From Planctomycetota bacterium (lineage in GTDB: Bacteria > Planctomycetota > JAJSAM01 > JAJVHW01): a stretch of DNA of 64,000 nt. Made by a program: the position numbers and the translations under genes. Numbering within the stretch: the stretch's first letter is position 1; the number at the start of each line of letters is the position of its first letter. Where the stretch lies: positions 62,001-126,000 of the forward strand of contig JAJFFG010000038.1 of the NCBI GenBank assembly GCA_021776825.1, read 5' to 3'. Below are positions 1-64,000 of this stretch, piece by piece. Below the pieces are notes generated by a model that saw only the letters and a program-made list of their open reading frames with translations, did not search any database and was not told the origin of the DNA.

Positions 1-2
1 CT

Positions 3-536
3 GAGTCGCTCCCGGCCCCGGGCCCCCGGTCCCACGACCAGAATCAGGAACAGGAGACGACGAAGCCCGGTCCGCATCACAAGGGCCTCGCCCGCTTCCT
101 GGGTGAGTGGGACACGGTCACGCGCATCACCATCAGTCCGGACCAGCCGGCCATGGAGTCCAAGGGGACCGCCAAGGCCGAGTGGCTCATCGACGGCCGC
201 TGGATGAAGACATCGAGCACCGGATCGATGATGGGTATGGACATCACCGGCCACGGGATCATGGGCTACGACAACCACCGCCAGAAGTACGTGAACGTCT
301 GGGTCGATTCCGGCTCGACGATGATGCTCACGTCCGAGGGCAACTACGACCAGAGCCGCAAGAACCTCGTGCTCTACGGCAAGATGGACGAGGCGATGAC
401 AGGCGAGATCGCGAAGCAGGTGAAGTACGCCTGGCGCTTCCAGGACGCCGACCACTTCACGATGGAGATCCACGACCTGGCCATCGGCGAGGAGAACTCC
501 CGCGTCGTCGAGATCGTCCACACGCGGAAGAAGTAG
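3..536 (+). CDS. DUF1579-like protein (5' end truncated by window edge)
   Basis: The ORF track starts at ATG 153, but the frame is open upstream from position 3 (…HHKGLARFLGEWDTVTRITISPDQPAMESKGTAKAEW…). The FLGEWDTVTR opening and …DDHFTMEIHDL end resemble DUF1579. Confidence 0.75.
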   Translation, partial: ESLPAPGPRSHDQNQEQETTKPGPHHKGLARFLGEWDTVTRITISPDQPAMESKGTAKAEWLIDGRWMKTSSTGSMMGMDITGHGIMGYDNHRQKYVNVWVDSGSTMMLTSEGNYDQSRKNLVLYGKMDEAMTGEIAKQVKYAWRFQDADHFTMEIHDLAIGEENSRVVEIVHTRKK

Positions 537-560
537 CAGCGTCCCTGCGACGTGCCGACG

Positions 561-1118
561 CTACTCCGTCGGTTCGTCCGGGGTGTCGTCGGCGTCGTAC
601 CGGGTGTCGTCGATCTCGTACGGGGGGCGGGAGGCGACCTCGATCATGACGCCCTGGAGCTCGCCGAGGAGGTGGACCAGGACGATGGCACGGGCGCGCT
701 CGCCGTCTTCGAGGAAGACGGCGTCATCCGCCATGTCGTCCGCGTCGATCCCGTGGATCGCGCCGAGCACCAGGCGGGCGGCGTTGAGGCCGCTGATCCA
801 GGCGCTGCTGTGCTCGGGCGGGATGTCGAGGCGGCCGCCGACCGGGTGATCGCGGGTGAGCTCGAGGGTCTCGAGATCGCGCGCCATGACGTCGCGCGCG
901 CTCGCGATCAGGGCGAACAGCTCGGGGACCATCAGCCGCTCCCAATCCGCGTTCGCCTCCTCGTCGTCGCTGGGGGCCGGATACAGGCGACTGCGCACCT
1001 CCGGCCGGTCATCGGAGTCGAGGATCGCCGGCAAGCCGAGCAGCAGGTCGGAGAGGTCCGTAGGCAGGAACAGCATGGTGATGCCGCCGTCCGGCCGCGG
1101 CGCGACGACGGGCTGCAT
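561..1118 (-). CDS. DUF2017-like protein
   Basis: MQPVVAPRPDGGITMLFLPTDLSDLLLGL…SAWISGLNAARLVLGAIHGI…. The ATG overlaps the clpS stop (ATGA). Confidence 0.65.
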   Translation of the reverse strand: MQPVVAPRPDGGITMLFLPTDLSDLLLGLPAILDSDDRPEVRSRLYPAPSDDEEANADWERLMVPELFALIASARDVMARDLETLELTRDHPVGGRLDIPPEHSSAWISGLNAARLVLGAIHGIDADDMADDAVFLEDGERARAIVLVHLLGELQGVMIEVASRPPYEIDDTRYDADDTPDEPTE

Positions 1119-1429
1119 CAGTCTTCGACCTGCTCGAGCGTGGCGCTCAGCTGCGCGGAGTGGAGCTTGAAGACGTAGAGCTCGGCCTGCTCCCGCGCGC
1201 CCGTCCAGACGATGGCGCGCCCCTTCGAGTGGACGTCCATCATCATCCCGTGGGCCTTGTCCTGGCTGTAGCCGAAGACCTTCTGGAGGGTCATCGTCAC
1301 GTACGTCATGAGGGTGATCGGATCGTCGTGCACGATCACGTTCCACGGACGCGCGAGCGAGGTGCGGGTCTCGACCTCCTCGATCACGCCGGGCTCGGCG
1401 GCGGCAGCATGGCTGGCGAATGGGCTCAC
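1118..1429 (-). CDS. clpS: ATP-dependent Clp protease adaptor ClpS
   Basis: RPWNVIVHDDPITLMTYVTMTLQKVFGYSQDKAHGMMMDVHSKGRAIVWTGAREQAELYVFKLHSAQLSATLE is the classic ClpS core. GTG start at 1429 inferred. Confidence 0.9.
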   Translation of the reverse strand: MSPFASHAAAAEPGVIEEVETRTSLARPWNVIVHDDPITLMTYVTMTLQKVFGYSQDKAHGMMMDVHSKGRAIVWTGAREQAELYVFKLHSAQLSATLEQVED

Positions 1430-1498
1430 GGTGCAGATCCTATCGGCACCTCGGGGCGCCGGACCGTGAGTTGGACGCGTGACAGCCGCGGAATGTGC

Positions 1499-1530
1499 AG
1501 AGGCCCGGACGGCATGCCGCCCGGGCCTCT
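1499..1530 (-). terminator. strong hairpin downstream of the 1551..2504 gene
   Basis: AGAGGCCCGG-acGGCATGCCgc-CCGGGCCTCT: 10-bp perfect arms with a palindromic loop. No U-tract. Confidence 0.55.
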
Positions 1531-1550
1531 GGAGCGAACCGAGAGGGGGA

Positions 1551-2504
1551 CTACTCGGCGGAGTCCGTCGCGCCGTCGATGGAAACATTGCTCACGGAGA
1601 TGACGGTGGTCCCGCCCATCGAGCCGCTGCCGAACGCCTGGTCGTAGCCGCCCTCGCTCCAGGACTTCTTCTGTTCGTCGTTCAATGTCTTGCCGACGCG
1701 CTCGCGATAGCGGTTGTTCGCCTCACGCGCCTTCCCGAAGTCCATGCGCTTGAGCGTCAGGTTGCCGCCCTCGCCGTCGTCCGACCGCTCGATCTCGAGT
1801 GCGCTCTCGAGGGCCTCGTCACGCTCGTCCAGCGCGGAGCGGATCTCGTCCTCCTGCACGGAGTTGAGGCCGACGTCCTCGCGCGCCTTGGCCCAGCGAT
1901 CCGCTTCGGGCAACTGACGCAGTTCCATGGCCTTCTGGAGGCCGCCGAGATGCGCGGCGAGTGCGCCGCTGTCGTCGCCGCCGAACCCGATCCGGGGGCC
2001 GAGGCGGATCTGCTTGCCGCCCTCGCCGAGATCGAGGCTCTCGAGCTGCTTGCCGAGCTTCTGCATGACCTCGTCGAGGGTCTTCTGCATCTCCTCGCCG
2101 TGGGGGCCCTCCCAAGCGATGTCCGTCTGAGCGTCGCCCTCCATCATCGTGTCGACCGCGGAGTCGATGTCGATGTCGACGCCCGTGCTCGCGCCGCGCA
2201 CGACGTGGCCATCGGCGACGTGACGCCGCCGGCGACCCTCGCCGCGCGTCGCGTGACCCGAGCCGAGCCCCATCTCGACGGACTCCATCCGCGTGCCGAG
2301 ACGTCGCACGGCCTCGCGGTTGTCCCGCAGCACGTCGTTGGTCTCGTCGATCGACTTGGCGACGGCGTCGAGGCGCGCGATCACGGCCTCGTTCGGTGCT
2401 GCCGACCCGGCGTCGTTCTTCGCGAGAGCGGCGGCACCCACGCCACCTGCGCCGGCGACGGCGGCGGTTCCGGCCATCATGAGGATCAGTTCTTTCCCGG
2501 TCAT
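1551..2504 (-). CDS. hypothetical helical protein with N-terminal signal/TM segment
   Basis: MTGKELILMMAGTAAVAGAGGVGAAAL… then charged helical sequence; good coding frame. Confidence 0.65.
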   Translation of the reverse strand: MTGKELILMMAGTAAVAGAGGVGAAALAKNDAGSAAPNEAVIARLDAVAKSIDETNDVLRDNREAVRRLGTRMESVEMGLGSGHATRGEGRRRRHVADGHVVRGASTGVDIDIDSAVDTMMEGDAQTDIAWEGPHGEEMQKTLDEVMQKLGKQLESLDLGEGGKQIRLGPRIGFGGDDSGALAAHLGGLQKAMELRQLPEADRWAKAREDVGLNSVQEDEIRSALDERDEALESALEIERSDDGEGGNLTLKRMDFGKAREANNRYRERVGKTLNDEQKKSWSEGGYDQAFGSGSMGGTTVISVSNVSIDGATDSAE

Positions 2505-2615
2505 CTGGGGTTCTCCATCGCCTGGGGCTTCGTTCCGGGCGAGCGCCGTGGCGCGCGTCCCTTGCAGTCTCGCGTCCCCAAGTCAGACGCGCCAGATCCC
2601 GCGCCGTGTCAACGC

Positions 2616-2679
2616 GCTAGCAGGCTGTCGCGCCAACCTGCGTGGCCCGTCGAGGCCGAAACTTCGACAGCCTGCTAGG
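2616..2679. repeat. solo palindromic element matching an end of the IS1182-like element at 32.7-34.3 kb
   Basis: GCTAGCAGGCTGTCG (2616-2630), 34-nt loop, CGACAGCCTGCTAG (2665-2678). The loop is about 30/34 identical to the loop at 34288-34321. Confidence 0.85.
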
Positions 2680-3027
2680 CAGACAACGCGGTCGCCAACT
2701 CGCCCATCGTGATCCGGCGCTCGGCGGGATCGGGCGCGAGAGCCTGGACGAGGAGGCCGCGATAGCGTTCAGGGATCTTGCTCGTCAGATCGGTTCGCTC
2801 GTTCTCTCGCACCATGCGCAGGATGTCGGGAATGGATCGCCCGTCGAACGCGCGCTGACCGCCGTCAGTTCCGTCGGACACACCAGCGAGAAGTCGCGCG
2901 GGTAGAAGATGACCGCCAGCCACCGCCCCCGATGGGACGAGAGCCGCTCACGGCCATGACCGTCGCTCATCACCGACCGCAGATCGAAGTCCGGGGCCGG
3001 GGAGCCGATGCGGGGAAGTCCTGACAT
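2675..3027 (-). pseudogene. peroxiredoxin N-terminus out of frame with Ser/Thr kinase C-terminus (gene remnant)
   Basis: One frame: MSGLPRIGSPAPDFDLRSVM…WLAVIFYPRDFSLVCPTELTAVSAR (AhpC/TSA). Other frame: FDGRSIPDILRMVRENERTDLTSKIPERYRGLLVQALAPDPAERRITMGELATALSA* (kinase lobe end). Confidence 0.7.
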
Positions 3028-3162
3028 ATCCGCGGACGGCTAACCCGCATCGTTCACGGGGTCCGCCGGTATCGGTCACCCGTATCACTCACCAGGCGTC
3101 ACGCGCGGGGCGGTACGATCGCGCGTTCCCGTGCCGGAGAGGGATCGACCGCGCGCGAGAGG

Positions 3163-6100
3163 GTGCCTCCGAACTCCATGACCAGCCGTCGCCTCATCCT
3201 CCTGCTGCCCATCCTCCTGTTCGCTCTCGTCGGCGGAGCCCTGTTCCTCGTGCTGGGGGCGGACGACTCCGATCCCGGCACTCCGAACGACGAGCAGACC
3301 GCCGTGCGCCCGCGCGACGGACCGGACGACGGTCCCACCGACGATGCGACCGCGGCCAGGCGTGCTCAGCGCCCCGGCAGTGTTGCGGGGGTTGTGCGGC
3401 GTTTCGTCGATCGCTCACCGGTGATCGGCCACCGCGTCGAGCTGACGACCGCCGAGGGCGCGACCCTCACCGCAACGACGGGCGAGGACGGGTCGTTCGT
3501 GTTCCCGAGCGTGCCTCCGGGCGGACCGAACGAAGTGCGCGTGCCGACCGACGCGTTCGCTCCCGTCGCGGTCCCCGGCCTCACGGTCGTGACCTCGCAG
3601 CGTCTCGACCTCGGCACACTCTGGCTCGCGGCGGGCGTCCCGGTCGTCGTCGAGGTCAAGACGTTCTCAGGTGAGCCGCTTCCCGGCGCCAGCGTCCGCG
3701 CATTCGTCACGGGACCGGGCACATCCACCTTCGACACGCCATTCGACCCACCCGCGGTCGCCACCGCGGTGTCCGACGGCAACGGGCACGCCACGTTCGC
3801 CGGCCTCCCGCCTGGCACGTGGACGCTCACCGCCGAGCGGTCGGGTTACGCCCGGCGGGGACTCATCGAACGGCGCGTTCGTGCCGAGGTTCCCGAGGAG
3901 CGTTTCCAGATCGCGCTGGAGAACGGCTACCGGCTGACCGGGCGCATCCTCGATCCGGAGGGACAGCCCGTGCCGCTCGCGCCGGTGCTCGCCATCCGGC
4001 GTACGCTCGTCAACAACACGAGCACGTCACCGCTCGCGCTGCGCACGACGACGGACGAGAACGGCCGGTACGTCTTCGAAGCGCTGCCCGCGGCCGACGT
4101 CGTCCTCTGGGCGGGCTGGCCCGGCGAGCGACTCGCGGTGCTCGCCGCCATTCGACTCCCGGGCGTGCGCGAGCTCGACATCGTGCTCTCTCGCGGAGGG
4201 CGCTTCGAAGGGCGCGTCGTCAACGACGAGGACGGCTCCCCCATCGTCGGAGCCAAGGTCTCCTGCGAGCTCGAGGTGCTCGGCGCGTTCAGCCTGTCGT
4301 TCGACGCGATCACAGACGCCGACGGCCGCTGCGCGCTCGATTTCCCGATGCCGGGACGGCTGACCTCGGCGAGCGCGACGTCGCCCGGGCACCTCGGCGG
4401 GACCTTCGACCTCGGCCATGAGAGCGCGGTCGAGCTACCGACCGGCATCGTCACACAGCGCGAAGTGCGCATGAAGGCCGGGACGATCGTCAGCGGCACC
4501 GTCATGGGCCCCGACGGACCCGTCGTCAACGCGAATGTCGGCGCGACAAATCCATCGTGGTGGTTCGCAACGCAGACCGATTCGGCGGGCCGCTACACGC
4601 TGCCGGCGCTGCCGCGTGAGACGTTCTGCCTGCTGGTCAATGTGACCGGGTACGTGCAACCGAATCGCCCCTCCAATCCGGACAACTCCGTGTCCACCGG
4701 CACGACGCCCCCGGAGATGTTCGCGGACGCGAAGTCGGGAGCCCCGGTCACCGTGGACCTGCGGGTCGAGCGGAGCGGGCGAGTGCGCGGCCAGGTCGTC
4801 TCACTGGCCGACGCGAAGCCGATCGCCGGCGCACGCGTCACTGTCGACGGCCGCGCCGAGGCCACCGTGATGACCGACGCCGAGGGCCGCTTCGAGGCGG
4901 ACGGTCCGCAGCCCGGTGAAAGCGCCTGGCTCGCTGTCGAGGCCGAGGGCTACCGAGCATTCAGCGAGAGCTTCGAGACGTCGGCGAACCCAGACGAGGC
5001 CGCCGATCACGTGATGCGACTCCTCCCAGCGCTGCGCGTCACGGGCATCGTACGCACCGACGACGGCAGTCCACTGGAAGGCGCCTACGTCCAGGTGATG
5101 ACGTTCGACAGTTCGATCTCCGACCCGACGCAGGACGAGTGGAACTGGCTGGAGGGCGAGCGCCTTCCTGTCGCGACCGACGGAACGTTCGACCATTTGG
5201 TCTCGGCGGTCAGCGACACGATGATCGTGCGCGCGACAGCGGTAGGACGTCGGCGCGCCGACTCGGGCGCGCGACACGTGGACGCGAACGATCCGCGCAT
5301 CGACGTCGAGCTCGTGCTCGAAGCGGGACTCTGGCTCTCGGGCCGCGCCGTGACGTTCGAGGGCGATCCGGTGTCGGGCGCGCGGGTGCAGGCCTCGCCG
5401 GTGGCCGCGGGATTGGGGGCCGACAACCTCTCGTACCCCGGCGCCTGGGGGCCACCGATCGTGGGCGTCACGGACGACGACGGACGCTTCATGCTGAGCG
5501 GGCTCGAGAACGAGCGCTACGTGCTGCTCGTCTCGGCGGAGCACTTCCTGCCCGGGCGCATCGCGGTCGACCTGCCGGACCCACCCGACGTCGTGGTCGA
5601 ACTGATCGAGTCGCGAGAGATCACCGGACGCGCGGTCTACACCGACGGCGAACCGGTGGTCGGCGGCGAGCTCCATGCTCACCGCATCGATGCCTCGGGC
5701 GCGAACCACGCGGGGGAGACGCGGACCTCGGCCGACGGGAGTTTCGTGCTGTCGTTCCTTCAGACGGGCACGCACAGACTGACGCTCCAGGCGTCACCGG
5801 AGTCGCCGCAGAACGTGGTGACCACCCTGGTCGACGGCATTGCCGCCGGCGCCACGGACGTCCTGATCGAGGCGACGTACGGCTCTCCGATCACCGGCAT
5901 CGTGCTGCTCCCCGACGGCGAACCGGCCAAGGGCGATGCGATGGTTCGCGCATGGATCGGCGACGAGCAGATCGCGTGGGACAACGCCGACGACGAGGGC
6001 CGCTTCGAGTTGCTCGGCCTTGCGCCCGGCGACGTGCGCCTGACGATCGAGAGCGACTCGATGTTCGGCACCGGTTCGGTCGAACAGCGCGGCGTCCCCG

Positions 6101-6900
6101 CCGGGTCGGCCGACCTCACGATCCAGCTTCCGACGCCGAGCGCGACGCGCGGGCGAGTCATCGACCCCGACGGCAACCCGATCTCGGGTGTCGGCATCAT
6201 GTTCCTGCCGAAGGAGGCGGTCGATCAGGGCGTCACGCTCTTTCAGGTCAACACGCAGACAGAAGAGGACGGCACGTTCTCGGTCCATGCGATCGCGGGG
6301 GCGCGCTATCGCGCGGTCATGCCGTGGGACGATCGGTACACGCTCGAACGGGGTCTCGTGGTCGTCGGTGGCACCGGCGGGCTATCGCTGAACGCGATGC
6401 TCGGTGAGACGATCCGCGGCCGTGTCGTGTCGCCGGACGGAGAGTCGGTCCCGGAGGCATGGGTCACCGCGTCCGGCGAGCACGCTGCGCGCGGGACCCG
6501 TGCCAACGCCTCTGGTGAGTTCGAGCTCACGGGCCTGCACGAGGGCCAGTCGTACACGTTGAGTGTGAGCGCGGACGGCTGGATCAGCCCGGAGAACGTG
6601 CGCGCCGATGCGGGCGCGCGGGGCGTCTCGCTGCATCTCGAGCGCGGGCTACCCTTCGGCGGCCGCGTGGTCGATGGCGACGGCCGTGCGATGTCGCAGT
6701 GCGTCGTCCAGCTGGAACGCCGCGACGGCAACTGGTCGTCGAGCGTGTGGTGCGATGAGAACGGGACGTTCCGCATGGAGAACCAGCGCGCCGGTGAGTA
6801 CGACGTGACGGTCCTCGCCACCGCGACCGGCACGACCTACACGTGCGGCCGCTACAAGGCCGGCGACACCGAAGCCGTCCTCCGCTGCGTCGGTCAATAG
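3163..6900 (+). CDS. carboxypeptidase-regulatory-like domain repeat protein, membrane anchored
   Basis: N-terminal TM (RRLILLLPILLFALVGGALFLVLG) and many repeats of type GxVxxxDGxPVxGAxVxxxxxxTDxdGRFxLxGL. Start may be ATG 3178. Confidence 0.85.
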   Translation: MPPNSMTSRRLILLLPILLFALVGGALFLVLGADDSDPGTPNDEQTAVRPRDGPDDGPTDDATAARRAQRPGSVAGVVRRFVDRSPVIGHRVELTTAEGATLTATTGEDGSFVFPSVPPGGPNEVRVPTDAFAPVAVPGLTVVTSQRLDLGTLWLAAGVPVVVEVKTFSGEPLPGASVRAFVTGPGTSTFDTPFDPPAVATAVSDGNGHATFAGLPPGTWTLTAERSGYARRGLIERRVRAEVPEERFQIALENGYRLTGRILDPEGQPVPLAPVLAIRRTLVNNTSTSPLALRTTTDENGRYVFEALPAADVVLWAGWPGERLAVLAAIRLPGVRELDIVLSRGGRFEGRVVNDEDGSPIVGAKVSCELEVLGAFSLSFDAITDADGRCALDFPMPGRLTSASATSPGHLGGTFDLGHESAVELPTGIVTQREVRMKAGTIVSGTVMGPDGPVVNANVGATNPSWWFATQTDSAGRYTLPALPRETFCLLVNVTGYVQPNRPSNPDNSVSTGTTPPEMFADAKSGAPVTVDLRVERSGRVRGQVVSLADAKPIAGARVTVDGRAEATVMTDAEGRFEADGPQPGESAWLAVEAEGYRAFSESFETSANPDEAADHVMRLLPALRVTGIVRTDDGSPLEGAYVQVMTFDSSISDPTQDEWNWLEGERLPVATDGTFDHLVSAVSDTMIVRATAVGRRRADSGARHVDANDPRIDVELVLEAGLWLSGRAVTFEGDPVSGARVQASPVAAGLGADNLSYPGAWGPPIVGVTDDDGRFMLSGLENERYVLLVSAEHFLPGRIAVDLPDPPDVVVELIESREITGRAVYTDGEPVVGGELHAHRIDASGANHAGETRTSADGSFVLSFLQTGTHRLTLQASPESPQNVVTTLVDGIAAGATDVLIEATYGSPITGIVLLPDGEPAKGDAMVRAWIGDEQIAWDNADDEGRFELLGLAPGDVRLTIESDSMFGTGSVEQRGVPAGSADLTIQLPTPSATRGRVIDPDGNPISGVGIMFLPKEAVDQGVTLFQVNTQTEEDGTFSVHAIAGARYRAVMPWDDRYTLERGLVVVGGTGGLSLNAMLGETIRGRVVSPDGESVPEAWVTASGEHAARGTRANASGEFELTGLHEGQSYTLSVSADGWISPENVRADAGARGVSLHLERGLPFGGRVVDGDGRAMSQCVVQLERRDGNWSSSVWCDENGTFRMENQRAGEYDVTVLATATGTTYTCGRYKAGDTEAVLRCVGQ

Positions 6901-6929
6901 CGCACTCGCCCGCGCGAGTTCGGCGTCGG

Positions 6930-8276
6930 CTACTCGATCGACCGGAGCGCTTCGACGGTGGTCGGCGGCGACCGCATCAGTCGCTCGACACCCCGTTCGC
7001 CATCGACCGCGTGGCGGGCGCGGATCGCGCGCAGTCCGAGTTCGCGCAGGTCCTCCGACGTCGTCGGGGACGTTCGCTGGCCATCCCGCTGCGAGAGATG
7101 CGCCGAAGCTCCGCGCCGCATGCGGCGCCGCAGCCGCGTCCATGCGTCTCCTAGACCACACTCGCGCGCCAGCTCGTGCGCAACGTGGTCGGCATGGGCT
7201 TCGAGCAGTGCGTGCGCGACATGAGAGCGCTCGACGTCCTCGCCACCGTGCCACTCCGGGAGCGTCACGAAGCGTGCGAAGTCATCCACGTGTGCGGCTT
7301 CGTGCAAGAGAACAAGACGCAGCTGGACGCCGTCGCTGAGCAAGTCGACTCCGAAGCGCGCGAGGATCAGTCGCAGACCGGGCGTCGACGCCGACAGCAC
7401 GTGGGGATCGGGGTGGAACGTGATCGGGGACCACCCGCTGCCACGAGGAGTCCGGTACACAAGGCAGCCATCATCGAGGAGCTCGATCGGTGGAAGTGCA
7501 CGGGCGAGCTCCACACGTCGACGCGCCAGCACTGCCGCGACGGCGTCTCGCCACAAGCTCTCGATCCTCGCGGAGTCCTCCCAGACGTTCGGCCCTGCCG
7601 GCGGCTGACCGAACTCGAGCCGATACTGCTCGGCGCTCCACCACGAAAGGAGCGCGTCGGGCGGCGGTCCCAACGCCGTCTCGGCGATGAGTTCGAGCAA
7701 GCGCGGACTCGGTTCCTCGCCGTGGCCGATCCCGATCTCGTCGTCGGCACGGGCGATCCAGAGTCGGCCGTCAGCGTCGCGGACGGCGAGCGCGTGCCGT
7801 GCGAAGGCGCTCGTCGGCCGCACGACCGCCTCCCACCGCGGCCGGAGATCGTGCGCGGCCGCCGGAGACTCGAGCGCCGCGGCTGGAGACTCGAGCCGCA
7901 GGGAGGTCGAGAAGTAGGTTGACGACGGCAGCCCGTGAGACTCGCCGCGCTGAGCGTCCACGCGGAGCATGTCACCGTCGACGAGTCCACCCGGCAGTCC
8001 CGACGAGCCGGCGGCGAGATGGGTCAGGCGCCGATCCAGCGCAGACAGACGGAACTCGATCATCTCGAGCAGCAGTCGCTCAGACTTGCGCTCGAGTCGA
8101 GGAATCTGCGCGCCCTTCAACGCTCTCGCGACGGCGTCGCCCTCGATCAGGACGAACCCGCGCGGAGGCTCCGGAGAGGTCGGCCCGACCGCGCGCACAA
8201 CGAGAGCCAGCGCGACGAAGCCCATCGCGTAGAGCCACAACCGGGACACGGACGGGCGCCGAACACCGATGCTCAT
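6930..8276 (-). CDS. membrane-anchored protein with HExxH motif (putative metallopeptidase)
   Basis: MSIGVRRPSVSRLWLYAMGFVALALVVRAV…LRLVLLHEAAHVDDFARF…. Start set at M19 of the track ORF. Confidence 0.65.
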   Translation of the reverse strand: MSIGVRRPSVSRLWLYAMGFVALALVVRAVGPTSPEPPRGFVLIEGDAVARALKGAQIPRLERKSERLLLEMIEFRLSALDRRLTHLAAGSSGLPGGLVDGDMLRVDAQRGESHGLPSSTYFSTSLRLESPAAALESPAAAHDLRPRWEAVVRPTSAFARHALAVRDADGRLWIARADDEIGIGHGEEPSPRLLELIAETALGPPPDALLSWWSAEQYRLEFGQPPAGPNVWEDSARIESLWRDAVAAVLARRRVELARALPPIELLDDGCLVYRTPRGSGWSPITFHPDPHVLSASTPGLRLILARFGVDLLSDGVQLRLVLLHEAAHVDDFARFVTLPEWHGGEDVERSHVAHALLEAHADHVAHELARECGLGDAWTRLRRRMRRGASAHLSQRDGQRTSPTTSEDLRELGLRAIRARHAVDGERGVERLMRSPPTTVEALRSIE

Positions 8277-8348
8277 GGAGACAGTCTGACGGACCCGGGC
8301 ATCTCGTGCCGCACACCGAAGCCGACGCATCGTAGTCTCTGAAGTGTC

Positions 8349-8684
8349 GTGTCCCCCTTCGCCTGTCCCGCCTGTTCAGAGATCCTGACGTGGCGTCAGC
8401 GCGCGGCGCTCAGTTCGCGGGTGCTCGGGCGACGGCTCGTCACCGAGTGTCCGCACTGCAGCGCGCGCATCGCTTGGGCGGAGCGTCCGTGGCGCGTCGT
8501 CTGGATCGGCACGTGGACGAGCCTTGTCGGCTGCCTGCTCGGTCTCTGGGTGCTCGTGCCCGCTCTGTTCGAGGGAGGAGAGATCACGAGCCCGCTCAAG
8601 TGGGTCATGCTGGTCACGCTCGTGATCGGATGTGGCGTGCTCTGCTGGGGCACGCTCAGCCTGCTCCACATCGTGCGCGACTGA
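8349..8684 (+). CDS. small zinc-ribbon two-TM protein
   Basis: CPAC…CPHC pair followed by two hydrophobic segments; GTG start. Confidence 0.6.
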   Translation: MSPFACPACSEILTWRQRAALSSRVLGRRLVTECPHCSARIAWAERPWRVVWIGTWTSLVGCLLGLWVLVPALFEGGEITSPLKWVMLVTLVIGCGVLCWGTLSLLHIVRD

Positions 8685-8764
8685 GGTCACGTCCGCGGGT
8701 CAGGAGTGCGCGACGAGCTCGCGCGTCCCGTCGTGACCGGGGCGAACCGGACTAGACTTCCGGC

Positions 8765-10411
8765 ATGCGTCGCATCCTGCTCGGACTCGTCATCATCGTG
8801 GTCGCGGGCCTCGCTGTCGCGCAGGACGCAGGGGCGCCCGCGCCGGGGCTGCCGGACGGGCCGACGTGGGGACGCGGTCGCTTCCAGCCGGAGGCGGCGA
8901 ACGTGCTGTTCGCGACCGGTGACGGCTGCGCGCTCTGTCACAGCGCAGCGCCCAAGGCGAGTGCGATGCGGACGGCCACGGGCGACGACGCGTCACCCCA
9001 CGGACTCTGGCGCGCGACGATGATGGCGAACGCGTTCCGCGATCCCTACTGGCGCGCGAAGGTCGCGCAGGAGGTCGCGGCCGCGCCGGAGAAGAAGGTC
9101 GAGATCGAAGCGCTCTGCCTCCGCTGCCACGGCCCCATGGTGAGCCACACGGCACGCATCGCGGGCGAGGAGCAGCCCCCCATCGCGACGGCGGCCGCCG
9201 ATCCGCTCGCGCAGGACGGAGTGTCGTGCACGGTCTGTCATCAGGCACACCCCGACAACCTCGGCACCGCGGAGAGCTTCTCGGGTCGACTCGACATCCG
9301 CCCCGGCCGGCGCATCTTCGGTCCGTACGAGGAGCCGTCGACGACGCCGATGCGCGCACACTCCGCGTTCACACCAGAGCACGGAGGACACGTCCAGGAC
9401 TCGGCCCTCTGCGGGGCATGCCACACGTTGTTCACGAAGCCAGGTCCCGACGCTGCGCCGTTCCCCGAGCAGACGCCGTATCTCGAGTGGCGCAACAGCG
9501 CGTACACCGACGAGAGCGGCCGCACCGAGACGTCACGCACCTGCCAGGAGTGCCACATGGTCGACATCGGGACGGCGCGCATCGCACGCAACCCGATGGG
9601 GCGCGACTTCAACATCGCGACGCGGCCGAACGTGCGTGCCCACGGGTTCCTGGGCGGCAACGCGTTCATGCTCGATCTGCTTGCCGCGAACCGGGACGAG
9701 CTCGGCGTGACGGCGCCGCAGGAGGCGCTCGAGCGTTCGGCGGCGGCGACGCGTCGCTTCCTGCGCGACGATGCGGCATCGATCGAGATCTCGTCGCCGA
9801 CTCGCGCGGATGGGCGGCTCTCGTTCGACGTGACGGTCGTCAACAAGACGGGCCACAAGCTGCCGACCGCGTACCCCGCCCGCCGGCTGTGGCTCCGCGT
9901 CCAGGTACGCGCGGGACGGAGCGTGGTGTGGGAGTCGGGCGGCGTGGACGACGACGGACGACTCCGCAGCCGGAGCGACACGGCGCATCGCGACATCGTG
10001 GACGCGAGGGATCAGGTGCAGGTCTGGGAATGCCGGGCGATCGATGGCACGGGCGCCGAGACGACGCTGCTCCACGCGATGGCCGGCTACGCGAAGGACG
10101 ATCGCCTGCTGCCACTCGGGTGGCGCGCCGACGGGCCACACGCGGATCAGACACGACCGGTCGGCGTCGACGGCGACGACGACTTCGGTCCCGGTCGCGA
10201 CACGGTCTCGTACCGCGCCGCGCTGCCGGACGACGCCCCCGACGAGTTGCTCGTGGTCGTGTGGCTCCTCTATCAGACCGTGCCACCGGCCTGGGTCGAC
10301 CCGCTGCGACCGATCGATACTCCCGAGACGACGCGCTTCGTCCGCATGTACGACGCGGCGGACAAGACACCGGAGACGCTCGCGCTCGGCACGCGCTTCG
10401 AGGGTCGCTGA
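8765..10411 (+). CDS. secreted multiheme c-type cytochrome
   Basis: Signal peptide MRRILLGLVIIVVAGLAVAQ and five CxxCH motifs (CALCH, CLRCH, CTVCH, CGACH, CQECH). Confidence 0.9.
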   Translation: MRRILLGLVIIVVAGLAVAQDAGAPAPGLPDGPTWGRGRFQPEAANVLFATGDGCALCHSAAPKASAMRTATGDDASPHGLWRATMMANAFRDPYWRAKVAQEVAAAPEKKVEIEALCLRCHGPMVSHTARIAGEEQPPIATAAADPLAQDGVSCTVCHQAHPDNLGTAESFSGRLDIRPGRRIFGPYEEPSTTPMRAHSAFTPEHGGHVQDSALCGACHTLFTKPGPDAAPFPEQTPYLEWRNSAYTDESGRTETSRTCQECHMVDIGTARIARNPMGRDFNIATRPNVRAHGFLGGNAFMLDLLAANRDELGVTAPQEALERSAAATRRFLRDDAASIEISSPTRADGRLSFDVTVVNKTGHKLPTAYPARRLWLRVQVRAGRSVVWESGGVDDDGRLRSRSDTAHRDIVDARDQVQVWECRAIDGTGAETTLLHAMAGYAKDDRLLPLGWRADGPHADQTRPVGVDGDDDFGPGRDTVSYRAALPDDAPDELLVVVWLLYQTVPPAWVDPLRPIDTPETTRFVRMYDAADKTPETLALGTRFEGR

Positions 10412-10441
10412 CGGACCCCACCGATAGGGTGTCGCGCGACG

Positions 10442-11521
10442 ATGGGTGAGCAGCTCGACGCACTCCTGACGAACCTGGCCGACCTGGTGCCGTTCCTGAT
10501 CGTGGCGGCGCTGGTCGCGCTCTGCCTGATTGCGCTGCGGTGGGCGCTGCACCGCGGCCAGATCGCCGACAGTGACGCGCGCGTCGGACGTTCGCTGCTC
10601 CTGCTCGGTGGCGTGTGCGTCGGCGTGGTCGTCCTGATCATGGCCCTGCCCGAGAAGGCGCCACGTGACGCGCTGCTGAGTTTCTTCGGTGTGCTGCTCA
10701 CCGCCGTGATCGCGCTCTCGTCGACGACGTTCGTGTCGAACGCGATGGCCGGATTGATGTTGCGGGCCGTTGGCAACTTCCGACCCGGCGACTTCGTCCG
10801 AGTCGGCGAGCACTTCGGCCGAGTGACGGAACGCGAGTGGTTCCACATCGAGATCCAGACGGAAGATCGCGACCTGACCACGATCCCGAACATGGTGCTC
10901 GTGACGCAGCCGGTCAGCGTCGTCCGCCATTCGGGAACGATCGTCTCGGCGACGGTCTCCCTCGGCTACGACGTCCCGCATGCACGCGTCCAGCCGGTCA
11001 TGGTGCGCGCCGCGAACGGGACGGGACTGACGGACTCGTTCGTGCAGATCCTGGAGCTCGGCGACTTCTCGGTGACCTATCGGATCGCGGGCTTCCTGGG
11101 CGAGGTGAAGCAGTTGCTCACGGCGCGCTCTCGGCTCCGCGTCGCCGTGCTCGACGCGCTCCACGACGCGGATATCGAGATCGTCTCGCCGACGTTCATG
11201 AACCAACGACAGATCGCAGCCGACGTCCCCGTCGTGCCGACCGTGAGGCGGGAGGGCCCCGACGAGGAACTCCCCGCCACGACGGCCGAGGCGATCGTCT
11301 TCGACAAGGCAGAGCGGGCCGCGGAGCTCGAAGCGCTGCGACTGGAGCGCGAGGAGCTCGGGCGCGAGATCCGGGTGCTCGAGGACGAGCTAGGCTCAGC
11401 CGACGACGACACGAAGGACGTCGTGAGCGCTCGGATCCAGGCCAAACGGCAGCGGAAGGAGGGGATCGACGCCCTCTTGCGCGCCTCGGACGCCGGCGGA
11501 GCCGCCGGGCTCAAGGCCTGA
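10442..11521 (+). CDS. MscS-family mechanosensitive channel with C-terminal coiled coil
   Basis: TTFVSNAMAGLMLRAVGNFRPGDFVRVGEHFGRVTEREWFHIEIQTEDRDLTTIPNMVLV. Confidence 0.85.
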   Translation: MGEQLDALLTNLADLVPFLIVAALVALCLIALRWALHRGQIADSDARVGRSLLLLGGVCVGVVVLIMALPEKAPRDALLSFFGVLLTAVIALSSTTFVSNAMAGLMLRAVGNFRPGDFVRVGEHFGRVTEREWFHIEIQTEDRDLTTIPNMVLVTQPVSVVRHSGTIVSATVSLGYDVPHARVQPVMVRAANGTGLTDSFVQILELGDFSVTYRIAGFLGEVKQLLTARSRLRVAVLDALHDADIEIVSPTFMNQRQIAADVPVVPTVRREGPDEELPATTAEAIVFDKAERAAELEALRLEREELGREIRVLEDELGSADDDTKDVVSARIQAKRQRKEGIDALLRASDAGGAAGLKA

Positions 11522-11693
11522 GCGAACGCACTCGGCGTACGCGGCGCTCGTCGCCGGAACGCGACCGTCAACGTCGTCCCAGGTTCTTGCGAGTCGCGGG
11601 CTTACGCGATCTGCGACCCTGCGGCTGACTGCCTCGATTCGTTCCGCCGGCTCCACCGGGGGGGGGTAGATTCGCTCGGCTCAAGGAGTCCCC

Positions 11694-12938
11694 ATGATCC
11701 GGCTGTCCCTCTGCGCCGATCGACTCACGCGCTCGCTCGCCGACGTCGACCCCGAAGTTGCCCGAATCGTTCAGGAAGAGGACTGGCGCCAGCGGCGTGG
11801 TCTGCAGCTGATCGCGTCGGAGAATCTGGTCAGCGCCGCGGTCCGCGAGGCCGTCGGCTCCGTCCTGACCGACAAGTACGCCGAGGGCCGCCCCGGGCGT
11901 CGCTACTACGCCGGCTGCGAGTTCGCGGATCAGGTCGAGCAGCTGGCCGAAGCGCGAGCTCGCGAGGTGTTCGACACGGACTACCAGGTCAACGTGCAGC
12001 CCCACTCGGGCACGTCCGCCAACCTGTCGGTGTTCCTCGCCGTGATGAAGCCCGGCGACCGGATCCTCTCCATGGATCTCGCCATGGGCGGGCACCTCTC
12101 GCACGGCTCCCCGTACAACGCGTCGGGCAAGCTCTACGAGCCGTCGTTCTATGGCGTGGACAAGGAGAGCGAGCGGATCGACTACGACGAGGTCGCCCGC
12201 ATCGCCCGCGAGGTGCGCCCGCGCATCCTCGTCGCGGGTGCGTCGGCGTACCCGCGGCAGATCGACTTCGCGCCGTTCGCGGCGATCGCGAAGGAGGTGG
12301 ACGCGCTTCTCCTCGCCGACATGTCGCACATCGCCGGGCTGGTCGCCGCGGGTGAGCACCCGTCGCCGTTCGGCCACGCGGACATCGTGACGACGACCAC
12401 GCACAAGACGCTCCGCGGCCCGCGCGGCGGACTCGTCTTCTGCCGCGACGCGTGGAAGAAGCGCATCCACTCCGCGATCTTCCCCGGCACGCAGGGCGGT
12501 CCGCTGATGCACCAGATCGCCGGCAAGGCCGTGGCACTCAAGGAGGCCGCCGAGCCCGCCTTCGTCGCGTATCAGCGCCAGGTTCGCGCGAACGCACGGG
12601 TTCTGGCCGAGGTGCTCGTCGAGCGCGGCTACCGCATCGTCAGCGGCGGCACGGACAACCACCTCGTGCTCGTCGATCTCTGCGAGCGGATGACCGGTGC
12701 CGAGGCAGAGACCGCGCTGCGAGAGCACCACATCTACGTGAACAAGAACCTGATCCCGTTCGATCCGCTCCCATCGTCGAAGTGCAGCGGCATCCGCGTC
12801 GGCACGCCGGCAATGACGTCGCGCGGACTCGACGAGAACGACTTCCGCAGCGTCGCCAATCTGATCGCCGACATCCTGGCCGGCGAGTCCGTCGAGGTAG
12901 CGGAGCGCGTCGGCGCTCTCTGCGGCGAGGCCGAGTAG
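11694..12938 (+). CDS. glyA: serine hydroxymethyltransferase
   Basis: RRGLQLIASENLVSAAVREAVGSVLTDKYAEGRPGRRYYAGCEFADQVE…TTTTHKTLRGPRGGLVFC. Confidence 0.96.
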   Translation: MIRLSLCADRLTRSLADVDPEVARIVQEEDWRQRRGLQLIASENLVSAAVREAVGSVLTDKYAEGRPGRRYYAGCEFADQVEQLAEARAREVFDTDYQVNVQPHSGTSANLSVFLAVMKPGDRILSMDLAMGGHLSHGSPYNASGKLYEPSFYGVDKESERIDYDEVARIAREVRPRILVAGASAYPRQIDFAPFAAIAKEVDALLLADMSHIAGLVAAGEHPSPFGHADIVTTTTHKTLRGPRGGLVFCRDAWKKRIHSAIFPGTQGGPLMHQIAGKAVALKEAAEPAFVAYQRQVRANARVLAEVLVERGYRIVSGGTDNHLVLVDLCERMTGAEAETALREHHIYVNKNLIPFDPLPSSKCSGIRVGTPAMTSRGLDENDFRSVANLIADILAGESVEVAERVGALCGEAE

Positions 12939-12951
12939 CCGACCTCGACAT

Positions 12952-13362
12952 ATGCGCGAGGACGCGGCCCCACGGCGCCCGTCCGAGACGTTCGATGCCC
13001 GCACCGGACACGCGTTTCGGCGACGTGTGGGCCTGTGGATCGGCGCCTCGCTTGCGGGCGTTGGGGCGTTGGTCGTCTCGCTGCTCCTCGTGGCCGAGGG
13101 GCTCAGTGCTCTCGGGGTCGATCCGCCCGCGATGGTGACCCGGATCATCGGTCGGGATCTGGCGCTGGCGGCATTCCCTGCCGTCCTCGCGGCCGCGCTC
13201 GGCGGCGTCAACGTGACGTTCGATCTGCAGGGTCGGAAGACGCCCCTGCTCCCGATCGAGTTCAGTTCCGGCGAACGCCGTATCGCTGAGTGGGCGCGCA
13301 CCGTCGCCGCGGTGTCGATCGGCACCTGGTTCTTCGTCGTGTTCGTGGTGCAGGCGCCGTAG
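12952..13362 (+). CDS. hypothetical membrane protein
   Basis: Three hydrophobic segments in a compact ORF, 13 bp downstream of glyA. Confidence 0.55.
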   Translation: MREDAAPRRPSETFDARTGHAFRRRVGLWIGASLAGVGALVVSLLLVAEGLSALGVDPPAMVTRIIGRDLALAAFPAVLAAALGGVNVTFDLQGRKTPLLPIEFSSGERRIAEWARTVAAVSIGTWFFVVFVVQAP

Positions 13363-13501
13363 CGGACGCCCTGACGCGCGTCTTCGGCAGGCGCCCGCGC
13401 GGCGCGCCGAGCGGCACGTAGCACCGCGCCCGCGGCTCGCTGGAGGCGACGCTCGAGTTCGCGATGTAACCTTCGCCCTTCCCGCACGTCTTCCCCCCAA
13501 T

Positions 13502-13528
13502 GGGTGGGTGGGAAGTTGGGCGGGTGGG
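13502..13528 (+). other. predicted G-quadruplex motif
   Basis: GGGTGGGTGGGAAGTTGGGCGGGTGGG: six G3 tracts with loops of 1,1,5,1,1 nt, between convergent genes. Confidence 0.7.
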
Positions 13529-13565
13529 TCGTGCGCACCCGGGCGCCCGCGCGCGAGAGACGGCG

Positions 13566-15254
13566 TCAACGCGACGTGCGCAGGACGGTGATCTCGACCG
13601 TCGTCTGCGCTGCATCGAACGCTCCGATGGCCACGCCCAGTCGTGACGCCGGCTCGCAGCCCGGCGCGTCGACCTCGATGTCGTAGTGGCCGGCCCCCGG
13701 CAGCTGAACGAACCCCGAGTCGAGATCCGAGCCCCCCATCCAAACGGTCCCTGCAACCACCGGCTCCGACTCGCCGGAGCGCACGACGCGCACCTTCGAG
13801 CGCGCCACACGGACGCGCTCGCCCGACGCATCGACCAGCCGCAGATGCACCCAGCTGATCCGTGGCAAGACGACCTGCATCGATGTCGATCCGGGCTCGG
13901 TCTGCACCTCGACATCGAATGGAAGGCACGGTCGACCCGTCGGCGCCCGGGCGCGAATCGTGTGAGCTCCGGGTCGCGCGTGGGCAAACGTAAAGCGTCC
14001 GTCGGCGTCGCTGACGCGACGTCCGTAGACACCTCCCAGGCCGTCGGCGTGCAGCGTCACGAACGCCCGCTCGACCGGCGTTCCATCGGCTCGCACCACC
14101 ACGCCCGAGATCGGCTCTCCTCGATCGAGGACGATGTCACCGAGGTCCCGCACGCCGGTCTGCGTCGCCGCGCCGCGCTTCACGGCTCCGGCCTCTGCCG
14201 CCCCACCCTCTGCGGCGCCGCCCTGCAACGCCGGCAGCGGGATGCGCTGCGGCACGAACTCCCCGTGCATCACGATGATCTGGGCGCCGGGAGGCGGCGC
14301 TCCCTTGAACGAGAAGCGCCCCTCGGCATCGGTCTTCGTGCGTGGCCTCTCGTTCTCCGCCATCCGGATCCACGCATCGGAGACGGCTGCTCCCGCGACG
14401 TCGATGCAGCGCCCACGGATCGTCTCTGAACGCAGCCGCAGCTCGAGATACGGCTGCCGCTCGAGCTCGTCGCGCGCGAACCGGAACGAGGTGGTGGCCA
14501 TCACGTTCACTTCGTTCGGTCGCGGCGGAACCACGAAGGCCGAGATCACGACCGACGCGAGCGCACGCGTGGGCAGCGGCGGGAGCACGAACTGCCCCTC
14601 CTTTCCCGCGTGGCCGTCGAGTCGGAGCCACGCGCCGTCCGCTCCGACCGTCGAGAGCGTGATCGAGGCCCCCGGCACGCGCCGGCCGCTGGGGTCGAAC
14701 ACAACTCCGCTCAGGGAGATCGCCGGAGCGATGACGATGGTGCGCGTCGTCTCGGAACTCGCCGGGAGGTTCACGACAACGGGGAACGAGGCTGCCCCAC
14801 CGTCTTCCGCGCGCACGCCCACGTACTGCGGAGGTGGGATCTCGAGACGGGCGCGGCCGGAGCCATCCGTGGTGGCTGTCCATGCGGCCACGGACCGCTC
14901 CGCGAACGCGATCATGGCGGCCCAGGGCTGCACATCGACGCGAGCACCGCCGACCGGCGTGCCGTCGACGCGGACGACGTCGACGAACAGGATGGCGGCG
15001 CTGTCAGGTGGGGCCGGTAGTGGAGGAGGCTCGACCGGTCTGCCCCGGGGGGCCGGGGCATCGGGAGGAACTCGGACGCGTGGCGAGAGCGGTCCGGCGT
15101 CGTCCCACTCCGCGGTGGGCTCCGGGGCGAGCGGGTCCGGCGAATCGAACAGCCAGGGCCCCGTCGCCCAGTGGCCGAGAAACATCGCGAAGACGACGCC
15201 CACCAGCAGGAGCGCTGCGAGGACCACGATCACGACGACTGCGCGACGCATCAT
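13566..15254 (-). CDS. carboxypeptidase-regulatory-like repeat protein, membrane anchored
   Basis: MMRRAVVVIVVLAALLLVGVVFAMF…; repeats such as ISGVVVRADGTPVERAFVTLHADGLGGVYGRRVSDADGRFTF. Confidence 0.8.
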   Translation of the reverse strand: MMRRAVVVIVVLAALLLVGVVFAMFLGHWATGPWLFDSPDPLAPEPTAEWDDAGPLSPRVRVPPDAPAPRGRPVEPPPLPAPPDSAAILFVDVVRVDGTPVGGARVDVQPWAAMIAFAERSVAAWTATTDGSGRARLEIPPPQYVGVRAEDGGAASFPVVVNLPASSETTRTIVIAPAISLSGVVFDPSGRRVPGASITLSTVGADGAWLRLDGHAGKEGQFVLPPLPTRALASVVISAFVVPPRPNEVNVMATTSFRFARDELERQPYLELRLRSETIRGRCIDVAGAAVSDAWIRMAENERPRTKTDAEGRFSFKGAPPPGAQIIVMHGEFVPQRIPLPALQGGAAEGGAAEAGAVKRGAATQTGVRDLGDIVLDRGEPISGVVVRADGTPVERAFVTLHADGLGGVYGRRVSDADGRFTFAHARPGAHTIRARAPTGRPCLPFDVEVQTEPGSTSMQVVLPRISWVHLRLVDASGERVRVARSKVRVVRSGESEPVVAGTVWMGGSDLDSGFVQLPGAGHYDIEVDAPGCEPASRLGVAIGAFDAAQTTVEITVLRTSR

Positions 15255-15273
15255 CGCAGCATACCGGGACCGA

Positions 15274-16257
15274 TCAGTCGCCAGGCGGCGCGAGCGGAAT
15301 GTCGTGGAACGAGTACGTCCCGTCCTCGAAGCGCCAACGAACCGGGAGGTCGAGGGAGATCGTCACGGGGTAGGCAATGAGCGGAGTCGAGATCGCCGCG
15401 TCCCCGACCGGCGCGGGGACGAAGCCCACGGACGTCGAGCCCCCGCTCCCACCGCCGCCCCTGTTAGAGAGCTGACGACCGTTCGCGTCCATCACCCGAA
15501 CCGCCGATCCCGCCCAACGATGGTGGAGTCCGTCCGGCAGCGCTCGGCCGCCCTCGGCGCGCCATTGCCGGGGCGACTCGTCCGTCTCGGCGAATGAGAC
15601 GCTCACGCTGCCCTCGTCCGCCCCGACGCCCACCGCAAACGGCCCCAGGCGATGATCGGAGTACGCGCCGATCCCCAGCGGGCGCAGCTCGCGGCGCGTC
15701 CACTCCTCGACGTGCACGAGATGAACGTCGACCTCGAGATCGCGCAATCCGCGGTGCGAGCGTCCGGCGAGATCGATGCCGCTCGTGGAGAGCGACTGGG
15801 CGCCGAAGTGCACAGTCGGAAACTGGCGCGGGTACGTCAGTTCGGTGCCGTCGGTCGTGACGTAGCGCCGCACGACGTGCTGCGCCCATCGGACAAGGAC
15901 GTCGGGATCGTACGGCGCCATCTGGAGCTGCACTGCGAGCTGCGGTCCGGCTTCACGCGCCTCCTGCGCACAGCGGACGAGCACGACCCGATGACGCCCT
16001 GACCTCGTCGGCGCCGACGGCAGGCCTTCGAGCCACTCGTGCATCATCCGCTGTGCCGTCGACCTGGCGTCGGCGTCCGTCTCAGCCTCGGCGGCGATCG
16101 ATGCGGGCGTCGGCGGCGGCTCGGGCGCCGGTGCGCGCGGTCGACGAACCATGCGGGTCGGTCGGGGCCGAGGCGGCGGCGGGGACATCGTGCAGGCGCT
16201 GAGGAACACGGTCTCCACAAGGAGCAATGGGGCGGCAAGCGAGGCGGCGAGGCGCAT
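15274..16257 (-). CDS. putative lipoprotein
   Basis: MRLAASLAAPLLLVETVFLSAC lipobox; start placed downstream of the track ORF start. Confidence 0.6.
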   Translation of the reverse strand: MRLAASLAAPLLLVETVFLSACTMSPPPPRPRPTRMVRRPRAPAPEPPPTPASIAAEAETDADARSTAQRMMHEWLEGLPSAPTRSGRHRVVLVRCAQEAREAGPQLAVQLQMAPYDPDVLVRWAQHVVRRYVTTDGTELTYPRQFPTVHFGAQSLSTSGIDLAGRSHRGLRDLEVDVHLVHVEEWTRRELRPLGIGAYSDHRLGPFAVGVGADEGSVSVSFAETDESPRQWRAEGGRALPDGLHHRWAGSAVRVMDANGRQLSNRGGGGSGGSTSVGFVPAPVGDAAISTPLIAYPVTISLDLPVRWRFEDGTYSFHDIPLAPPGD

Positions 16258-16325
16258 GGGTCGGCCTTCATCATCTCCGGACGAGCTCCGCCCGTCACGC
16301 CACGATTCAGGCTCGAAGATGGCGC

Positions 16326-16360
16326 TTGACACTACGTTTCGTAATACTACGATTCGTAAC
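16326..16360 (+). promoter_or_regulatory. promoter plus tandem palindromic operator for the padR-like gene
   Basis: TTGACA (16326-16331), 16-bp spacer, TACGAT (16348-16353). Tandem 15-mers ACTACGTTTCGTAAT/ACTACGATTCGTAAC, each holding TACG-N3-CGTA. Confidence 0.7.
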
Positions 16361-16361
16361 C

Positions 16362-16922
16362 ATGGTGGCGGGAAGGGTGTCTCGACTGGGTCTGGTGCTC
16401 CTCGGTCTCCTCGACCGAGAGGCGCGGGCGGGGTACGACCTCGTCAAGCTGTTCGCCGAGACCCCGATGGGTCACTTCTCGGATAGCCCCGGTGCGATCT
16501 ACCCGGCCCTCAAGCGGCTGGAGGCGCTCGGCCTGGTCACCGGCGCCGACCACGACACCGACGCGGGCCGCCGACGTCGCGTCTACCGCGTCACCGACGC
16601 AGGTCGCGAGCGACTCCTCGCCTGGCTTCGACAGCCGGTCACGCGCGCCGAGATGCAGCGTCGCGAGGGCGAGCTCGCCCTCCGGTTCACGTTCATGGAC
16701 AGCCGCGTACCGACCGAGATCGTCGACGCGTTCCTCCGTAGCTACGAGACGACCGCGATCGAGGTCGCCGATGACCTCGCCGCCTACCTCGACGCTGGTC
16801 GCGGCACGGAGCACGGACGCTTCACGGTCGACCTCGGTCTCCGCAACTATCGCGCGCACGTTGCCTGGGCGCGGGACGTCCGGCGTGAACGCGCGTGGAC
16901 CCTCGTGCGTCAGGAGGCCTGA
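16362..16922 (+). CDS. PadR-family transcriptional regulator
   Basis: GLVLLGLLDREARAGYDLVKLFAETPMGHFSDSPGAIYPALKRLEALGLVTG… winged-helix PadR pattern. Confidence 0.88.
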   Translation: MVAGRVSRLGLVLLGLLDREARAGYDLVKLFAETPMGHFSDSPGAIYPALKRLEALGLVTGADHDTDAGRRRRVYRVTDAGRERLLAWLRQPVTRAEMQRREGELALRFTFMDSRVPTEIVDAFLRSYETTAIEVADDLAAYLDAGRGTEHGRFTVDLGLRNYRAHVAWARDVRRERAWTLVRQEA

Positions 16923-16925
16923 ACG

Positions 16926-18884
16926 ATGGCACTCCTGGCTCTCTCCCACGTTGAGTTCGGCTACGGCTCCGACACGATCCTCGACGACGTCACCGTCGCC
17001 GTGGAGCCGGGCCGGAAGATCGGCGTGATCGGACAGAACGGCACGGGCAAGTCGACGCTCATGCGGCTCCTGACCGGCGCGCTCGAACCCACGGACGGCG
17101 TGCGTACGACGGGCCGCGGCGCACGGATCGCGTTCCAGGCGCAGGAACTCGTCGTTGATCCGGGCGACACGGTGCGGGATCAGATGCGACGCGTGTTCGC
17201 CGCCGAGCTGGCGCGCGCCGATCGCCTGGCCGAGATCGAGACCGCCCTGGCCGCCGACCCGGACGCGGACACCCAGCGGCGACTGCTCGGCGAGTACGAG
17301 CGCCTGCAGCGCGAGCACGAGGCCGCTGGCGGCTACGAGGTCGAACGACGCATCGCCACCGTGCTGTCGAGCCTCGGGCTCCCGAAGTCCGCTTGGGATC
17401 AGGCCGTGGATCGCTTCTCGGGCGGCGAGCGCAACATCATCGGTCTCGCGGGCGTGCTGCTTTCCCGTCCGGACGTGATGCTGCTCGACGAGCCCTCGAA
17501 CCACCTCGACACCTGGGGCCTGGAGTGGTTCGTCGACTTCGTGCGTGGTACCGACCGCGCCATCGTGATGGTCAGCCACAACCGCTACGTGCTCGATCGC
17601 TGCGTGGACGAGATCTGGGAGGTCCGCAAGGGGCACGTCACGGCGTGGACCGGCAACTACTCGTCGTTCCGCGAGCAGAAGCAGAAGGCGCTCGATCTCC
17701 AGGAGCGGCAGTTCCGCGTCCAGGAGAAGGAGATCGCACGACTCGAGTTCCAGGCGCGCCGTCAACGCGACATGGCCAATGCCTACGACGATCCCGCGCA
17801 GGCCCGGCGCGCCAAGAACATGGAGCGACGCGCGGAACGGCTGCGCAAGGTGGATGCCCCGGACCGCACCGAGGACCGCTTCCACGCCTCGCTCCGCGGC
17901 GGCAAGCGACACGGCGACATCGCGCTCGCCGTCGACGGCCTCACCGTCGCATACGGCGACCGGACGATCCTCGATGGCGTCGAGCTGACGCTCGAGTACG
18001 GCGACCGGGTGTGCCTCGTAGGACCGAACGGATGCGGCAAGACGACGCTGTTCCACGAGGTTCTCGCCGAGCGCGCCGACGACGACACGAGCGTTCGCAT
18101 CGGCGCGGGCGTCATCGTCGGCGAGTACAGCCAGCTGCACGACGTGCTCGATCACTCCGTGCCGCTGCTCGAGTTCGTCGCCGACGCGACGCGGCTGACG
18201 AACTCGGAGTCGGCCAATCTGCTGCATCGCTTCCTGTTCACGCGAGACGACCTGCAACGCTCGATCGGCACGCTGTCCGGTGGGGAGAAGAGCCGCGTTC
18301 AGTTGCTGCGCCTCGCGCACGCCAAAGTCAACCTGCTGCTGCTCGATGAGCCGACCAACCACCTGGACATCCAGGCGTGCGAGCAGCTCGAGGCGATGCT
18401 CGCGGACTACGACGGCACGCTTCTCGTGATCAGCCACGACCGCACGTTCCTCGACGGCCTGGTCAACCGCGTCGTCGAGATCCGCGACCAGCGGCTGCAC
18501 GTGATGACCGGCACGTTCTCGGACTGGTGGGACGCCAAGCGCGCAGCCGGTGAGGACACGCGTCGCGCCGCGCTCGAGCTCCGCAGCGTGCGCGCCGCCG
18601 ACACCGACGCGAAGTCGGCGGCGCGCGAGGAACGCGAAGCGCGCAAGGCACGACAGCGCGAGCTGCGGCGCCTGCAACGTGAAATCCAACGCCTCGAGGC
18701 GCGCATCGTGCGCCTCGAGGAGCAGCAGGAGGCGCTGACGACGCGCCTTCAGGCTGCGTACGAACCCGGCTCCGACCCGGACGTCGCTCGCGCGATCAGC
18801 GTCGAGCTGGCGGACATTCAGGGCGAGATGAAGTCCCTCTACTCCGACTGGGAGCGCGCGGCGAGCGCGCTCGAGGAGGTCTGA
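16926..18884 (+). CDS. ABC-F family ATPase with C-terminal coiled coil
   Basis: Two ABC cassettes (GQNGTGKST, FSGGERNIIGLAGVLLSRPDVMLLDEPSNHLD; GPNGCGKTT, LSGGEKSRVQLLRLAHAKVNLLLLDEPTNHLD), no TM, linker rich in Arg. Confidence 0.92.
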   Translation: MALLALSHVEFGYGSDTILDDVTVAVEPGRKIGVIGQNGTGKSTLMRLLTGALEPTDGVRTTGRGARIAFQAQELVVDPGDTVRDQMRRVFAAELARADRLAEIETALAADPDADTQRRLLGEYERLQREHEAAGGYEVERRIATVLSSLGLPKSAWDQAVDRFSGGERNIIGLAGVLLSRPDVMLLDEPSNHLDTWGLEWFVDFVRGTDRAIVMVSHNRYVLDRCVDEIWEVRKGHVTAWTGNYSSFREQKQKALDLQERQFRVQEKEIARLEFQARRQRDMANAYDDPAQARRAKNMERRAERLRKVDAPDRTEDRFHASLRGGKRHGDIALAVDGLTVAYGDRTILDGVELTLEYGDRVCLVGPNGCGKTTLFHEVLAERADDDTSVRIGAGVIVGEYSQLHDVLDHSVPLLEFVADATRLTNSESANLLHRFLFTRDDLQRSIGTLSGGEKSRVQLLRLAHAKVNLLLLDEPTNHLDIQACEQLEAMLADYDGTLLVISHDRTFLDGLVNRVVEIRDQRLHVMTGTFSDWWDAKRAAGEDTRRAALELRSVRAADTDAKSAAREEREARKARQRELRRLQREIQRLEARIVRLEEQQEALTTRLQAAYEPGSDPDVARAISVELADIQGEMKSLYSDWERAASALEEV

Positions 18885-20401
18885 TGCGCACGCTGCTGAT
18901 CACGACTCTGGCGCTATCTCTGAGCCTCGTTGGCTGTCGTTCTCCGTGGTCGAGTCCACCGGAAGAGGGTCCCGACGCCGGCAAGGTCGGTCGCGGCATC
19001 CACGCGTGGCCCGGGTTCGAGAGCACGCCGCACGGCCCCGGCTGGCGGACCGACGTGCTCTGGCCGACGCTCTCGCTCATCCGTTCGCCGGGCGACGCGC
19101 TGAACGCCACCGAGGTCCTGTGGCCGATCTACGCCCAGTCGTCGAAGGGCGAGTGGGAGAAGGTCGCGCTGCGACCGCTCTACGAATCGGAGTACCGCCG
19201 CCCTGACGCGGACGGCGCCGGCGAGTACTCGGAGAAGCACTTCCTGCGCCCGCTGATCGGATCGATCACCAGCGACGACGAGCGTTCGAAGTGGGCCCTG
19301 CCGTTCTACTCCTACAAGCGGTCGGCGGACGACGGCCACACTCTGCTCTTCCCGGCCTACGCGCACGAGTGGAGCGGCGAGACCTACACGCGCGATTGGA
19401 TCGTGCCGCCGCTCTACGCGAAGACCGTCGACACGTCGAACGGGCTCGAGGGCTGGGACCTGCTGTTCCCACTGTTCCACCATCAGTCGCAGGACAACGG
19501 CGACGCGAGCACGCGGGCGCTGCCCCTCTACTGGCACGAGATCGACGGCGACCGCGAGTCCACGGTGCTCTTCCCGTTCTGGTGGGACGTCGAGACGAAG
19601 GAGGGCAATCTGAAGATGCTCTTCCCGCTGTACGGCGAGTACCGCGAGCCGGGCAGCGACGACGGTGCGACCTCGATCGGTGGCACGTTGTTCATCTCGA
19701 CGAAGGACGGTGAGACACGGCACACGCACGTGCTCTTCCCGCTCTTCCACTCGGCCGAGTGGGAGGACGGCGAAGCATTCCATGTCTTCCCGGTGCTGTG
19801 GCACGGGGAGCGCGGCGACAAGTCGTGGACGCACGTCTGGCCGCTCTACGGCAAGGAGACCGACGGCGACGACGTCGCGCTTTCCACGGTGTGGCCGTTC
19901 TTCCGCTACGACAAGGACGCCGACGGCGGCAGGAGCGTCCACGCGCCGTGGCCGTTCGTCGAGTTCACCAAACGTGCCGACGGCTCCGTCAAGTACGGGC
20001 TGCCGTGGCCGCTCTTCGAGTACGAGAAGAGTGAGAGCGGGCGGTGGGAGATCGACGCGCCCTGGCCGTTCGTCGAGCTCAGCGGCGGCGGCAAGGTCTC
20101 CAAGTTCCGCGCGTGGCCGCTGATCGAGGCGAAGTCGGCCGAGACGTGGAAGCGCGGCAACGTTCTCTGGTACGGCGTGCGATGGGACAGCGACGAAGAG
20201 GAGGACCGGAGCGACTTCCGCGTCCTCTGGCGCCTGATCGAGCGCACGCGTGGCGCGGGCAAGGACACGTTCGTTGTGAACCCGCTGTTCCGGTACGAGA
20301 CGAACGACGACGGCGACGTGTTCTGGTCGGCGCTGTTCGGACTGCTGGGGCGGAAGCGTGAGGGCGACAACGTGGACTGGCGCTTCTTGTGGTTCTTCTA
20401 G
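18884..20401 (+). CDS. lipoprotein with repeated [W/F]P-[L/F]-[Y/F] strand motifs
   Basis: MRTLLITTLALSLSLVGC lipobox; repeats LWPIY, LFPAY, PPLY, LFPLF, LPLYW, LFPFW, LFPLY, VWPLY, VWPFF, PWPFVE, PWPLFE, AWPLIE. ATG overlaps the ABC-F stop (TGATG). Confidence 0.75.
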   Translation: MRTLLITTLALSLSLVGCRSPWSSPPEEGPDAGKVGRGIHAWPGFESTPHGPGWRTDVLWPTLSLIRSPGDALNATEVLWPIYAQSSKGEWEKVALRPLYESEYRRPDADGAGEYSEKHFLRPLIGSITSDDERSKWALPFYSYKRSADDGHTLLFPAYAHEWSGETYTRDWIVPPLYAKTVDTSNGLEGWDLLFPLFHHQSQDNGDASTRALPLYWHEIDGDRESTVLFPFWWDVETKEGNLKMLFPLYGEYREPGSDDGATSIGGTLFISTKDGETRHTHVLFPLFHSAEWEDGEAFHVFPVLWHGERGDKSWTHVWPLYGKETDGDDVALSTVWPFFRYDKDADGGRSVHAPWPFVEFTKRADGSVKYGLPWPLFEYEKSESGRWEIDAPWPFVELSGGGKVSKFRAWPLIEAKSAETWKRGNVLWYGVRWDSDEEEDRSDFRVLWRLIERTRGAGKDTFVVNPLFRYETNDDGDVFWSALFGLLGRKREGDNVDWRFLWFF

Positions 20402-20840
20402 GTCACGGCGATTGCGGGCGCGGGGTAGGTGGACGCAACTAGAGACAGTGGCAATCGCCGCGCCCTAGGTTGTTGTTGGTCGGCTCCGCGGCTGCGTCAC
20501 CTCTCACACGAGAGCCATCCCCTCGGTCGCAGCCTTGCGTGGGCGCCTCATTCCCCCGCGTCACGGCGAGGGGTCACGACGATTGCGGGGAGCGTCGTTG
20601 GTGGACGCGCGTCGACACAGTGGCAACCGCCGCGCCCCGGGGTCACGTCGATTGCTGGTGGTTGGTTGGTGACGCGCATCGGGGCATGTGGCAATCGCCG
20701 CGCCTCCGTTGTTGCTGGTGTGTGCTCGGTCTCGTCACATCTCACGCGAGAGCCAGCAGTCTCGGTCGAGGACCTCCGCGCACACATCTCCCGCGTCACG
20801 GCGCTTGCGCTGACGCGCAACCGCCGCGCCCCGGGTGAGT
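20398..20840. repeat. array of ~69-bp palindromic A units alternating with ~95-bp B units
   Basis: A units start near 20401, 20571, 20641 and a partial at ~20798 (GGTCACGNCGATTGC…GCAAYCGCCGCGCC). B units near 20470 and 20709 (GTCACNTCTCACNCGAGAGCCA…CTCGGTCG…CCCGCGTCACGGCG). Confidence 0.8.
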
Positions 20841-20895
20841 ATCCGAGTGGGCCTCGTCTCCTGCGACCCAGCGGATCCGCTCCATCAACGGCGCC

Positions 20896-21330
20896 GTAGG
20901 GGCGGACCCCCTGGTCCGCCCGCGCCCGCTGGGATTGCTCGCGCGACCCGGGTCCGATGGCGCTCGGCGGACAACTCGCGTGATGCGGACGGCCGTCGGT
21001 CGACGATCTGGCGGTGGCTTGACGTCCGGACTCGATCCCGCAGTGAGGCCGTACGGGCGGATCTCCTGATCCGCCCCCCCCGCGGGGATGCGCGCGGTCG
21101 GTGGGGCTCGATGGCGCTCTTCGGGCGACTCCTGTCATGCGGACGGCCACCGGTCGGCGGCGTCCGCGCCAATGGACCGTGCAACCCCTGACGTCATCTG
21201 GGAGCGGCGGGCATCGCCCATGACCCCCCGATCCACCGAGGTCGTTCGCGGATCGCCATTCACGCTCCGGGCCCGAGCAACGTGAGTCGGCGGGGCGGAT
21301 CAGGAGATCCGCCCCCGTACGGCGCGATGG
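20896..21330. repeat. three copies of a REP-like hairpin element, third copy inverted
   Basis: GGGCGGACC-ccct-GGTCCGCCC (20900-20921); GGGCGGATC-tcct-GATCCGCCC (21055-21076); GGGGCGGATC-agga-GATCCGCCCC (21292-21315). A related ~90-bp flank accompanies each. Confidence 0.8.
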
Positions 21331-21445
21331 AGATGCCGTCGTCGCCTGCCGGGCGTCAATTCCGCCACACCTTTGACACCAGGCCCTACGCACAGGACCA
21401 TCAGTGGGTCGGCCCGGAGCGGGCGTACTCCGGACGACGACCGTG

Positions 21446-24400
21446 ATGCGTCCCCTGCCACTCCGGCTGTTCGGACCGCTCGCCGTCGCGTGCCTCGCGG
21501 CGGTGACGATTGCTGGGGAGAACGGCGTCCGCGCCGCCAGCGGAGACAAGCTCGGCGCTGACCTCGCGACCGGTGACACGGACGACTTCGACATCGACGT
21601 CTCCGAGGGCGGAAGTCTGACGGTCAAGGTGACCGCGGCGAAGGGCACCAACCTCGTGCCGGACATCCGGCTCTTCCGACCGGACGGCGTCGAGGTCGAC
21701 ATCGCCGCGTTCCTGAAGAAGGACGGCACGCCGAAGCCGCAGCTCAAGAAGTACCCGCCGGGTCCCGGCGAGACGGGCACGTGGACGCTGCGCGTCGACG
21801 GCGTCGGGAGCGGCGCCTACACGGCGCAGTTCGCCGTGGCGACTCCGACCTCGTCGAGGACGAAGAAACTGGTCGTCCCCGCCGGGGGCACCGCGCGCGT
21901 CGAGCTGACGGGCGCCGACGCCGCACTCCTGACCGCGACGATCAAGACCAAGTCCGGTGCCGGACTCACCGGAGCGCGCGTCATCTCGCCGGACGGCTCC
22001 GAGCTCGGCGGCTCGGCCGCGGCGTTCACACAGAAGGGCAAGAAGCTCGCGGCAAAGAAGCTCGCACTGGCCGGGGGCTTCGGTCGCTACGTCCTGGAGC
22101 TGACCGGCTCGCCGGACGGCGACACGACCGTCGATGTCGTCGCGAAGCTGAAGCTCCCGAAGCCCGCCAAGCGCAAGGTCACGCTGCCACCGGAGGGTCG
22201 CTTGTCCGGCGTCTCGCAGAACATCGTCAAGCAGGGCGACACCGCGCTCGTGGTCGACATCGACGGGACCGGTCTCCTCGATGGCTCCGTCGTCACTGCC
22301 GGCAGCGATGGCGTCGACGTCATCGACATCGAGCTCACGAGCGCGACACGGCTGCGCCTGACTCTCGATGTCGCACCCGACGCGCCGTTCGGATTGCGCG
22401 ACGTCACCGTGCGTCCCCCGCCGTTGCTCGGTGAGGCGTTCACGTTCCGCGATGCCTTCCGCGTCAACGCGCCGGACCCCTCCGTGTCGTTCTTCTCACC
22501 CCGCACGTTGCGACAGGGCGACACCGACATCGTCGTCGACCTGCTTGGCAACGGCTTCCGCGACGGCGGCGCCGTGCGGGTGTCCGGCGACGGGGTCACG
22601 GTCGGCACCACGACGGTCAACTCCGACTCCTCAGTTCGCGTCTTGCTGTCGGCGGCGATCGATGCCGCAACGGTCTCGCGCACGATCACGTGGGAGCAGC
22701 CCGTCGACGGTGGCGGCGCGTCGGCCGACGCCTTCCTCGGACTCCTGCTCGAGAACCCCGTGCCGGTGCTGGACTCGATCTCGCCGGACAGCCTCGGGCG
22801 CGGCGAGACGGCCATCATCGTCACGTTGCGCGGCAACCACTTCCGCGACGGAGGCAGCGTCGAGTTCGGCGACGGCGTCACGCTCGAGGGTGCCTCCTTC
22901 ATCGACGAGACGCGCTTCCGGGTGTCCGCGACGGTCGACGCGAACGCCGTGCTCGGCACGCGCGACGTGACCTACACGCAACCCTCCTCCGGCGGCGGCG
23001 CGGACGTCACACTCGACGACGGTCTGCTGATCAAGGCTCCGGTGCCCACAATCACTTCCATCTCGCCGTCCTCGATGACGCGCGGACAGGGACCGACGAC
23101 GGTCACGTTGACCGGCGCCGACTTCGAGGACGGCGGCACGATCGCGATCGACGCCATCGACATCACCGTCGGCGCGACGGAGTTCGTGAGTTCCACGACG
23201 GTCCGCGCTCCGGTCACCGTGAACGCCGGTGCGGCGTTCGGAGCGCGCGACGTCAGCTACACGCAGCCAGTGGCGCTCGGTGGCGCCGTCGGCATCGGCG
23301 GCGACTTCGCCGTGCACGCTCTCTCGCCGACGCTCACGGACATCACACCCGACGAGCTCGACCAACGGGCCAGCGGCAGCGTCACTGCGACAGGAACCAA
23401 CTTCACGTCGTCGGGCACGCTCGGCGCCTCGGGACAAGGCGTGTCGTTCACGAACCTGGTGCTGAACTCGACCACCGAGCTCACGGCCGACTACGCCATC
23501 GCGTCAGACGCCACGATCGGACTGCTCGACGTCACGTACACCCAGTCCGGCGCGGCGGGTGCCGGAGCGGCAACGCTCGACGACTCCATCGAGGTGATCG
23601 ACACACGCGTGATGCTCACGTCTGTCACGCCGTCCGACTGGCTGATCGGCTCCACGCGCATCGACATCGGCGTCGTCGGCGAGCAGTTCAACGCCGGCAC
23701 GTCGGCATCGGTGTCCGGGGGCGACGTCACGGTGCATCGCACGACGTTCGTCTCGCCCACAGCGCTGACCCTGGAGGTGTCCGTCGACGAGACGGCCTCC
23801 CCTGGCGGGCGGAATCTGACGATCACGCCCGGAGCTGGCGGAGCCGATCCACGCACGTTCACCTCGGCGTTCGACGTCGTCCCCGCTGACCCGACCGTCA
23901 CCGTGTTCAGTCATGTGACGCTCGGCCAGGGCGCGAGCAGCGTCGACGTCACGGTCAACGGCACGAACTTCCGTAGCGGTGACATCGTCAGCGCAAGCGG
24001 TACGGGCGTGACGTTCGCGAGCACGTCAGTCGGGAGCTCGACCGAGATCACGACCAAGGCCACGCTCACGGCGGGCGCGACGCTCGGCCTGCGCGATCTG
24101 ACCGTGACGCGGGCGGCGTCGGCCGGTGGGCGTAGCGCGTCGCTCGACGACGCGTTCTCCGTCGTGTCCGGCACGCCGTCCATCACGACGGCCGCACCGA
24201 GCGCCATCGGCCGAACCGGGAGCGGAGGGGCGACGCGCGAGGTCCCCGTGCGCATCACCGGCACCGGGTTCATGTCCGGCGCAACGCTCGCGGTGGCGAA
24301 GTCGGGCGGGAGCGGCCTGACGCTCGTCTCGGGTAGCGAAGAGGTGCTCTCAGGAACGCTGCTCACGGCGACGCTTTCGATCACCGGCACCGCAACGACG

Positions 24401-26983
24401 GGGCTCTGGGACCTGACCGTGACCAACCCCGCGTCGCTCGGCAACTCCGGCACGTCGGGGAACGGGAAGATCGACGTGAAGAGCGAGTCGACCCTGGTTG
24501 TCAACTCCGTCTCGCCGTCACCTGGTTCGACGTTCGGGGGCGATCGCGTCACCGTTCACGGGGGCGACTTCACGGCGGGCGCAGTCGTCGACTTCGGCAC
24601 GCTGCGCGCGACCGGCGTGAACGTGCTGGACAGCCACACACTGCGCGCGACGGTCCCAGCGCCGACCACCGCGTCGCGCTCGCAGGAGACGCGCGTCAAC
24701 GTGAAGGTCACGCTCTCCGGCGGAACCAACGCAACATTGACCGACGGGTACGGCTACTCCGCCGACGCGCGGACGCTGCGCGTCCTCGCCAGCTTCCCAG
24801 CGCGCAACTCGCTCGACATCGACCGGAACATCGTTCGCAACGGGCTTCTGTTATCGGACCCCGTCGACCCGGCGACGGCGGTGTACGACGGCACCGCGGG
24901 AACCGGACCGAGTTCCACGGGATTGCGCTGGTTCCTGTTCCAGAGCGGCGCCGTCTCGGGCGGATCGATCGCCTTCGGCCCCAACAGCCGATGGGTTGTG
25001 TTCAAGCGCACGGGAGGCTCTCTGAACGCAACGAGCGGCTACGTCCTGAGCGCTACGAGCGCCCTGAAGTCGACGAGCGGCAGCGCTCTCGTACCGGTCT
25101 TCGTCGCCGGTGACACGATCGAGCAGCTCGCCTACTTCACGCACGCCAGCAACACGGACTCGACCGCGCCGACGCTCTCGACGATCAGCCCGGCGAGCGC
25201 AGCGACGGGAGTGGCACTCGGCGCGGCCGTCACGTTGACGTTCTCGGAGGGCGTCGACCCAAGCACGCTGACGGCGAACGTGCAGCTCGAGCTCGGCGAC
25301 GGCACCGTGATCCCGTCGGGTCTCGACATCTCGGAGGACTGGACGATCGTCGCGCTCACGCCAGCTACGGCGCTCGCCACGAGCACGGCGCACACGGTGC
25401 GCGTCAAGGCCGGACTGATCGACGCGAGCGGCAACGCGATCACCGCTCTCACCCGCACGTTCACGACGGGCACCGGCACGGACACGACGGCGCCGACCAT
25501 CGATGGCGTCGTACTCGACGGCCTGCGCTCGGACATGGACGGCTCCGGAACCTACGTGAGCGCCTCCGGCGTCAACACGGCGTTCGATGCGTACCTCGGG
25601 CGCTCCGACTGGGAGGTCGTCGTCTCGTTCTCGGACGTCGGCGATGCGGGCATCGACACGGGTTCGTTCTCCGCCAAGGCGTCGGTCGTGGTCGGCACGT
25701 CGGCGGCCAACGGGGAGCTCGCTGCGCTGTTCGATGTGACACCGACCCAGGCCACGTGGCGAGTCCCGTCGACGTTCCAGTTCACCGCTGGCGACAACGT
25801 CACGTTCACATTCCTGATCAAGGATCTGGCCTCGACGCCGAACACCTCGACCTCCAAGGTCATCACGTTCGACGTCGTCGACAAGGACACGACCGCCTCC
25901 GCTGGCGGCGGTGGCGATCACGACCCGTTCGATACGCGGCAGACGTGGCTGCTCCGAGGCGACCTCGACGTCTACACCGCCACGTTCCACGAGTCGGGCG
26001 GGAGCCGCGGCATCACGACCACTGTGTCGTCGAACGGCATCCGTGATCTGCAGGAGGCGTTCGAGCTCGTCGGCCTCAACTCGAGCAGCATGACGTCGGC
26101 AGCCGCAGCGACATCGAACGGCACCGCGCGGGGGACGAACGACATCGTCTACGACCTCTTCACGCGCGCCCACCGTGACTACGTCCGGGAGCGCTACTCG
26201 ATCGACGCCGACGGCACACGCGACGGAGACTCACCGAACGTGGAGTTCTTGATCGAGGGCGAGCAGGGATCGCTCACGTCGCTGCCGACGTGGTCACCGA
26301 CGAACTCGGCGAACAGCCTCAAGGCGTACTCCGAGATGACGATCGGATCGACGCTCCGTGCCGACACGTCGCAGTTCGGACTCACGGAGCAGGTGATCGG
26401 CACGGCGTGGATCGACCCGCGCAACCGTCGCCAGGAAGCCAACGTGAACGACGGCACGAGCAACGCGACCGGCGTCTACGCGGCGCACTACTTCGAGTCC
26501 CAGATGCAGAACGCCGGTTCGTTCCGCTCGCTCTTCGCCGACAACTTCGTAACGCTCTTCGGTGGTACGCCCGTCGGCGAACACGCCAGCGACGACGACG
26601 TTCTCGCCGGGACGTTCGATCGGACGACGTCGGTCAACGCGACGCACAACACGCGCTACGACGAGATCATCGACGGCATCGACTTCGTGGCGCTTCTCAT
26701 CAGTGCCGTGACGGCACACGAGATCGGCCACTCCACGGGACTCGTCCAGTCCGGGGCGCCCAAGACAGGGCTGTTTGGCGGCGCTCACCTGAACAACACG
26801 TTCAGCGAGGCGACCTCGAGCAACCCGAACACGACGTCGCACCTCGACGTCGTTGGGCCGAGCATCATGCAGCCCAAGACGAACGTGACCACGGACTCGG
26901 CCTCCGGCGCCTCGTTCAGCCGCTTCAACACGATGATCCGTGCGTACCTGCTCGGACGCCTCGTCCATGACGAAGGCAAGTAG
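21446..26983 (+). CDS. giant secreted IPT/TIG- and Ig-like-repeat protein with HExxH protease-like domain
   Basis: Signal MRPLPLRLFGPLAVACLAAVTIAG; ~8 TIG-like repeats; SAATGVALGAAVTLTFSEGVDPSTL (Big_5-like); AHEIGHSTGLV…GPSIMQP. Confidence 0.85.
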   Translation: MRPLPLRLFGPLAVACLAAVTIAGENGVRAASGDKLGADLATGDTDDFDIDVSEGGSLTVKVTAAKGTNLVPDIRLFRPDGVEVDIAAFLKKDGTPKPQLKKYPPGPGETGTWTLRVDGVGSGAYTAQFAVATPTSSRTKKLVVPAGGTARVELTGADAALLTATIKTKSGAGLTGARVISPDGSELGGSAAAFTQKGKKLAAKKLALAGGFGRYVLELTGSPDGDTTVDVVAKLKLPKPAKRKVTLPPEGRLSGVSQNIVKQGDTALVVDIDGTGLLDGSVVTAGSDGVDVIDIELTSATRLRLTLDVAPDAPFGLRDVTVRPPPLLGEAFTFRDAFRVNAPDPSVSFFSPRTLRQGDTDIVVDLLGNGFRDGGAVRVSGDGVTVGTTTVNSDSSVRVLLSAAIDAATVSRTITWEQPVDGGGASADAFLGLLLENPVPVLDSISPDSLGRGETAIIVTLRGNHFRDGGSVEFGDGVTLEGASFIDETRFRVSATVDANAVLGTRDVTYTQPSSGGGADVTLDDGLLIKAPVPTITSISPSSMTRGQGPTTVTLTGADFEDGGTIAIDAIDITVGATEFVSSTTVRAPVTVNAGAAFGARDVSYTQPVALGGAVGIGGDFAVHALSPTLTDITPDELDQRASGSVTATGTNFTSSGTLGASGQGVSFTNLVLNSTTELTADYAIASDATIGLLDVTYTQSGAAGAGAATLDDSIEVIDTRVMLTSVTPSDWLIGSTRIDIGVVGEQFNAGTSASVSGGDVTVHRTTFVSPTALTLEVSVDETASPGGRNLTITPGAGGADPRTFTSAFDVVPADPTVTVFSHVTLGQGASSVDVTVNGTNFRSGDIVSASGTGVTFASTSVGSSTEITTKATLTAGATLGLRDLTVTRAASAGGRSASLDDAFSVVSGTPSITTAAPSAIGRTGSGGATREVPVRITGTGFMSGATLAVAKSGGSGLTLVSGSEEVLSGTLLTATLSITGTATTGLWDLTVTNPASLGNSGTSGNGKIDVKSESTLVVNSVSPSPGSTFGGDRVTVHGGDFTAGAVVDFGTLRATGVNVLDSHTLRATVPAPTTASRSQETRVNVKVTLSGGTNATLTDGYGYSADARTLRVLASFPARNSLDIDRNIVRNGLLLSDPVDPATAVYDGTAGTGPSSTGLRWFLFQSGAVSGGSIAFGPNSRWVVFKRTGGSLNATSGYVLSATSALKSTSGSALVPVFVAGDTIEQLAYFTHASNTDSTAPTLSTISPASAATGVALGAAVTLTFSEGVDPSTLTANVQLELGDGTVIPSGLDISEDWTIVALTPATALATSTAHTVRVKAGLIDASGNAITALTRTFTTGTGTDTTAPTIDGVVLDGLRSDMDGSGTYVSASGVNTAFDAYLGRSDWEVVVSFSDVGDAGIDTGSFSAKASVVVGTSAANGELAALFDVTPTQATWRVPSTFQFTAGDNVTFTFLIKDLASTPNTSTSKVITFDVVDKDTTASAGGGGDHDPFDTRQTWLLRGDLDVYTATFHESGGSRGITTTVSSNGIRDLQEAFELVGLNSSSMTSAAAATSNGTARGTNDIVYDLFTRAHRDYVRERYSIDADGTRDGDSPNVEFLIEGEQGSLTSLPTWSPTNSANSLKAYSEMTIGSTLRADTSQFGLTEQVIGTAWIDPRNRRQEANVNDGTSNATGVYAAHYFESQMQNAGSFRSLFADNFVTLFGGTPVGEHASDDDVLAGTFDRTTSVNATHNTRYDEIIDGIDFVALLISAVTAHEIGHSTGLVQSGAPKTGLFGGAHLNNTFSEATSSNPNTTSHLDVVGPSIMQPKTNVTTDSASGASFSRFNTMIRAYLLGRLVHDEGK

Positions 26984-27128
26984 GATTGTGAGCGGGTAGG
27001 GACGGAAGCGCTCCATCAGGCGTACAGCCGTCCACCCAGGGAGGTGGCGCATCGATCGACGGCGGGGCCGAAGGGCTGCTTCGCGACGACAGGCTCGTTC
27101 ACACCGCGCGCGGTGGCGCGGCCTGCTC

Positions 27129-30100
27129 GTGGCCGGAGCACTCCTCGTCCCGGCGCTGAGCGGCTTCGCGGGAGAGGACGGTGTCCTCGCTCGCGACGGG
27201 GACCGCCTCAGCACCGAGCGGACGTCCGGCGACACCGACGACTTCGACATCGACCTCTCCGAAGGTGGCAGCCTCTCCGTCAAGCTCACGGCCGACCGGC
27301 GCTCGAGCCTCGTCCCGGAGATGACGCTGTTCCGCCCGGACGGCGTCGAAGCCGACATCGCGGACTTCCTGAAGAAGAGCGGTACGCAGAAGCCCCAGCT
27401 CAAGCGCTTCACACCAGCGAGCGGCGAGACGGGGAGATGGACGCTTCGCGTCGGTGGAGTCGGAGAGGGCGCGTACACGATCCAGATCGGGGTCGCGGCC
27501 CCGACAAGCTCGAAGACGAAGGGACTCGTCGTCCCCGCAGGCGGCACCGCGCGGGTCGAGGTCACGGCCGACGACGCCGCGCTGCTGACCGCCCGCGTGA
27601 AGCGCAAGGACGGGCCGGATCTGACCGGCGCGCGGCTCCTCCGGCCGGACGGAAGTCTGCTCCCGGACTCCGGCCAGGCGTTCACCGCGAAGGGCAAGTC
27701 GCTCTCGGTGAAGAAGCTGCCCCTCGCGGGTGGGTTCGGACGCTACGTCCTCGAGCTGACCGGCGCAGCCGACGCCGACACCGTCGTCGACGTGACGACC
27801 AAGGTGAAGGCGGCGAAGATCCGGCGCCGCAAGGAGACGTTGCCGCCCGAGGGTCGGCTGACGCGGGCATCCCGCTCGGTCGTGAAGCAGCAGGACTCAG
27901 CGCTCGTCATCGACCTGGCCGGCTCGGACATCCTGCCGGGTTCGACGGTCGCGTTCGAGGGTGAGGGCATCACCGTTCGTGGGGTCGAGATCACGAGCCC
28001 ATCGTCGATCCGCGCGACGATCGACGTGGCGTCCGACGCACCCTATGGTCCGCGCGGGGTCTCCGTGCGTCCCCCACCGCTGCTCGGTGAGGTGTTCCGT
28101 CTGCGCGAGGCGTTCGACGTCCACGCGCCGGATCCGGCGGTGGCATTCTTCTCCCCGTCCACTCTGCGCCAGGGCGATCTGAACGTCGCCGTCAACGTGC
28201 TGGGGACCGCGTTCCGCGACGGCGGGGCGCTGTCCGTCTCCGGCGCGGGAGTCACCGTCGGCGCGACCAGCGTGCTCTCGGCCTCGATGGTGCGGGTCGA
28301 GCTCTCGACCGCGATCGACGCTCCAACGACGTCGCGCACGGTGACCTGGCGCCAGCCCGAGGAAGGTGGCGGCGCGAGCACGACGGCGTTCCTGCCGCTG
28401 GCGGTCGCCAACCCAACCCCCGTGCTGACCTCGCTCGAGCCGGCTCGGCTCGGACGTGGCGACGTCGCCGTGATCGTGACGTTGCGTGGCGACCACTTCC
28501 GCGAGGGCGGTTCCGTGACGATGGGCGACGGCGTGACCGTCGAGGGCGGCACGTTCGCAAACGCCGGTCGCTTCCGCGTCAGCGTGACCGTCGACGAGGA
28601 CGCGACGCTCGGTATGCGCGACGTGACGTACACCCAGCCGGCGTCGGGAGGCGGCGCAGCGACGACGTTCGCGGACGGCCTGCTGATCGAGGCCCCGGCG
28701 CCAACGATCACCTCCGTGACTCCCACGTCAATGACGCGCGGCGAGGGACCAACTCTCGTGACGGTGACAGGTGCGGACTTCGAGAACGGGGGAGTGATCT
28801 CGATCGAGGGCGTCGACCTGACTGTCGGCGCGACGGAGTTCATCGACGGGACCACGGTCCGGGCTCCGGCAACCGTGAACTCCGGCGCGGCCTTCGGTGC
28901 GCGGCTCGTCAGCTTCACGCAGCCGACCTCGCTCGGAGGAGCCGTCGGCTTCGGCGGCTCCCTCGCGGTGCACGCCCACGCACCCACCGTCACGGCAATC
29001 TCGCCCAATCAGCTCGACCAGCGCACGAGCGGCACCGTCACGGTGACCGGCACGAACTTCACGACGCAAGGGGCGCTGTCGACCAGTGCTGCGGGTGTGA
29101 CATTCTCGAACCTCACATACCTCTCCGAGACCCAGGTCCGCGCCGACTTCGACGTCCCGTCGGATGCGCCGAGCGGGCTCCACGACGTGCAGTTCACGCA
29201 GTCCTCGGCCGCGGGTTCGGGCACGGCGACGCTGGTCGACGGGCTCGAGATCCTCGACACGCGCGTCCTCGTGACGTCGATCTCTCCGGAAGACTGGCTG
29301 ACCGGCGCCGCGCACTTCCGCGTGACGGTCATCGGCGAGCACTTCAACACCGGAACTGCGGTCTCGGCATCGGGCACAGGCGTCACCATCCACTCGGTCA
29401 CGGTCGTCTCATCCACTCAGCTCACGCTCGACGTCAGCGTGGCGTCGACCGCTGCACTCAGCGGCCGTGATCTGACGATCACGCCGGGACCGGACGGTCC
29501 TGATCCACGTACGTTCACGAACGCGATCACAACCGTCCCTGCCGACCCGACCGTCGTGTCGTTCAGCCACGTGGCGCTGGCCCGCGGGGCAAGCAGCGTC
29601 GCGGTGACGATTACGGGGACGAACTTCCGCACCGGCGACGCGCTGAGCGCGAGCGGCACGGGTGTCACGTTTGCGAGCGTCTCGATCGTGAGCCCCGAGC
29701 GAGTGACTGCGCTCGCCACAGTGACGAGTGGCGCGACGCTCGGAGCTCGCGACCTGACCATCTCGCACGCCACGTCGGCGGGTGGTCGCAGCGACACGCT
29801 GGCCGATGGCGTCGAGATCATCTCGGCCACGCCGACAATCACGTCGGCCAGTCCGAGTTCGATCGGTCGCGCTGGGAGCGGAGGTGCCACGCAGACCCTT
29901 CCGGTCCGCGTGACCGGCACGGGCTTCATGACCGGCGCGGCGCTCAGCGTCAGCAAGTTGACCGGTAGCGGACTCAGCGTCGTCAACGGCAGCGAACTCG
30001 TCGTGTCGAGCACGCTGCTGACCGCGACGCTCTCGATCGCTGGAACGGCCACGCCGGGGCTGTGGGACGCCAAGGTCTCGAACCCGAGTGCGCTCGGTGA

Positions 30101-32666
30101 CTCCGGGGCGTCGGGCAACGGGGCGATCGACGTGAAGACCGCGTCGACGCTCGTCGTGAACTCCGCAACCCCTTCGCCGGGCGCCGCATTCGGCGATGAG
30201 GTCGTGACCATTCGGGGCGGAGGATTCACGTCGGGCGCCATCGTCGATTTCGGAACGGTGCGCGCAAGCGGCGTGCACGTCCTCGACAGCCACACGCTGC
30301 TGGTCAGGGTTCCGGCGCCGACGTCGCCGTCGCGCACGCTCGAGACGCGCGTCAACGTCAAGGTGACGCTCGCCAGTGGCTCGAACGCCACGCTGCTCGG
30401 CGGCTACGCCTACGCCGCGGACACGGGATCGTTCCGCGTCGTGACGAGCTATCCCGCGCCGGATGCGACCGGCGTGACGCGGAGCCTCGTCCGCGCCGGC
30501 CTATTGCTCTCCGCACCGATCGACACCGCGACGGCAACGTATGACGGGAGCGCCGGTACGGGTCCGAGTTCGACGGGCTTGCGATGGTTCGAGGTGAACG
30601 GTTCGGGGGTAACGGGAGGCAGCATCGCGTTCGGCCCGAACGGTCGCTGGATCGTGTTCAAGCGCAACGCGGGTTCGCTGACGTCGTCGGGTTCGTACGC
30701 ACTCGGCGCGACCAGTGCCGTGCGCTCGACGAGTTCCAATCCGCTGCGGCCCGTCGTCGAAGACAGCAGCACCGTCGAACAGATCGCATTCGACGTCCAC
30801 GCGAGCGCCACCGACACCACCGCGCCGACGCTCTCGTCGATCAGCCCCGTGAGTGCGGCGACAGGCGTCGCGCCCAGCAGCGTCGTCACGCTCACGTTCT
30901 CGGAGGCCGTGGACCCGAGCACGCTCGCGGCGAACGTTCAGCTCGAGCTCGGCAACGGCACGATCGTCGCGTCGCGCGTCGACGTCTCGGACGACTGGGA
31001 CACGGTGACGCTGACGCCGGACACCGAGCTCGCGACGAGCACGGCGCACACGGTCCGCGTGAAGTCGGGCCTGCTCGACGCGAGCGGCAACGCGATCGTC
31101 GCGCTGACGCGTACGTTCACGACCGGAACAGGGGTCGACACGACGGCGCCGACCATCGTCGACGTCCAGGTCGCTGATCTTCGATCCGACATGGACGGCT
31201 CGGGCACGTACGTCAACGCGACGGGCGTCAACACCGCATTCGACAGCTACCTCGGTCGGTCCGGATGGCGCGTCGTCGTCACGTTCGCGGACGAGGGCGG
31301 CGCGGGGATCGACCCGTCCACGTTCTCGGCCAAGGCATCGGTCGCCGTCGGCACGGCAGCCGCCAACGCGGAGCTCGCCGCGCAGTTCGTCGTGACCCAC
31401 ACGCAGGCGTCGTGGCGCGTGCCCGCCACGTTCCAGTTCACGGCGGGCGAGAACGTGACGCTCACCTTCCTCGTGAAGGACAGAGCGGCCACACCGAACA
31501 CCTCGACTTCAACGGTCATCACCTTCGATGTCGTCGACAAGGACACCCTCGCCGCCGCCACCGTGGGCGGCGACCACGATCCAATGGATGCGCGCCGCAC
31601 CTGGCTCCTGCGCGGTGACTCGGACAACTACACCGCCACATTCCACGAGCTCGCCGACAACGTGGTGACTCCAGCCGATGAGCGTGACCGCGGCGTAACG
31701 ACGACGCTGGGCGGCAACGGCATTCGCGATGTGCAGGAGGCCCTGGAGCTCGTCGGACTCAACTCCGGCAGCATGACGACGGCCGCAGCCGCGACCGTCA
31801 GTGGCACGAATCGCGGCACCAACGACATCGCCTACACGCTGTTCATGCGGTCCCACCGAGCCGCCGTGCGCGAGCGCTTCCGCATCGACGCCGACGGCAC
31901 GCGCGACGCTTCGTCACCGGACATCGAGTTCCTGATCGAGGGCGAGCAGGGATCGTTGAGCTCGCCACCGCTGTGGTCGACGACGAATGCGCAGACCAGC
32001 ACGCGCCCGTTCTCCGAGATGACCCTCGGCGGAACCGCCGGGGCCGACACGTCGCAGTTCGGACTGTCGAACTCCGTGCTCGGCCAGGCCTGGCTCGATC
32101 CGCGCAATCGGGTCGAGGTCGCGAACATCAATGACGGCACCAACAACGCGACCGGCGTGTACATGATCCACTATCTCGACTTCGAGCTGCCGAGCACGGG
32201 CCGCCTGCGCACGGAGGTGGCGGACCGCTTCCTGACGCTCTGGGGCGGCACGCCGCTGGGCGAGCACGCGAGCGACGACGACGTGCTCGCGGGGACGTTC
32301 GACCGCACGACCAGCACGAACACGACTCACAATGCGCGCTACGACGACATCATGGACGGCATCGACTTCGTGGCGCTCCTGGTCAGTTCAACGACCGCTC
32401 ATGAGGTCGGACACTCGATCGGTCTCGTCGCTGTGGGAGCCCCGAAGACTGGCCTGTTCGGCGGCGCGCACGAGAACAACACGTTCACCGAAGCGACGTC
32501 GATCTCGCCCAACACGAGTGCGCATCTGAACGTGATCGGTCCCGAGGTCATGGCCGCCGTCGCCGATCCGACCGCCGACACGGCAACGGGGTCTGCACTG
32601 GCACGCTTCAACCGAATGATCCAAGCCTGGATGCTCGGCCGACTGATGCACGACGAGGGGAAGTAG
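27129..32666 (+). CDS. tandem paralogue of the preceding giant secreted protein
   Basis: Co-linear domain order; DTDDFDIDLSEGGSLSVKLTA…; AHEVGHSIGLVAVGAPKTGLFGGAHENN. GTG 27129 truncates the expected signal peptide, so the 5' end is uncertain. Confidence 0.82.
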   Translation: MAGALLVPALSGFAGEDGVLARDGDRLSTERTSGDTDDFDIDLSEGGSLSVKLTADRRSSLVPEMTLFRPDGVEADIADFLKKSGTQKPQLKRFTPASGETGRWTLRVGGVGEGAYTIQIGVAAPTSSKTKGLVVPAGGTARVEVTADDAALLTARVKRKDGPDLTGARLLRPDGSLLPDSGQAFTAKGKSLSVKKLPLAGGFGRYVLELTGAADADTVVDVTTKVKAAKIRRRKETLPPEGRLTRASRSVVKQQDSALVIDLAGSDILPGSTVAFEGEGITVRGVEITSPSSIRATIDVASDAPYGPRGVSVRPPPLLGEVFRLREAFDVHAPDPAVAFFSPSTLRQGDLNVAVNVLGTAFRDGGALSVSGAGVTVGATSVLSASMVRVELSTAIDAPTTSRTVTWRQPEEGGGASTTAFLPLAVANPTPVLTSLEPARLGRGDVAVIVTLRGDHFREGGSVTMGDGVTVEGGTFANAGRFRVSVTVDEDATLGMRDVTYTQPASGGGAATTFADGLLIEAPAPTITSVTPTSMTRGEGPTLVTVTGADFENGGVISIEGVDLTVGATEFIDGTTVRAPATVNSGAAFGARLVSFTQPTSLGGAVGFGGSLAVHAHAPTVTAISPNQLDQRTSGTVTVTGTNFTTQGALSTSAAGVTFSNLTYLSETQVRADFDVPSDAPSGLHDVQFTQSSAAGSGTATLVDGLEILDTRVLVTSISPEDWLTGAAHFRVTVIGEHFNTGTAVSASGTGVTIHSVTVVSSTQLTLDVSVASTAALSGRDLTITPGPDGPDPRTFTNAITTVPADPTVVSFSHVALARGASSVAVTITGTNFRTGDALSASGTGVTFASVSIVSPERVTALATVTSGATLGARDLTISHATSAGGRSDTLADGVEIISATPTITSASPSSIGRAGSGGATQTLPVRVTGTGFMTGAALSVSKLTGSGLSVVNGSELVVSSTLLTATLSIAGTATPGLWDAKVSNPSALGDSGASGNGAIDVKTASTLVVNSATPSPGAAFGDEVVTIRGGGFTSGAIVDFGTVRASGVHVLDSHTLLVRVPAPTSPSRTLETRVNVKVTLASGSNATLLGGYAYAADTGSFRVVTSYPAPDATGVTRSLVRAGLLLSAPIDTATATYDGSAGTGPSSTGLRWFEVNGSGVTGGSIAFGPNGRWIVFKRNAGSLTSSGSYALGATSAVRSTSSNPLRPVVEDSSTVEQIAFDVHASATDTTAPTLSSISPVSAATGVAPSSVVTLTFSEAVDPSTLAANVQLELGNGTIVASRVDVSDDWDTVTLTPDTELATSTAHTVRVKSGLLDASGNAIVALTRTFTTGTGVDTTAPTIVDVQVADLRSDMDGSGTYVNATGVNTAFDSYLGRSGWRVVVTFADEGGAGIDPSTFSAKASVAVGTAAANAELAAQFVVTHTQASWRVPATFQFTAGENVTLTFLVKDRAATPNTSTSTVITFDVVDKDTLAAATVGGDHDPMDARRTWLLRGDSDNYTATFHELADNVVTPADERDRGVTTTLGGNGIRDVQEALELVGLNSGSMTTAAAATVSGTNRGTNDIAYTLFMRSHRAAVRERFRIDADGTRDASSPDIEFLIEGEQGSLSSPPLWSTTNAQTSTRPFSEMTLGGTAGADTSQFGLSNSVLGQAWLDPRNRVEVANINDGTNNATGVYMIHYLDFELPSTGRLRTEVADRFLTLWGGTPLGEHASDDDVLAGTFDRTTSTNTTHNARYDDIMDGIDFVALLVSSTTAHEVGHSIGLVAVGAPKTGLFGGAHENNTFTEATSISPNTSAHLNVIGPEVMAAVADPTADTATGSALARFNRMIQAWMLGRLMHDEGK

Positions 32667-32667
32667 C

Positions 32668-34336
32668 GCTAGCAGCCTGTCGGAGTTTCGGCGTCGCCGT
32701 GCGAGAGACCGCCGGCGCGACAGGCTGCTAGCGATAGACCCCGGCGTCGGGCATCAGAGCGTCGCCGCCGAGGACGATAATCTGGGCATGAGAGAGAAGG
32801 CGTTTCGGGCGTGGGAAGTGGATCAGGTCTGGCTCTTCCCGCCGTCCGTGAGGGACTTCGTCCCCGATGGTCACCTCGCGCACTTCGTGCGCGACACGGT
32901 GCGCAACGACTTGGACCTGAGCGCGATCTTTGCGCGCTACAGCGGGCGCAACGGCTACCCGCCGTACCACCCGGCGATGATGGTCTCGCTGTTGCTCTAC
33001 TCGCTGTGCCGCGGCGTGTACTCCTCGCGCAAGATCGAGCAGGCGTGCGAGGAGCGCATCGACTTCATGGCGGTGACGGGCATGGCCAAGCCCGACCACA
33101 GCACGATCTGCGCATTCCGCGACGATCACCGGCACGCGCTTGCGGGGCTCTTCGTGGGAGTGTTGGCGCTGTGCCGCGACGCGGGCATCGCGAAGATGGG
33201 CCATGTGTCGCTCGACGGCACCAAGATCCGCGCCAACGCGTCGAAGCACAAGGCGATGAGTTACAAGCGGATGAAGAAGGCGGAGCCGGAGTTGGCCGCG
33301 GTCGTGGACGAGTGGCTCGCGCAGTCCGAAGCCACCGACACGAGCGAGGACGCGGAGCACGGGCCGGATCGCCGCGGTGACGAGATGCCGGCGCACGCGA
33401 TGGAGAAGGCGCGGCGGCTGGCACGTATCCAAGCCGCAGCGGCGCGTCTCGAGGCGGACGCGGAGGCCAAGGCAGAGCGCATTGCCGCCGAGCGCGCGGC
33501 GTGGGAGAAGGAGCACGGTCGCAAGCTGGGGGGCCCCAAGCCCAAGGCGCTCGACGGCGTGCCGGAGGACAAGGCGCAGAGCAACTTTACCGATCCCGAG
33601 AGCCGGATCATGAAGACGCACGACGGCTACCAGCAGTGCTACAACGCGCAGGCGGCCGTGGATGCGGAGAGCCAGGTGATCGTGGCGGCGACGCTCACCA
33701 ACTCTTCCAACGACAGCGCGCAACTTGAGCCGCTCGTCCAGGAGATCGAGGCGCACGCGGGCCGGGCGCCGCGCGAGATCTCAGCGGACGCGGGGTACTG
33801 CTCCGAGCTGAACCTCGCGACACTCATCGAGCACGGCATCCGCGGCTACGTGGCAACGGGACGTCAGAAGCACGGGACGTCGAGCGCCACGGGCGAGAAG
33901 GAGCCGAAGGGGCCACTGACGCGGGCGATGCGGCGAAGACTCCGTCAAGGCGGCTGGCGGAGCCGCTACCGATACCGCAAGCACACGGTGGAACCGGTCT
34001 TCGGGCAGATCAACCCGTCTTCGCGCAGAGCAAAGAGTGCCGAGGCTTCCGGCGCTTTCTGCACCGAGGGCTCGAGAAGGTCTCGGCGGAGTGGACCATG
34101 CTCTGCACGGCGCACAACCTGCTGAAACTGGCCGCTGCGAGGGCGTGAGCGGGGCCGTTTCGAGCCGGATTCGGCCAGGAATCCGCTCCAGAGGGCCCGC
34201 ATCGGCCCGGGACGCCGCAGGAGGCCCGGCCGCGCCACAATTCGCCGCCGCTCGCACCCCAGTCGGCCTATAGCTAGCAGGCTGTCGCGCCAACCTGCGT
34301 GGCACGGCGAGGCCGTAACTCCGACAGCCTGCTAGC
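32668..34336. mobile_element. IS1182-like insertion sequence with hairpin termini
   Basis: Terminal hairpins 32668-32732 and 34273-34336 are imperfect inverted repeats of each other and enclose the transposase. Confidence 0.85.
32788..34148 (+). pseudogene. IS1182-family DDE transposase, C-terminus frameshifted
   Basis: MREKAFRAWEVDQVWLFPPSVRDFVPDGHLAHFVRD…HTVEPVFGQI. Frame breaks after 33997; ECRGFRRFLHRGLEKVSAEWTMLCTAHNLLKLAAARA* continues in another frame to 34148. Track ORF ends 34125. Confidence 0.88.
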
Positions 34337-34568
34337 CCGGACTATTCATGAGGCTCGCGCACTCCGTGACAACTGTCGTCCGGGAGTACAGGAGCAGCCT
34401 GGATGCGGGGGCCACGGCACGCGCAGAGAGGCCCGTCCTGAGCGAGGACAGAACGTCGAGATCAAGGCGCGCCGACAACTGCGACGCCATTCCGTCTCCG
34501 AGGAGGCGCAACGCCGAGATCGGCGGTCTGGACCGCTCAGGTGTGTGAGTCGTCATGAATAGTCCGGG
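34336..34568. repeat. MITE-like element, 233 bp, perfect TIRs, CTAG flanks
   Basis: CTAG-CCCGGACTATTCATGA … TCATGAATAGTCCGGG-CTAG; no convincing ORF inside. Confidence 0.85.
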
Positions 34569-35648
34569 CTAGGAGCCGAAGCCGCCGGCGATCCCGTCGC
34601 GCAGCACCGGGATGGTGACCAGCGGCAGCAGCACGATCAGCGTCGTCCCGCTCTGCAGCTCGACGTCCGGACCGGGGTTGTACTCGTAGCGGCCGGTCGT
34701 CTGATCACGGATGGCCAGGATCAAGGCGTCGGTGTTCTCGCGGATGCCGGCGTCACGCAGTCGGCGCCCGACCAGAGGCGACCGCGGCGGCACGCTGACC
34801 TCTTCGATCCGGAGGTTCTTGTCACGCTCGCGCAGCATCTCGTCGAGGAACTGGGTGACATGCGGCCGCAGCACCTCGTTCGCGAGTCGGGACCCGCCGA
34901 GGCGCGCGGTCGAGACAACCTCGTTCGCGCCGGCCGTGATGAGCTTGTCGCGCGCCCGCGCACCGACGCTGCGTGAGATGATCCGGAGCTTCGGGTTCGC
35001 CCCACGTGCCGTGACCACGACGAACAGGTTGTCCTTGTCCTCCGTCAGGGCCGAGACGAGGGACTTGGCACGCTCGACACCGGCGGCCAGCAGGATGTCG
35101 TCCTCGGTCGCATCCCCGACCACGAAGGGAAACGTCTCGCCGGTCTTCTCGTTCTGGAGCGCCTGGAGGCGGTCCCCGTCGAGGTCCACCGCAATGAACG
35201 GTGTGCCGGTCGCCACGAGCTCGGTGACCACGTGCACGCCGGTGCGGCCGACACCGCAGACGATCACGTGCTGTTCCAGCGCGTCGATGTTCTTCTGCAT
35301 TCGCCTCTTCCTCAGCACACCCCGCAAGTCGTTCTCCAGGATCAGTGCCGTGAACGAGGAGATGAAGTACAGGAACGTACCGATCCCCGCGATGAGCAGG
35401 ATGCTGGTGAACAGGCGCGAGTCCGGAGTGGACTCCCAGCCCTCGAGCGACTCGAGACCGAGCGTGGTGACGATCACGAGCGTCATGTAGACGCAGTCGC
35501 TGAACGCCCATCGTCCGTCGCCGATCATGTAGTAGCCGACGCTGCCGAACGCCAAGACGATCAGCAGGGCGATGAACGAGACGGTGAGCTGGCGGGTCAG
35601 GTCCTGCACAACGGAGATCCTACGGCGTCCGACGGCAGGCTCGCGCAA
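34569..35648 (-). CDS. ion-channel (2TM/P-loop) protein with TrkA-N/TrkA-C (RCK) domains
   Basis: Two TMs around a P-loop, then HVIVCGVGRTGVHVVTELVATGTPFIAVDLD and C-terminal VPPRSPLVGRRLRDAGIRENTDALILAI. Confidence 0.85.
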   Translation of the reverse strand: MREPAVGRRRISVVQDLTRQLTVSFIALLIVLAFGSVGYYMIGDGRWAFSDCVYMTLVIVTTLGLESLEGWESTPDSRLFTSILLIAGIGTFLYFISSFTALILENDLRGVLRKRRMQKNIDALEQHVIVCGVGRTGVHVVTELVATGTPFIAVDLDGDRLQALQNEKTGETFPFVVGDATEDDILLAAGVERAKSLVSALTEDKDNLFVVVTARGANPKLRIISRSVGARARDKLITAGANEVVSTARLGGSRLANEVLRPHVTQFLDEMLRERDKNLRIEEVSVPPRSPLVGRRLRDAGIRENTDALILAIRDQTTGRYEYNPGPDVELQSGTTLIVLLPLVTIPVLRDGIAGGFGS

Positions 35649-35654
35649 CTAGCC

Positions 35655-37466
35655 TCAGACGTCGAGGCCGACCGCGCGCATGAGCGCCAGAGCGTTGCTG
35701 CGGTTGACCACACCCGGGCGCATTCGGTAGTCGAAGGACATACGACCGTCCTCGAACTGATCCTCGAAGTGGACGTTCACGACGTTCGCGTCGAGGTCCT
35801 CGGCAATCCGCGCCAGTTCGAGATCGTGGGTCGTAACGAGGCCGACCGCGCCGTCGGCCAGGAGCGCCCGGACAACGGCGGCAGCTCCGATGCGGCGATC
35901 ATGGGAGTTCGTGCCGTGGAACAGTTCGTCCAGCAGGAACAAGAGCGGCGCGGAGCCATCGGAGGCCAGCGAGACGATGCGGCCGATGCGCGAGACCTCG
36001 GCGTAGAAGCGCGACTCGCCGTCGAGGAGCGAGTCGTGAACGTGGATTGACGCCCCGACGACAAGCGGCGTGAGTGTCAGCGACTCGGCTCGGACGGTGG
36101 CCCCGGCCAGCGCGAGCACGACGTTGGCGCCCACCGTCCGCAAGAGCGTGCTCTTGCCGGACATGTTCGAGCCGCTCACCACCATCACGCGATGCTCGGC
36201 GTCGATCACGACGTCGTTGCGCACCGTGCGATCCTCGCGCAGCAACGGATGACCGAGCCCGCCCGCCTGCAGCAGCGGCCCACCCTCGACAATCTCCGGG
36301 AACACGTCGGCGGGATGCTCGGCGGCGTACCCGGCGAGTGACGCGATGGCCTCGAGGCGCGCCACAGCACGCAGCCAAGTCGCGATCTGCGGCCCCGAGC
36401 GCTGTCGCCACGCTTCGAGCACGAGCGCCATCTGGAGATCCCAGAGCAGCACGATCGCGATGGGCGCGAAGAGCTGGTTCGCCCGCCAGTCGAGCCACTC
36501 GATCCGGCGGCGGAGTTCGGCGATCCGGCCCGAAGCCGGCGCACCGTCGGCATCGAGACGCGAGCGAAGCTCGGTGAGGAAGGGCGCGGCGAAGCTCTCG
36601 CGCTCGAGTCGCTCGACGAGACCGGAGAGGAGCCCCAGCTCCCGCGCCGGCGACTCCACCTTGGTGATGACCTCCTCCATCGGCGCCGTCAGCCGTCGCC
36701 GCACGACGAGACCGACGGCGAGGGCGAGGAACGCCGGGACAAGGGAGATGTCGGCGATCATCCAGGCCACGGTCAGGAGGACGGTGGGCACCGGCAGCAG
36801 GTGCAACGCGACGCGAGCCGCGCCCGTCGGAAGCGATGACGTCGCCTCGCCCCACCCCGGCAGGCCGGCCAGGCCACGCGCGGCCGCGGCGTCGGCTCCC
36901 AGAAGGGCCAGGTCTTCGCGCAGATCGAGGCGCGGTCGCAGTTCTGAGATGGCTGCGTGACGCGCCCGGATCTCGTCGGGAGACGCTCCCGCGCGCAGCC
37001 AGCTCGCGAGTTCGGCCTCACCCTGGGGAGTACGCGCGGCGTTGATCAGTTCGAAGAGCGATCCGCGACCGAACACGTCGAGGTGGTCCGAGTACGGATG
37101 CTCCGGCAGGACGAACCGCGCGCCGTCGGTGCCATCCTCGCTGCCGCAGCCGGCCCACGTCCCGTCGAGCCGCGCGAGACCGCGCAGGTGAATCGCGAGA
37201 CGGCGCTCCGCACTGAGTCGGCGCCGCGTCAGGCGGGCGTGCCACACCACCAGCGCGACGAACGCCGCAACGGGTACGAGCAACCAGGCGCCGTGGATGG
37301 CCTCGACCTGCCACACGCCGAGCAGGAGCAGTCCACCTGCGAGGAAGGTCGTCAGCCGTGCGTTGGCGAGCCGCTCCTCGGCGGCGTCGGTGACACCGAT
37401 CGCGTCGCGCGCCAGAGTGGCGCGACGCGTGTACTCGTCGGCGACCGACGTGCGCTCGCCGCTCAC
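35655..37466 (-). CDS. membrane-anchored MutS-like (MutS domain V) ATPase
   Basis: MVVSGSNMSGKSTLLRTVGANVVLALAG…LLFLLDELFHGTNSHDRRIGAAAVVRALL…VTTHDLELA; N-terminal hydrophobic segments. GTG start overlaps the upstream stop. Confidence 0.85.
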   Translation of the reverse strand: MSGERTSVADEYTRRATLARDAIGVTDAAEERLANARLTTFLAGGLLLLGVWQVEAIHGAWLLVPVAAFVALVVWHARLTRRRLSAERRLAIHLRGLARLDGTWAGCGSEDGTDGARFVLPEHPYSDHLDVFGRGSLFELINAARTPQGEAELASWLRAGASPDEIRARHAAISELRPRLDLREDLALLGADAAAARGLAGLPGWGEATSSLPTGAARVALHLLPVPTVLLTVAWMIADISLVPAFLALAVGLVVRRRLTAPMEEVITKVESPARELGLLSGLVERLERESFAAPFLTELRSRLDADGAPASGRIAELRRRIEWLDWRANQLFAPIAIVLLWDLQMALVLEAWRQRSGPQIATWLRAVARLEAIASLAGYAAEHPADVFPEIVEGGPLLQAGGLGHPLLREDRTVRNDVVIDAEHRVMVVSGSNMSGKSTLLRTVGANVVLALAGATVRAESLTLTPLVVGASIHVHDSLLDGESRFYAEVSRIGRIVSLASDGSAPLLFLLDELFHGTNSHDRRIGAAAVVRALLADGAVGLVTTHDLELARIAEDLDANVVNVHFEDQFEDGRMSFDYRMRPGVVNRSNALALMRAVGLDV

Positions 37467-38623
37467 CGGTCGCGCAGTCGCCAAGCCGCGGCGTAGAGCA
37501 GCGTCCGGTCCTCGGACGGTCCCCGCACGAAGACCACGCGCCCATTGCCGTCCACCAGGACGTCGTGGTCCCCCATCCACAGAAGACCTGGCCAGAGCAG
37601 ACCCGGCCAGGCGCCGGCGCGAAAGCCGATCACGGGAGCGTCGACACCGAGGTTCTTACGAACGTCGCGGGCGCGCTGGCGGGGCGTCGTGTCCTTGGCG
37701 CGCTCCTCGTAGCGCGGGTCGCGGGCGGTCTCGCCGTCGGGCTTCGGATCGCCGGTGTCCGACTCGGGCGTCGCGACGACGATCGGAATGCCGTGGCCGC
37801 GGTCACGCGACTCGCGACAGAGCACCGCGGCCCGACTCGCGTCCCAACTGCGCATCAGATCGACAAAGGCGATGATGTGCGGTAGCGCCGTCGTGGTCGG
37901 TCCCTCGAGCAGGGCCCCCTCAGTCCAGGCCGGTTCGGTCGGAAGCGGTGGCGCGACGAGCGCGCGCAGTTTCACCCGAGCGTCGCGGCCGGCGCTGGCC
38001 TCGGCCCCGCAGCAGTTGCGGAGCTCATCCGGGACGGCGGCGTCGGCGCGACGGTAGAGATCGCCTGCGGCGTGGCGATCGTCGCCGATCAGTGCCAGGT
38101 CGCCCATCTGCACCAGCAGCCGGGGCCGGTGCATCACGGGCGACGCATCGAGGAGCTCGCGGGCACGCGACGTGGCTCGATCGATGCGACCGGCCATGAC
38201 GTACGCGAGCACCAGATCCGGGTGGTGGAACACCAGCCGCGCCCGCTCGCTTCCAACCTGATCGAGGAGTCGCTCTAGCGAGGTCACCGCGCGCGCGCCG
38301 TCGCCCTGTTCGAACGCGGCCTCGCTCACGGCGATCAATCCGGACTCGACGATCGCGGCGTCCTGACCGGCGGTCCAAGCCTCCCAGCGCGTGGCCTCGA
38401 ATCGAGAGACGAAGCCCTGCTTCTGCTCCTCGACCCGAGCCTGCCAGGCGCGCACGGCGCGGTGATACTCCGTGCGATCGCCCTCGCGCGGCGCGAGCGG
38501 CGGATCGCCGAGGACGGCCCGATACGCGGCGTAGGCGCGTCGCACCGGCTCACGAACGTCGTCCTCCGCGCCCGCAGGGACGAGGAGGGCAAGACAGAGC
38601 AACGGAGCGAGCAGCCGGCGCAT
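37463..38623 (-). CDS. secreted TPR/thioredoxin-like protein
   Basis: Signal MRRLLAPLLCLALLVPAGA; C-terminal DHDVLVDGNGRVVFVRGPSED resembles a redoxin end. Confidence 0.55.
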   Translation of the reverse strand: MRRLLAPLLCLALLVPAGAEDDVREPVRRAYAAYRAVLGDPPLAPREGDRTEYHRAVRAWQARVEEQKQGFVSRFEATRWEAWTAGQDAAIVESGLIAVSEAAFEQGDGARAVTSLERLLDQVGSERARLVFHHPDLVLAYVMAGRIDRATSRARELLDASPVMHRPRLLVQMGDLALIGDDRHAAGDLYRRADAAVPDELRNCCGAEASAGRDARVKLRALVAPPLPTEPAWTEGALLEGPTTTALPHIIAFVDLMRSWDASRAAVLCRESRDRGHGIPIVVATPESDTGDPKPDGETARDPRYEERAKDTTPRQRARDVRKNLGVDAPVIGFRAGAWPGLLWPGLLWMGDHDVLVDGNGRVVFVRGPSEDRTLLYAAAWRLRDR

Positions 38624-38673
38624 CGTCTCCAACCTATCCGCGCCCAGCGTCGCGACTCGGCTACCTTCTGCGC

Positions 38674-40047
38674 GTGACGGAACGCGTGGATCTGGCAGTG
38701 GTCGGTGCCGGGGCAGCTGGCATCTTCGCGGCGCTCGCGGCGTCGGGCGCGCTGGCACCGGACGGCTCGTTCGATCCGACGCGAGCCGCGGGCCTCCGCA
38801 TCGTCCTCCTCGACGGTCAGGAACGGCCGGGGAAGAAGATCCTGATCAGCGGCGGCGGTCGGTGCAACGTCACGAACGCCGACGTGGCCCCGGCGGACTA
38901 CCCGCGCGCCAAGCGCGGCCTCGTCGCCGCGATGCTGCGCGCATTCCCCGTGGCCTCCGTACGGGCGTTCTTCGCGGGTCGCGGCGTCCCGTTGGTCGAG
39001 GAGCCCATGGGCAAACTGTTCCCCGTCACGGGCAAGGCGCGGAGCGTGCTGGAGGCCCTCCACGGGGCCGTCGCCGACGCCGGCATCGCGACGCGCTTCG
39101 GGAGCATCGTCGAGACGATCGAGCGATCCGGAGACGGCTGGCGCGTGGACGACCTCGAGGCGCGTCGCGTGATCGTAGCGACGGGAGGCAAGTCGGTGCC
39201 GGAGACCGGTAGCCGCGGCTTCGGGTACGCGCTGGCCGAGCGGCTCGGGATCGATCTGGAGCCGACAGTGCCCGCGCTCGTCCCGCTGCTCGGAGACGTG
39301 CCCGAGCAGCTCGCCGGGATCACCGTTCCCGTGACGCTCACGGTCCGCTGCACGGACCCGCCCGTGCGCCGGACCGTCGCCGGGAGCATGCTGTTCACAC
39401 ATCGCGGGATCAGCGGACCCGCCGCCCTCGACGCGTCGGTCTCCGTGACCCGGGCGCTGGCGCTCGGCGGCACGCCGATCGTACGGGCCGACTTCTGGAC
39501 GCTGAGCGATCGGCGCGGCGTCTGGGGCCCCTACCTCGAACTGCCGAAGCCGCCGGGCGCTGGGCTCCGCGACTCGCCCCCTCCGGCGCGGGAGGAGGAC
39601 GCGCTGACGTGGTTGAAGGAGCAGCGCGAGCGCAACCCGCGCCGCAGTCTCGGTCGCTCGCTCTCGGCACGCCTGCCTCGCCGACTCGTCGGCGTCCTGG
39701 CTCCCGACGCGGAGGCGCAACTGGCGCAGCTCTCCGACGCCGGGCTACGCCGCACAGCGCAGGCGCTGACCGGGTACGACCTGGGCGTCACCGGGAGCGA
39801 GGGGTTCCGCAAGGCCGAGGTCACGGCGGGCGGCATCCCGACGAAGGCTCTCGACGGGGGCACGCTAGAGCCTCGCGACGTGCGTGGACTGCACGTGTGC
39901 GGCGAGGTCGTGGACGTGACGGGCCGCCTCGGCGGCTTCAACTTCCAGTGGGCGTGGTCGAGCGGCTTCGTCGCTGGACGCGCCGCGCGCGAAGCGCTCA
40001 GTCGACCGACTCGCGGGTCAACGCCGACACCTCGTCGATCACACTGA
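38674..40047 (+). CDS. NAD(P)/FAD-dependent oxidoreductase, HI0933 family
   Basis: VDLAVVGAGAAGIFAALAA…ERPGKKILISGGGRCNVTNAD…GLHVCGEVVDVTGRLGGFNFQWAWSSGFVAG. Confidence 0.9.
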   Translation: MTERVDLAVVGAGAAGIFAALAASGALAPDGSFDPTRAAGLRIVLLDGQERPGKKILISGGGRCNVTNADVAPADYPRAKRGLVAAMLRAFPVASVRAFFAGRGVPLVEEPMGKLFPVTGKARSVLEALHGAVADAGIATRFGSIVETIERSGDGWRVDDLEARRVIVATGGKSVPETGSRGFGYALAERLGIDLEPTVPALVPLLGDVPEQLAGITVPVTLTVRCTDPPVRRTVAGSMLFTHRGISGPAALDASVSVTRALALGGTPIVRADFWTLSDRRGVWGPYLELPKPPGAGLRDSPPPAREEDALTWLKEQRERNPRRSLGRSLSARLPRRLVGVLAPDAEAQLAQLSDAGLRRTAQALTGYDLGVTGSEGFRKAEVTAGGIPTKALDGGTLEPRDVRGLHVCGEVVDVTGRLGGFNFQWAWSSGFVAGRAAREALSRPTRGSTPTPRRSH

Positions 40048-40351
40048 GGCAGCTCGCCGTGTTCACGGCGATCTGACGACGACGACGGATGTCGTTGATG
40101 CGACGGTCGAGATCCTGCACGGTCTGCTCGACCGTGAGGCGGAGTCCGTCGTCGTCCTGAGGAGAGTTTTCCTCAGTCGAATCGCTCACGCGCTGCACGG
40201 CGGCACGCAGCCGCGTGGCAACTCTCGCCGCCTGCAGCGATCGATCCTCCTCGCGGCGGATCCGGAGCCCTACGACGAGCTCCTCAACCTTCTTCTCCAT
40301 GAGCGCCAGGGTCGTCATCAGACGCTCTCGGGCATCGGGATTCGGCGCCAT
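39998..40351 (-). CDS. small coiled-coil hypothetical protein
   Basis: MAPNPDARERLMTTLALMEKKVEELVVGLRIRREEDRSLQAAR…; its 3' end overlaps the oxidoreductase 3' end. Confidence 0.55.
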   Translation of the reverse strand: MAPNPDARERLMTTLALMEKKVEELVVGLRIRREEDRSLQAARVATRLRAAVQRVSDSTEENSPQDDDGLRLTVEQTVQDLDRRINDIRRRRQIAVNTASCLSVIDEVSALTRESVD

Positions 40352-40440
40352 GGCGCGGAACCTCCCTTCACTTGTGAACCTGCGATCGTCGCGACCGGGG
40401 CCGATCGGTGCAAGCGGACAAGAAGCGGAAATGCAATTCG

Positions 40441-42822
40441 TCAGTCGATCTCGACTGTGATCTCCGTCGTGTTGCGCGCGTCGATCTCGATCGACGGCGG
40501 GTCGCCGACCACCTCCCGGCCGGTCGACGCGTGCGGCTCGAGGCCGTAGACACCAGGCGTCAACTGACACTCGAGCACGCCCCGGCCGTCGGTGCGGACG
40601 ATGCGCCGGCGACTCCAGTCCGGTGCATCGGTATCGAGCAGCGGGAAGAGGTTCACCGGCGCGCTGGCCAGCGCAACCCCCTCGTCGTCGACGAGCGTGC
40701 ACCGCAACGTACCCGGCGCCGGCAGGTGCACGTCGACCGAGTCCATGTCGGCCACGACGTCGATCGGGTGGAACGACACCACGCCGGTCTCATGCTCGAC
40801 CCAAAGGACGCTGCGGCCCGGCGGAAGCACCTCGAGACGGAAGCGCCCCAGCGCGTCGGTGCGTGTCTCCTCGCCCCACCACTCGACCGTCCGGACCAGG
40901 GCGTACTCGACGGGTCCGTCGTCGGCACTCAGGACGCGCCCGGCCACGGGATGCGGCTCCGGGAACGAGATCTCACCCAGATCACGTAGCTCGCCCTCCC
41001 CGAGCACCAAGTCGCGGATCACGAGTGGCGGGCGGCCGTCGACGCGCACGAAGACGGTCGCCGCCTGATTCGGCCGGCCGACGTCGATCGTGATCCGCCC
41101 GTCTTCATCGGGACGCCCGCCGGCCGAGAAGCGGCCCAGCACGCCGAAACTCACGTCCGACGCACGCGCCTCCGCGGGCAGGGTGAGGACGAGACCCGTC
41201 GGCTTCCCAATCACGAGGTCGCCGAGATCGCCCTGCGGCGTCACGCCGGCCCATTCCTTCTCGCCGACCCCGTTCTGGAACGCGCGCAGCGTTCCGACCA
41301 CGGGCGGAATGCCACGCAGCACGAAGCGACCGTCGTCGCCCGAGCGCGCGTTCGGGTACTGCTCGACGCCCTTGTACGTCGCGTCGAACGTCACATAGAC
41401 CGAGAGAGGGTGTCCCGTCTCGTCGATGACGCGACCGGTGACCACGCCGCCGATCTCCACCGGCACGTCGACGGCAACGGTCTGACCCGCCTCGACCTCG
41501 ACGCTCACCGGTGCAGGCTCCAGGTATCGCGACGCGTCCGCGTAGATCACGTGGATTCCCGGAACCACGTCACGGAACCAACCGCGAACCTCCTCGCCCT
41601 CCTGGTCGAATTCCTGGTCGGGGCGGTGATGCCCCCAGTCGATGTCGAGCGACGCGCGCCAGAGGTGGCCCGGGATCGCGGTCTTCTCCTCGGCGTCGGC
41701 GAGCGTCACCACGATCTTCCCCAGCACAGCCACCGTCACGTCGACGCTGTGACGAACGCCCGAGTCGGGAGCGGCAACCAGGCCCGAACGCCCCTCACCA
41801 ACGTCCTCGTGCCGCGCATAGACGAAGAACGACGCGGGAGCCGCCACGCCACGGATGGCATAGGAACCGGTTCCGTCCGCGATCGTGCGGGTCCGCCGGA
41901 ACATCGTCCGCTCGGCATCGTGTCGCGGTGTGCGTGTCGGAGGGGTCGCGCCCACCGGAGCTACGAACACGTCTGCGCCGACGAGGGCGTTGCCCGCGGC
42001 ATCCCGCACAGTGCCGACCACGTCGACACCCTTGCCGAGCAGGATCTCGAGATCCACTGAGCGATCCGACGTGGGCGTGTGCTCCACCACCACGGTGCCG
42101 AAGCCATCGCGGACCGCGGCGATCTCGAGCGGCTGGCCCTCATCGATCCCCCCGAGCACGAACCGCCCGTCCGCTCCCGTCACGCGCTCGATGTCGGCCG
42201 CACTCCACGGCTCGTCCACCCACATCGCTCGAACGCGCGCGTCGGCGATCGGCGCCCGCGTGGCCGCGTCGAGCACGATGCCGCGGACCGCGGGAACGGC
42301 GTCGAGGCGCACCTCGACCGAACTGACCCGATACTCGACCTCCGGCCACGCCGTCCGGAAGCCCGCGGCGTGGACGCCCCAGACGACCGTGGCGGAGCAC
42401 CGCGGGATCTCAGCGCGGCCCTCGGCATCGGTCACGGCTCGCTGCGTCAGTGGCGCCGCCTTCTCGTCCTCGTCGAGGTGGTCCGGGTACTTGATCCGCG
42501 CCAAGATCTCGGCACCGGCGACGGGCGCGCCACTGTCGTCCGCAACGACGCGAACCGGGACCGGCCCGCTCCAGACGGGGGTGGCCTCGACCTCCTGGTC
42601 CCAATAGCCGGGCCCCTCGAACGAGATCTGCTCGTCGCTGTCGGCGGGATCGTCGTCGGGCACCTCTTCGTCGCCACCGGCGGGCCGCCGCGTCGGCTGC
42701 GCCTCCGGCTCAATGACGTCCTCGATCGGCGGGCGAAGCGGCGTCTCCGCACGGCGGCCCCACCACGCGATGAACGTCGTCACCACGAGCAGGACGCCAA
42801 TGACCACCCGCACGCTTCGCAT
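40441..42822 (-). CDS. carboxypeptidase-regulatory-like repeat protein, membrane anchored
   Basis: MRSVRVVIGVLLVVTTFIAWW… and repeats such as VVGTVRDAAGNALVGADVFVAP, GVVTGRVIDETGHPLSVYVTF. Confidence 0.82.
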   Translation of the reverse strand: MRSVRVVIGVLLVVTTFIAWWGRRAETPLRPPIEDVIEPEAQPTRRPAGGDEEVPDDDPADSDEQISFEGPGYWDQEVEATPVWSGPVPVRVVADDSGAPVAGAEILARIKYPDHLDEDEKAAPLTQRAVTDAEGRAEIPRCSATVVWGVHAAGFRTAWPEVEYRVSSVEVRLDAVPAVRGIVLDAATRAPIADARVRAMWVDEPWSAADIERVTGADGRFVLGGIDEGQPLEIAAVRDGFGTVVVEHTPTSDRSVDLEILLGKGVDVVGTVRDAAGNALVGADVFVAPVGATPPTRTPRHDAERTMFRRTRTIADGTGSYAIRGVAAPASFFVYARHEDVGEGRSGLVAAPDSGVRHSVDVTVAVLGKIVVTLADAEEKTAIPGHLWRASLDIDWGHHRPDQEFDQEGEEVRGWFRDVVPGIHVIYADASRYLEPAPVSVEVEAGQTVAVDVPVEIGGVVTGRVIDETGHPLSVYVTFDATYKGVEQYPNARSGDDGRFVLRGIPPVVGTLRAFQNGVGEKEWAGVTPQGDLGDLVIGKPTGLVLTLPAEARASDVSFGVLGRFSAGGRPDEDGRITIDVGRPNQAATVFVRVDGRPPLVIRDLVLGEGELRDLGEISFPEPHPVAGRVLSADDGPVEYALVRTVEWWGEETRTDALGRFRLEVLPPGRSVLWVEHETGVVSFHPIDVVADMDSVDVHLPAPGTLRCTLVDDEGVALASAPVNLFPLLDTDAPDWSRRRIVRTDGRGVLECQLTPGVYGLEPHASTGREVVGDPPSIEIDARNTTEITVEID

Positions 42823-42902
42823 GGCACCAGTCTAGACCTGCGAGGAATAGTCGGACGCCGCCGAGCGTAGGGCTGGAGACTGATCTCGGACACCGCGCGT
42901 CG

Positions 42903-44009
42903 ATGCTCGCCTTCCGCAACCTGCTACGCCGTCGGATCCGCACGTTGCTGACGGTGACGGGCGTGGCCATCGGCGTGTCGATCGTGGTCGCGCTCTCGGC
43001 CATCGCGCGGGGGTTCCGGACGCAGGTGAACGACCTGTTCTCGAGCGGGCGCGCGCATCTGATCCTCAGCCGGAAGGACGCCGCCGACCCGATCCTCTCG
43101 TACCTGCCGGAGAGTCTCCTCGGCGAGCTCCGCGCGCGCGACGAGATCGCCGCCGTCGAGCCGGTCGTCCTCGGGGCGACGCAGGTGCCGCCACTCGCCG
43201 TGTTCATCTTCTTCGGGACGACGCGCGACAGCCCGTTCCTGGAGCAGATTCGCGTTGTGGAGGGCGAGGGGCTGTTCGCGACTCCCGGCACCGACCGCGT
43301 CTGCCTGGGTGCTCGCGCGGCTCGCAACCTGGGCCGCGAGGTCGGCGACACGCTGCCGCTGGGGGGGCGAGAGTTGACCGTCGTGGGACTCTTCGAGTCC
43401 GCGACGCCGCTCATCGACGCCGGAGCGCTTCTCTCGCTCGGCGATGCGCAGGAGCTCGCCGGGCTGGAGCAGAAGATCACGTCGGCTCTCGTGCAACTCC
43501 GCGACTCCAACCGCGATGCGTTGGTCCGAGCTGAGCAGGAGCTCGAGGCTGACTACCCGGAGATCGAGGCGACGCCCCCGAGCGAGTGGGCGGCTGCGTT
43601 CGACGAGTTCGACCTGGCCGAGCAGACGGCGACGGTCTTCACCATCCTGGCCATCTGCATCGGCGGGATCAGCGTGATGAACACCATGCTGATGAGCGTG
43701 TTCGAGCGGACGCGCGAGATCGGCATCCTGCAAGCCATCGGCTGGAGCCGTTGGATGGTGGTCCGTCAGGTGCTCGCCGAAGCGCTGCTGGTCGCGACCG
43801 TCGGTACGCCCCTCGGCATCGCGCTCGGGGTCGGCATCGTCGAGCTGATCGGCTCGTTCCAGCAGTTCTCGTGGGTCGCCGGTCACTACGACACGACGGT
43901 GTTCCTCCAGGGGATCGCCGTGGGGTTCGGGATGGGTGTCGTCGGGTCCATCTACCCGGCCTGGCGCGCCGTCGGCATCACGCCCATCGAGGCGCTGCGG
44001 TACGAATGA
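42903..44009 (+). CDS. ABC transporter permease (MacB/FtsX type)
   Basis: MLAFRNLLRRRIRTLLTVTGVAIGVSIVVALSAIARGF…INTMLMSVFERTREIGILQAIGWSRWMV-like core. Confidence 0.92.
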   Translation: MLAFRNLLRRRIRTLLTVTGVAIGVSIVVALSAIARGFRTQVNDLFSSGRAHLILSRKDAADPILSYLPESLLGELRARDEIAAVEPVVLGATQVPPLAVFIFFGTTRDSPFLEQIRVVEGEGLFATPGTDRVCLGARAARNLGREVGDTLPLGGRELTVVGLFESATPLIDAGALLSLGDAQELAGLEQKITSALVQLRDSNRDALVRAEQELEADYPEIEATPPSEWAAAFDEFDLAEQTATVFTILAICIGGISVMNTMLMSVFERTREIGILQAIGWSRWMVVRQVLAEALLVATVGTPLGIALGVGIVELIGSFQQFSWVAGHYDTTVFLQGIAVGFGMGVVGSIYPAWRAVGITPIEALRYE

Positions 44010-44677
44010 GCGACGACGTCGTCCTGCGGATCGAGGGGCTGCGCAAGACCTACGAGACGGGTCGCGTGCGAGCGCTCGACGGAATCGATCTCGTCCTTCG
44101 ACGCGGTGAGTTCGTGAGCATCGTCGGGCCATCGGGCAGCGGCAAGAGCACACTCCTTCACGTGCTCGGAGCACTCGATCGGCCGGACGAGGGGAGCGTG
44201 TGGCTGGGCGGCCAGGATCTCGTGACCGCCGAGCGACTCGACCGCGTTCGCGCACGCTCGATCGGGTTCGTGTTCCAGCTCCACAACCTCGTTCCGACGC
44301 TGACGGCCGTGGAGAACGTGGAGCTGCCGCTGTACGCGCTGGACGTGTCGCGGGCGGAGCGACGGCGACGGGCCGAGGAGCTCCTCGTCGCGGTCGGGCT
44401 GTCCGAGCGTCTGCACCATCGACCGAGTCAGATGTCCGGAGGGCAGCGGCAGCGCGTCGCCATCGCGCGCGCCCTCGTCAACCAGCCGGAGTTGGTCCTC
44501 GCGGACGAGCCGACGGGAGACCTCGACCAGGAGACCGGACGTCACGTGCTCGAGCTCCTCGAGCGGCTCCGAGAGGAGCGCGGGCTGACGCTCGTGCTCG
44601 TCACGCACGACATGGCGGTCGCGGAGCGCGCCGATCGCACGATCCGCCTGATCGACGGCCGCATCGCGTCGTCCTGA
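44006..44677 (+). CDS. ABC transporter ATP-binding protein (LolD/MacB type)
   Basis: [24 protein letters not shown]…[37 protein letters not shown] overlap with the permease. Confidence 0.95.
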
Positions 44678-44739
44678 GCGGCCGCGCGGATCGGCTCGGC
44701 CAGTGTCGACGCAGCCGGTCGCCGCAGCCAGTCGGCGCC

Positions 44740-45165
44740 TCAGTCGGCGGTCGGCGGTTCCGAAGGCACGTCATCGACCGACACGTCGTCGTCATCCGAA
44801 CCGCCTCGCCGACGGAGCCACGATCCGAGATAGCCCGCGGCGATGCACGGCACCGCGATGACGGCGACGAAGAGCAGTCCGACCGGCAGCAGGCTCGGGT
44901 CGTTCTCGCCCTGCTCGGGGATCGCGCGACCGAGTAGCGCAACCATCTGCGCCGCGACCATCACGGAGCCCCAGACCCAGGGGCTCTCCGGGCCGATCGT
45001 CCCCGCGATGAGTGATCCGACGACCATGATCGGCACGGCCATGGTCCAGAACGCGCTGTGGTCCCACACTTCGAGAGCCCCGGTGCTCTCGACCATCTCG
45101 AGCCATAGCCCGACCCCAAGCGCCGCGCACGCCAGTCCGAGCAGAACGTCCCTGAGCACTCGCAT
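44740..45165 (-). CDS. hypothetical four-TM protein
   Basis: MRVLRDVLLGLACAALGVGLWLEM… with several hydrophobic segments. Confidence 0.55.
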   Translation of the reverse strand: MRVLRDVLLGLACAALGVGLWLEMVESTGALEVWDHSAFWTMAVPIMVVGSLIAGTIGPESPWVWGSVMVAAQMVALLGRAIPEQGENDPSLLPVGLLFVAVIAVPCIAAGYLGSWLRRRGGSDDDDVSVDDVPSEPPTAD

Positions 45166-45258
45166 CGTTCACGCAGGCTACCGCGTGCGGACGACGCCAC
45201 GCCGGGCTGGCAAGGAGCCAGCGTCGGCCTTCGTAGTCGAGAGAACGCGGCGAGTAGA

Positions 45259-46506
45259 GTGAACACCGCGCCCAGCGGCCGGTTGCACGCAGGGAGGAGT
45301 CGCCCCGTGGTGTACGTGCTCATCGCTGCAGTCGTGATCGTGGTCATCGCGTTTGCGTCCAAGTCCCACCACGACCACGTGAACGAGGCCTGGGGCGGCG
45401 CTGCGCGCAGCCTGGGGCTCGTCCTGAGACCGGCCGGGTGGGCGACACAGCCCCGACTCTCGGGCGCCACGGCGGGCTTGGAGGTCGTCGTCGACATCGA
45501 GGATCAGGGCGTCGGCAGGAACCGCAGAGGCTCCACTCGCTTTCGCGTGAACTACCCGTCTCTACAACTGGGCCTGCACGTGACGCGCGAGGGGCTTCTG
45601 ACGAACGTCGGCCGCGCCTTCGGCAAGACCGAGTTCCGCGTCGGAGATCGCCCGTTCGACGACGTCGCGTTCGTCAAGGGGCGCGACGCGAGCGAGGTGC
45701 GCGCGTTCCTCACACCAGATCGCCGCGTGCGCATCCTGCGCGCCCTGCAGACCTACGACTCCTGCGAGATTCGAGACACGCACGTGATCTGCACGCGGGC
45801 CGGCACGGTGAGCGACTCCGGCGTGCTCCGCGCGACGATCCAGGCTCTGCTTCGGCTCGCGGGCGAGCTGAGCGACGACCGGCGGCCGGCGGAGGCGCCC
45901 TCGAAGGTGGATCGAGCACGCGTGCTCGCGGAGGTGATCGACCAGATGGCCGCGGCGAAGCCCGACGAGCCGCCCGAGGCCGAGACTCCCGCCGAGCCAG
46001 ACCCGATCCCCGACCCAGCTCTCGCCCCGACGCCGGAGCCTGTCCCCGCGCCCGCTGCACCGGCTGAGGAGCCTCCTTCGCGACTGCCTCTTCCGCCACT
46101 GGCCGACCCGGCTCCGGCGCGCGACGCGCGAGAGACTGCCGAGGCCCTCTTCGGCGGCGACGGCTTCCTCACCGACGTCAAAGCGCGCTTCGAGTCCAAC
46201 TACCTCGACCGTGAGGTCCGCTGGCAGGGGCGCCTGAAGACGGCGCAGCGGTTCTCGTTCGACATGGTGTTCCCGGGAACCGACGGGGTCCGCGCCGTTC
46301 TCACGATCGCCCGACTCCGGACCGGCGGCTACGGCGAGCAGGAGATCCAGGCGGTCGTGCACGTACCGGCGGAGACGCGGGAGACCCTCGCCTCACAGAT
46401 CGACGCGGACGTGATCGTCACCGGACGTCTCGTTGCGGTGGATCCGTTCCTGCGCTCGGTGTTCGTCGACGACGGCGCAGTCGAGTTATCGATCCGGGCT
46501 AGTTGA
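45259..46506 (+). CDS. hypothetical protein with N-terminal TM and Pro/Glu-rich linker
   Basis: VYVLIAAVVIVVIAFASKSHHDHVNE…; EPPEAETPAEPDPIPDPALAPTPEPVPAPAAPAEEPP linker. Confidence 0.6.
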   Translation: MNTAPSGRLHAGRSRPVVYVLIAAVVIVVIAFASKSHHDHVNEAWGGAARSLGLVLRPAGWATQPRLSGATAGLEVVVDIEDQGVGRNRRGSTRFRVNYPSLQLGLHVTREGLLTNVGRAFGKTEFRVGDRPFDDVAFVKGRDASEVRAFLTPDRRVRILRALQTYDSCEIRDTHVICTRAGTVSDSGVLRATIQALLRLAGELSDDRRPAEAPSKVDRARVLAEVIDQMAAAKPDEPPEAETPAEPDPIPDPALAPTPEPVPAPAAPAEEPPSRLPLPPLADPAPARDARETAEALFGGDGFLTDVKARFESNYLDREVRWQGRLKTAQRFSFDMVFPGTDGVRAVLTIARLRTGGYGEQEIQAVVHVPAETRETLASQIDADVIVTGRLVAVDPFLRSVFVDDGAVELSIRAS

Positions 46507-47386
46507 GGCGCGAAAGCAGATCGGCAGCGACCTCGTTCGCCTCACCTCGGGGGCCGGCGAGGGCGATCGACGACTGCGCGGCGGTCAGCAGCGCGCGGGA
46601 CGCGAACTCCGGTCGCGTCGACGAGCACGGGACGTGCGGGAGCAGCGCGCGCGCGATGCGGTCGTGGGCCACCACCTGCGGCTCCCAGGCCACGCCCGCC
46701 TCGTAGCGGGAGAGAACGAAGATGCCGACGGGCACTCCGCCGTTGCCACGGCGTGCACCGATCTCTTCGGGGCTCCGACGGGCTGAGGTGCCATCCGGAT
46801 CACGGAGGAGCAGGCGGCGTGGGTACGGGTACACGCGTCCCTGCTCGTCCATCACGGCCCAGGTGTCCGAGTAGTAGGCGGCACCCTGACGCAGCAGCGC
46901 CGCGACCAGCGTCGTCGTTCCGCGCCAATCGTTTCCGGGCACCACGATCGCGCGCCCCTTGTAGGCCACCACGCCGGCCTCGATGAAGACGAGGTGCGGG
47001 GCGTGCGTCGCGACGAGAGCATCGAGATCGCGCTCGAGGATCTCGGCGAGGGCGTCGGGATGCAGGACCTGTCCGAGGAAGCGCGAATCGGCGTGGAGCT
47101 GGAGCGTCCCGTCGGCCGCAGTGGAGACCGAGTACAGACGGTCGACCGGACCTCGCGGTGCGGGTGCCGTCCCCGGCGGCAGGGCAGCGAGCAGGCGCTC
47201 GGCAACGTCGTCGGCCGCTCCGCGGATCCCGAACGTGACCCCGAATGCGCGGAAGCACGTGCCGAGATGGCGCTGACGCTCCTGACGCTGGAACTGCCGC
47301 CCGGTAACCCCATGCGACTCTCGAAGGGAACTGCGCGAGTCCTGAACGGAGCCGCGCGAATCCTGAAGCGAGTTGCTCTGGCTCAT
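46499..47386 (-). CDS. HPr-kinase-related (HprK-like) protein
   Basis: LVFIEAGVVAYKGRAIVVPGNDWRGTTTLVAALLRQGAAYYSDTWAVMDEQGRVYPYP resembles HprK-like P-loop proteins (GNDWRGTTT). Confidence 0.6.
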   Translation of the reverse strand: MSQSNSLQDSRGSVQDSRSSLRESHGVTGRQFQRQERQRHLGTCFRAFGVTFGIRGAADDVAERLLAALPPGTAPAPRGPVDRLYSVSTAADGTLQLHADSRFLGQVLHPDALAEILERDLDALVATHAPHLVFIEAGVVAYKGRAIVVPGNDWRGTTTLVAALLRQGAAYYSDTWAVMDEQGRVYPYPRRLLLRDPDGTSARRSPEEIGARRGNGGVPVGIFVLSRYEAGVAWEPQVVAHDRIARALLPHVPCSSTRPEFASRALLTAAQSSIALAGPRGEANEVAADLLSRLN

Positions 47387-47512
47387 GCCGATCTCCCGAG
47401 ACGAGGCACCCCCCATCCGGGGTCCTCGGACCTATCGGAAGGCGGATGGCCTCGGCTGGAGGCGGCTCGGGGGGAGGCGAGACAGTGGGGACCAGGCGGC
47501 CCGGCCGGAGCC

Positions 47513-47655
47513 GTGTGGGCCAGAGCGGTGCGATGCGGGCCGTGTGGGCCAGAGCAGGGCGGGCCGGAGCCGTGTGGGCCAGAGGAGTGTGGGCCAGAGG
47601 AGTGTGGTCCGGGCCGTGTGGGCCAGAGCAGGGCGGGCCGGCCCCGTGTGGGCGC
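47513..47655. repeat. 15/30-bp GC-rich tandem repeat (GTGTGGGCCAGAGSA…)
   Basis: GTGTGG cores at 47513, 47542, 47572, 47587, 47602, 47616, 47646 (spacings 29,30,15,15,14,30). Confidence 0.85.
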
Positions 47656-47840
47656 GCGGCGGGAGTCCGCGCGCCCGGGGAGGTCGGGGAGAGCCTGACG
47701 GCCCGCCCCGTGTCGGCGACGGCCTGGCGGCGTCCTCCGACAACGGGAGCCTAGGACGTGGACCTTGCAACTTCCTGAACCGGGGTCGCGATGGTCGCAG
47801 ATTCGGTCCGACTCCCCAGTCAGTACGGCATCCCCGCCTT

Positions 47841-47960
47841 CCGGACTCCGAACGAGGGCCGCGGAGTTCGCACGAAGGCCGCAGATTCCGCGCGAAGTCC
47901 CCGGATTCCGCACGAAGTCCCCGGATTCCGCACCGGGGCCCCGGATTCGCAACAAGGGAC
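47841..47960. repeat. six-unit exact 20-bp tandem array
   Basis: ccggactccgaacgagggcc/gcggagttcgcacgaaggcc/gcagattccgcgcgaagtcc/ccggattccgcacgaagtcc/ccggattccgcaccggggcc/ccggattcgcaacaagggac. Confidence 0.88.
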
Positions 47961-48045
47961 ACTGTGCGGCGACCATATACGGACGGTCGGGTCCACCTCC
48001 GTGGCCTGGCTGGAGAGAGAGACCGAACTGGTGCGACGTTTCGTG

Positions 48046-50472
48046 ATGACGAGGCGCGAAGGCCGAGACCGAGGTGATGCCTCCCGATGGGGGCTGGCCG
48101 CGGCGGCGCTGCTACTCGTCCTCGTCTTCGGCGTGCAGGTGCTGCACGAGGCCGGCCGGGACGCTTCCGATGGGGAGCGTGTCGTGGTGGAGCCTACGCC
48201 CCCAGCGCAGACCCCGCCGCCGCGTGAGACTCCGCGCGTCGTCCCGCGCCCCGCAGTCACGCCGGAGCCCGCGCCGACGCCCGTCGTCCGGCGGCCGCTC
48301 CGCACGGACACGAGTCTGCGCGTGACGAGCACTCCGTCGGACGCACGCGTCGTAGTCGACAACGTCGAGCGCGGCCGGACTCCGATCCTCCTCGAAGGCC
48401 TCTCCCGAGGGCGACACCGGGTGCGCGTCGAGCTCGATCGCTTCGAGGTGCTCGTAGCCACCGTCGAGACGCGACCGCGCGAGGTGACGGGTCACGACGT
48501 CCGACTGGACCGTTCGCGAGGCATGCTCCTCGTCGAGCGCGGCCCCGCGGGGGCGCGCCTCGTGCTGCAGCCTCGACGCGACGCAGACCGCACCTACGAG
48601 TTCACGCTGGACGGGTTCGGCGCTCTCCCGGCCACAGAGATCGAGACCGGCACGTACGACGTGCAGGCCATCCGACCGGGCTTCGACGTCGCAGCAACGG
48701 CCGTGCGCATCGCTGCAGGCTCGCGTGAGCAGATCTCGTTGAGGACGACGCAGCGTTCCGGCAGCTTCGCGATCGACTCGCGGCCCCGCGGCGCTCGCGT
48801 CAGCGTGAATGGCCGCGAGATCGGTACGACCCCGATCCAATCGGCTCCCATCGCCGCCGGCTCGCACGAGATCGCGCTCGCGCTGAACGAGCACGAGGGT
48901 CAGTCGCTCGAGATGACCGTCCGCGGCGACGAGCTCCGCTCTCTCGGTGTGATCCACTTGACTCCGTGGCCGGAGGTCTCGCGCGCCGGATTGCCGCCGG
49001 AGACGGTCGTCACCATCGACGGAGTCCCACTGACGCGAGCGCGCAGGCTGCGCCCGGGAACGTACGCAGTGGAGCTGACCCGTCCTGGATACGTGACGCA
49101 GCGCCGGGAGCTCTCGTCACGGCTCGGCGAGCCGTTCGACATCACCGGCGAGGCCTGGGTCTCGGTCAAGGCCCGCCTCGACATCGGAACGCTTCCTGAA
49201 GGCGTGACGGCCAAGGTGAATGGACGCCCCGTCGAGGGCGTGCTGACCTACGACGATGCCGAGGACGTGGTGGTCGTCCTCTCGCTCGCCGGCCACGAGT
49301 CTCAGGAGCACGAGCTGCTCGTGACGCCCGGTCGGACCATCGTGCTGCAACCCCGCGAGTTCAAGAAGCCCTCCGGGCTGCTGACGCAACGGCGCGACGC
49401 GCGGAGTAAGAGCTCCGTCGAGGAGGCCGTCGGCGCCGCCCTTGCATGGCTCTCGCGGCACCAGGACGAGGGCGGTGAGTGGGACAACGACACGTTCGAC
49501 GCACGCTGCCAGGACGCACAGTGCGCGGGTCCCGGCGACGCCGGCTACGGTCCAGGCGTCAGCGCGCTCGCCGTGCTCGCGTTCCAGGCCGACGGACACT
49601 CCCATCGTCTCGGCGCGCACCGCGAGGCAGTCCAGAACGGGCTCCTCTACCTGCGGACCATTCAGGACGACGAGGGTTGCTTCGGCCCGCGAAGCTCGCG
49701 TCGCTTCCTCTACAACCACGCCGCGGGAACACTCGCCGTGGCCGACGCCTACGCGCTGACGCGCGGCAAGCTCCTCGAAGACAGCACGCGCCGCGCGGTC
49801 GGGTTCATCGAGCGGGCGCAGAGCCCGTACCTCGGCTGGCGCTACGGCCTGGCCGACGGCGAGAGCGACACGTCGTCGACCGCATGGATGACCACCGCGC
49901 TCCGCGCCGCCGCGGATGCGGGCATCGAGGTGTCACCACGGTCCTTCAGCAGCGCCTTGACGTGGATCGACCGCATGACCGAGCCAGAATTCGGTCGCGT
50001 CGGTTACCGGGAGCGTGGCGGGCCGCCGTTCCGCGAGCAGGCCGTGATCGAGAGGTTCCCCGCCGATCGCACGGAGCCGCTCACGGCTGCCGCCGTCCTC
50101 GCGCGCCTCGCCGCCGGACAGCCCCGCGATCACGACCTTGTCGAGAAGGGCGCAGCGTTGCTCGTCGCCATGCCGCCGATCTGGGACGTCGACAAGGGCA
50201 CGATCGACTTCACGTACTGGCTGCACGGTGCTGCCGCGATGCAACGGATCGGCAGCAAGGACTCGACGAAGTGGATCGACGCTGTGGAGAAGGCCCTCAC
50301 CGAGAACCAGCGCGGCACGGACGATGACGACGCGCGCGGCTCCTGGGATCCCGTCGATCCGTGGAGCCGGGCCCTCGGCCGCGTCGGCACGACCGCGCTC
50401 AACGCACTGACGCTACAGACGCGACGCCGCGCCTCGGCAGCCACGCGCGACGACGACACCGCCAAGCGTTAG
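48046..50472 (+). CDS. PEGA-repeat protein with C-terminal prenyltransferase/squalene-cyclase-like helical repeats
   Basis: TM GLAAAALLLVLVFGVQVL; PEGA-like LRVTSTPSDARVVVDNVERGRTPILLEGLSRGRHRVRVELDRFE; C-terminal AVGAALAWLSRHQDEGGEWDND…GLLYLRTIQDDEGCFGP. Confidence 0.8.
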   Translation: MTRREGRDRGDASRWGLAAAALLLVLVFGVQVLHEAGRDASDGERVVVEPTPPAQTPPPRETPRVVPRPAVTPEPAPTPVVRRPLRTDTSLRVTSTPSDARVVVDNVERGRTPILLEGLSRGRHRVRVELDRFEVLVATVETRPREVTGHDVRLDRSRGMLLVERGPAGARLVLQPRRDADRTYEFTLDGFGALPATEIETGTYDVQAIRPGFDVAATAVRIAAGSREQISLRTTQRSGSFAIDSRPRGARVSVNGREIGTTPIQSAPIAAGSHEIALALNEHEGQSLEMTVRGDELRSLGVIHLTPWPEVSRAGLPPETVVTIDGVPLTRARRLRPGTYAVELTRPGYVTQRRELSSRLGEPFDITGEAWVSVKARLDIGTLPEGVTAKVNGRPVEGVLTYDDAEDVVVVLSLAGHESQEHELLVTPGRTIVLQPREFKKPSGLLTQRRDARSKSSVEEAVGAALAWLSRHQDEGGEWDNDTFDARCQDAQCAGPGDAGYGPGVSALAVLAFQADGHSHRLGAHREAVQNGLLYLRTIQDDEGCFGPRSSRRFLYNHAAGTLAVADAYALTRGKLLEDSTRRAVGFIERAQSPYLGWRYGLADGESDTSSTAWMTTALRAAADAGIEVSPRSFSSALTWIDRMTEPEFGRVGYRERGGPPFREQAVIERFPADRTEPLTAAAVLARLAAGQPRDHDLVEKGAALLVAMPPIWDVDKGTIDFTYWLHGAAAMQRIGSKDSTKWIDAVEKALTENQRGTDDDDARGSWDPVDPWSRALGRVGTTALNALTLQTRRRASAATRDDDTAKR

Positions 50473-50505
50473 CCCGGCGTCCTGCCTGACGTGTAGTGTC
50501 ATCCC

Positions 50506-51309
50506 GTGGCGACGTATGCAATCGGCGACGTCCAGGGCTGCTACGACGAGCTACGACGGCTCGTCGACTGCATCGACTTCGACCCAGCGGCCGACACGCT
50601 CTGGTTCGTCGGCGATCTGGTGAATCGAGGCCCGCGATCCCTGCGCGTGCTGCGCTTCGTGCGCGACCTCGGTGACGCCGCCGTCACGGTGCTCGGCAAC
50701 CACGACCTGCACCTGTTGATGCTCGCGTGGGGCATCCGACGCCTGCGCTCGAAGGACACCGTTAGCGACGTCCTGAAGGCATCGGACCGGGACGAGCTGA
50801 TCGCGTGGCTGCGAACGCGCCCGCTCGTCCATCGTCACCAGGGGCACCTGCTGGTGCATGCCGGGCTCGACCCGCTGTGGACCGCGGCCGAGGCGTCGTC
50901 CCTGGCGCGCGAGATCGAAGCCGAGCTCCAGAGCGACGACGCCACGCGCCTGCTTCGTCGCTACCGCAACGGGCACTGGAAGTCGTGGAGCGCGACGCGC
51001 GGCAACCGCAATCGCCGCGCGACCGCGCTCCGCACATTGACGCGCATCCGCTGCACCACCCAGTCCGGCCGACTCGATACCGATCACGTCGCCGGTCCCG
51101 ACTCCGCGCCGCGCGGAAGCGGGCCGTGGTACCAGGCAAAGGGACGCCGCAGCCGTCGCACGACGATCGTGTTCGGCCACTGGTCGTCGCTCGGACTGCG
51201 CGTCGAGAGGAACCTCATCGCACTCGACACTGGGTGCGTCTGGGGCCGGGCCCTCACGGCGATCCGTCTCGAGGATCGGCAGATCATCCAGGTGACGCCG
51301 GGTAGGTAG
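50506..51309 (+). CDS. apaH: bis(5'-nucleosyl)-tetraphosphatase, symmetrical
   Basis: TYAIGDVQGCYDELRRLVDCIDFDPAADTLWFVGDLVNRGPRSLRVLRFVRDLGDAAVTVLGNHDLHLL; VFGHWSSLG. Confidence 0.93.
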   Translation: MATYAIGDVQGCYDELRRLVDCIDFDPAADTLWFVGDLVNRGPRSLRVLRFVRDLGDAAVTVLGNHDLHLLMLAWGIRRLRSKDTVSDVLKASDRDELIAWLRTRPLVHRHQGHLLVHAGLDPLWTAAEASSLAREIEAELQSDDATRLLRRYRNGHWKSWSATRGNRNRRATALRTLTRIRCTTQSGRLDTDHVAGPDSAPRGSGPWYQAKGRRSRRTTIVFGHWSSLGLRVERNLIALDTGCVWGRALTAIRLEDRQIIQVTPGR

Positions 51310-51314
51310 CCGGG

Positions 51315-51992
51315 CTAGACCATCGCGAAGGCGGCGCGCGCGGCGCCGACGAAGAGTTGCGCCAACGCCGCGTCCTTGCGACCGCGCTCGTCCTCGATGC
51401 CGGTGTGGACGTCCACCCCAGCCGGACGCACGTCCCAGATCGCCGCGCCGACGTTCTCGGGAGCGAGGCCTCCAGCGAGGATCAGCGGATTCCGGGCCGT
51501 CCGGACGAGCCGACGACTGACGGCCCAATCGTGCGTGAGACCGGTCGCACCGCGAGCGCCCGTGGCCGGATCGAACGTGTCCGTGACGAACCCATCCACG
51601 ACGGCACCGAAGGCAGCCACTGCGGCCGTCAGCCGCGCCTCGGCGTCGGCTCCGACCACGAGGCTCTTCGTGATCTGGAGGTCCGGAACGAGCTCGCGTA
51701 GTCGCCGCACCTCGTCGGGGTCGGGTTCCCCGTGCAGTTGCACCGACGTGACTCCGACCTCGCCGCACAGGGCTGCGATCTCCGCCGGCTCGACGAGGTA
51801 CGTGATGACGAACGGAACGACGGAGGTGCGCTCGCGCAGCACACGCGTGATCGCCGCCGCACCGGTCGGGTCGACGTCCTCTGCGTGAACGTCGAGCCGC
51901 AACGGGAAGCCGATGTGGGTGAACCCGGCCGAAGCGAGGAGCAGCGCCTCGTCGGGATCGTGAACACCAGCCGCTTGGATGATCGGCGTCAC
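51315..51992 (-). CDS. trpF: phosphoribosylanthranilate isomerase-like protein
   Basis: VTPIIQAAGVHDPDEALLLASAGFTHIGFPLRLD…VTSVQLHGEPDPDEVRRLRELVPDLQITKSL…NPLILAGGLAPENVGAAIWDVRPAGVDVHTGIE. Confidence 0.75.
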   Translation of the reverse strand: MTPIIQAAGVHDPDEALLLASAGFTHIGFPLRLDVHAEDVDPTGAAAITRVLRERTSVVPFVITYLVEPAEIAALCGEVGVTSVQLHGEPDPDEVRRLRELVPDLQITKSLVVGADAEARLTAAVAAFGAVVDGFVTDTFDPATGARGATGLTHDWAVSRRLVRTARNPLILAGGLAPENVGAAIWDVRPAGVDVHTGIEDERGRKDAALAQLFVGAARAAFAMV

Positions 51993-52630
51993 GAGCCGGA
52001 CGTGAGGGCGTAGACGCCCCACAGGTTGTTCAGCGCGTGAACTGCGACGGCCGACCAGACCGTTCCCGTTCGCTCGTAGACGAACGTGAAGCAGAGCGCC
52101 ATCCAGATGTAGTTCGGCGTCGCCGGAAGATGCATGTGGATGGCCGCGAACAAGACCGCGGACACGAAGTACGCCAGCAGGCGCCACGACCGCCCAGACG
52201 TCGCCCCGAGGATGCACACCGCGAACGCCGCCGCGATCCACGCGCCGGTTCGCAGGCCCTTGCGTGTCGAGAACGCCGGGGAGGGATCGTCGGCGAGCCA
52301 GCCCGCCTTTCGGAGCGCTACCAGCATGGCGACGACGACCACGAGCCCGGAGAAGAGGATCAACGGGAGGTACTGCATCGTCGTCGCGGTGAGTTCGGCA
52401 GCGTCGACCTCGCCGTCGGCCTGTGCCGCGGCGAAGATCCCGATCGCGGCGCCGGGGAGGCACTGCCCCAGGCAGAACCAGGTGATCACGGCGGCGAACG
52501 CGAGGACCACGCTGCCGAGCGGCGAGCGGACCCACGTGACGAACGGTCCCCTCGACCGAGGGAACCGATCAGGGTCCGTCGACGCACCGTCACCGAAGAC
52601 ATCGGCGATCCACGCCGGGTCGTCGCTCAC
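51989..52630 (-). CDS. CPBP family intramembrane metalloprotease
   Basis: LFAAIHMHLPATPNYIWMALCFTFVYERTGTVWSAVAVHALNNLWG. Confidence 0.75.
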   Translation of the reverse strand: MSDDPAWIADVFGDGASTDPDRFPRSRGPFVTWVRSPLGSVVLAFAAVITWFCLGQCLPGAAIGIFAAAQADGEVDAAELTATTMQYLPLILFSGLVVVVAMLVALRKAGWLADDPSPAFSTRKGLRTGAWIAAAFAVCILGATSGRSWRLLAYFVSAVLFAAIHMHLPATPNYIWMALCFTFVYERTGTVWSAVAVHALNNLWGVYALTSGS

Positions 52631-52642
52631 GTTGGCGTGCCG

Positions 52643-55027
52643 CTACTCGGCGTCGGGCTTGAACTCTTCCAGCGCATCCACGGGCGGGAGCTGGAAGAAG
52701 TAGGCGCCGCCGCCCTCACGCTGTGTGTACGTGAGCACGAAGCCGAGTTCCGAGAACCCGCTGTTGAAGCCGAACTGATCCTCGCCGCGTGCATCCGTGG
52801 CGATGAGTTTCCACGTCTCGATCCACTCGCCGGCCTGGTCCCGCTCGAACTCGTAGCCGGCGCCGGCGCGCGTCGCCGCCTGGCTCTCGTTGCGAGCGGA
52901 GACGACCATTCGCGGACCGTCGAGCGCCACGGCGGAACCGAACAGGGCGCCTGGCGCGGCATCTTGCGGGATCAGCACGCTGTCGTGCTCCCAGAGGCCA
53001 CTCGAGCGATCGAAGACGTGGACCTCACCGGAGCGGTCGGCGTTCGTCGTGCTGCCGACTGCCAGCGTGTCGCCCTGGAAGGCCATGGCGCGCAGCGAGC
53101 CGAGATAGCGCTCCGGACCGATGCCCGGGAACGCGAACGCCTGCCCCTCGACGAACGCGTCGCCGACCAGGTTGAACTCGATGATCCCGCCACCGTTGAT
53201 CGCGAACGTGTCGAGACCCGCGGCCGCAACCATGAGGCGATCGCCGTCGAGCGCGATGTCGATGCCGAACAGGTCGCCGGACGAGGGCACGGTCGGCAGG
53301 ATGAACTGCGACTGATCCCAGTTGCCGTCGCCGTCGCGCGTGAACACGTACACGCCGCCACCGTCGAGGATGCCTGCGTCGTGCAAGTGGGCTCCGACCA
53401 CGATCGTGTCGCCGCTGACGTCCACGGGCTCGCCGAAGCGCTCTGACGGACCGGCGCCGTCCAGTGCGAACATCCGTGCCTGCTGCACCCAACTCGTGCC
53501 GTCGAACTCGAACACATAGACCGACGTCAGGTCGGTGACGACGAGCCGGTTCCCGTCGATCGCGAGGTCGGTGCCGAACTCGCCGCCGACGACCGGCGGC
53601 TCCGCGTCGATGCGGTGCGTCTTCCCCCAGAACTCGCCGTTGCGCTCGAACCCGTACACCGCGCCGGCGTCGGCGCCGCTGGTGTCCTCGCCCGGCGCGC
53701 CGATGACGCCGACCTCGCCGTCCATCGCGGCGGAGTAGCCGAACTCGTCGAGCGGGTCAGGGGTGTCGGCCGTCACGCGCGACTCGATGGGCGCCGGCTG
53801 GTTGCCGAACACCTGGAACGACGTGAAGTGACTGACCGGGAACGAGACGGTGCCGTCTGTGTCGTCGAACGTGTACGAGCCCGTATCGATGACCGAGGTG
53901 GTGCCGTCCGACTCCTGCTGCACGATCGTGATCGAGTCGGCGCTGCCGCCCAGACCGACCAGGTCGAGCGGGACCGAGACGGTCGCGTCGCCAGAGAACG
54001 CCAGGCCATCGGGACCGAAGAACGTCGCCTCGCTCCGCGCTTCGAGATCCGGGTCCGGCGAGGGAACGCTCGTCCCCTCTCCGATGACGACAGCGGTTGG
54101 AACCGGCAGCCCGCCGGGGGGCACGTTGATGCCGGAGCCGATCACAGAGCCGACACCTTCGTCATCGGCGATGAACGTGCCGCCCTCGGGGCCGATGACC
54201 GCGGCCTGCAGCCCCTCCTTCGCGAGGAACTGGGTCAGACCGAGGGCCTCGTCGGTGAGGACGATCTTCGCCTTCGGGAGCTTCGGCGCCTTGACCTTCA
54301 CGCTGCTCGCGGCGGCGCCGCCGTTGCCGGTCAGGTCCTCGACGACGAAGCGGTAGTCACCGGTCGCGTCCAGGCGGATGTTCGGAACCTTGTGCGAGGT
54401 CGCGGTCGGGCTCTCGCCGGGGCCGAACTCACGGACGACCTCGCCATCCGGACCGAGAACGCGCAGCAGGCGGGGCAGCGTCGCCGCGCCCTTGCCGCGC
54501 TTCGTGAGGAAACTCGCCACCGCGCCGCGATCCGCGGCGAACGGCACCTCGCGCGTGCCACCGGCCGGAACGTCGCCGGAGTCGGCGCGCTTCTTCGGCG
54601 TCTTCCACTTGAGCTTGAGCTGGTAGAGGCCGGCATTGACGCCGTCTCCGCGCACCTCGATGCGGTACGTGGCGGAGGCGGGAACGATCCACTTCTTGAG
54701 CACGGCACCCGCACCGCGGACGGTCGGGGTCGCGACGACGTTCTCGTCCGCATCGGTGACGCGGAACGTCGAGGCCGGCGTCTTTCCGCCCTTGAGCTTC
54801 TTGCCCTTCACGGAGACCGAGAACGCCGCGCCCTCCGGGATGAACACCGAGTACGTCTCGATCTCGTCGGCTGGATCGAACTGACCGAAGACCTGGGCGT
54901 TGTTGCGGAGATCCGCGCTGATGTCGGCGACCGCGGACGTCGACACACCCATCCCGATCAGGACCAGCGCAGAGATGGAGATCAGACGCCTAGAGAGACG
55001 TCGTCCATGTCGGGGTGGAGAACCCAT
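52643..55027 (-). CDS. secreted protein: PPC-like N-terminus, ZU5-like domain, FG-GAP-like beta-propeller
   Basis: VIGPEGGTFIADDEGVGSVIGSGINVPPGGLPVPTAVVIGEG; repeats DLAIDGNRLVVTDLTSVYVFEFDGTSW, FGEPVDVSGDTIVVGAHLHDAG. Confidence 0.8.
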   Translation of the reverse strand: MGSPPRHGRRLSRRLISISALVLIGMGVSTSAVADISADLRNNAQVFGQFDPADEIETYSVFIPEGAAFSVSVKGKKLKGGKTPASTFRVTDADENVVATPTVRGAGAVLKKWIVPASATYRIEVRGDGVNAGLYQLKLKWKTPKKRADSGDVPAGGTREVPFAADRGAVASFLTKRGKGAATLPRLLRVLGPDGEVVREFGPGESPTATSHKVPNIRLDATGDYRFVVEDLTGNGGAAASSVKVKAPKLPKAKIVLTDEALGLTQFLAKEGLQAAVIGPEGGTFIADDEGVGSVIGSGINVPPGGLPVPTAVVIGEGTSVPSPDPDLEARSEATFFGPDGLAFSGDATVSVPLDLVGLGGSADSITIVQQESDGTTSVIDTGSYTFDDTDGTVSFPVSHFTSFQVFGNQPAPIESRVTADTPDPLDEFGYSAAMDGEVGVIGAPGEDTSGADAGAVYGFERNGEFWGKTHRIDAEPPVVGGEFGTDLAIDGNRLVVTDLTSVYVFEFDGTSWVQQARMFALDGAGPSERFGEPVDVSGDTIVVGAHLHDAGILDGGGVYVFTRDGDGNWDQSQFILPTVPSSGDLFGIDIALDGDRLMVAAAGLDTFAINGGGIIEFNLVGDAFVEGQAFAFPGIGPERYLGSLRAMAFQGDTLAVGSTTNADRSGEVHVFDRSSGLWEHDSVLIPQDAAPGALFGSAVALDGPRMVVSARNESQAATRAGAGYEFERDQAGEWIETWKLIATDARGEDQFGFNSGFSELGFVLTYTQREGGGAYFFQLPPVDALEEFKPDAE

Positions 55028-55198
55028 TTTCGCAGCCTTCCCATCGGACCCGCAGCCCCTCCGTGGATCGGAGGACCGAGGAATCCAAGCACACTCGCAC
55101 CCCGATACTAGCGCGTGCGGAGTCAGGGCACAACGCGGGCCGGAGCGGAGCCACCTAAGTGACGCATGGGAAGCGAGATACGCAGTCTGCCGAGCGCG

Positions 55199-57520
55199 CT
55201 ACTCGGGCTGTGGAACCGGCGGGAGCTGGAAGAAGTAGCCCGCCCCACCGGCGCGGACGTTGCTGCCGACGAGCGAGCCGCGGCCCGAGATCGCCACGTC
55301 GATGCCGATCTGGTCGTCTCCGATGCCGTCGGTGGCCCCGAACTTACGCACCTGGATGAACGCGGTGTTCACCAGCGCGAACTCGTACGCGGCGCCGGCG
55401 TTGCTGGCGTTCTCGTCGTCATTGCGCGCCGCGATCACGATCCCCTCGCCGTCGATGTCGACCGAGGAACCGAACAGGTCACCGACGTCGTTGTCCAGCG
55501 CGGTCAGCTTTTGCGACTGCGTCCACGTCGTACCGCTGCGATCGAAGACGAACACCGCGCCGGCCTGGGTCGCATCGCCGTACCAGCCGACCGCGACGCG
55601 GTCCCCACTCAGGCCGAGCGTGTTGCGTCGACCGAAGTCGGTCCCGACGGCAACCTCGTCCATGACGAACGCATCGCTCTGCACGAAGTCGCTGGTCGCG
55701 TTCGCACGCTCGAAGGCGTAGATCGAGCCGCCGTTGATCGCGAACTGATCCGCCCCGGGAGCCGAGACGACAAGCGTGTCGTTCTCCACCTCGAACGCGG
55801 TGCCGAACAGGTCACCGGACGCGAGGTTCGGGGCGACGATGATCTGCGACTGGCTCCAGTTCCCACCGGTGCGCGTGAACACGAACACCGCGCCCGCGTC
55901 GAGCGAGCCACCGTCGTGGAGCAGGGCGCCCGCGACGACCGTGTCACCGTGCACCGCGACACCCTGGCCGAACGTCTCGTTGGCGCCGGTGCCGTCGTCG
56001 GGGCCGAACGCCTGGTCCTCGGCCCACGTCGAGCCGTCGTACTCGAACGTGAACACGCCGGTCTGCGTCGTCGCCGCGATCGTGCTCCCCGAGATCGCCA
56101 CGGCCTGGCCGAACCGATCGCCGTTGATGACCGTCGAGCCGACGAGTCGCTGGCGGAACTCCCAGAGCTCGCCGTTGCGCTCGTACATGTAGATCGCACC
56201 GGAATTGACCAGCTCACCCGGGGCGCCGACGACCGCGAGGTCGCCATCGACATCGACCGACAGACCGAAGTCGTCGGAGAAGTTCTGCGAGCCGACCATC
56301 TTCGTCTCGACGGCATCCGGCGGCGCACCGAAGACCTGGAACGTCGTGAAGTGACTGACGGGGAACTTCACGTTGCCCTCGTCGTCGAACGTGTAGGTGC
56401 TCGAGTCGAGCACCGACGTCGTGCCGTCCGACTCCTTCTGAACCACGACGATGCTCCCGGTATCACCGCCGAGACCGGACAGATTGACCGGCACCGAGAC
56501 CTCGGCCGGCTGCGAGAACGACAGACCATCGGGACCGAAGAACACGGAGTTGCTGCGACCGTCGAAGTCCCCGTCCGGCGGAGTGATGTCGCGTCCCTCT
56601 CCGATGACGACTGCGGTCGGCGAGGGCAGCGCACCCTGCGGCACGTTCAGACCAGTGCCGATGACGTCGCCGACGTCAGGCGAGTCGGCGATGAACTCGC
56701 CGCCCTGCGGACCGAGCACCGCGGCCTGGAGCCCGTCCTCTGCTCGGAAGTTCGAGAGACCCAGCGCGGCGTCGGTCAGTTCGAGCTTCGACTTGCGCAG
56801 CTTCGGCGCCTTGACCGAGACGCTCGTGGTGGCTTCGCCTCCGGCGCCAGTCACGTCGTTGATGACCAGGGTGAAGTCACCGGTCTGGTCAGCGATGATG
56901 CTCTTGAACTTGTGCGACGTCGCCGTCGGACTCGGGTTGGCGGCGAAGTCGTGAACGACGTTGCCGTTGGAGTCCTCGACCCGCACGAGGCGCGGCAGGG
57001 TGGCCGCACGCTTCGCGCGCTTCGTCTGGAAGCTGACGACCGCTCCGCGATCGGCGGAGAACACGATCTCGCGCTCTCCGGCGGCCGGGATGGCGCCCGC
57101 GTCGCCCTTCTTCTTCGCGCTCTTCCACTTCGCCTTGAACGAGTAGCGACCCGCCGTGCCGTTGCCGATGAGCTCGAGGCGGTAGACGCCGGTCGTCGGA
57201 GCGATGAACTTCTTCAGCTTCGCGCCGGAGCCCTTCGCGGTGGCGGCGATGATCTGATTGTCGCCCTCGTCGAGAACGCGGAACGTGACGGCGGGCGTGT
57301 CCTGGCCCTTTGTCTTCAGACCCTTTGTCGACGCACTCAGCGACGCGCCGGCGGGCAGGAAGACGGCGTACGTCTCCACCTCGTCCGCGGGCTCGAGTTC
57401 GCCGACAACCTGGATGTTGTTCGGGATGTCGACCTCGATATCGGCTGCAGCGACTGTCGCCAGTCCACACACCACGAACACCACGGCCGTGCCGCGCACG
57501 AATCGTCCGACTGACGTCAT
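55199..57520 (-). CDS. tandem paralogue of 52643..55027
   Basis: Same order of domains; signal MTSVGRFVRGTAVVFVVCGLATVAAADIE; start placed at 57520. Confidence 0.8.
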   Translation of the reverse strand: MTSVGRFVRGTAVVFVVCGLATVAAADIEVDIPNNIQVVGELEPADEVETYAVFLPAGASLSASTKGLKTKGQDTPAVTFRVLDEGDNQIIAATAKGSGAKLKKFIAPTTGVYRLELIGNGTAGRYSFKAKWKSAKKKGDAGAIPAAGEREIVFSADRGAVVSFQTKRAKRAATLPRLVRVEDSNGNVVHDFAANPSPTATSHKFKSIIADQTGDFTLVINDVTGAGGEATTSVSVKAPKLRKSKLELTDAALGLSNFRAEDGLQAAVLGPQGGEFIADSPDVGDVIGTGLNVPQGALPSPTAVVIGEGRDITPPDGDFDGRSNSVFFGPDGLSFSQPAEVSVPVNLSGLGGDTGSIVVVQKESDGTTSVLDSSTYTFDDEGNVKFPVSHFTTFQVFGAPPDAVETKMVGSQNFSDDFGLSVDVDGDLAVVGAPGELVNSGAIYMYERNGELWEFRQRLVGSTVINGDRFGQAVAISGSTIAATTQTGVFTFEYDGSTWAEDQAFGPDDGTGANETFGQGVAVHGDTVVAGALLHDGGSLDAGAVFVFTRTGGNWSQSQIIVAPNLASGDLFGTAFEVENDTLVVSAPGADQFAINGGSIYAFERANATSDFVQSDAFVMDEVAVGTDFGRRNTLGLSGDRVAVGWYGDATQAGAVFVFDRSGTTWTQSQKLTALDNDVGDLFGSSVDIDGEGIVIAARNDDENASNAGAAYEFALVNTAFIQVRKFGATDGIGDDQIGIDVAISGRGSLVGSNVRAGGAGYFFQLPPVPQPE

Positions 57521-57593
57521 TCCCTGCTCCTCGCCTTGGGCACGGCGACCCCGACGATGGTCGGAACCCTGTGGTCGCTGGCCTGGAATGAGA

Positions 57594-57620
57594 CTAGCGG
57601 CTCTCATGGCAGCCCGCTAG
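57594..57620. repeat. short CTAG-bounded hairpin
   Basis: CTAGCGG…CCGCTAG, 7-bp arms, 13-nt loop, in a codirectional intergenic space. Confidence 0.5.
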
Positions 57621-57671
57621 CCCCCCCGGGTGTATGGGCGCCGAAGGCGTGCGCGTGTGCCGCGCGCGTCG

Positions 57672-59369
57672 TTACTGATCGGAGAACGCCAACTCGACAG
57701 TCTGTCCACTCTGGACCTCCGCAGTGGCACGCGCGACGTCGTCGCCGTCATCGAGCTCGACGACGTAGCGACCCGCCTCGAGCGGCCCGACGGTCCAGAA
57801 GTTCCCGGCATCGTCGAACCCATGCGCGAAGTGAGGTTCCGTGATCGCGTCTCCGTGAACGAGGCGCTCCGGACGCTCCTCGCTGCGAACGCGGATGAAT
57901 CCGCCGCGCCGCAGCGTCACGATACGCTCGACCGTCGCGCCCCGTTCGACATCGATCTCGAGGCGCTGCGGGAGCCACGGCACGTCGACGTCCCCGCCCA
58001 TCGGATTGGAACCGACGGACAGAACGGTGCGGCCGGACGAGACCTCGAGCTCGGTGCGACCGTCGACCAGACCCTCGGTCGTGGAGCTCCAACTCCCGTC
58101 TCGATGCCGCGTGACCGCCATCCGCGTCGGCACCGAGCCGTCGTCGCCGCGGATGAACAGGACGATCGTCGCCACGTCGTCCGGGTCCGGCTCCAGTTCG
58201 AACCGGAGCGTGCGCCGCAGCGGCCCCTCGTCGGCGTCGGTCGAGACGACCGCGCTGTCTGCGTAGCCACGCGCACGGACCAACAGGCGCGAGACGCCGG
58301 GGTGGTAGAGACGAATATCACCGAACGGCTTCGCCTCCGGCTGCTCCTTGCTCCGGTCGATGCGCGAGCCGGACGTGAACCGCAGCTGCTCCTTGTCGTC
58401 CCGGACCTCGAACACCTGGATCTCGTCGGCCGCAACGGCGCGCCCGGTCGACGCGTCGACGATCAGCACCTGCACGCTCACGATGCGTCGCAGAACGATG
58501 CGCGCCGTGTCGTGCCCGGTGAGCGGGTGAACCGACGCGCCCGATCCGGTGACCCACGGGTCCGGCGGCTGCGCCTTGACGGTCGCCCGCACTCCGGCCT
58601 CGCACCCGGAGAACAGGAAGCGACCGTCGACGTCCGTCTGCGCGACCTGAGTCGGCAGCCACACGTCGAGGTCATCGCGAAGGCGCGCTGCGGAGTACAC
58701 GACCTGCACACCGCCGGCAGGTGTGCGACCGTCGAACTGCATGACGACACCACCGAGCGTGACGCCCGAGTCGAGCCGCACGGAACGCTCGTCCATCCCC
58801 TCGGTGAACGTCTCGACCTCGCCGATCCACTGTACGTAGCCGGGCTTGTAGATGACGAGTCGCGCACGCATGGGCGGCGGGAATGGCAGCGTCGCCCAGC
58901 CGTCCGCCGCCGCGCCAGCGCTGTCCAGGTCCTCGGCCTCCGGCGCGTGCAGCCGAACCCACGCGCCGACCACCGGCTGATCCGACGCGTCGAGCACGCG
59001 CACGCGGAGCTGGGCGCCGAGGTCCGGCAGCGCATCTTCCTCGTCCGGCTCGTCGGGTTGATCCGGCTCGCCACTCGCCGTGGACTCGCCTGCGACCGCG
59101 CTTGACGGCGATGGCTCCGGCGCGGTGTCGACGCGCAGCCGGCGTCGCGTAGCCGGCTCAGGATCATCCGAGTCCACGTCCGCGGCGTCCGGCACCGGCC
59201 GCGGGTCGGCGACCCGCGACGCCTCGTCGTCGCACGCGCGCAACGAGACGACGCACGCAGCGATCAACAGCAACACGGTGCAGAAGACGATGCGGCGCAC
59301 ACCGCGAACATACCTGCTTCGGGCCGTCGCGGCCTCCCGCGCGTTCCTCGCCGTAGCATGCGGCGTCAT
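57672..59369 (-). CDS. carboxypeptidase-regulatory-like repeat protein, membrane anchored
   Basis: RRIVFCTVLLLIAACVVSLRA…; LRVRVLDASDQPVVGAWVRLHAPEAEDLDSAGAAADGWATL. Start inferred. Confidence 0.7.
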   Translation of the reverse strand: MTPHATARNAREAATARSRYVRGVRRIVFCTVLLLIAACVVSLRACDDEASRVADPRPVPDAADVDSDDPEPATRRRLRVDTAPEPSPSSAVAGESTASGEPDQPDEPDEEDALPDLGAQLRVRVLDASDQPVVGAWVRLHAPEAEDLDSAGAAADGWATLPFPPPMRARLVIYKPGYVQWIGEVETFTEGMDERSVRLDSGVTLGGVVMQFDGRTPAGGVQVVYSAARLRDDLDVWLPTQVAQTDVDGRFLFSGCEAGVRATVKAQPPDPWVTGSGASVHPLTGHDTARIVLRRIVSVQVLIVDASTGRAVAADEIQVFEVRDDKEQLRFTSGSRIDRSKEQPEAKPFGDIRLYHPGVSRLLVRARGYADSAVVSTDADEGPLRRTLRFELEPDPDDVATIVLFIRGDDGSVPTRMAVTRHRDGSWSSTTEGLVDGRTELEVSSGRTVLSVGSNPMGGDVDVPWLPQRLEIDVERGATVERIVTLRRGGFIRVRSEERPERLVHGDAITEPHFAHGFDDAGNFWTVGPLEAGRYVVELDDGDDVARATAEVQSGQTVELAFSDQ

Positions 59370-59430
59370 CACGTCCCGATGGCGAATCCCGACCCGTGTG
59401 CGACGATCTCCGAACCCAGGAGGACCGGAC

Positions 59431-59802
59431 ATGCCGCCACCGATGATCAGCCTTGCGAACAAGCTCGCGAGCTTCGACGAGACGTGGGTGCCGAAGGTCG
59501 CCGCCGAGCTGAACGGCCAGTACGTGAAGGTGGCGAAGTTCCTCGGCGAGTACGTCTGGCATCACCACGATCACGAGGACGAGGCGTTCCTCGTCGTGTC
59601 CGGCACGCTGCGGATCCTCTTCGAGGACGGCGAGGTCGTGCTCGGTCCGGGCGAGCTCTGCGTGATCCCGCGCGGCGTCGAGCACAAGCCCGTCGCTGAC
59701 GAACTCGTCGAGTGTGTTCTCTTCGAGCCGGCGACGACGCGGAACACCGGCCAGGTCGACCACGGCTACACGATCGAGCCGGACGACCTCGAACGCGTCT
59801 GA
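59431..59802 (+). CDS. cupin-domain protein
   Basis: VAKFLGEYVWHHHDHEDEAFLVVSGTLRILFEDGEVVLGPGELCVIPRGVEHKPVADELVECVLFEP. Confidence 0.88.
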   Translation: MPPPMISLANKLASFDETWVPKVAAELNGQYVKVAKFLGEYVWHHHDHEDEAFLVVSGTLRILFEDGEVVLGPGELCVIPRGVEHKPVADELVECVLFEPATTRNTGQVDHGYTIEPDDLERV

Positions 59803-59860
59803 CCGGTCTCCATCGTTCACGCGGGCTCACGCCGCGCGCGACACTCGCGGACGATCCGGT

Positions 59861-61748
59861 TCAGTAGACGAGCTTCTTGCCCTTCCGTGTCAGCACGTGG
59901 ACGCGCGACTCGATCTCGTCGTCGTCGATCCGCACGACGATCCGCACGGGTGCAGGACCGTTGATCGGCTGGACGCGTTCGTTGGGCACGCTCGGATCGA
60001 GACGCAGCACGATCGGACCGAACGCGCCGGACGTCGAGTCCGAGAGAGGCACGGGATCGAACAACGTCCCGCGCTTGACGACCACGCGGATGCGCCGCGA
60101 GAAGTAGTTCAGCCGCGCCGCGAGCAACCCGTCGGACTGCCGCGGGAACGTAAAGGACTCGTCGCCGACCTGCGTCCACTCGTCGGCGCGAATCGTGGTC
60201 CGGAAGTACGGCTCGACGGCGATGGTCACGTCCGGCGGCGCGAGCGGGATGTCCCGGAGGAAGTCGAGATCCATGATGAGCACGTCCCGACCGGGGCCAC
60301 GGATCTTCGCCTTCAACGACCGCAGCCCAAGCGTCGGCGTGTTCGGCGGCTCGACGAGAGGCTCGCGGACGAAGCTCCCGTCGACGAGGTTCACGGTTCC
60401 GGACATCGAGCGTCAAATCGCCGATGGTCGACGCGTCTTGGATGGCCCCGAGGTACGCGAGCACGTCGCCGTCGCTCGCGACCGCAATCTCGTCGACGAA
60501 CGAGCCCTCGAAGCCGCCGAGATACGTACTGAACTCCAGGGTGCTCTCCGTCGCATCGAAGCGTGTCACGAACGCGTCGCCCAGCTCGGAGTCTCCCGGC
60601 AGATCGGCGAGTGCGGCCTGGAGCGGGGACTGCGTAGGGAAGTCCGCCGAGCTGGTCGAGCCCGCCACGTGGACGCGGCCCGTTGCATGGACGGAGAGAG
60701 CCGTGGCGAGATCGATCCCCGTGCCGCCGAGATACGTCGCGAAGACGAGCGAGCCGTCGCTGCCGTCGAGTTTCGCGACGAACGCATCGACGGAGGATCC
60801 CGGATCGTCGCCCGCGGCCAGCACGTCCTGGAACGGCGTGAGAACGGGGAAGTCCGTCGCCGCCGTGAATCCGGCTACGTAGACATCGTCGTTCGCGTCC
60901 ACGTCGAGCCCGGTCGAGGAGCCGAAGAAGATGAGCAGTTCGGTGAGCAGCCCGTTCGCGGGGTCGTCACGGGAGAGTTCCCTCGCGAACGAGATCACCG
61001 GGTCGATGACCAGCGCGGTCCGGGTGTCGTACTCGCCCAGTTCGAAGCGCACGCGCCGGTCGCGGTCCACGACGTAGCGACCGTCGACGGAGACGCGTTC
61101 GCCCCGAATCGTCTGGTAGATCACGGGCGCGTGCTGCACGACCGTGTCGTCCCCTACGCGGAGCCGGAGATCGCCGCGCGCGTCGACGACGGCGGAGGAG
61201 GCACCGACGACATCGAGAGCGATCTGTCCCGGGTCGGCACCCGGCGCCACCACGAAATCGAACTCGAGGTCGCTGCCGCGCCCGTAGCAGACGGCGTCGA
61301 TGCCCCGATAGAGACCGCGATACCGAACCCGCTGGACCTGCTCGATGTCCGTCCGCCAGGCGGACGGCTCGTCGCCGCAGAAGTCGTGACTGCGCGACCG
61401 CAGCGGCGACTCACCGACCACCGGGACCTCTGTGGCAGCATCCGCGAAGCGCAGGCCGATCGTGGTCGGCACGATCCGCGGCTGCCCGTCGACGAGTTTC
61501 ATCCGACTCTGGGTGACGCGGATCTCGCCATTGGCGAGGAACACCGCGCCTCCAGGGCGACGCGCCAGGAAGTGGACGGCATCGTCGGTGCGGCCGGCGT
61601 TCGCCTCGAAGACCAGCGGGATCGTGAGGCTTGCGGCACCGCCGCGGTCGATGGCACGTCCGGCGTCGGGAGCCACGCTCGTCGCGCTGAATGCGAGCAG
61701 CCCGGTCCCCAGGATGGTCGTGAGAGTCGCGCGTCGAAGAGCGGACAC
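59861..61748 (-). pseudogene. SBBP-repeat/beta-propeller secreted protein interrupted by a frameshift
   Basis: N-terminal FEANAGRTDDAVHFLARRPGGAVFLANGEIRVTQ and DLATALSVHATGRVHVAGSTSSADFPT repeats; frame lost near 60,410; C-terminal MSGTVNLVDGSFVREPLVEPPNTPTLGLRSLKAKIRG… in another frame to 59861. Confidence 0.7.
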
Positions 61749-61827
61749 CGTTCCTCCCCCGTGGCCGGAACGACCACAGGGGAGATCCTATGCGGTGTAG
61801 CGAGACGGCGTCTCGCGTTGACGCGGA

Positions 61828-63591
61828 TCAGCGACGGTTCAGGAACGGACGCCGCACAGAGAACGGCTTCGCGAAGCGCAGATCCACGAGTTCGCTCAGG
61901 CCGCCGTCGAAGTCGACCGCCGCGCCGATCAGCTCGCCAGGATGACCGACGCGTCGTACGGCAATCTTCAGCCCCACGCCTTGGATGCCCTTGAGCTCGG
62001 TGCGATCAGCGACATACAGAGCTGTCTTCTCGTCCAACATGCGAAGACGGCGCATCTCGAGCAGGCGCCCGAAGCCTTCCTTGCCCGGAGTGATCTCGAA
62101 GAGCTTGACCTCTTGGGGGATGAACTTCGTCGCGTCGTCGACGCGCACCGGCACTGCGATCGTGTCGTGGGGCGTCGCCATGACCTCGATCTCACGGGTG
62201 TAGTCGGGGATCAGTCGCGAGAAGCCGAGTTCGTGTCCGTTCGCTTCGAGACGCAGGTGCGTCGACGGCGGCATGAAGATCGAGGCCTCGCCACGCAAGT
62301 CCGTCTTCACGCTCTGGGGCTCGCCCCCGTCGTCGCTGCCGAGCAGGCGGTCGCCCGCGGGCAAACCGCGGAACGTGAACCCCTTCACTGGCTGGCCGAG
62401 CAGGTTCACGACGCGCACGCGGAGCACGTCGGCGCGATCGCGGTGCAAGCGGCCCAGGCCGGGTCGCTCGTCGCCCGAGAGCGACTCGAGGAACGCCACG
62501 AGATCGCCGCGCTCCTGCTCGTCGAGATCCAACGGCTTGATGCGCTCGTCGAGGTGGGCGTTCTTCGTGCCGCCTTGCGCGTAGTAGTCGACGACCTCGG
62601 CCAGTGTGGCGAGCGAGCCGTTGTGCATGTACGGCGGCCGGCGCGCGACATCGCGCAGCGAGGGCACCTTGAACCGGCTGGCGTCATCGACGGCGAAGGT
62701 CTGGCTCGCGAGCCCCACATCCGGGACGGCGTCTTCGGCGAGGGGACCCTTGAACGCGACGCCCGTGTTGGCGAAGCCACCGTTGGTCAGCGCGACGCGT
62801 CCGTTGCGGGCGCTCAGCTGGTGGCAGCTTGCGCACCCGGCCTCACCGGTGAAGAGCTGCAGCCCGCGATGCGCCGACTCACTCAGCGCCTCGGTGTCCC
62901 CGGAGATGTAGCGGTCGTAGGAGTTCTGCGAGGTCTTCACCGTGTCGAGGTACGCCTCCATCGCATCCACGAGGCGCGATGCGGAGACCGTCGGCGTGCC
63001 GAACGCGGCCGCGACACCGGCGTCGTAGAGTCCGGACTCGGCGATACGGACGGCCACCGGCTGAGGCGACGGGCGCCGCTGGCCCGGCGTGGTCCCGTAG
63101 TAGGGCGGCGTGAACGTCCTCCGGATCTGCTGCTTGCGCCGCTGATACGTCTTCACGTCGGTCGTCCGACGGTCGCGCTCGGCCTGCTTGATGCGCTGCT
63201 CCATGATCTGGAGCGTTCGCTTGCCGACCTCCTCGCCGCTCGCGAGCCGTGCGAAGAGCAGATCGCGCACGTGGGGGAACTCGCCGTCCCAGTGGAAGCC
63301 CGTCCCACCAAGGTCGGTGATCGGCTGGCTGTGCCGACTCGTAGAACCGTTCTCGTCGATCGAGAATTGACGCGGATCGGAGAACCCGTGCTCCGGTTCG
63401 TGGCACGACTTGCAGGAGAAGCGGGCGCCGCGGCTGGCTGCCGGGTCCATGAACAGGCGCCGGCCGAGCTCGATCCGCGCTGCCTCGCGCGCATCCTTCT
63501 CGATCAGCTCGGGATTCCGTCCCGCCTCAACGCTTCCCGCGCAGAGCACCACGGCTCCGACTGCGATCGCCCCGACCACGCCTGCGCGCAT
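61828..63591 (-). CDS. diheme cytochrome c peroxidase (CCP/MauG superfamily) with C-terminal extension
   Basis: ARIELGRRLFMDPAASRGARFSCKSCHEPEHGFSDPRQFS…GLQLFTGEAGCASCHQLS…FKVPSLRDVARRPPYMHNGSLATLAEVVDYYAQGG. Confidence 0.9.
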   Translation of the reverse strand: MRAGVVGAIAVGAVVLCAGSVEAGRNPELIEKDAREAARIELGRRLFMDPAASRGARFSCKSCHEPEHGFSDPRQFSIDENGSTSRHSQPITDLGGTGFHWDGEFPHVRDLLFARLASGEEVGKRTLQIMEQRIKQAERDRRTTDVKTYQRRKQQIRRTFTPPYYGTTPGQRRPSPQPVAVRIAESGLYDAGVAAAFGTPTVSASRLVDAMEAYLDTVKTSQNSYDRYISGDTEALSESAHRGLQLFTGEAGCASCHQLSARNGRVALTNGGFANTGVAFKGPLAEDAVPDVGLASQTFAVDDASRFKVPSLRDVARRPPYMHNGSLATLAEVVDYYAQGGTKNAHLDERIKPLDLDEQERGDLVAFLESLSGDERPGLGRLHRDRADVLRVRVVNLLGQPVKGFTFRGLPAGDRLLGSDDGGEPQSVKTDLRGEASIFMPPSTHLRLEANGHELGFSRLIPDYTREIEVMATPHDTIAVPVRVDDATKFIPQEVKLFEITPGKEGFGRLLEMRRLRMLDEKTALYVADRTELKGIQGVGLKIAVRRVGHPGELIGAAVDFDGGLSELVDLRFAKPFSVRRPFLNRR

Positions 63592-63695
63592 CCTGCACCT
63601 CCTGCCCGAACCACCTCGCGCTTCCCCAACCAGAGGGCGACCCGTGCTGCTCCATCCTACTGGAGGTCGAGAATCCGCAAACCCCGGGCGTTTAG

Positions 63696-63928
63696 CCCGG
63701 ATCGTTCACGAGGGCGTCGCGGGGTCGCGGCGAGATCGAGGCACGGCGAGGGTGAGCTGCGTGACGTGGCGCGATCGCTCGTCGCACGGTGTCCTGGCGG
63801 CTCCGAGTGCGTGAGATCTCGTTCCGGAGACGCGCATGCACCCTCTAGATGCGGTTGCGAAGCGGCGCCGGGGCGGGAGATTGCGTACTCGGGACCGTCA
63901 GGCGTGGCGTCCTCGCGAACGATGCGGG
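63696..63928. repeat. second 233-bp MITE-like element
   Basis: TTAG-CCCGGATCGTTCACGAGG … CCTCGCGAACGATGCGGGT-CTAG; same length and related TIRs to 34336-34568. Confidence 0.75.
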
Positions 63929-64000
63929 TCTAGGCAACGGACTGGAGCGTCGGGCGCGGCGCCACGCGGGGCGGCGCTGTGACGAACGCGACAGCGGCAT

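Follow-up and report, generated by a model that had tools for sequence, protein, structure and literature searches.

In Staphylococcus, the IS1182-family elements IS1272 and TnSha1 take a DNA hairpin as their target and replace it or delete part of it, with no duplication of the target (PMC5678879, PMC4923244). The insertion sequence described here, located in a 64,000-nucleotide stretch of a Planctomycetota genome (the window), encodes a transposase of the same family and also involves hairpins, but here the hairpin is the end of the element rather than its target. Unlike IS1272, the nearest tested relatives of the window element duplicate the tetranucleotide CTAG with no loss of sequence, and stem-loop replacement of the IS1272 type is not indicated, as judged from the exact single-CTAG empty sites of these relatives only. 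Linear-ended IS1182 elements, such as ISMno38 of Methylobacterium nodulans and copies in Roseomonas, share the transposase family, the tip GAGCCTGTCCGAGTAA preceded by CTAG, and the CTAG flanks. They lack an inverted internal copy of this tip, with best matches of 5 to 11 of 14 positions, whereas the window element matches at 14 of 14 at both ends.

Many short palindromic repeats tied to one transposase gene, as observed here, are also characteristic of REP/REPIN repeats, whose RAYT transposases are HUH tyrosine enzymes (PMC3733652). In contrast, the window element has terminal inverted repeats and a DDE transposase, whose domains are DDE_Tnp_1 and DUF772 and which is not of the HUH tyrosine type found in the IS200/IS605 and RAYT-REP systems. 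The internal repeats of the P element and the IR/DR structure of Sleeping Beauty provide several transposase sites per end, and in the window element the end sequence likewise recurs internally at each terminus. These systems are unrelated to it and differ in copies, spacing, and orientation; any function of the internal copy in the window element is putative. A literature search for IS1182 elements with CTAG and a hairpin returned nothing relevant.

A decayed IS1182 element and its CTAG flanks

The element is a decayed insertion sequence of the IS1182 family and, with its maintained dyad ends, a new structural variant of that family (Table 1). Its transposase scores 328.2 bits against the NF033551 profile (cutoff, 270) and contains the Pfam domains PF05598 (DUF772) and PF01609 (DDE_Tnp_1), which bears out the IS1182-like identity proposed in a first-pass annotation of this DNA. 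Alignment against relatives places the loss of the reading frame after EPVFGQI, at a 20-nt near-duplication, and the transposase is not intact. The frameshift marks a decayed copy, and the family membership stands. Because this is the single full-length transposase copy in the assembled genome, with all other matches being fragments, the element as assembled is probably dead.

Table 1. Features of the element and its surroundings, in window coordinates
Feature	Position	Strand	Basis
Lone right-type hairpin, CTAG on both sides, no adjoining IS interior	2616..2679	-	Sequence; one of nine lone units
Palindrome at left terminus (65 nt; 35-nt loop), arms GCTAGCAGCCTGTCG / CGACAGGCTGCTAGC	32668..32732	+	Sequence, folding
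Left-hand CTAG of the 4-bp target duplication (by homology)	32669..32672	.	Read in sequence; single-CTAG empty sites in two relatives
IS1182-family insertion sequence, 1659 bp, CAGCCTGTCG...CGACAGCCTG	32673..34331	+	Ends aligned with relatives' ends
Inner arm, left end: IS tip and CTAG copied inverted	32718..32731	-	Inner-arm tip varies less than loop
IS1182 transposase ORF (DUF772 and DDE), C terminus frameshifted	32788..34125	+	NF033551, Pfam, alignment with relatives
Near-duplicate GTCTTCGGGCAGATCAACCC / GTCTTCGCGCAGAGCAA, 20-nt shift	33997..34033	+	Sequence and alignment with relatives
Palindrome at right terminus (64 nt; 34-nt loop), arms GCTAGCAGGCTGTCG / CGACAGCCTGCTAGC	34273..34336	-	Sequence, folding
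CTAG, right target-duplication copy, common to adjoining MITE	34332..34335	.	Read in sequence
Unrelated CTAG-flanked MITE (CCCGGACTATTCATGA...TCATGAATAGTCCGGG), many genome copies, adjoins IS	34336..34568	.	Sequence

The tips CAGCCTGTCGGAG and CAGGCTGTCGGAG align to GAGCCTGTCCGAG of the relatives and form the terminal inverted repeats of an IS1182 element. The CTAG-bounded hairpin ends described in the first-pass annotation stand, but by homology their outer CTAGs belong to a target duplication lying outside the element, so the true termini move 4 bp further in. Both ends are self-complementary as annotated, with 15-bp arms that are 100% complementary, and one end repeats the other in inverted orientation over 35 nt (91%). 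As single-stranded DNA, the two palindromes fold at -26.9 and -25.1 kcal/mol (z = -5.9), and none of 200 shuffles was as stable. A search of Rfam gave one sub-threshold match elsewhere in the element and supports no known RNA structure, and no intrinsic terminator was detected at the ends. Upstream, an ORF of 1845 aa (27129-32666) stops 2 bp short of the IS flank, and the insertion therefore lies after its stop codon. The adjoining MITE belongs to a second CTAG-flanked family, is about 233 bp long, and has CCCGGACTATTCATGA as its end sequence.

We compared the ends with those of IS1182 relatives in genome and plasmid records from bacteria and archaea, which carry CTAG followed by GAGCCTGTCCGAGTAA at both ends. 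Two Roseomonas plasmid copies, with proteins of 57 to 60% identity, supplied the empty sites: their flanks, joined by a single CTAG, equal uninterrupted plasmids over all 304 bases (100%), and further records match at 98.7 to 99.7%. As these empty sites hold exactly one CTAG, the target is CTAG and is duplicated. The duplication is demonstrated in the Roseomonas relatives only; the window element has CTAG on both sides and, by homology, would insert at CTAG and duplicate those 4 bp. No empty site was found for the window insertion itself, interrupted genes and other intragenomic comparisons in its genome gave no clear or clean case, and no empty-site record was found for a copy in M. radiotolerans. 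In two relatives, the duplicated 4 bp read from the ends differ from CTAG (TGAA in L173 and TTCA in L216). In genome G001, two hairpin ends stand outer to outer with one CTAG in common (L281:1567-1682), like side-by-side insertions.

Hairpin ends within the genome and across the family

The arm 14-mer occurs exactly 150 times in the 6.88-Mb genome, with 75 occurrences each of the CAGCCTG and CAGGCTG forms, compared to 0 to 1 match for the reversed control; the arm repeats are thus not due to chance. From 1.19 Mb fetched around the exact arm matches, we collected 116 hairpin units (52 left-type and 64 right-type), a sample biased by the exact matching and improved only in part by a partner-anchored subset. 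At least 42 convergent pairs are present, one of them scored right-right, comprising the window element and 41 short elements of 123 to 638 bp. These 41 are MITEs that carry both IS ends without the full gene, and several hold transposase remnants; in all, about a hundred short copies accompany the window element in its genome. The loops are type specific, which indicates that the hairpins travel with the element. Because the left- and right-type loops also remain constant across many insertion sites, we ruled out that the hairpins are a duplicated target. One right-type hairpin (L057:9549-9622) has a loop 10 nt longer, apparently through a tandem duplication. The same genome also contains the relic of another IS1182 element (L320:1-336, contig G000:C2) with hairpin arms CTAGGAGMCTGTCC of the GAG..CC type, a C-terminal transposase remnant, and an adjoining short CTAG-bounded palindrome beginning CTAGCCCGGATCG.

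The remaining 32 units are unpaired, and many represent truncated elements or contig ends. Nine of the unpaired units are lone CTAG-hairpin-CTAG units with no IS interior beside the inner CTAG, and a single end may be able to move alone. Each end would then be a minimal transposon (CTAG, tip, loop, tip, CTAG), and the insertion sequence would combine two of these micro-elements, one on each side of a transposase gene. This arrangement fits the inner arm, which holds both the tip and CTAG, as well as two hairpins at L077 that have one inner CTAG in common, but the lone units could be deletion remnants. In addition, 57 bp is very short for cut-and-paste transposition by a DDE enzyme, and we consider this origin of the ends very unlikely.

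To follow the doubled tip across the family, we scored the ends of about 90 relatives for an inverted internal match to the 14-nt tip. Plain linear ends prevail among IS1182 relatives of different phyla, close ones included. Linear ends score 5 to 11 of 14, and the upper value, reached at one of them (L205), meets the range of 11 to 14 found for the window element (L100), L122 (G001), L299 (G008), and L128 and L136 (both G006). L299 and L136 reach 11 at one end each and score higher at the other. These five elements, from four genera, form one Planctomycetota clade in a quick transposase tree (SH-aLRT, 97; no bootstrap). L134 (G106) scores 12 and falls outside this clade, so the tip palindrome must have been gained at least twice, with at least one occurrence elsewhere. 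A strict hairpin pattern matches 3 of 395 Planctomycetota genomes, and all genomes of the hairpin clade are draft assemblies. The doubled tip is real, inherited, and conserved within a small Planctomycetota group, beyond the window copy.

Other palindromes occur near IS1182 ends. The nearest sisters of the hairpin clade, L123 (G053) and L127 (G005), have strong internal end palindromes that exclude the tip. Three distant relatives in G232 (L132, L137, and L140) carry a perfect palindrome of 26 to 27 bp upstream of the transposase, whose arms covary between copies and whose loop has opposite orientations in L137 and L140. Despite the 26-bp arms, a terminal position of the G232 palindromes is not supported, as homology extends past them.

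Maintenance of the inner arm

The inner copy of the tip sits 46 to 51 bp further in with its own CTAG, which makes the termini palindromes of 60 to 65 bp. Among partner-anchored units, the inner tip varies at 2.6% of positions (18/700) and the loop at 8.8% (181/2062; Fisher's P = 3e-9), a roughly 3.4-fold difference which indicates that the inner arm is maintained. The outer tips are more variable than the inner tips (65 versus 22 changes, summed counts), and arm positions 8 and 10, which also vary in the linear tips of relatives, account for much of the variation in the arms.

We favor, at a probability of about 0.45, the explanation that the inner tip is kept in active lineages by a second transposase contact. 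Each end would act as a dyad built from two oppositely oriented copies of the 10-bp tip, and the transposase, or a transposase dimer, may contact both copies while pairing the ends. The ability to fold would be a by-product or a secondary benefit, and mirrored base changes would derive at least partly from template switching between the arms. An extra transposase contact is, on sequence evidence, the most likely role of the inner arm, and the dozens of MITEs that carry both hairpins are consistent with it. Three observations speak against it: the inner arm reproduces no more than the outer ~10 bp, without the GAGTA(A) tip extension of the relatives; the tip-to-inner-arm offsets of 46, 47, 48, 49, and 51 bp keep no constant helical face; and in G006 pairing continues three bases past the tip in an end-specific manner (GGG/CCC on the left and CCG/CGG on the right), a feature unnecessary for a second binding site. 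In G006 and G008, a weak rule based on the tip extension served to tell outer from inner arms.

The first-pass annotation had instead taken the C of the left end and the G of the right end, each matched by its partner in the opposite arm, as a sign that the folded end itself is recognized. The matching is present within each window hairpin but is not general among the genome copies: of the 64 right-type hairpins, 45 have G/G as the variable pair, and 11 have a mismatch with C in the outer arm and G in the inner arm. Uncompensated mismatches are frequent, and some are common to copies at different sites, namely, an outer C against an inner T-type base (C.A) at position 10 in L033 and L097, and an outer C against an inner G-type base at position 8 in L034, L053, L071, and L079. 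Their identity in related copies at different sites indicates that imperfect hairpins have transposed. The refuting outcome named in the first-pass annotation, mismatched arms that are not compensated, was thus observed, and compensation is a weak argument for recognized pairing. A hairpin or cruciform recognized or cleaved by the transposase, with arm pairing under selection, would nevertheless accommodate the perfect arms of the transposase-bearing copy, the strong folding, the freely varying loop length, and arms that differ between ends and elements and are still paired (C8/G8 in G000, T10/C10 in G001, other arms in G106, and the extended pairing of G006). The copies are related, and shuffles pooled over them overstate their independence. 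The transposed mismatches, the mirrored changes that postdate insertion, the DDE transposase, the linear ends of close relatives, and an inner CTAG that shows no significant excess of conservation over the loop (P = 0.21) count against it. A folded end as the substrate is possible but unproven from these alignments, and we regard its recognition under selection as rather unlikely. We likewise find it improbable that the DDE transposase of this clade recognizes or processes folded ends, whether hairpins or cruciforms, or that it can mobilize one 57-bp hairpin end by itself.

Some mirrored changes also postdate insertion. A changed flanking CTAG is mirrored in the inner arm of L042, L060, L069, and L087, and the opposite flank of the first three is still CTAG, which shows that arms can become matched mutationally once the element is in place. 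Guide-like target choice by the inner 4-mer was rejected, as 3 of these 4 mirrored non-CTAG copies keep CTAG at the other flank. Arm homogenization by polymerase template switching has been described (PMC8794818, PMC8604942), and an inner arm that arose once could be passively upheld as one arm is recopied onto the other. Mirrored changes number 17 compared to 3.9 expected under independence. Most arm changes are not mirrored, however, and correction alone therefore appears too weak to hold the inner tip through an intergenus divergence that erases the loop. Several elements also keep the inner arm at both ends, and the paired units of the window's genome show no spacer inversions, all of which makes passive upkeep an unlikely explanation by itself.

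These results advise caution in reading mirrored base changes in DNA palindromes, which are no proof of selected pairing, since some arise here after insertion. Because the IS1182 family includes IS1272, which is reported to target hairpins, the hairpin-ended clade, with sisters whose ends are linear and natural copies numbering well over a hundred, is a convenient system for testing whether DNA secondary structure is read by a DDE transposase.
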